Shown here one piece after another: positions 1-22,383 of a DNA stretch of 22,383 nt. The notes beneath the pieces were generated by a model. That model searched no databases and was not told the origin of the DNA. It saw only the letters and a program-made list of their open reading frames with translations. Made by a program: the position numbers and the translations under genes. The DNA is from a virus. Location: the IMG/VR virus record IMGVR_UViG_3300042560_000527, positions 1 to 22,383 of that record, one strand, 5' to 3'. Within the stretch, counting starts at the first letter, position 1. Each line of letters opens with the position of its first letter.

Positions 1-1
1 G

Positions 2-595
2 CACTTCGTCCAGATGCAGCTCTACATGCATGGCACCGAGATCGACCGCGCCCTCTATGTGGCCGTTTGCAAGGACGACGACCGCATCTACACCGAGCGT
101 GTGCGCTACGACAAGGAGGTGGCCGAGAAGTTCATCGCACGCGGCCGGCGCATTGCGCTTGAGGACCGCATGCCGCCGCCCATCAGCACCGACCCGAGCT
201 GGTATCAGTGCAAGTTCTGCGACGCGCACGAGTTCTGCCACGAGACCAAGACCACCAAGCATGTGAACTGCCGCACCTGCGCGCACAGCACGGCCAAGGA
301 GGACAGCACCTGGCGCTGCGAGAGGCACGAGGCCGATGGCATTCCGGTGGAGTTCCAGCGCCAGGCCTGCGACAGCCATGTCTTGCACCCTGACATGGTG
401 CCCTGGGAACGCAAGGACGGCCTGGACCAGTGGACGGCCGTCTACGTCATCGAAGGCCGCGACGTGGCCAACGGTGAAGGCGATGCGCACGTCTACACCA
501 GCCGCGAGATTCTGGCCAACCCAAAGATGTGCAGCCTGGGTGATGAGTATGTGGAGAAGCTGCGCGAGACCTTTGACGCGAGGATTGTGGGATGA
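2..595 (+). CDS. PD-(D/E)XK nuclease, Cas4/RecB-like, C-terminal part (5' end outside window)
   Basis: The reading frame is open to the window edge, so the gene very probably starts upstream and only the C-terminal part is seen. The first in-frame ATG is at 14. Numbering from it, the opening segment has a QxxLY pattern (QMQLYMHG) like the Q-x-x-x-Y motif IV that follows the catalytic D/E-x-K of RecB/lambda-exonuclease-type nucleases; the catalytic residues themselves would lie outside the window. C66, C69 and C75 form C-x2-C-x5-C, the arrangement used by Cas4/AddB nucleases to hold a 4Fe-4S cluster together with one more upstream Cys. A second Cys group follows (C86, C89, C102, C119) and looks like an appended metal-binding module. 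The expected role is 5'/3' end resection in phage recombination, alongside the RadD-like helicase two genes downstream. The stop overlaps the next start (ATGA). The family call is inferred from motifs. Confidence 0.75.
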   Translation, partial: HFVQMQLYMHGTEIDRALYVAVCKDDDRIYTERVRYDKEVAEKFIARGRRIALEDRMPPPISTDPSWYQCKFCDAHEFCHETKTTKHVNCRTCAHSTAKEDSTWRCERHEADGIPVEFQRQACDSHVLHPDMVPWERKDGLDQWTAVYVIEGRDVANGEGDAHVYTSREILANPKMCSLGDEYVEKLRETFDARIVG

Positions 596-981
596 AGATC
601 TACTGTTCATGCTGCGACAAAGTGCAGCCTGTTCGTGTCGATGACTGCTTGGACGCCAAGACAAACGAACCGTTTCAGGACATCGTGTGCAATGAGTGCG
701 ATCTGGTTATCGCCAGCGGCACAGGCATCATCAAACCATTGGCATTAGAGGCCGCTGTTGGCACATCCTACAAAACAGGATGGGAGCACGGAAAAGCAAA
801 AGAGCGTGAAGCCTGCGCCAAGCTGTGCGACGAGATCGCCATCGACATGTGGAAGCTGTACAAGGGTCGGTCACCGTACAAAGGCGATGAGGAAGGTCGA
901 GCATCCGACTTCACGCAAGGCCGCAGCGCTGGCGCAGACGACTGCGCAGAGGCAATCAGGAGAAGGACAGATGCTGCGTGA
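592..981 (+). CDS. Hypothetical protein with N-terminal CxxC pairs
   Basis: This 129-residue protein is translationally coupled to the nuclease by a 4-base overlap. The N-terminal half has two CxxC-type pairs (C5/C8 and C33/C36 region: YCSCCDK and CNECD), suggesting a small zinc ribbon. The C-terminal half has the character of a widespread phage/plasmid segment: a helix with G-x-E-x-G-R, then REACAKLCDE, then a region ending DCAEAIRRR. That helical segment recurs in many small phage proteins of unknown function. No enzymatic motif is seen. The 3' end overlaps the downstream helicase start by 11 bases, so it belongs to the same transcript. Function unknown; nucleic-acid binding is only a guess from the Cys pairs. 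Confidence 0.75.
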   Translation: MKIYCSCCDKVQPVRVDDCLDAKTNEPFQDIVCNECDLVIASGTGIIKPLALEAAVGTSYKTGWEHGKAKEREACAKLCDEIAIDMWKLYKGRSPYKGDEEGRASDFTQGRSAGADDCAEAIRRRTDAA

Positions 982-2572
982 CTACCAACAGCGAACCATC
1001 GACCAGCTTTATGCGTGGTTCGAGGCAGGCCATGCAGGCAATCCCTGCCTGGTGCTGCCCACCGGGTCAGGCAAGAGCCACATTGTGGCCGCACTGTGCA
1101 AGGACGCGCTGCAGAACTGGCCAGAGACCGTGGTGCTGATGCTGACGCATGTGAAGGAGCTGATTGAGCAGAATGCCGAGAAGATGCGCCAGCACTGGCC
1201 TGGCGCGCCGCTTGGCATCTACTCGGCCAGCATTGGAAAGAAGCAACTCGGGGAGCCGATCACCTTTGCCGGCATCCAGTCGATCCGCAAGAAGGCCAAG
1301 GAGATCGGCCACGTCGACCTGGTGATCATCGACGAGTGCCACCTGGTCAACCACAAGGACGAGGGTGGCTACCGCCAGTTCCTGGACGACCTGAAGGCCA
1401 TCAACCCTGCGCTGCGTGTCATCGGTCTGACGGCCACACCCTACCGCCTGGGGCACGGCCTGATCACCGACAAGCCTGCGCTGTTCGATGACTTGATCGA
1501 GCCGGTCAGCATCGAGGAACTGGTGTTCAAAGGATACCTGGCCACGCTGCGCAGCAAGGTCACCAGGGCCAAGCTGGACACCTCTGGCGTCCACAAGCGT
1601 GGTGGCGAGTTCATCGAGTCCGAACTGCAGGCCGCCGTGGACACCGACGACAACAACCAGAAGGTGGTGCGCGAGGTCATCGAGTTGGCAGGCGACCGCA
1701 AGGCGTGGCTGGTTTTCTGCACAGGCGTCAAGCACGCGCAGCACGTGGCCGAAGTCCTGCGCCAGCATGGCGTGACGGCCGAGTGCGTGACAGGCGAGAC
1801 GCCGAAGAAGGAGCGAGAGCACCTGCTGACCGAGTTCAAGGCTGGCCGGCTGCGCGCCCTGACCAATGCCAACGTGCTGACCACCGGGTTCGACTACCCT
1901 GACATCGACCTGATCGCCATGCTGCGCCCTACCATGTCGGCCAGCCTGTACGTCCAGATGGCAGGCCGTGGCATGCGGGTCAAGAGCCACATCGACCACT
2001 GCCTGGTGCTGGACTTCGCTGGCGTGGTGGCCACGCATGGGCCGATCACGGCCGTGCAGCCGCCCAAGAAGGCCGGAGAAGGCAATGGCGAGGCACCAGT
2101 CAAAGTCTGCGACAACTGTGGCGAGCTGTGCGCCATTGCCGTGGCCATCTGCCCTGCGTGCCTGACGCCATTCCCTGAGCCGGAGCGCAAGAAGCTGGAG
2201 CTGCGCAACGACGACATCATGGGCCTGGAAGGCAGCGACCTGGAGGTCACGTCCTGGAGCTGGCGCAAGCACGTCAGCCGCGCATCAGGCAAGGAGATGC
2301 TGTCCTGCACCTACTACGGCAACCTGTCCGACAAGCCGATCACCGAGTACCTGCCGGTGCTGCATGAAGGGTATGCCGGCCAGCGTGCGCTGCAGCAACT
2401 CTTCACGATGGCCAATGCTTCAGGAGCGCACCTGGCCGAGGCCGAGCGCATGAGTGACAGCGAAGGCCTGGAGTACCTGGCTACGCAGATGAATGGCAGT
2501 AGGCCGCCAAAGGTCATCGAGTACCGCATGGACGGGAAGTTTCACCGAGTCATCAAGAGGAGCTGGGCATGA
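971..2572 (+). CDS. RadD-like superfamily 2 DNA helicase
   Basis: This is a 533-residue helicase of the DEAD/DEAH (SF2) class. ATG 971 was chosen over the upstream in-frame ATG at 758 because it has a purine-rich AGGAGAAGG ribosome site and begins with the family's usual opening (LRDYQQ). The longer frame would also overlap the previous gene by over 200 bases. Motifs: Walker A PTGSGKS (30-36), motif II DECH (121-124), motif III GLTATP (152-157), motif V LTTGFDYP (303-310), motif VI QMAGRGMR (329-336). A zinc-finger-like Cys group follows (C380, C383, C387, C394, C397). The VKEL segment after motif Ia, the LRPT-x-S-x-SLY segment before motif VI, the C-terminal Cys cluster and the length resemble E. 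coli RadD (YejH), which acts in recombination and fork repair. It probably works with the adjacent nuclease in phage recombination or replication. Confidence 0.92.
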   Translation: MLRDYQQRTIDQLYAWFEAGHAGNPCLVLPTGSGKSHIVAALCKDALQNWPETVVLMLTHVKELIEQNAEKMRQHWPGAPLGIYSASIGKKQLGEPITFAGIQSIRKKAKEIGHVDLVIIDECHLVNHKDEGGYRQFLDDLKAINPALRVIGLTATPYRLGHGLITDKPALFDDLIEPVSIEELVFKGYLATLRSKVTRAKLDTSGVHKRGGEFIESELQAAVDTDDNNQKVVREVIELAGDRKAWLVFCTGVKHAQHVAEVLRQHGVTAECVTGETPKKEREHLLTEFKAGRLRALTNANVLTTGFDYPDIDLIAMLRPTMSASLYVQMAGRGMRVKSHIDHCLVLDFAGVVATHGPITAVQPPKKAGEGNGEAPVKVCDNCGELCAIAVAICPACLTPFPEPERKKLELRNDDIMGLEGSDLEVTSWSWRKHVSRASGKEMLSCTYYGNLSDKPITEYLPVLHEGYAGQRALQQLFTMANASGAHLAEAERMSDSEGLEYLATQMNGSRPPKVIEYRMDGKFHRVIKRSWA

Positions 2573-3009
2573 GCCGAGGCCGCGCCTTGCAGCACTATGG
2601 CAAGCTGGGTGTGGCCAACCTGTCCAGCGAGGTGAAGAAGCTCTGGTACAGCCGCCACATCGAGCCAGAGCCATGCGAGCCGGTGGACACCTACTGGCCG
2701 ACCTGCACCGATCCTGACCTGGTGCTGCGCCAGGACTTTGCCAGGCGTCTGGTGGCCATCACACCACTGACCGAGATCGAGGAGTGGGCTGTGGCGCTGT
2801 GCGTGCTGGACAACTGCACGCTGCGCGAGGCAGGCCAGGAAATGGATCGGACGCAGGAGCGTGTGCGCCAGATTCTGATGAAGGCCATGCGCAAGTTTCG
2901 AACGTGCCAGGTCGCGCTGACCGGCGTGCCTGGGCATGAAGTGGACACCAGGGACATGACCTGGTCTTTTTGGAAGTGGGAACGAAGGAGAGAGCATGAT
3001 CGACGTTGA
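2569..3009 (+). CDS. Sigma-70 region 4-like DNA-binding protein
   Basis: This 146-residue protein overlaps the helicase stop by 4 bases and has a GAGGAG ribosome site. Residues about 67-111 read as a sigma region 4: LTEIEEWAV, a TLREAGQEM segment (first helix and turn), then TQERVRQI followed by LMKAMRKFR (recognition helix and trailing basic helix). This matches the layout of the -35-binding helix-turn-helix of primary sigma factors, where E-R-V-R-Q-I is the signature. No region 2 is present, so it cannot open a promoter alone. It would more likely act as an adaptor, anti-sigma or activator that redirects host RNA polymerase, or simply as a DNA-binding protein with a borrowed fold. Residues 1-60 contain a WYSRH segment and no recognisable domain. 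The domain call is fairly secure; the regulatory role is inference. Confidence 0.8.
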   Translation: MSRGRALQHYGKLGVANLSSEVKKLWYSRHIEPEPCEPVDTYWPTCTDPDLVLRQDFARRLVAITPLTEIEEWAVALCVLDNCTLREAGQEMDRTQERVRQILMKAMRKFRTCQVALTGVPGHEVDTRDMTWSFWKWERRREHDRR

Positions 3010-3247
3010 AGAACACCTGAAGCGCGCTGCCGGATGCGAGTCCGTCACGCTGCCTGCATCCATGTGGCTGGATGCGCTGTGGGAACTGCAGAGCAGGCGC
3101 AGTGATGAGATGGTCGCCATCGGACCGTTCTACTTGAAGCGCTACGACGAGCACAGCTTTTGGCTGGGCCACGAGAGTGGTGAAGGCATGCAAGTGCGAA
3201 ACCACCGCGTGCTGGATGTTTTCAACGAACTGTGGAAGGAGTTTTGA
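2996..3247 (+). CDS. Hypothetical protein, 83 aa
   Basis: A small acidic-to-neutral protein starting 14 bases inside the end of the sigma-like gene, with an AAGGAG site at a good distance (AAGGAGAGAGC before the ATG). The sequence has no membrane segment and no Cys pair. It contains a mid-protein stretch FYLKRYDEHSFWLGHESGEG that reads as two beta strands and a turn, flanked by helices. I do not recognise a family. Coupling to the upstream regulator and nuclease genes places it among early or middle functions. Confidence 0.7.
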   Translation: MIDVEEHLKRAAGCESVTLPASMWLDALWELQSRRSDEMVAIGPFYLKRYDEHSFWLGHESGEGMQVRNHRVLDVFNELWKEF

Positions 3248-3249
3248 GC

Positions 3250-3429
3250 ATGAGCGAGATCATCCGACCAAACTTTGACACCAAGTTCGTGACCAATGGT
3301 GAGTTCGCACAAGAACTCTACGAGGTGGTGCTCAAGTACGACCGCCAGATCAGCGCTGCCGAGGTGATTGGCGTGCTGGAAATCGTCAAGCACTACGTGC
3401 TGCTTGGCCAACAGGAGAGCCTGTCATGA
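3250..3429 (+). CDS. Hypothetical protein, 59 aa
   Basis: A small protein starting MSEIIRPNFD. The ATG at 3250 was chosen over the in-frame ATG at 3232 because the sequence between them supplies a GAAGGAG ribosome site 8 bases before 3250, and because 3232 would overlap the previous gene. Residues after about 15 are predicted helical (ELYEVVLKYD, then AAEVIGVLEIVKHYVLL). The pattern resembles short phage proteins of unknown function that follow a disordered N-terminus with two helices. Its stop overlaps the next start (ATGA). Confidence 0.7.
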   Translation: MSEIIRPNFDTKFVTNGEFAQELYEVVLKYDRQISAAEVIGVLEIVKHYVLLGQQESLS

Positions 3430-3620
3430 CCAGACCACCAGAACCAGAGTTTCTGATCCAGTGGCGTGAATGGGTTCAGGCTGGGCCGCCAAAGTGCTGC
3501 CACACCTGCGAACTCTACGACCATCATGGCACATGCTTTGAGTTCAACATGACACCACCGGAAGACTTCGCCGCAACAGTTGATGCCTGCGACAAGTGGG
3601 AGCCAGAGGTGCCATTTTGA
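3426..3620 (+). CDS. Small Cys-cluster protein, 64 aa
   Basis: Four or five conserved-looking cysteines: C24 and C25, C28, C37 and C55, arranged as CxxC, then G-x-C, then a Pro/Asp-rich spacer and A-C-D-K-W. This spacing recurs in two other proteins of this window: the second Cys group of the nuclease at 2-595 and the late protein at 17248-17658. A zinc or iron-sulfur site is the natural reading. The gene is coupled by 4-base overlap to its upstream neighbour, and its TGA overlaps the TTG start of the VRR-NUC gene. No function is known to me; the tandem with a nuclease hints at a nucleic-acid role. Confidence 0.7.
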   Translation: MTRPPEPEFLIQWREWVQAGPPKCCHTCELYDHHGTCFEFNMTPPEDFAATVDACDKWEPEVPF

Positions 3621-3973
3621 CCGAGCGACTGCCCACCGAGCACGAAGAGCAGCGCGAGCTGGTGCGCTGGTTCCGACAAACCTGGCCAGGCGTGCGCATC
3701 CATGCCATTCCCAATGGTGGCGCGCGCAGCAAGGCCACCGCTGGCCGCCTGAAGGCCGAAGGCGTGGCCTCTGGCGTGCCAGACCTGTTCATCCCTGCCT
3801 GGCGCTTGTGGGTCGAGATGAAGCGCAGCAAGGGTGGCAGCCTCAGCCCAGAGCAAAAGGACTGGATCGAATACTTGGAAGGTGTGGGATATTGGGTTAT
3901 AGTGGGAAAAGGTGCGGATCATGCCAAGCAGCAGATCAGCGCCTTTTTCACCACCAACCAAGGAACCCAATGA
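3617..3973 (+). CDS. VRR-NUC domain nuclease
   Basis: A stand-alone VRR-NUC (PD-(D/E)XK superfamily) protein of about 118 residues, the usual length for the phage type. Counting from TTG 3617: E10/E11 in the first helix, IPNGGAR at 31-37, GVPD at 53-56 (catalytic D56), VEMK at 66-69 (E67 and K69), and SPEQ at 77-80 before the helix ending in GYWVIV. These are the canonical motifs of the family, which cuts structured or branched DNA (FAN1-type domains; phage stand-alone versions act on junctions). The start is TTG 3617, six bases after AGAGGT and overlapping the previous stop (TTGA). An in-frame GTG at 3596 would add seven residues but lacks a ribosome site. It is probably part of replication or recombination intermediate resolution. 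Confidence 0.9.
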   Translation: MTERLPTEHEEQRELVRWFRQTWPGVRIHAIPNGGARSKATAGRLKAEGVASGVPDLFIPAWRLWVEMKRSKGGSLSPEQKDWIEYLEGVGYWVIVGKGADHAKQQISAFFTTNQGTQ

Positions 3974-4212
3974 GCACTCGCATCTACCTGGTCACCGACA
4001 CGGAGACCAACAAGCATCGCCTGATCCGCGCAGGCAACCAGGCCCAGGCCATCCGGCACGCTGCCCAGACCAGATTCGACATTGAGGTGGCCGGCCAGGA
4101 CGACCTGGTCAGCCTGCTGACGCATGGCGTGCCTGTCGAGCTGGCCACCGGCCAGGCCACCGCCGATATGTTCGATGAGGCCGCAATGGTCAATGCTGGA
4201 GGGACTGACTGA
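3970..4212 (+). CDS. Hypothetical protein, 80 aa
   Basis: This protein starts at the ATG overlapping the VRR-NUC stop by 4 bases. It opens with a beta strand RIYLVTDTET, then LIRAGNQAQAIRHAA, a helix typical of small phage proteins that begin with a strand ending in the phrase LI-x-A-x-N-x-A-Q-A-x-x-H. The C-terminal part (LVSLLTHGVPVELAT) has no known motif. Proteins of this pattern are common in phage early regions, but I know of no assigned function. It shares a single-base overlap (TGATG) with the Tad2-domain gene, so the two are co-translated. Confidence 0.72.
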   Translation: MSTRIYLVTDTETNKHRLIRAGNQAQAIRHAAQTRFDIEVAGQDDLVSLLTHGVPVELATGQATADMFDEAAMVNAGGTD

Positions 4213-4601
4213 TGAAACGCTATGTCGGAACCAAGATCATCCACGCCGTGGATGAGAAGCACAGCGAATCTGGCCGCGAAGGCTACCGCGTGCGATATGC
4301 AGATGGATACGAGTCCTGGTCGCCCAAAGAAGCGTTCGAGGATGCCTACCGCGAATGTGATGCCATGACATTTGGCCTGGCGCTTGAGCTTCTCAAGAAG
4401 GGCATGCACGTTTGCCGCGCAGGCTGGAATGGCAAAGGCATGTGGCTGGAGTTGCAGCGTCCTGACGAGCACAGCAAGATGACACTGCCCTATGTTTTCT
4501 TGAACTACCCAGCAGACGCACAGAACACTCCTGGCGCTCGCGTGCCGTGGCTTGCAAGTCAAACTGACATGCTGGCTGAAGACTGGAAAGTGGTGATCTG
4601 A
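4212..4601 (+). CDS. Tad2-domain (DUF2829) protein, candidate anti-Thoeris factor
   Basis: A 129-residue, two-part protein. Residues about 51-129 match the DUF2829/Tad2 family: MTFGLALELLKKG, then CRAGWNGKGMWLELQRP, then KMTLPYVFLNYP, and the C-terminal hallmark PWLASQTDMLAEDW. Tad2 proteins were shown to bind and sequester the signalling molecule (a glycocyclic ADP-ribose) that activates the Thoeris effector, blocking this defence. Residues 1-50 (GTKIIHA, then ESWSPKEAFEDAYR) form a separate N-terminal segment that appears in several phage proteins of unknown function, often as a leading module. The gene is translationally coupled to its neighbours on both sides. The domain identification is strong; Thoeris inhibition by this copy is inferred. 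The ligand pocket residues W72, W78 and W113 are present. Confidence 0.88.
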   Translation: MKRYVGTKIIHAVDEKHSESGREGYRVRYADGYESWSPKEAFEDAYRECDAMTFGLALELLKKGMHVCRAGWNGKGMWLELQRPDEHSKMTLPYVFLNYPADAQNTPGARVPWLASQTDMLAEDWKVVI

Positions 4602-4792
4602 TGAAAGAGCCGACCACTCCCAAGTCGTCGGCCTCGGCCGTCAAGGACCGATACCTGACGATCCGCGTGCCGCCTGATGTCGAGCTGGCGCTGCGCCGCC
4701 AGGCCGATGCCGACACCAGGACGCTGGCGGCCCAGGTGCTGCACTACATCAAGCAAGGCCTGGCCAAAAGCCAGGAGGAGGCTGCCGCATGA
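4601..4792 (+). CDS. Small ribbon-helix-helix-like protein, 63 aa
   Basis: The core (YLTIRVPPDVELALRRQA, then a helix TLAAQVLHYIKQGL) fits the beta strand plus two helices of the Arc/CopG ribbon-helix-helix fold. The strand RVP begins the DNA-contacting ribbon, and helix A starts at PPDVELAL. A disordered Lys/Ser-rich N-terminus precedes it. Proteins of this size usually bind operator DNA as dimers, so a role as a small repressor of an early promoter is possible. It may alternatively be a generic RHH domain without a partner. Sits between the Tad2 gene (1-base overlap) and a tiny gene (4-base overlap). Confidence 0.72.
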   Translation: MKEPTTPKSSASAVKDRYLTIRVPPDVELALRRQADADTRTLAAQVLHYIKQGLAKSQEEAAA

Positions 4793-4920
4793 AGCTGCGT
4801 CCTCGCATGTCTGTGCAGTGGTTCCCTCGCCGCTGGCCGTACTTCGCCATCGGGTTCGACCGTGGCGAGTTTCACCTGTACCTATGGATCGTCGAGATCG
4901 AGGTCTGGAGGTCGTACTGA
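4789..4920 (+). CDS. Small hypothetical protein, 43 aa
   Basis: A short gene supported by context rather than homology: its ATG overlaps the previous stop by 4 bases, a GGAGGAG ribosome site sits 8 bases upstream, and its TGA overlaps the following ATG by one base. The product is rich in aromatic residues and Arg in its first half (WFPRRWPYFAIGF), followed by LYLWIVEIEVW, which could be a beta hairpin or a short amphipathic membrane-associated strand. No family recognised. Confidence 0.6.
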   Translation: MKLRPRMSVQWFPRRWPYFAIGFDRGEFHLYLWIVEIEVWRSY

Positions 4921-5093
4921 TGGCTGCCGACAGCCCGAACGACAAGCGCCACATCCTGGTGGCACTGCTGCAACCTGCATCGATCAGCCTGGCCGCGTGC
5001 CAGGTCATCGGTGGGCCGCGGCCTCCGGCCATTGCCGTATTCTTGGATCGTGAGCAGGGCACCATCAGCCTGGTGGACGTGGTTGCGCCATGA
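4920..5093 (+). CDS. Small hypothetical protein, 57 aa
   Basis: The ATG at 4920 shares one base with the previous stop, with a GGAGGT site about 7 bases upstream. The product begins MAADSPNDKRHILVALLQPA and ends in DVVAP. The middle reads as alternating strands (ACQVIGG, then AIAVFLDREQGTISLVDV), compatible with a small beta sheet. The longer in-frame reading that begins at 4677 is rejected, as it runs through the previous two genes. No family is recognised. Confidence 0.6.
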   Translation: MAADSPNDKRHILVALLQPASISLAACQVIGGPRPPAIAVFLDREQGTISLVDVVAP

Positions 5094-5584
5094 AGAAGTC
5101 AGGCAAGCGCAGGCCGGCTGGCCGGCCGGTGACCTACACTCACTGGGACGAGCTGATGGCCAGCGCCAGCGAGCCGCTGCCGCAAGAGCAGCGCACCTAC
5201 CAGCTCACGCGCATGTACCAGGGGCTGCACGCCCTGGAGACGGCCGCGGAGCCTGGCAAAGAGGACTGGCGGGTCGTCAGCGATGCCGTCAACATGCTGG
5301 AGACCCTGGTGGTCGAGATGCAGGTCTGCGAGGACGCCAGTGGCCTGCTGATGGATGCCATCCGCGGCCTGGCAGTGGCCGGCCAGCGCCACAAGCGCGA
5401 AGGCAAACCCATCCGGCTGGACGGTCCTGGCATCCAGGCTGTGCGCACCGTCCTGGCCAACTATGCCGAGCTGCTGGACATGCTGCCGGCACGCACCATG
5501 ATCAGATGCCACCGCCTGACCGAGAAGCGCATCCATGCCATTCTGGACGGCCGCAAGCAGCCGCACGATGTTGAGGTTGTCTAG
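5090..5584 (+). CDS. Hypothetical phage protein, 164 aa
   Basis: The largest of the orphan genes on this strand, starting in a 4-base overlap with its upstream neighbour. The N-terminus is basic (KKSGKRRPAGRP), which suits nucleic-acid contact. The remainder is predicted to be almost wholly helical (EQRTYQLTRMYQGLHALE, then VSDAVNMLETLVVEMQVC, then LLMDAIRGLAVAGQRH). The C-terminal third (LTEKRIHAILDGRKQP) is basic again. I do not recognise a named family. It ends the first cluster of overlapping genes and is followed by the one clear gap in this block, so it may be the last gene of one transcript. Confidence 0.7.
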   Translation: MKKSGKRRPAGRPVTYTHWDELMASASEPLPQEQRTYQLTRMYQGLHALETAAEPGKEDWRVVSDAVNMLETLVVEMQVCEDASGLLMDAIRGLAVAGQRHKREGKPIRLDGPGIQAVRTVLANYAELLDMLPARTMIRCHRLTEKRIHAILDGRKQPHDVEVV

Positions 5585-5598
5585 GGGTTTCCACCTAC

Positions 5599-5629
5599 TT
5601 GCGTCCATCGTGGGAAATCGTGGTAAGAT
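5599..5629 (+). promoter_or_regulatory. Candidate sigma-70 promoter
   Basis: In the 79-base gap between the gene ending at 5584 and the GTG at 5664, TTGCGT (5599-5604) and TAAGAT (5624-5629) are separated by 19 bases. A TG two bases upstream of the -10 gives the extended -10 form TGnTAAGAT, which tolerates a poor -35. It is the only gap in this strand's block long enough for a promoter. The 19-base spacing is longer than optimal, and the call is from motif inspection only. Confidence 0.4.
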
Positions 5630-5663
5630 GTGGCTATCGCAACCAACCAGCAAGGAGCTGATC

Positions 5664-5867
5664 GTGAACAAGACCCAGAAACGCGAAATCGAGAAAGCGC
5701 GCGACTTCCACAGCCTCGGCCACCACGAGACGGCCGCGCGCATCCTGGCCACTTGCCAGCGCTGCGCTTTGACCAAGCGCGCCCAGCAGGCCATCATCGA
5801 GGTTGTCAACGAGCTGGACCTGATGCGCTTCATGCGCATCGAGAACGGCTGCCTTGTGACCGACTGA
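5664..5867 (+). CDS. Small hypothetical protein, 67 aa
   Basis: Starts at GTG 5664, six bases after AAGGAG, in place of the longer in-frame reading from 5535, which overlaps the previous gene and has no ribosome site. The protein opens NKTQKREIEKARDFHSLGH and continues with HHETAARILATCQRCALTKR, a basic helical segment with a CxxC-like pair (C at about 31 and 34). Such basic, mostly helical small proteins are frequent in phage early regions. A helical DNA- or RNA-binding role is possible. It is the first gene after the candidate promoter. Confidence 0.68.
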   Translation: MNKTQKREIEKARDFHSLGHHETAARILATCQRCALTKRAQQAIIEVVNELDLMRFMRIENGCLVTD

Positions 5868-5878
5868 AGGAGACCACC

Positions 5879-6070
5879 ATGCAACTCAAGCGCTACCACG
5901 TCATCCTGGGCCTGATCGGCCTGGTGATCGCAATGGGCATCGTCGGCCAGTCCGACTTCGAGGAGGCCGAGCGCCAGCAAGCCGAATACTGCGAGATGGT
6001 CAAGCTGTGGAAGCAGACCAAAGGCCAGGCCGGCTGGCCTGCCTACAACGGTGAAGGCATGTGTCGGTGA
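5879..6070 (+). CDS. Small membrane-anchored protein, 63 aa
   Basis: A short N-terminal membrane anchor (residues 7-23, VILGLIGLVIAMGIVG) follows three basic residues, so a signal-anchor orientation with the C-terminus outside is likely. The rest contains EQ-rich helix residues 27-45 (EEAERQQAEYCEMVKLWKQT) and ends PAYNGEGMCR. The ATG at 5879 follows GGAGACCACC. Similar short proteins with a leading TM helix and a W-x-Q-T-x-G-x-A-G-W-P-A-Y tail occur in many phages and are uncharacterised. Not a recognisable holin or spanin. Confidence 0.7.
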   Translation: MQLKRYHVILGLIGLVIAMGIVGQSDFEEAERQQAEYCEMVKLWKQTKGQAGWPAYNGEGMCR

Positions 6071-6264
6071 GCTGCAATCAGAACTGCCGCCAGGGCCGCG
6101 ACTGCAACTGTGCAGGCTGGCATGTAGTGCCTCTGAACGATCTGCGCGAACACGAGGTCAATGGTTCGTGCTGGTGCAAGCCTACGCTGGATGAAGGCGT
6201 CTGGCTGCACCACTCGATGGACGGCCGGGAGGCCTTCGAGACTGGCGAGCGCCAGCCGTCCTGA
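6067..6264 (+). CDS. Cys-rich small phage protein, 65 aa
   Basis: GTG 6067 overlaps the previous stop (GTGA), nine bases after GGTGAAGG; an in-frame GTG at 6061 is an alternative start that adds two residues. Cysteines at 3, 7, 13 and 15, then C35 and C37 in GSCWCKP, probably bind metal. The C-terminal stretch (VPLNDLREHE, GSCWC, VWLHHSMDGRE) belongs to a family of short proteins seen in many phages and in some bacterial prophages, usually annotated as hypothetical. The stop codon directly abuts the stop of the convergent holin gene, with no base between. Confidence 0.72.
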   Translation: MSCNQNCRQGRDCNCAGWHVVPLNDLREHEVNGSCWCKPTLDEGVWLHHSMDGREAFETGERQPS

Positions 6265-6654
6265 TCAGCGCTTCAGAGCACCGGCAATGCTCGGTGCGAT
6301 CTTCTCGACGCTGCGGCCGACCACATAGCCGCCCAGGCCGAACTCAATGATGGACCACAGCTTGAGGTACTCGGCCTCGCTGAGGTTCGGAGCCACCCAG
6401 CCCATCCACCTGGCCACGATCAGCGCCGTGAACGTGATCATGGTCAGTGGCCGCCAGTTGGCCGCCAGCCAATGCGTGCTGGCCGCCTCGGTCTGGATGA
6501 TCTTGGCCGCCGCCTGCTCAATCTCGCCTTGGTGCTCCAGGAGCTGCCGCAAGGCTTCTGCTTCGGCCTTGGCGCGCTCCGCGGGGTCCGGGAATAGGTT
6601 GGCCACCACCTTGCCAACAATCGGTGCCAGGGCCGGGATGAGTGCTTGGATCAT
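6265..6654 (-). CDS. Phage holin, 3-TM type (GTA_holin_3TM-like)
   Basis: This 129-residue protein is the last gene of the late operon. It begins MIQALIPALAPIVGKV, an amphipathic or first membrane helix. A charged helix follows (23-57), then HWLAANWRPLTMITFTALIVARWMG (membrane helix about 69-87), then LWSIIEFGLGGYVVGRSVEK (third helix about 97-116). The W-R-P-x-x-M-x-x-F and GLGGYVVGRS-x-EK motifs are those of the 3-TM holin family first noted in gene transfer agents and now frequent in phages. It would form the inner-membrane lesion that releases the endolysin encoded next to it (4-base overlap with the endolysin stop). The order endolysin then holin is opposite to lambda but seen in this type. 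Confidence 0.88.
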   Translation of the reverse strand: MIQALIPALAPIVGKVVANLFPDPAERAKAEAEALRQLLEHQGEIEQAAAKIIQTEAASTHWLAANWRPLTMITFTALIVARWMGWVAPNLSEAEYLKLWSIIEFGLGGYVVGRSVEKIAPSIAGALKR

Positions 6655-7031
6655 GGGTACTTTCTCCGGTCCAGCTCGAAGTGGGGACCGTCAGGGAATC
6701 CCTTCCAGTCACCACCCCAGATGATGGCCACGTCCAGCTCCTTGGCTGCTTCTTTCATGGCTTTGGCGATCTTGTGGTACAGGGGCCAGTCCCAGCGCAC
6801 CTCGTCTTCAACCCAAGCTCCAAGATCAACTGCATGGCCGGTGATGTGCCGGCCATTGAGCGTCTGGCTCGCTCCGGCCTCATACAGCGCCTTCTGGCGC
6901 TCTGGAGTGCGCAGCCCTTCCAAGACCGTGAAGTCGATGGTGGTGATCTCAATCGCGCGCTCGACGACCTTCACCAGGTCTTCATGCACACCCTTGAGCC
7001 GTTGCCTGGATCGTGCGCCGAGCTTGTACAT
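6651..7031 (-). CDS. Endolysin, M15 family L-alanyl-D-glutamate peptidase type
   Basis: A 126-residue peptidase of the VanY/M15 family. ATG 7031 is preferred to 7046 because the previous gene ends at 7034, two bases upstream (TGA CC ATG), GGAAG lies 8 bases before it, and MYKLGARSRQRLKGVH is the usual phage start. Motifs: EGLRTPERQ (38-46) and the zinc-ligand motif GRHITGHAVD (H62, D69), with the third ligand H117 in DGPHFEL and candidate catalytic D114. It cleaves the peptide stems of peptidoglycan between L-Ala and D-Glu. No signal peptide or membrane anchor is seen, so it depends on the holin. It sits immediately between the coiled-coil/TM gene and the holin. Confidence 0.93.
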   Translation of the reverse strand: MYKLGARSRQRLKGVHEDLVKVVERAIEITTIDFTVLEGLRTPERQKALYEAGASQTLNGRHITGHAVDLGAWVEDEVRWDWPLYHKIAKAMKEAAKELDVAIIWGGDWKGFPDGPHFELDRRKYP

Positions 7032-7033
7032 GG

Positions 7034-7270
7034 TCAGTGCTTCCATAGGCTGATGACGTACCCGACCAGGACCGAAATGCCAGACACGATGCTCATTCCG
7101 AACCAGAGGCCGCCCTTGCCTTTGTTGGCCAGTGCCAGCAGCTCCTCGACATTGCGCTCCATCTTGTCGACCTTCTTGTCCATGTCCTGGACCTTCTGCC
7201 AGAGCACGCCGTACTTGACCAGGTCAATGCCTTCTTGTTGTTCCTGCAGCATCGTGTCTGACTCCATCAA
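7034..7270 (-). CDS. Small coiled-coil plus C-terminal TM protein (XhlA-like)
   Basis: A 78-residue protein. Residues 15-50 form a charged helix likely to be a coiled coil (VKYGVLWQKVQDMDKKVDK, then MERNVEELLALANK). A membrane helix follows at about 54-74 (GLWFGMSIVSGISVLVGYV), leaving two or three charged residues behind. This layout resembles XhlA-type lysis accessory proteins, in which the N-terminal coiled coil is cytoplasmic and the C-terminus is membrane embedded. It is the third member of the lysis cassette by position. The start codon is ambiguous (ATG ATG at 7270/7267; AAGG 7 bases upstream supports 7270, and the TGA of the previous gene overlaps it). XhlA family membership is by layout only. 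Confidence 0.75.
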   Translation of the reverse strand: MMESDTMLQEQQEGIDLVKYGVLWQKVQDMDKKVDKMERNVEELLALANKGKGGLWFGMSIVSGISVLVGYVISLWKH

Positions 7271-7620
7271 AGACCTTCGCCAGGGGTCATGTAGACCGTC
7301 GAGGCACCACCGGCTGCGCCGCTGAAGTACAGGCCGGCAGAGAAGCGCAGGATTTCAACAGCTCCAGCCACCAGTGGGATGCTGGGAGCAGGGTTGCCTG
7401 CAACAGCAGCTACAGCGTTGGCCTGGGCCTCGGCAGCAGTCGGACCGTAGCCAAGATGGACCACATTGGCACTGGCGTTCACGATGCGCATCTGGCCAGC
7501 CACATGGTCCGAGAACTTCTGGTAGACCGGCACCTGCACGCCAAGCGGAGGTGCAACTGCAGCAGCAATGACGACTGTTTCGCCTTGCGGGTTGAATGCA
7601 ATCTGGGAATTGGTGGCCAT
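7267..7620 (-). CDS. Hypothetical beta-rich protein, 117 aa
   Basis: A 117-residue protein of alternating short strands and Ala/Gly-rich loops (NPQGETVVIAAAV, then QMRIVNASANVVHLGYG, then GAVEILRFSAGLYFSG). The pattern of strands separated by Ala-rich helices is typical of small phage structural or decoration proteins. AAGGAG precedes the ATG at 7620. It lies between the fibre genes and lysis cassette, so a minor virion or fibre-associated role is possible. I do not recognise the family and cannot tell whether it is in the virion. Confidence 0.65.
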   Translation of the reverse strand: MATNSQIAFNPQGETVVIAAAVAPPLGVQVPVYQKFSDHVAGQMRIVNASANVVHLGYGPTAAEAQANAVAAVAGNPAPSIPLVAGAVEILRFSAGLYFSGAAGGASTVYMTPGEGL

Positions 7621-7621
7621 G

Positions 7622-7870
7622 TCAGACTCCTTGTGCAGCCTGGGCTGCTTGATACGCTTCCACTACAGATGCCGTGTGCACTGCTTGGCAGATTGCTTTC
7701 ACACGATCACCTTCTTGGCTGTAATCGTCTCCAGGCAAAACAACATGACGCTCAAAAGACTGAGCAATCACTTTGTTGTCTTCTGTGATGCGAACAGATT
7801 CTCGAACCTGCACAACTCCGCTTTCGGTGACCTCGATGAGGTCAACCACTTTTTGCTTTTGAATTGACAT
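7622..7870 (-). CDS. Small conserved phage protein, 82 aa
   Basis: ATG 7870 was chosen (MSIQKQKVVD) because AAGGAG lies seven bases before it; a longer in-frame reading from 7906 would overlap the fibre gene. The sequence has a strand-rich core: LIEVTESGVVQVRESVRI, HRHV-like FERHVVLPGDDYSQEGDRVKA, then a helix ICQAVHTASVVEAYQA. The pattern V-x-E-x-G-V-V-Q-V-R...R-H-V-x-x-P-G-D-D-Y-S is common in small proteins that follow tail-fibre genes in phages from fresh water and soil. Its role is not known. A fibre assembly or chaperone role is a guess from its position. Confidence 0.7.
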   Translation of the reverse strand: MSIQKQKVVDLIEVTESGVVQVRESVRITEDNKVIAQSFERHVVLPGDDYSQEGDRVKAICQAVHTASVVEAYQAAQAAQGV

Positions 7871-7880
7871 GATTTTCTCC

Positions 7881-8762
7881 TTACACAGTGTATGAAACAT
7901 CGACACGAATAGTCGTGCCAGCCTTGAAGATCGGTGCGCTTGCTACAAAATTTCCACTGGTGTCTCTGTAGTAGATATAGAGAGCATTTTGGCCGTTATT
8001 GATGAAGAATCCAATGTCTCCTGTAAAAGCATTGGTTGTGTCAACAGCAAAACCTCCACCGCCACACGACGCCCCACAAACAAACGGCAGCGCTTGGAAG
8101 AACACGTTGTTTGTTGGAGAACTGACAGAGCCAACGACCAGCGTTCCACTGATGTGAACAACCCTTCCGATCTTCGTATATCTCAGCGTGTTGCTCGAAA
8201 GCGTGATGCTTCCTGTGTCTGGTGTTGCTGTGACAGTGAATGTTCCTTCTTCATAATCTGCAAGTAACTCACTTGTTCCGGTTCCAGGCGTTGCGGAAAA
8301 GTCGACGCCCTTCCCCGAAGTTCCGACAACCAAGTTGCCAGTTGTCATGGCCACATCGCCAGTCAGGGTTGGAGTGGCAATAGATGGAGAGGTAGCCAAC
8401 ACATTGTTGCCAGTGCCAGTGTTCGTGACGCTGACGACTTCTTTGTTGGCATTCAGTGCCAGCGCAGTTGATGCAGTGAGTGCAGACAGCGTCGAAGTTC
8501 CGCTGACAGACAGGTTCACTCCATTGAGGTCTGCGCCGCCTTCGACGCGCTGCCAGGCGCTTCCATTGAAAGCCACCCAGTCACCGACACCCCAGTTGCT
8601 GATGCCATCCAGGGTTGTGGAGCCTGCCGTTCCGACAACATAGTAGTCGCCCTTCGTACCGACACCGGACGCCAGCGCTGGACTGTTTGTGCTGGCGTTC
8701 CAGGTGCCTTTGTAGTTCAACGCTCCAATGGCGTTGGTAATTGAAGAAACTGTCTTGAGCAT
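7881..8762 (-). CDS. Phage tail fibre / receptor-binding protein
   Basis: A 293-residue Gly/Ser/Thr-rich protein with strong AAGGAG start at 8762. Residues 1-90 have short repeats of phage-fibre type (NYKGTWNASTNSP, KGDYYVVGTAG, VGDWVAFNGSAWQ). A stretch of T/S/A-rich residues at 90-165 could be a beta-helix shaft. LLADYEEGTFTVTA at about 167-180 is a motif that marks the junction to a C-terminal beta-sandwich head domain in many marine and freshwater phage fibres. The C-terminus (RYTKIGRVVHISGTLVVG, ending RVDVSYTV) is a jelly-roll-like domain that would contact receptors. It is the second of two adjacent receptor-binding genes. Lower GC than the structural genes on either side points to horizontal exchange. 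Confidence 0.8.
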   Translation of the reverse strand: MLKTVSSITNAIGALNYKGTWNASTNSPALASGVGTKGDYYVVGTAGSTTLDGISNWGVGDWVAFNGSAWQRVEGGADLNGVNLSVSGTSTLSALTASTALALNANKEVVSVTNTGTGNNVLATSPSIATPTLTGDVAMTTGNLVVGTSGKGVDFSATPGTGTSELLADYEEGTFTVTATPDTGSITLSSNTLRYTKIGRVVHISGTLVVGSVSSPTNNVFFQALPFVCGASCGGGGFAVDTTNAFTGDIGFFINNGQNALYIYYRDTSGNFVASAPIFKAGTTIRVDVSYTV

Positions 8763-8771
8763 GATTTCTCC

Positions 8772-10934
8772 TTATGCGACCTTGACGATGATGCGAGCAC
8801 GACCATCATCTTCGATGGCGATGATTTTGCCGACAGCGATCTGGTACTGCTCAAAAGTTGGATTTGAAACAGCCGAGCCTTTGATCTTGCCACCATCGTT
8901 GACAGGGATGATGTACTGGCCAGGAACAGCGCCGAGCACATTCACAGGAACTTGACCTGCAAAAGCAACACGATCAACCTGTGCCCTGGCAGCTTGGTAC
9001 CGATCCTCCCACGCAGCCAGCGCAATAAGATCATCTTTGGGTTGTTCTTCTGTAAACCAACCATCGCCACCAACATAGGATGGGCTGGTGGATTTGACGA
9101 CAAATGACACGGCATCGCCAAACACGTTTGTCAACTTGCCGTCTGCGTTTACGCCGCAAATATCACCTTTTTCCAGTATAAAGTCACCCGCTTTTGTCAT
9201 GTATTCCGCATAGTCAGTACCAGATGCGTTGACAGTACCGGCTGCGTTGATTGAACGGCTGGTGACTGCATTTTTGTTGACGTACCCAGCGGCATTCGCA
9301 CCGTTGTAACCAGTGGTGTCACCAGCGTAGCTGAAATATGCAGGGTTTCTGAATGTGATCGGATTTCCAGCAGTTCCAGCAGGCGCACAACTGAATGACA
9401 CAAAGCCGCCAGTTGCTGACCCTTGCACAGCAACGTAAGCAGAACCAAACGATTCGATGTAATCGCCGTTCTCATCAGCGTTGATGGAGAGTTCAGCGTT
9501 TTCCGTGTTGCTCATTGACAGCCGTGTTTTCCACGGAGCCGTTGATGCTAGCGAAATCAAAAGCTGTTGCTGCTTGAAGCGACTGCGAGTGTTGTATTGC
9601 TCAAGCTGAATCGCGGCCAGCACCGTGGCATCTGTACCAAACGCATAGTTGTCGCGCCAAGTAGAACCATTCACCAACGAGTTACTGGTGCCATCCAACG
9701 TGCCAGCAGCAAAAGCGTTCTTTTCAACAACACACCACTCACGAGAACCAGTTTCCACCTCCGCAGCGAAATAGTACGGTTGACCTGTCAACTCAAAATA
9801 ATTGTTGAAGTGATAGTTGCCATATCCGTTGTCGGAGATTACGGTGTTTGTGCCGGTCAACCCCAACCCTTCAAAATTGCTGTTCATCACAATGTTGTGA
9901 CGGCAGTAAGTGTCGATGCTGATGGCAGGGCGCGTTGTAGTTGGCCACGCACCAGATACGGTCAGGTGGTCAATGATGTGGTTGCCAGACGCACCAAAAA
10001 TCTTGAACACCTGTTTAACAGGGAGCGTTCCACCAAGTTCTGTCGTCGAAACGTTAACGTCTCGGAAAGTGTTGTAGTAACACCCAATCGAGAACGGAAG
10101 GTCTTGCGAAAACAACTCAAAACCAATGTCAAATGTGGCCGAACCATTTTGGACAAACGCAAAGTCGTCAATGATGGCGTAGTTCATGTTTCTCATGTCT
10201 ACTGCCATACCAGTTGAACCACTGGCGTGGGGCACCATACCCATATGGCGCATCTGAAAACGGGTTCCACCGATTCCTGGCGTAATACCAGCCGATTCAA
10301 TCAGTTTTTGGTTTTGCAGTCGCGGCTTGAGCAGGCTGACTTCACGTCCATCGCCAGTGAAATTGATGCACTTCGGATAAACAGGAAGAACAATCGGATC
10401 GGTAATGTATGTTCCTTTTGGGAAATAAATCGTGCCGCCAGTAGCAGGCAGAGACAAAATTGCGTCGGCAATTGCCGTTGTGTCATCTGTTACTCCATCG
10501 CCAACAGCATTGAATGGAGCATTCTGCACGTTGATGATTGGAAGCAGCGCACTTCCAACAGTGCCTGCCGGATAAGCAACATCATGCGCAAAATCAATTT
10601 GTCCAGCAGATACTTTGCTGATGACTGCGTCGCTGTAGCGCTCAGTTGCCTCTGCAGCACTGTAGACAACGCTGCCGTTCTTGTTTTGCACTTGAATGCT
10701 GTAGTCGCTGTTGACGTACAGGCGCGCAGGCGTTCCGCTGTTAGCTGGGTAGCCACCACGAGTGCGAATGGGCTGTGCCGCAGGCAGGGTAAGAGCAGCA
10801 TCCCAGTAGACGTTGATTGGATTGCCAATCGGCTGCAGGTTTGCAACACCGATCCAGACGTAGCCATCCTCAAGGGGCTGGCCATCGATGTCCGTGAAGA
10901 TCGGGTAGGTGGGTTGAATGGAAAGTGCGGTCAT
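8772..10934 (-). CDS. Tailspike with pectate-lyase-like beta-helix and C-terminal chaperone-like domain
   Basis: A 720-residue tailspike. Residues 1-95 match the P22-type head-binding domain (PIFTDIDGQPLEDGYVWIG, then GNPINVYWDAALTLP, GYPANSGTPARLYVN), which attaches to the gp10/gp4 tail. Residues 140-180 carry the pectate-lyase superfamily entry NAVGDGVTDDTTAI and GGTIYFPKGTY, followed by the right-handed beta-helix that degrades or binds surface polysaccharide. From about residue 573 the sequence DYAEYMTKAGDF...SYVGGDGWF and the Gly/Lys-rich tail resemble the Peptidase_G2/intramolecular chaperone auto-processing domain seen in phage endosialidase-like and freshwater phage spikes. Start has AGGAGA seven bases upstream. 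The depolymerase activity and any self-cleavage are inferred from fold and motifs. Confidence 0.9.
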   Translation of the reverse strand: MTALSIQPTYPIFTDIDGQPLEDGYVWIGVANLQPIGNPINVYWDAALTLPAAQPIRTRGGYPANSGTPARLYVNSDYSIQVQNKNGSVVYSAAEATERYSDAVISKVSAGQIDFAHDVAYPAGTVGSALLPIINVQNAPFNAVGDGVTDDTTAIADAILSLPATGGTIYFPKGTYITDPIVLPVYPKCINFTGDGREVSLLKPRLQNQKLIESAGITPGIGGTRFQMRHMGMVPHASGSTGMAVDMRNMNYAIIDDFAFVQNGSATFDIGFELFSQDLPFSIGCYYNTFRDVNVSTTELGGTLPVKQVFKIFGASGNHIIDHLTVSGAWPTTTRPAISIDTYCRHNIVMNSNFEGLGLTGTNTVISDNGYGNYHFNNYFELTGQPYYFAAEVETGSREWCVVEKNAFAAGTLDGTSNSLVNGSTWRDNYAFGTDATVLAAIQLEQYNTRSRFKQQQLLISLASTAPWKTRLSMSNTENAELSINADENGDYIESFGSAYVAVQGSATGGFVSFSCAPAGTAGNPITFRNPAYFSYAGDTTGYNGANAAGYVNKNAVTSRSINAAGTVNASGTDYAEYMTKAGDFILEKGDICGVNADGKLTNVFGDAVSFVVKSTSPSYVGGDGWFTEEQPKDDLIALAAWEDRYQAARAQVDRVAFAGQVPVNVLGAVPGQYIIPVNDGGKIKGSAVSNPTFEQYQIAVGKIIAIEDDGRARIIVKVA

Positions 10935-13900
10935 CGTTGGTTCTCCTGGTCAAATTGTCCTGCAGCTTGCATGGATTGCACAAGCCACCTCTCGCGCCAG
11001 CTCATCTCGCGCGGCATCTTGGCAGCATCGGCAAAGCGCCGGAAAGCTGCAGACATGGCCACAGCTCTCACTGTGGCCGCGTTTGGAGTAGTCCTGGTCG
11101 CGCCTTCGACGGCCAAGCGTTGAAATTCAGGCGAGGCAATCAGCTCGTCTGCTGCCTTGGCCACCTGGGGCTTGACGCCCTTGCTCAAGGCCGCCGTCAG
11201 GCCAGACGCAATGCCAGCGCCAGGCAGACCCATCGCCGTGGTGCCTGCCTCAATGGGCAGGCCAATGGCTGCACGCTTGGCCACGCCAAAGACGTTGCCA
11301 ATCAGCGTGTCAGCGCCCTGCAGCTCCTGCTGGACGGCCTGAATGCGGCCGGTGGTGATGCGCTCGCGGGTGGCTTTGCGCACGTTGTCGGCTACTCGGT
11401 AGAGGTCCGACAGTGACTTTCTGGCCGGCTGCGGCAGGTTGTTCATCAGCGCCGCATAGGCCTGCTTGTTTTGCAGCAGACCCTCGTACCAGTTGGCGTA
11501 GGTGTTGAAATTCAGCGCGCCGTTCTGCGTGGCTTTGCCGAAGGCCGTGTTCAGGGCCGAAGCCGCCACCATTTGGCGCATGTCCTGCGGGATGGCCTTC
11601 AGGATGTTGACCAGCTTGTCGGCATCGCCCTTGGTCAGCGCCTGGGTGGCTGTCGACAGCTTGGTGACCAGGCTCTGGTCGAGCTGCTTGCCGAACAGCG
11701 ACACCATGTCGTCCTCGAAGCCCTTGCGCATGGCCACCAGGCTCTTGGCCAGACGGTACTGCTCGCCGCGGCCGACCGTCTCTGCCAGGTTGAACTGGTC
11801 GTCGTCGATCAGTGCGTACAGGCGCTTGGCAAGACCAGTGTCTGCATCTGCGAACGGTCCCTGCTGGCGCGCAGCCGCGCCGATGTCGCGCCGCACGTCA
11901 TCGATCAGCGCATAGGTCGGGTAGCGCATGCCGACCACATTGCCGGCTTCGTCCTTGATCTCGCGTGGCGTCAGCTTGCGCCGCACCGACTTCTCCAGGC
12001 TGGAGAGGTTCTGGGGACCATCCAGGTCCAGCGCACGCTGCTCGACGAACATCAGCACGTTGTCAGCGGGGCCGCGGGTTTGGGCTGGCACGTTGGCGCG
12101 CAGATCGTCATAGACCTTGTTGGCGCGCGTTTCCAGCGTGGTGACCGTCTGGTCCAGATTCGTGCGCACCGCCTGGTTCATCCGGCTGAGGTCGGTCATG
12201 CCGCCGATGCGGGTGATCAGGTCATCTGCCTGCTTGCCGACCTGCTCCAGGCCAGCGATCTCGGCTGCCCTGGCCTGGCTGCCAGGCACCGACTTGACTG
12301 CCTGCGCCAGTTCACGGTAGGCCTGGTTCGATGTCAGGTGGTCCGGCTGTAGATACTGCTCGATCTTGAGCCTGCGCGCAGCCTCCAGCACCTTGGGGTC
12401 AGGTGCGGCCTGGCCAGCCAAGATCGTGGTGGCTCGGCCTGCGCCAAAGCCGCCACCGGCTGCCTGGCGGGTGGTTGCTGCCAGCTCTTCTGCCGTCATC
12501 ATGGCCGGACCGGCTGCTGGAGCTGCTGCAGCCGCAGGAGCCACTGGAGCGCCAGGAGCCATTGCCGTGCCCATCGGAGCGCCAGGTGCCGCTGCTGCAG
12601 GCGTCACAGGGGCCGCTGCAGCCCCAGCAGGGGCCGCAGGAGCCGCGCCAGGAGCTGCTGCAGGGGTAGGTGGCACCTCGCCGCCTCGAACAGCTCTGAC
12701 GGCCTGCGGAATGCGTGTGACGGCCTGGCCAGCGCCGCCGAGTGCGCCAGCCAGTGCCACCTCGCCAGTGTCGAAGCGGCCGCCAGTGGCAGCCTGGGTG
12801 GCCTCGATGCCGGCCTGAGTTGCGCCACCGGCAACGATAGCGCCAGGGATGGTGGTTGCACGGCCGGCAGGAGTGAAAGCTGCCAGCGCGCCAGCAGCAC
12901 GCGGGATGTCGCTGACCTGGAAGCCAGGCTTGATGGCATACATCTGGCCGTCGATGGACGACTGCAGCACGAAGTTGCCCTTCTCGTCCTGGCTGACTTT
13001 GACGCCAGGGAAGTTGGCCTGGATGACCTGGACCGTCTCGGCCGGGTTGGTCATCATCGTGCCCAGGGCCGACTTGAAGCTGGCCATGCTGAAGGTGTTC
13101 AGCTCCGGCATGCTGGCCCAGTCAGGCAAAGCCTGCGTGGTGGGAGTGGCGCGCTCGGTGCCAGTGACAGCCTCGCGAATGCCACCCAGCACACCCATCG
13201 GTTCGGTCTTCTGGAGTTGGAATCCGGCAGGCACTTTGGCCATGCCATTGGCGACATCACGCTCCAGCTCCATCATCTCGTCGCGGGTCATGCGGCCGGT
13301 GCGATAGGCCTCCAGGACCGGAGCCGGCAGCTCGGGAATGACAGGCCGTGCGCCCTGGGGTTGAGCCTGGCCACGCAATGCAGCGCCGCGTGGCAGCATG
13401 ATCATGCCAGCCTTGACATCGTTCTCGAACTCGGCTGCTTCTTCAGCCGTCATCTGTCCGGTGCTGTAGGCCTGGTAGACCCTGGCAATCGCATCCTGCG
13501 GTACAGAAGCCATGCTGCTGGCACCCAGAGCACGTTGAAACGTGCTGACCGTGCCGCCCTCCGCAATGGTTGGCTGCTGTGCAGGCACGGTCTGCGCAGT
13601 CAGGTCGCGCACGCCTTGGGAGACGCGCTGCATGTAGGCCTTGGTGCGTGGTCCCCAGTTCTTGGGATCAGTGCCTCCGTGGTACTCAGCAGCCGCCAGC
13701 ACGATGTTGCCCTGGTTGCGGTCCAGCGACTCTTTGAGCAGCCGGCCAGCAGCCTCGGCCGCGTTCTCTGGGCTGAGGTAGGCGTCGATGCCGTACTTGT
13801 CCAGCACCGCCTTGCGGGTGGCCGGGATGATCTGGAATGGCGTGCGAGCGCCGGCCTCTGACACCTGGTCAGCGTTGGAGCGCTCACCGCGTGTGAGCAC

Positions 13901-14005
13901 CGAGACCAGCAGGCCGCTGGGCAGCCCGAGCTTCTGCTCGGTGTTGGCTGCCAGGTCAGACCAGAATGGGTCTTTGTAGCTGGTTGGAATGTCTCTTGTG
14001 GCCAT
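10931..14005 (-). CDS. Ejected internal virion protein with N-terminal lytic transglycosylase domain
   Basis: At 1024 residues, the largest product. Residues about 15-130 are an SLT-type lysozyme-like domain: GLLVSVLTRGERS with putative catalytic E41, then AGARTPFQIIPATR (54-64, the GA-x-x-x-FQI signature), then LAAAEYHGG (103-111) corresponding to the AYNAG motif. Residues about 445-500 are a Pro/Ala-rich linker (flexible). The rest is long helical, with ATGGRFDTGEVALAGALGG membrane-like stretches about residues 395-430. In P22 gp16 and T7 gp16, such proteins are ejected before DNA and form or cut a path through the cell wall. It follows two other ejection-like genes. The start at 14005 has only a weak ribosome site (GAGATAAGAC), which suggests coupling to the upstream gene that ends three bases away. 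Confidence 0.85.
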   Translation of the reverse strand: MATRDIPTSYKDPFWSDLAANTEQKLGLPSGLLVSVLTRGERSNADQVSEAGARTPFQIIPATRKAVLDKYGIDAYLSPENAAEAAGRLLKESLDRNQGNIVLAAAEYHGGTDPKNWGPRTKAYMQRVSQGVRDLTAQTVPAQQPTIAEGGTVSTFQRALGASSMASVPQDAIARVYQAYSTGQMTAEEAAEFENDVKAGMIMLPRGAALRGQAQPQGARPVIPELPAPVLEAYRTGRMTRDEMMELERDVANGMAKVPAGFQLQKTEPMGVLGGIREAVTGTERATPTTQALPDWASMPELNTFSMASFKSALGTMMTNPAETVQVIQANFPGVKVSQDEKGNFVLQSSIDGQMYAIKPGFQVSDIPRAAGALAAFTPAGRATTIPGAIVAGGATQAGIEATQAATGGRFDTGEVALAGALGGAGQAVTRIPQAVRAVRGGEVPPTPAAAPGAAPAAPAGAAAAPVTPAAAAPGAPMGTAMAPGAPVAPAAAAAPAAGPAMMTAEELAATTRQAAGGGFGAGRATTILAGQAAPDPKVLEAARRLKIEQYLQPDHLTSNQAYRELAQAVKSVPGSQARAAEIAGLEQVGKQADDLITRIGGMTDLSRMNQAVRTNLDQTVTTLETRANKVYDDLRANVPAQTRGPADNVLMFVEQRALDLDGPQNLSSLEKSVRRKLTPREIKDEAGNVVGMRYPTYALIDDVRRDIGAAARQQGPFADADTGLAKRLYALIDDDQFNLAETVGRGEQYRLAKSLVAMRKGFEDDMVSLFGKQLDQSLVTKLSTATQALTKGDADKLVNILKAIPQDMRQMVAASALNTAFGKATQNGALNFNTYANWYEGLLQNKQAYAALMNNLPQPARKSLSDLYRVADNVRKATRERITTGRIQAVQQELQGADTLIGNVFGVAKRAAIGLPIEAGTTAMGLPGAGIASGLTAALSKGVKPQVAKAADELIASPEFQRLAVEGATRTTPNAATVRAVAMSAAFRRFADAAKMPREMSWRERWLVQSMQAAGQFDQENQR
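12510..12670 (-). repeat. Pro/Ala-rich low-complexity linker in the SLT ejection protein
   Basis: Imperfect GCNGCN/CCNGCN triplets encode alternating Ala/Pro/Gly (about residues 445-498 of the 1024-residue protein). It looks like a flexible linker between the N-terminal half, which carries the transglycosylase domain, and the helical body. The opposite strand is open but shows only a reflected Ala/Gly frame. Confidence 0.7.
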
Positions 14006-14008
14006 GTC

Positions 14009-15793
14009 TTATCTCGCAAACGTGGTGCGATCTTGGCTGGCACGAGCGATGATTGCCTGCACCTGCTCTCTCGTCAAACCAAGAGACAGCAATTCTCTAG
14101 AAAGATCACCAACACCAAGCTCCAACTGTTCCTTGATTGCTGTAGTCAGTCGAGGATCGTTCAAGACGCGCTTGACCAACTGTTCAAGCTGTTGAGTCTT
14201 GGCAGCCACATCAGCAGGCGCAGCGGCCGCTGGCGCAGGCGCTGCAGCCGGAGCAGGCTGCGCGAATGCACCAGCTCCAGGCATTGGCACCGTAGACGCG
14301 CCAGAAGGTACTGCAGCGCCTGCTGCAGGCATGGGTGATGCAGGTACTGCAGGAGCAGGTGCTGGTGCAGCAGGCACAGACATTGTCGGAGCCGGTGTTG
14401 CAGGAGCAGGGGCCGCACCAGGCACAGCACCAGTCTCAGGCTGCGCCCAGCGCATGTAGCCTCGGCCGGATACCGCACGGCCGGCCTGTGTGGCTGCCAG
14501 GTCTTGCGCACGCTGGTCCATGAACTGGCGCGCGAAGTCGACATAAGTGGTGCCACGAGGCACCTGGATGCCACCAATCTCAATGTCGCGGGTGGCTCGA
14601 CCGAGCGATCCGACTGAGTTCACCCATTCAGACTTTGCACCCTCAGACACTGCCTCGTACTGTGCCATCTTGGCCATGCCGCGCAGGAATGATGCGACTG
14701 TCTTGGCGTCTGCGTTCTCAGCCGGGAAACCTTTCAGAGCCAGTTCAATGTCGCGGTCAGTGGCCGGACCAGGAGGCAGCGACTTGATGGCCTGCGTGTT
14801 GCGCAGCCTGACGTATTCCTGACGTGTCTGCGTCCATGCGTCCTGGTTGCCGGTCGCGTTGCGAATCCACGCATTGATGCCACTAGCTGCGCCATAGCCG
14901 CCGCCTTGCTGTTCCAGCCTGGACGCCAGGTCCAACATGCGGCCAGCAGACTGTTCTCCAGCAACTGCAGCCACTGCGGATTCGTTGACAATTTTAGTGG
15001 CGCTCGGATCGAGCTGGCCGCCCTTCTGGTTCAGCTCAAAGAGCCTCAGCTCAACGTCAGACTGCAGGCGGTCGCGGTCCAATCGCAAGCGATTTTGATC
15101 CAGCACCAGCCGGCCAGCACGGTCTGCGATCTGGCTGTCCAGATTGCGAATGTTGGCCGCGGTCTGCGTGTTCTCCAGCGCCAGGCGGGTTGGAGTGTTG
15201 GCCGTGATCAGCTCTTCCTTGGTTGCACCAGCCTCTCCAGTGCGAATCTCGGCCGGTGCCTTCAGCGCCTGGATGGACGAGGTCAACACCTTGTCGCCGC
15301 CAGGCACGCCGGCCAGCATGATGCCGATGGTTTTCTGCGCGCTCTGTGGGCTAACCTCGGCCATCTGTGCCCAGGTCTCGTAGGCCTTGGCTTGCTGCTC
15401 ACGTCCGGCATTGCGTTCAGCAGTGGCGCGCTCTTTCAAGAGCTGGATGCCGATCTGTGGCTGGTTCGAGCTGAAGGCCGACATGACCTGACCACCGAAG
15501 CGCAGCTCGTTTTCTTGGCGATCCTTGGACAGCGTCTCCCAGTTGGCGCGCATGCTATCAGCCTCTGCTTTGGGCAGCAGCATGGCCACGTTGGTGAAAT
15601 CACGCGCAGTCGGGTTTGGGTTCTGAATCAGAGCCTGGACCTGCGTCTGCAGTGCTTGTCTGCGCTGCAGGTCGGCCTCCTGGGCCTGGCGCTGTGCAGA
15701 GATGTCAGCGATGGTGGCACCGATCTTGAAGCCGGATAGTGCCGCTTCAAAAGGGCTTTGGACATTCAGTTGGTAGTTGATTGGCTGGACCAT
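14009..15793 (-). CDS. Ejection protein (DNA transfer protein, P22 gp20-like position)
   Basis: A 594-residue protein starting MVQPINYQLN with AGGGAG upstream. Residues 15-60 are a helix-rich and QR-rich segment (AQRQAQEADLQRRQALQTQVQ), then a long helical, Ala/Gln-rich body without Cys or known motifs. Residues about 450-530 form a Pro/Ala low-complexity linker, and the last 60 residues are helical with KTQQLEQLVKRVLNDPRL. This composition (helical, Ala/Gln-rich, no globular enzyme) is that of the ejected proteins encoded between gp7 and gp16 in P22-like phages. The gene order here (S74-tailed protein, this gene, SLT protein) supports this position. I cannot show homology directly. Confidence 0.75.
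   Translation of the reverse strand: MVQPINYQLNVQSPFEAALSGFKIGATIADISAQRQAQEADLQRRQALQTQVQALIQNPNPTARDFTNVAMLLPKAEADSMRANWETLSKDRQENELRFGGQVMSAFSSNQPQIGIQLLKERATAERNAGREQQAKAYETWAQMAEVSPQSAQKTIGIMLAGVPGGDKVLTSSIQALKAPAEIRTGEAGATKEELITANTPTRLALENTQTAANIRNLDSQIADRAGRLVLDQNRLRLDRDRLQSDVELRLFELNQKGGQLDPSATKIVNESAVAAVAGEQSAGRMLDLASRLEQQGGGYGAASGINAWIRNATGNQDAWTQTRQEYVRLRNTQAIKSLPPGPATDRDIELALKGFPAENADAKTVASFLRGMAKMAQYEAVSEGAKSEWVNSVGSLGRATRDIEIGGIQVPRGTTYVDFARQFMDQRAQDLAATQAGRAVSGRGYMRWAQPETGAVPGAAPAPATPAPTMSVPAAPAPAPAVPASPMPAAGAAVPSGASTVPMPGAGAFAQPAPAAAPAPAAAAPADVAAKTQQLEQLVKRVLNDPRLTTAIKEQLELGVGDLSRELLSLGLTREQVQAIIARASQDRTTFAR
14205..14440 (-). repeat. Pro/Ala-rich low-complexity linker in the second ejection protein
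   Basis: A stretch of Ala/Pro repeats (about residues 451-529 of the 594-residue protein) of the same type as in the adjacent SLT protein. It precedes the helical C-terminus. The similarity between the two neighbouring linkers may reflect a shared flexible-tether requirement or local duplication. Confidence 0.7.
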
Positions 15794-15804
15794 GTCAGGC
15801 TCCC

Positions 15805-16722
15805 TTATACCTTGCCGTAGTCGACGGTGAGGTAGCCACCGGACTCGCCCACAGCGTCAGGATAGACGCCCAGCACTTCTTGCGCCATTAGGCCGACCTG
15901 TCGGCCGCCACCCCAGACGTACTCGAACTCGTAGACATTCAGACCGTCCGGCCTGGTGCCCACGCGCGTGATGTTCTTCTTCAACCGGATGTCGCTGAAG
16001 ATGTTGCCGAAGCCTGGCGTACCGACTTTTGCACCGTACTGCATGCCCAGGAACTGGGCCGGCAGGTTGAGCACGTTGGCAAAAGCCTGACCCTGCGCCA
16101 GCTCTGCGCCAGCTCGTGCAGCACCTTGCTGTCCCATCAGGTTGGCGATGTCTGCGCCAGTGCGTAGGCCGGCTGTTGCCGTGCCTGCAGCCGATGCCTG
16201 GCCAAGTTGCGCGATGTTCTGCTGGGTGGTCTGACCGAGTGCAGTCAAGCCGCCGAGACGGCCGTATTGCTTCTCGATCTCGGACTGCAGCATCTGAGGC
16301 CGGAACTGAGCCAGCGCTGCCTGGATGTTGCCTCCACGCAGGCCGCCAGTGGCCGAAGCACGCTGCAGCAGCGCCTCTTCACCAGCGCGCACCTGCGCCT
16401 GGTAGCCTGCACCACCCTCGATTCCTGCAATGGCCGCCTGCTGGGCCTCTGGGCCGCGCAGACCGAGCAGTGCCTGCTGCTGTTCCAGCGCAGGTGCGCC
16501 GGCTGCTGCATAGGGCTGCAGGCCAGTGATGGCACCTGTGCCAGCCGTGACGTAGGGCTTGAGAATCTCCTGGACAGCATCGAACTGTCGACGCTGTTCT
16601 GCAATGCCAGCTTCGCTGGCAGCGACCTGCGCGCCAGCAGCATCGCTGGCCGCATTGCTTTGCATGATGCCGCCGACGACTTGCGTGCCGCCGACGACCA
16701 ATGCGGTTACTGGATCAGGCAT
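15805..16722 (-). CDS. DNA transfer/ejection protein with C-terminal S74-like segment (P22 gp7-like position)
   Basis: A 305-residue protein with AAGGAG seven bases before ATG 16722. Residues 1-25 include VTALVVGGTQVVGGIM, Gly-rich and membrane-active in look, followed by Ala/Gln-rich helices (residues 25-230). From residue 243 it ends SDIRLKKNI, then GLNVYEFEYVW, GLMAQEVLGVYPDAV, and YLTVDYGKV. These are the motifs of the peptidase S74 intramolecular chaperone domain, but the domain stops right at VDYGKV and has no trailing helical bundle. Proteins with this layout are commonly annotated as phage DNA transfer proteins. It begins the set of three ejection genes. Whether the short S74-like tail self-cleaves is not clear. 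Confidence 0.82.
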   Translation of the reverse strand: MPDPVTALVVGGTQVVGGIMQSNAASDAAGAQVAASEAGIAEQRRQFDAVQEILKPYVTAGTGAITGLQPYAAAGAPALEQQQALLGLRGPEAQQAAIAGIEGGAGYQAQVRAGEEALLQRASATGGLRGGNIQAALAQFRPQMLQSEIEKQYGRLGGLTALGQTTQQNIAQLGQASAAGTATAGLRTGADIANLMGQQGAARAGAELAQGQAFANVLNLPAQFLGMQYGAKVGTPGFGNIFSDIRLKKNITRVGTRPDGLNVYEFEYVWGGGRQVGLMAQEVLGVYPDAVGESGGYLTVDYGKV

Positions 16723-17164
16723 GGCCGAACTCCTTCATGTAGTCTTCGAGTGTTTCACCGTAGAGCGCCATGACCAGGTGGGCATTGTCTGTGGCGTACT
16801 TGGTGCCGTGGCACAGCGCCACCACCATCATGACCACATCGTAGTAGCCAGCGCGCCATACGTAGGAGCGCGCATCAGCGTTGCCTGCGCGCTCGGCCCT
16901 GTCAGAGCCTTGCCACTTCAGGATCATGGTCGCCACAACAGGCGCAAGGGTGATGGAATTGGCAGCCCAGAAGCTGTTCTGGTTCATGCCGACCAAGGTG
17001 TTCCAGATGGCTGCGTTGAGGTCTTCGCGCTCGACAGGATCGCCATCAGCCACGTCATCAAAGACCTGGATGGCACCCCAGAGCATCATCAGCCACTCAG
17101 TGGCTGGCGCAGGAAGCGCCAGAACCTTCTGCAGGTTCTCTTTGAGCCACTCAGAACTTCCCAT
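16715..17164 (-). CDS. Hypothetical helical protein, 149 aa
   Basis: An Ala- and Trp-rich, mostly helical protein. Its N-terminus includes a GGAGG ribosome site nine bases upstream (ATG at 17164) in the only intergenic gap of the operon, so it may start a sub-transcript. The body contains VMMVVALCHGTKYATDNAHLV, which is moderately hydrophobic, and AIWNTLVGMNQNSFWAANSI. A DDVAD string (about residues 36-40) mimics the DDxxD motif of isoprenoid synthases, but the second motif of that fold is absent and I regard it as chance. I know no named family. The 3' end overlaps the S74-tailed gene by 8 bases. Confidence 0.68.
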   Translation of the reverse strand: MGSSEWLKENLQKVLALPAPATEWLMMLWGAIQVFDDVADGDPVEREDLNAAIWNTLVGMNQNSFWAANSITLAPVVATMILKWQGSDRAERAGNADARSYVWRAGYYDVVMMVVALCHGTKYATDNAHLVMALYGETLEDYMKEFGHA

Positions 17165-17247
17165 GCGCGCAACCCTCCAATGGTTGGATGAGCTGCTGGT
17201 GGCCCGATAGACTCAGCGCCCTCATTTTCCCACAATCTGCCATTTGG
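17165..17247 (-). promoter_or_regulatory. Longest gap inside the late operon; weak promoter-like signals
   Basis: An 83-base gap on the minus strand. It contains TTGACC followed 17 bases later by AAAATG, and TTGTGG followed 18 bases later by TCTATC; both are poor at -10. A CCAA-cca-TTGG inverted repeat lies just upstream of the GGAGG ribosome site. No T-run terminator is visible. It could hold an internal promoter, but the evidence is weak. Confidence 0.2.
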
Positions 17248-17658
17248 TCAATCTTCCTCGAACTCGCGCTCTTCCCAAGCCTGGCAGGAGCGCAGGTCGT
17301 GGCAGATGAAGTCGAACTTGTTGCAGTAGCCGCGGAAGCCTGCGCCCACATCCCACTGGTTCCAGGGAATCTTGTCCATCTTCACCTGGGTCATGACCGA
17401 GTTGTCGTAATACTCGCAGTTGGAGCAGCGCCGACGACGAGCCTCGGCCTCGTCGCACTGCATGGCCTTGGCCAGCGCCATCCAGTAGGGCTTGTTGGCG
17501 CCTCGCTCGTTGCTGGGCTTTTCAGGGCCAAGCATCCAGTCGTCTATCACCACCTGGGTGTTCTTCTTGTTCTCGGCCGCCGTGATGAACGGTTCTTCGT
17601 AAGGGATGCCGCCGAAGCCGGCCAGCATCATCTTGGGCATTTTTGCGTCTTCCATCAT
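17248..17658 (-). CDS. Cys-cluster small protein, 136 aa
   Basis: Residues 78 and 81 (C-S-N-C), C112, C119 and C125 form a CxxC ... C ... C ... C pattern with W128 after the last Cys (CQAWEE). The same layout occurs in the early proteins at 3426-3620 and in the nuclease at 2-595, although those sequences are otherwise different. A metal-bound fold is the likely reading. Two possible starts exist (ATG ATG, 17658 and 17655); AAGGAG is 3 or 6 bases away, so 17655 may be preferred. It lies between the small beta-rich protein and the promoter-like gap. Function unknown. Confidence 0.7.
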   Translation of the reverse strand: MMEDAKMPKMMLAGFGGIPYEEPFITAAENKKNTQVVIDDWMLGPEKPSNERGANKPYWMALAKAMQCDEAEARRRRCSNCEYYDNSVMTQVKMDKIPWNQWDVGAGFRGYCNKFDFICHDLRSCQAWEEREFEED

Positions 17659-17666
17659 GGACTCCT

Positions 17667-18002
17667 TCAGGTGATCTCGCGGCCTGAAATGCGCAGCGTC
17701 AGCGAGGTGGCGTTACTGGCAATGGTGCTGATGAAGGCACCAGGGTCCAGCTCCTGGCCGACCAGCTCAGGGCACAGGTAGGTCTCACCAGGAACGACAG
17801 TGCGGTCGTCGATGATCAGGTTGCTGTTGCCAGCGCTGCCGCCGACTTGCACCAGGTTCACGCTGAACGTGCGGTTCACCGTGTCGGTGTTGGTGACAGT
17901 GGCCTTGTCGATCAGTGCCTTGGCAGCCGTGGCCGTGTACTGCGTGGTCTGCACGGCCTCCATCTGCTTGGGAGGCACAAGGGTTTTTACGATGACGGTC
18001 AT
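17667..18002 (-). CDS. Small beta-rich phage protein, possible decoration protein
   Basis: A 111-residue protein with GGAGG upstream of ATG 18002. Residues alternate strands and turns (TATAAKALIDKATVTNTDTV, then FSVNLVQVGG, then NLIIDDRTVVPGETYLCPELV, LDPGAFISTIA, LTLRISGREI). The pattern of hydrophobic strands with V-P-G-E-T and G-x-x-L-x-x-G-x-F reads as a small immunoglobulin-like or jelly-roll domain, seen in capsid decoration proteins and some tail proteins. It overlaps the needle candidate gene by 4 bases (ATGA), suggesting a common assembly step. Function is inferred from fold appearance and location only. Confidence 0.65.
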   Translation of the reverse strand: MTVIVKTLVPPKQMEAVQTTQYTATAAKALIDKATVTNTDTVNRTFSVNLVQVGGSAGNSNLIIDDRTVVPGETYLCPELVGQELDPGAFISTIASNATSLTLRISGREIT

Positions 18003-18868
18003 TGGATACCTCCGATGTTGTTTGCGACAGTGAGAATGATCGACGGAATGCCTGGATGTGGTGCTACAGGACCAGAGGCCAGAAGCTGCACGCCAAGATT
18101 GCTCACGCTGAACATGACCTCGACGTAGTCTCCTGCCTTCAAGTTGAAAAACAAATTCAGCGCCACAAACACTTCAGCATTGTTGCCCTGAATTCGCACT
18201 TGGCTGGCTGAATTGGTGACATCAGCTCCATTTAGTCTGAACCACACATAGAACTCTTCAGCCGTTGCGACTGTGGAGTCAAGCTGAACAGAAATCTGAA
18301 AGTTATAGATGCCTTCGGTGTCAACGTAGACGCGCGAAGTTGGTGTGCCAAGATAGACGCCGTGACTCAGGTCTGTGGTGTTGAATGTGATGGCCTTGGC
18401 CGTGTTGATGGCCGTGGCTGTCTGCGTGGTGGTGTCGTAGAACGAGCCATACCGGCTGCGTTTGAACTCGCGCTTTGGGGGCAGCATCTGCAACCCCTCG
18501 ACAGCATCAGCCAGCCTGGACAGCAGCGCCATTGCCTGGTTGGCTTTATTCTCTGCTGACGCGATACTGACTGCAGTTTCCTGCGCCAGCATGGCGATCT
18601 GGTCTAGCGCCTGCGTGCCTTTGATGTCGCTGATTGAGCAGCAGACAGCCACTTCTTGCGCCAGCGCAGCGATCTGTCCAAGTGCCTGCACAGCCCTGGC
18701 ATCGGCATTGCCGGCCAAAATGGTGGCAGCCTGCACCGCGTCTGGCGCAATGGAAGCCGCCACTGCGAACAGGTTCTCGAACTGCTTGATCTGCTCGAAG
18801 TCCTTCAGGAACGTGGCGAGCTGATCTCGGGTCAATCCGAGAGGTGGGACGCGTGGATTGGTGGCCAT
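17999..18868 (-). CDS. Tail needle or fibre with helical repeats and C1q/TNF-like C-terminal domain
   Basis: A 289-residue protein. Residues 10-40 (LTRDQLATFLKDFEQIKQF) form a helix that recurs in podovirus fibre proteins. Residues 61-125 are three helical copies at exact 25-residue spacing, suggesting a trimeric coiled coil. From about residue 140 (YGSFYDTTTQTA) to the end it reads as a C1q/TNF-like beta-sandwich (TNTDL-like turns, VYVDTEGIYNFQISV, FYVWFRLNG, LNLFFNLKAGDYVEV). It lies directly after the gp10 homologue, the place of the tail needle gp26 in P22; the Sf6 needle also ends in a TNF-like knob. Overlap with the gp10 stop is one base. A needle identity is an inference; a fibre is the alternative. 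Confidence 0.75.
   Translation of the reverse strand: MATNPRVPPLGLTRDQLATFLKDFEQIKQFENLFAVAASIAPDAVQAATILAGNADARAVQALGQIAALAQEVAVCCSISDIKGTQALDQIAMLAQETAVSIASAENKANQAMALLSRLADAVEGLQMLPPKREFKRSRYGSFYDTTTQTATAINTAKAITFNTTDLSHGVYLGTPTSRVYVDTEGIYNFQISVQLDSTVATAEEFYVWFRLNGADVTNSASQVRIQGNNAEVFVALNLFFNLKAGDYVEVMFSVSNLGVQLLASGPVAPHPGIPSIILTVANNIGGIQ
18494..18688 (-). repeat. Three 25-residue helical repeats inside the needle candidate
   Basis: Residues 61-75 (QALGQIAALAQEVAV), 86-100 (QALDQIAMLAQETAV) and 111-125 (QAMALLSRLADAVEG) align at exactly 25 residues (75 bases) spacing. The first two copies are near-identical and the third has diverged. The phase suggests coiled-coil turns rather than a DNA-level function. 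Confidence 0.75.
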
Positions 18869-20271
18869 CAGTAGAGCAGCCCTTCAATCTGCGCTTCCAG
18901 GCGTGCGAAGGCCAGATGTGCATCGCTGTCGCCGCGGAAGCGCTGGATGCGCCAGTTGCGCATGCTGCCTTGCTGGAACCAGGCCAGGCGCTTTTTGGTG
19001 TTGCCAATGGTGCCGACTCGAATGTATCGATCTTGGCTCCATGACTGACCGTCCAATGAGTAACTGGTGCTGATTTGTGGATCAAGACCAAGTGCCACGC
19101 GTCCGGTCAAGCTGACCAGCTCCAGCTCGTGGAACAGCGCGCCGTTGCCCTCGTTGTAGGCGATCAGCGTGCCGAACTCCCAGCGCACCTTCTGACCCCA
19201 GTGCGTTCCGATGGTGTCCACCAGGTAGCCGATGTTGTTCGACTGCGGATCGCCCACCAGCCACTTGTCATAGGCCCAGACCAGGTTGCGCGCACGGTAC
19301 TGTGCGAAGCCGACGACCGTGGTCGTCAGCGTGAACCAGACCAGCTCACCCAGCGCCTCGCTGGCCGCCGCGTCATAGACCAGCGTGCGGTCTGGCAGGT
19401 GGACATAGAGATGCTGGTGCGCCTTGTCGTTGCGCGCCTCCAGCTTCACCGTGGCGAGCTGCGCCTCGGTGTACTGCAGCAAAATCTCATCGATCTCCTG
19501 CGTGCTGATTTTGGTGGCCGTAGCATTTGCGCCCATGTAGATGCCTGGCGCTTCATTGCGGCCGCTGCCCAGGAAGGCAACCTGCTCCATGAAAACGCAG
19601 CAGCCAAACGTGCCGATGACGCCTTTCTGAATCTGCGCGCCATCAATGCGCTGGAACGGGAAGAAGTCGCCGCCCACGTTGTCGAACACCTCGATGGTGT
19701 TGCGGTTCAGCGCGTAGACCTCGTTGCGCAGCTTGATCAGCGCCACCACCGGATCAGGGTCGACTTCACTGGAACCGTACTTCAGTGGATTGACCTGCAG
19801 CGGGTTAGACAGTTCTGTGACGACCAGGCTGGAGCCATCGGTGGTCATGAAGTAGCCGTCCACCCAGACCACATCAAGGACCAGCCCCAGGTCAGGATCG
19901 GTCACCTGCGTGAGTGCGCCGTTCCAATAGTAGAGCCGGCCACCAGAGGCAATGGCCAAGCGGTCGAAGCTGTAGTCGAAGGACACCAGCGTGTTGACCG
20001 GGCCGCCGACATCGCCCAGCACCGTCACAGTGCCGTTGCTTGCCACTGTCACGAGCTTGGTGCCCATGACGCGGTAACAGGTGCCATTCCAGTTGATGCC
20101 GCCGCGGTCGATGCCTGGGCCGCTGCCGTTGGCGACAATGCCATCGCCAGGACGCAGGAAACCAGTGCTGATGCCGCTGTTCTTGGGCACCGGCACCATG
20201 TTGACAGGATAGGACGTGCGGAAGTCCGGTCCGTTGTCGGTGTAGATGCCGTTCAGGATTGGAATCTGCAT
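18868..20271 (-). CDS. P22 gp10-like packaged DNA stabilization protein
   Basis: A 467-residue protein. The N-terminus (MQIPILNGIYTDNGPDFRTSYPVNM) with PVNM at 22-25 and LRPGDGI about 39-45 matches the start of P22 gp10 (YLPVNM, then SGYLRSFPGI), and NWNGTCYRVMGTKLVTV aligns with its next segment. Later repeats of short strands (RLAIASGGRLYYWNG, DGYFMTTDGSSLVV, GSGRNEAPGIYMG) indicate the beta-propeller-like body of gp10. In P22 six copies close the portal-gp4 ring and carry the needle and tailspikes. Its place after gp4 and before the needle candidate agrees. The length is the same as P22 gp10 (about 470). The start is the ATG at 20271. Confidence 0.9.
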   Translation of the reverse strand: MQIPILNGIYTDNGPDFRTSYPVNMVPVPKNSGISTGFLRPGDGIVANGSGPGIDRGGINWNGTCYRVMGTKLVTVASNGTVTVLGDVGGPVNTLVSFDYSFDRLAIASGGRLYYWNGALTQVTDPDLGLVLDVVWVDGYFMTTDGSSLVVTELSNPLQVNPLKYGSSEVDPDPVVALIKLRNEVYALNRNTIEVFDNVGGDFFPFQRIDGAQIQKGVIGTFGCCVFMEQVAFLGSGRNEAPGIYMGANATATKISTQEIDEILLQYTEAQLATVKLEARNDKAHQHLYVHLPDRTLVYDAAASEALGELVWFTLTTTVVGFAQYRARNLVWAYDKWLVGDPQSNNIGYLVDTIGTHWGQKVRWEFGTLIAYNEGNGALFHELELVSLTGRVALGLDPQISTSYSLDGQSWSQDRYIRVGTIGNTKKRLAWFQQGSMRNWRIQRFRGDSDAHLAFARLEAQIEGLLY

Positions 20272-20275
20272 GGCC

Positions 20276-20563
20276 TCACCACTTCACCTTGTCTGCCCAG
20301 TAGGCAGCGCTCATCTTTCCCTTGGCGATGTTGCCGGCATGCCTGGCCTTGAACGACTCGCGCCTTGCCTTGTCTGCCTTGGACTCGCCTTCCCTCTTTG
20401 GGCTGCCAGAGACGCCCTGCTGGCCGAACCTGATCGTCTTGACCTGGTCGCCAGACTTGGCCACCACGACATGCGACTTGGTCGGATGCGATGGCGTGCG
20501 CTTGGGCTTGTTGTAGCCCTCGACGCCAACTCGCTCCAGACGTGGGTCTTTCTTGGCCGCCAT
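20276..20563 (-). CDS. Small basic protein, DUF6321-type
   Basis: A Lys-rich 95-residue protein. The C-terminal phrase (KARHAGNIAKGKMSAAYWADKVKW) and the middle phrase (SHVVVAKSGDQVKTIRFGQ) are those of the DUF6321 family, common in tailed phages of proteobacteria. Excess Lys and Arg with HAxNIxKGKMSAAYWA suggests nucleic-acid contact. It is read between a structural protein and the gp10 homologue. Its ATG at 20563 lies two bases after the previous stop, so it is probably translated by coupling, since the ribosome site is poor. The function is not established. Confidence 0.85.
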   Translation of the reverse strand: MAAKKDPRLERVGVEGYNKPKRTPSHPTKSHVVVAKSGDQVKTIRFGQQGVSGSPKREGESKADKARRESFKARHAGNIAKGKMSAAYWADKVKW

Positions 20564-20565
20564 GA

Positions 20566-21021
20566 TCAGGCAATCCGATACCAGGAGTTGGTGGCCTGCA
20601 CAAAGCGCATGCGAAAGAAGTCCTCTGCTCCCAGCGTTGTCGGTGCGCCATACAGTGCAAGAGCACCGTTCTGTCCCAGCGTGAATGCCGTGATCTGCTG
20701 CGTGGTTGTGATCAGCACCTCGGTGCCGTCAGGCGTCTGAGTGTTCAGCGGCAGCGTGACGGTCCCAGTGGCCAGCGTGCCGGCTGGCTGGATCAGCATC
20801 CACTGCTGCTGCGCCACAGGCGTGGGCACAGCGATGTTGAATCCAGTGCCAGGCGTGTAGACGTTGGTGGCCAGCGTGGGACTGGCAAATGTCTGCTGGA
20901 AGTAGGCCAGCAGCGCACTGATTGGCAGACGCCGTGCATCGCCATTGTTTGGGCTGTAGATCGGAACCTGATCACCAGGCGATACCTGGGCCAGCAGGGG
21001 GAGTTGGTAGATTTGCGGCAT
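20566..21021 (-). CDS. Phage structural protein, 151 aa
   Basis: A 151-residue protein with GAGGAA upstream. It starts MPQIYQLPLLAQVSPGDQVPIYSPNNGDARRLPISALLAYF, a segment known from several phage minor structural proteins: short hydrophobic turn, S-x-x-D-Q-x-P-x-Y, then N-G-D-A-R-R and a short helix. The rest alternates strands (WMLIQPAGTLATGTVTL, TEVLITTTQQITAF), which suits a beta-barrel with a tail-attachment region. It lies between the gp4- and gp10-like genes, where a head-tail joining or fibre role would be expected. Function not established. Confidence 0.7.
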   Translation of the reverse strand: MPQIYQLPLLAQVSPGDQVPIYSPNNGDARRLPISALLAYFQQTFASPTLATNVYTPGTGFNIAVPTPVAQQQWMLIQPAGTLATGTVTLPLNTQTPDGTEVLITTTQQITAFTLGQNGALALYGAPTTLGAEDFFRMRFVQATNSWYRIA

Positions 21022-21031
21022 GGTGTGTTCC

Positions 21032-21514
21032 TCAGTTGTACTCGATGGGGCCGTCCGGGCCTGCAGTGACCGGATCGACCGGCTGACTCAGGAACGGGTT
21101 GTCGTACACGCGCCACGGCTTGTTGCCGGCACCGGATGGCATCGTGTTCGGGAATTGCTGCTCAAGCGGAGCAGTGGCGCGCTGCAGCAGCGTGTCGTAG
21201 CCCTGCTTGGCCGTGGCCTTGGTCTCGTTCATGACCTGCTTGCCGTAGCTCGGTGCCAGGCGCACGCCCAGATTGCAGATGATGGTCTCATAGGCCGAGT
21301 CCGGCACGTTGGTCTGCTCGTCGATGCTGCCGTCCTGGGGGCTGGCCGGGATCGGATAGCCGAGTCGGATTCCTTTGCCGTTCCAGTCGGCCATCATGGC
21401 ATCGAGCCTGCGCCTGGCCGTCTCAAGCTGCTCCGGCTGCAGGTCGAAGACGTAGGACGCAAGGCCGATCTCCTCGAAGGCTGCATAGACGAACTGGCGC
21501 TTGCTGTATCCCAT
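21032..21514 (-). CDS. P22 gp4-like tail accessory factor
   Basis: A 160-residue protein with a good AGGAGA ribosome site. The sequence matches the P22 gp4 tail-accessory family. It begins RQFVYAAFEEIGLAS, then QPEQLETARRRLDAMMADWNGKGIRLGYP, whose RLDAMMADW corresponds to DLEAMMAEW in P22. It continues ETIICNLGVRLAPSYGK (compare NLACRIAPDY) and ends MPSGAGN (compare MPTGSGN). In P22 twelve copies bind beneath the portal and seal the DNA-filled head before gp10 and the needle are added. P22 gp4 also has a reported peptidoglycan hydrolase activity, which I cannot judge here. It is placed as in P22, before gp10. Confidence 0.92.
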   Translation of the reverse strand: MGYSKRQFVYAAFEEIGLASYVFDLQPEQLETARRRLDAMMADWNGKGIRLGYPIPASPQDGSIDEQTNVPDSAYETIICNLGVRLAPSYGKQVMNETKATAKQGYDTLLQRATAPLEQQFPNTMPSGAGNKPWRVYDNPFLSQPVDPVTAGPDGPIEYN

Positions 21515-21515
21515 G

Positions 21516-21977
21516 TCACTCTCCTGATGTCTGCTGTGCGAGCGCCGTCTCGATCAGGCTGGCCAGCTTCTTGTCGGACGTGCGCTTGTTGAATGGTATC
21601 GCCAGCTCGGTGGCCTTGGCCTCCAACTCTGCACGAGTCGGTGGTGCGTTGTCTTCGACAACAGGCGCAGCAGGCTCGGGTGCCAGTGCTGGCGCAGGGG
21701 CTGGCTTTTTGGCAGCCTTGACCATCGATGCGCGCCGTTCGACAGGCGGTTTCTGCTTCACAGGCGTGCGTCTGGGGTTCTTGGACTTGCGCCCCATCAG
21801 ATGGCGCGCTGCCAATGGGCCTGCTGCCTCGATGGCCGCCTCCAGCGTCATGTGCCAGCCGGATGCCAGCTTGGCATCAAGTTGCGCCTGGCCATGCATG
21901 GGCATGGCATCGTAGGAATAGCGTGCGCGCTGGATCGAGCCAGGCGCGCGATAGACGAGGCAAGGGAATGTGGTCAT
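21516..21977 (-). CDS. Hypothetical protein with C-terminal HeH/SAP-like motif
   Basis: A 153-residue protein. Residues 1-45 (FPCLVYRAPGSIQR, then GWHMTLEAAIEAAG) resemble a short N-terminal unit shared by many phage proteins of unknown role. Residues 60-105 are a Pro/Ala/Lys linker (PAPAPALAPEPAAP). Residues 112-148 (PPTRAELEAKATELAIPFNKR, then SDKKLASLIETALA) are an HeH/LEM- or SAP-like helix-extended-loop-helix, frequently associated with DNA contact or lysine-rich protein tails. It lies between small basic genes and gp4. The start overlaps the previous stop by 4 bases. No certain function. Confidence 0.72.
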   Translation of the reverse strand: MTTFPCLVYRAPGSIQRARYSYDAMPMHGQAQLDAKLASGWHMTLEAAIEAAGPLAARHLMGRKSKNPRRTPVKQKPPVERRASMVKAAKKPAPAPALAPEPAAPVVEDNAPPTRAELEAKATELAIPFNKRTSDKKLASLIETALAQQTSGE

Positions 21978-22147
21978 TTCTTGGCCTTCGGTTTCTTGGC
22001 GGTCTTGGCCGCGGCCTTGAATGCGGCCTCAGTGGGCGCGCCCTTGGTTCCAGGCTTGCGCATGCGGTCAGGCGTCTTGCCTGCGGCCTTCTGGCGCTCA
22101 ATGCGCTCGCGCTTGGCGTGGATATTGGCGTAGAGGCCGGCCTTCAC
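21974..22147 (-). CDS. Small Lys-rich protein, 57 aa
   Basis: A GTG start at 22147 that overlaps the upstream gene's TGA by 4 bases (GTGA), with AAGGCCAAGAA ahead. The product starts MKAGLYANIHAKRERIERQK and continues MRKPGTKGAPTEAAFKAAAK, matching a short phage family with the pattern GLYANI-x-A-K-R-x-R-I and M-R-K-P-G. It is strongly basic, suggesting DNA or RNA contact. The longer in-frame reading that begins at 22354 is rejected because it runs through another gene's frame. Confidence 0.75.
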   Translation of the reverse strand: MKAGLYANIHAKRERIERQKAAGKTPDRMRKPGTKGAPTEAAFKAAAKTAKKPKAKK

Positions 22148-22314
22148 TTCTTGGCCTTCTTCGGTGCTTTGCTGGGCTTTCCTGCAGCCTTGGCAGCCGT
22201 GCGCGCAGTGTTCAGCGCCACAGCGACAGCCTGCTTCTGGGACATGCCCTTCTTCATCTCCTTGGAGATGTTCTTGCTGATGGACTTCTGCGAATAACCC
22301 TTGGTCAATGGCAT
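22144..22314 (-). CDS. Small DUF6496-type basic protein, 56 aa
   Basis: MPLTKGYSQKSISKNISKEM and then KKGMSQKQAVAVALNTAR match the DUF6496 pattern (K-G-x-S-x-K-x-I-x-x-N-I, then G-x-x-Q-K-Q-A-V-A-x-A-L). It then ends in a Lys/Ala-rich tail (KAPKKAKK) as in histone H1-like proteins. ATG 22314 has AAGGAG six bases upstream. It was too short for long-frame detection but is strongly supported by the family pattern and ribosome site. It is the first full gene after the head gene, downstream of a hairpin. DNA binding is a guess from the charge. Confidence 0.85.
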   Translation of the reverse strand: MPLTKGYSQKSISKNISKEMKKGMSQKQAVAVALNTARTAAKAAGKPSKAPKKAKK

Positions 22315-22332
22315 GGTGATCTCCTTGGCAAT

Positions 22333-22352
22333 GGGGGGACCGAAGTCCCCCC
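22333..22352 (-). terminator. C(UUCG)G-capped hairpin after head gene, no U-tract
   Basis: On the minus strand an 8-pair stem GGGGGGAC / GTCCCCCC closes a TTCG loop, so RNA would form a cUUCGg tetraloop with a very stable stem. The bases after it (ATTGCC) are not a U-run, so strong intrinsic termination is unlikely. A weak terminator, a barrier to exonuclease or an RNA-processing mark downstream of the head gene is more likely. The end of the stem is 18 bases before the DUF6496 ATG. Confidence 0.7.
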
Positions 22353-22367
22353 ACTCTTGCCGTCAGC

Positions 22368-22383
22368 TTACTGGTTGAACAAC
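22368..22383 (-). CDS. Possible C-terminal tip of upstream (head) gene, partial
   Basis: On the minus strand the window edge reads L-F-N-Q followed by a TAA (22370-22368), 15 bases before the hairpin on this strand. In P22-like order, the coat gene comes before gp4, so this could be the end of the major capsid gene. Only four residues are visible; the identity is an inference from position alone. A second frame gives a TGA at 22363-22365, so even the frame is uncertain. Confidence 0.3.

Follow-up and report, generated by a model that had tools for sequence, protein, structure and literature searches.

The gene directly downstream of the gp10-like hub gene in the window, the 22,383-nucleotide stretch of viral DNA analysed here (IMG/VR record IMGVR_UViG_3300042560_000527), probably codes for the central needle of a short tail of the P22 type, or for a functional counterpart of it (Table 1). 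The virus belongs to a group of podophages of freshwater bacteria. Our best reading is that of a needle by position and build, without detectable homology to the P22 gp26 and Sf6 gp9 needles; since neither anchor nor shaft shows such homology, we do not claim membership of the gp26/gp9 family. The encoded protein consists of an N-terminal anchor, a helical shaft of 25-residue units and a C1q/TNF-fold knob; among relatives the anchor is nearly constant, and both the number of units and the type of tip vary.

Table 1. Needle-position gene, its parts and neighbouring genes in the window.
Feature	Position	Strand	Basis or remark
gp4-like tail accessory factor	21032..21514	minus	P22_Tail-4, PF11650
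gp10-like hub / DNA stabilisation protein	18868..20271	minus	Phage_stabilise PF11134, E 1e-33
Needle-position gene	17999..18868	minus	ORF from ATG at 18868, 289 aa; anchor, 25-residue-unit shaft and C1q/TNF-fold knob
N-terminal anchor, residues 10-35, LGLTRDQLATFLKDFEQIKQFENLFA	18764..18841	minus	Common to nearly all gp10-adjacent genes of sampled relatives, with any tip
Helical shaft, residues 36-128	18485..18763	minus	Predicted helices 42-75 and 82-126, blocks at about pLDDT 47-64
25-residue unit 1, residues 61-85	18614..18688	minus	Self-comparison, junction motif
25-residue unit 2, residues 86-110	18539..18613	minus	13/25 (52%) identical to unit 1
Degenerate unit 3, residues 111-128	18485..18538	minus	4-5/18 identities
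C1q/TNF-fold knob, residues 135-288	18005..18466	minus	AlphaFold2 model, Foldseek
111-aa protein, predicted jelly roll	17667..18002	minus	Downstream of needle-position gene; found in relatives examined
gp7-like ejection protein	15805..16722	minus	phrog_598 across residues 8-168; C-terminal S74 chaperone domain
594-aa protein in gp20 (ejection) position	14009..15793	minus	Position only
gp16-position protein, 1024 aa, SLT transglycosylase domain	10931..14005	minus	Domain match and position
Tailspike	8772..10934	minus	Base domain in 16/16 long relatives, weakly in Sf6

The gene occupies the needle slot beside a gp10-like hub

In the direction of transcription, the window carries the gp4-like gene, two small genes, the gp10-like gene, the needle-position gene and the gene for a 111-residue protein, followed by two or three small genes and those for the gp7-like, 594-residue, 1024-residue SLT and tailspike proteins. 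This order matches that of P22 (4-10-26-14-7-20-16) and Sf6 (7-8-9-10-11-12-13-14), and the gene therefore occupies the needle slot, that of gp26 and of gene 9, respectively. The initial annotation had placed it after gp10, and indeed it lies directly 3′ of the hub gene and ahead of the ejection genes; the interval given there (17999-18868) is exact, with the gene running on the minus strand (18868..17999).

The gp10-like gene (20271..18868) matches the PHROG head closure Hc3 in a profile search (E 7e-98), and its product is 27-28% identical to P22 gp10 and Sf6 gp8 across ~460 residues. The start codon of the needle-position gene lies within its stop (TGATG), a one-base overlap also seen between Sf6 genes 8 and 9. 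Searches of PHROG and of PDB sequences with the 289-residue protein returned no match. A separate needle gene elsewhere in the genome had been named beforehand as the finding that would speak against the assignment, and none of the P22/Sf6 type was found in the window or in 16 long relatives: the needle PHROGs 1219 and 1030 matched Sf6, which served as the positive control, but nothing in the window, the complete genome MW202867 or the 15 other relatives, contigs of 30-45 kb.

Residues 243-291 of the gp7-like protein, at its C-terminus, form a chaperone domain of the Peptidase_S74 / endosialidase type (PF13884), which is odd for an ejected protein.

The C-terminal knob is confidently predicted as a C1q/TNF fold

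At the sequence level, the knob gave two weak matches in a Pfam scan to E 1, BclA_C (E 0.01) and C1q (E 0.04). The AlphaFold2 monomer model of the knob is a jelly roll, with blocks over residues 141-280 at pLDDT 83-96, and Foldseek matched this model to 4-1BBL with E 1.5e-8 and to the C1q domain of Caprin-2 with a TM score of 0.81. The predicted C1q/TNF-like end is thus borne out, weakly in sequence and strongly in fold. Further Foldseek neighbours were BclA, the central-spike knob of phi812 (PDB 9eul, E 7e-8) and a portal-tail chain of cyanophage A4 (9k09_A, E 1.6e-7), the latter two from other tail types and only 12-14% identical to the window knob. We reject the fold alone as evidence for a needle, because other phage proteins bear the same domain, among them proteins from the structural regions of unrelated phages, for example phiAC-1 and Limnohabitans phages.

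One relative (L015, 5492-6286) has an in-frame deletion of 25 residues inside the knob (SRVYV...STVA is gone) in an otherwise nearly identical protein; either the knob is broken or the assembly is at fault. As the deletion sits in the knob, we rejected the reading of this shorter protein as one that has lost a repeat.

The shaft is built and varied in 25-residue steps

The AlphaFold2 monomer, built with 41 homologues, places low-confidence helices at residues 14-39 (with a one-residue break), 42-75 and 82-126, in agreement with the helical N-terminal part described initially. The self-match of residues 36-130 is highest at an offset of 25, where none of 5000 shuffled sequences reached it, and only 0.14% of the shuffles equalled this score at any offset. 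A junction motif, [DE]x[KR]xxQA[LM], recurs at residues 56, 81 and 106, an exact spacing of 25. Of the triplicate repeat originally reported, the period, two good copies and the three in-phase junction motifs are upheld, but the third copy has decayed, and in the DNA only copies 1 and 2 are recognisable as repeats (74%). The hydrophobic spacing of the unit can be read as 7+7+11, and a hydrophobic period near 3.5-3.57 was observed in the long shaft of one relative (L019).

Relatives were collected as 79 IMG/VR loci by search with the protein and as 80 loci by search with gp10, the latter chosen irrespective of the downstream gene; nearly all are metagenomic contigs. Shaft lengths, measured from QFExL to the tip boundary in 91 distinct shafts, fell at 54-55, 77-82, 101-106, 130-133 and 155 residues, with one outlier of 87, and their concentration at a period of 25 was 0.954 (0.905 after clustering at 70% identity). 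The expectation that the number of units would differ among relatives was accordingly confirmed, with lengths mostly near 55, 80, 105, 130 and 155 residues. L018 carries one extra unit and L019 two; since adjacent L019 units are 81-83% identical in DNA, their duplication is recent. On the gp10 tree, a quick tree of 116 rows on which all change counts depend, unit number changes at least 28 times, compared with 45 for shuffled labels.

Similarities to and differences from known needles

The Sf6 gp9 needle (PDB 3RWN, PF16532) resembles the window gene in its slot, its one-base overlap with the preceding gene and its succession of a helical shaft and a TNF-like knob. It differs in that its anchor and knob have no detectable sequence similarity to the window protein and its shaft consists of plain heptads rather than 25-residue units. 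Comparison of the window N-terminus with gp26/gp9 gave an hhalign probability of 0.4% and no phmmer or BLASTP match, and the Sf6 knob family PF16532 was not matched by the window protein in the Pfam scan to E 1, while Sf6 itself matches at 1e-118. Hence, of the Sf6-like needle proposed in the initial annotation, the slot, the helical N-terminal part, the C1q/TNF tip and the variation in unit number stand, but kinship with the Sf6 needle is not supported. Published Sf6-type knobs moreover differ by at most 4.9% (PMC3741392), whereas the tip in the freshwater group is often exchanged.

P22 gp26 occupies the same slot and adjoins a P22-type gp10 hub, and length variation is also known among its relatives; P22-like needles have 11-16 heptads and two unrelated tips (PMC3741392). 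It shares no detectable homology with the window protein, and the freshwater tip is C1q-like, sometimes replaced by other domains or by a separate gene. P22 particles whose needles carry HS1 or foldon tips still infect, with slower potassium release, and such swapped or replaced tips do not set host specificity (PMC3741392). For this reason, cell-surface binding by the tip of the window needle should not be taken for granted.

In SU10, the needle gene (gp18) is numbered after the nozzle gene (gp17), and six short fibres of gp16 are bound to the nozzle (PMC9509320). SU10 gp18 resembles the window gene in following the nozzle gene, and it joins a coiled coil, which the window shaft may also form, to an unrelated C-terminal tip domain; its coiled coil, unlike the window shaft, is reported to be homologous to the P22 needle, and its tip is a β-prism and not C1q (PMC9509320). 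Also close in build is a 'cerebellin-1 domain' protein of an uncultured phage from Manatee Spring (MW202867.1, complete 34.5-kb genome), which has the same anchor, slot and kind of knob as the window protein but an insert domain between anchor and knob, and which has been annotated just by its C1q-like domain. A literature search for C1q tail needles, for hendecads in needles and for the freshwater group found nothing relevant in the sources covered, which leave out most subscription journals.

Relatives retain the anchor and exchange the tip

Where gp10 is complete, the gene behind it begins within a few bases of the gp10 stop and encodes the anchor LTRDQLAxFLxxxEQIxQFExLF or a close variant of it in nearly all loci (140 of 145). 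In three further loci with a distant gp10 (L075, L076 and L157), the same knob follows a different N-terminus, of the type IPAPRVxxxDxxTGxMSxxWYRFF, a second anchor type (WYRFF motif) in the same slot. What lies behind the anchor is a C1q knob attached directly, an insert domain (followed by a knob in some relatives and not in others), a long fibre, or no knob. A weak match to a cement protein was obtained for the insert domain; the long versions (669-939 residues in total) combine this domain with a fibre, in one case ending in a Peptidase_S74 chaperone; and the short knobless proteins comprise 96-140 residues. Tip type changes 28 times on the gp10 tree, compared with 40 for shuffled labels, with two 'other tip' rows scored partly by absence of the extra gene described below. 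Tip exchange, like the change in unit number, thus recurs, with some signal remaining in the gp10 lineage.

These observations bear on the main rival of the needle reading, a side fibre, in which six trimers would be anchored outside the gp10 hexamer, the C-terminal module would bind a receptor, and the channel would be closed by gp10 or by an unrecognised protein. Fibre-like C-termini such as the long versions, one of them with an S74 chaperone, tip exchange inferred about 28 times and reminiscent of receptor-binding fibres, the nozzle-bound fibres of SU10 and the recurrence of the knob in unrelated phages all favour such a fibre, and the missing gp26/gp9 kinship and the low-confidence monomer shaft weigh against a needle. 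In addition, the slot alone is no proof of a needle, since the protein after gp10 in MW202462, a distant phage, has a knob but no helical shaft is visible in it. Nevertheless, we consider the side fibre the less likely reading: the position is that of the needle in P22, Sf6 and SU10, no other needle-family gene was found in the window or the long relatives, and shaft length is quantised, as expected of a register-keeping rod, to which the needle reading adds that P22 accepts foreign tips. A separate tailspike base is also always present, on a different gene in the window and in 16 of 16 long relatives, and the side position therefore seems to be occupied whatever the tip.

The tailspike base domain is followed by differing C-termini in the 16 relatives. 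The base in L173, whose needle is knobless, is a stand-alone adaptor of 167 residues (1315-1818, minus strand) with separate tail genes behind it; fused and split forms thus seem to occur for the tailspike as well. The small tail proteins after the tailspike in the window (7881-8762, minus strand) and in L173 (591-1304, minus strand) share an N-terminal module, MLKTVSSIxNAxGALNYKGTWNASTNSPALASG, and differ in their C-terminal parts.

Several records deserve comment. The contig IMGVR_UViG_3300027659_000061 (45049 bp; L045 and L059) holds two versions each of the needle gene and the tailspike base near both ends, either from chimeric assembly or from real duplication. MW202867.1, MW202462.1 and MW202475.1 are titled Myoviridae yet have P22-like stabilisation/ejection gene sets, and PQ492659.1 (39 kb) is filed under Inoviridae; all four labels look wrong. 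A search for relatives in bacterial genomes, made to find the host, found none.

Nearly all knobless relatives carry an additional gene for a predicted jelly roll

Behind the knobless proteins, whether short or with the insert domain, lies an extra gene for a 111-residue protein (MAF..ITPTKLGQA...), which overlaps the end of the knobless gene by about 16-19 bases or starts 1 base beyond it. Of the non-redundant loci selected by gp10, 22 of the 24 knobless ones have it, including two (L128 and L149) that the automatic pattern missed and that were assigned by inspection, as against 0 of 42 with a knob or long fibre (Fisher p 1.5e-15, uncorrected for relatedness). The two knobless cases that lack it (L102 and L155) both bear other C-terminal sequence. 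We rely on phylogenetically independent pairs in which the knob was scored independently of the extra gene: 11 went in the expected direction, 0 in the opposite one and 3 were equal (median p about 0.001), with classes assigned by regular expressions that misfiled L100, L118, L127, L128 and L149, as corrected in the tree scoring.

The model of the extra protein is a compact jelly roll (pLDDT 90) with weak similarity to trimeric viral projection and cement domains (IBDV VP2 and KHP40 cement; TM about 0.5). It is about 30% identical to the 111-residue protein encoded next to the needle-position gene in the window, which suggests an old tandem duplication behind the two genes.

From the mutual exclusivity of fused knob and extra gene, we infer that the extra protein may be the missing tip of the knobless needles. 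Alternatively, and in our judgement somewhat less probably, it is an unrelated decoration protein carried along by a single recombining cassette. Cassette recombination would also yield linkage, and the related 111-residue gene of the window type occurs independently of tip type; the sequence ...QVLTWLSM, with which these knobless proteins conservedly end and which is explained by a Shine-Dalgarno sequence and start codon, offers no evidence of docking. What speaks against hitch-hiking is that the exclusivity recurs across the tree, as the independent pairs show, in addition to the strength of the overall count. A docking peptide, ...VL(T/E/A)W(L/M)S, at the end of knobless proteins before the extra gene was considered and rejected, since the underlying DNA is the Shine-Dalgarno sequence (CAGGTG) and ATGGCTTTC start of the overlapping gene. 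A programmed frameshift joining shaft to extra protein was likewise discarded, as the overlaps read contain no slippery site.

Jelly rolls and C1q-like knobs adorn phage heads too, and the weak likenesses of the extra protein to IBDV VP2 and KHP40 cement and of the insert domain to a cement protein would fit a head fibre decorating the capsid or neck whose gene follows gp10 by chance, with the 111-residue jelly rolls as capsid cement. This appears very improbable, given that the constant linkage and the start/stop overlap are with gp10 and not with coat genes, and that the exclusivity of fused knob and extra gene ties the jelly roll to the needle-position gene.

Proposed organisation of the needle

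Under the preferred needle reading, the protein would form a trimer that uses about the first 40 residues of each chain to dock into or onto the gp10 hexamer, presumably seated on its axis and plugging the channel. The helical shaft of 25-residue units, probably a coiled coil, would carry the tip outward by about 37 Å per unit at 1.5 Å per residue, the tip in the window phage being the C1q/TNF-fold knob. Needle length would change through gain or loss of whole units, with the helix register kept. The tip would be an exchangeable module that is either part of the same protein (in cis) or, in relatives lacking a knob, comes as the translation-coupled 111-residue jelly-roll protein. More tentatively than the needle assignment itself, we propose a plug-and-play needle, in which a conserved hub anchor bears a rod that grows or shortens in 25-residue steps and a tip that is either fused or caps the rod in trans.

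The freshwater group adds to the variation known among P22-like needles through its 25-residue steps, far more frequent tip exchange and, probably, a tip from a separate gene. With this assignment, a gene left as 'hypothetical' or 'cerebellin-1 domain' by annotation pipelines acquires a name. In P22, a swapped tip, or even a foldon in its place, is tolerated but alters the kinetics of ejection (PMC3741392). The freshwater group constitutes a large natural series on one hub type: with the same anchor, the shaft ranges from roughly 55 to 155 residues and the tip, fused or apparently separate, is of at least four kinds. Such a series allows comparative tests of the roles of needle length and tip.
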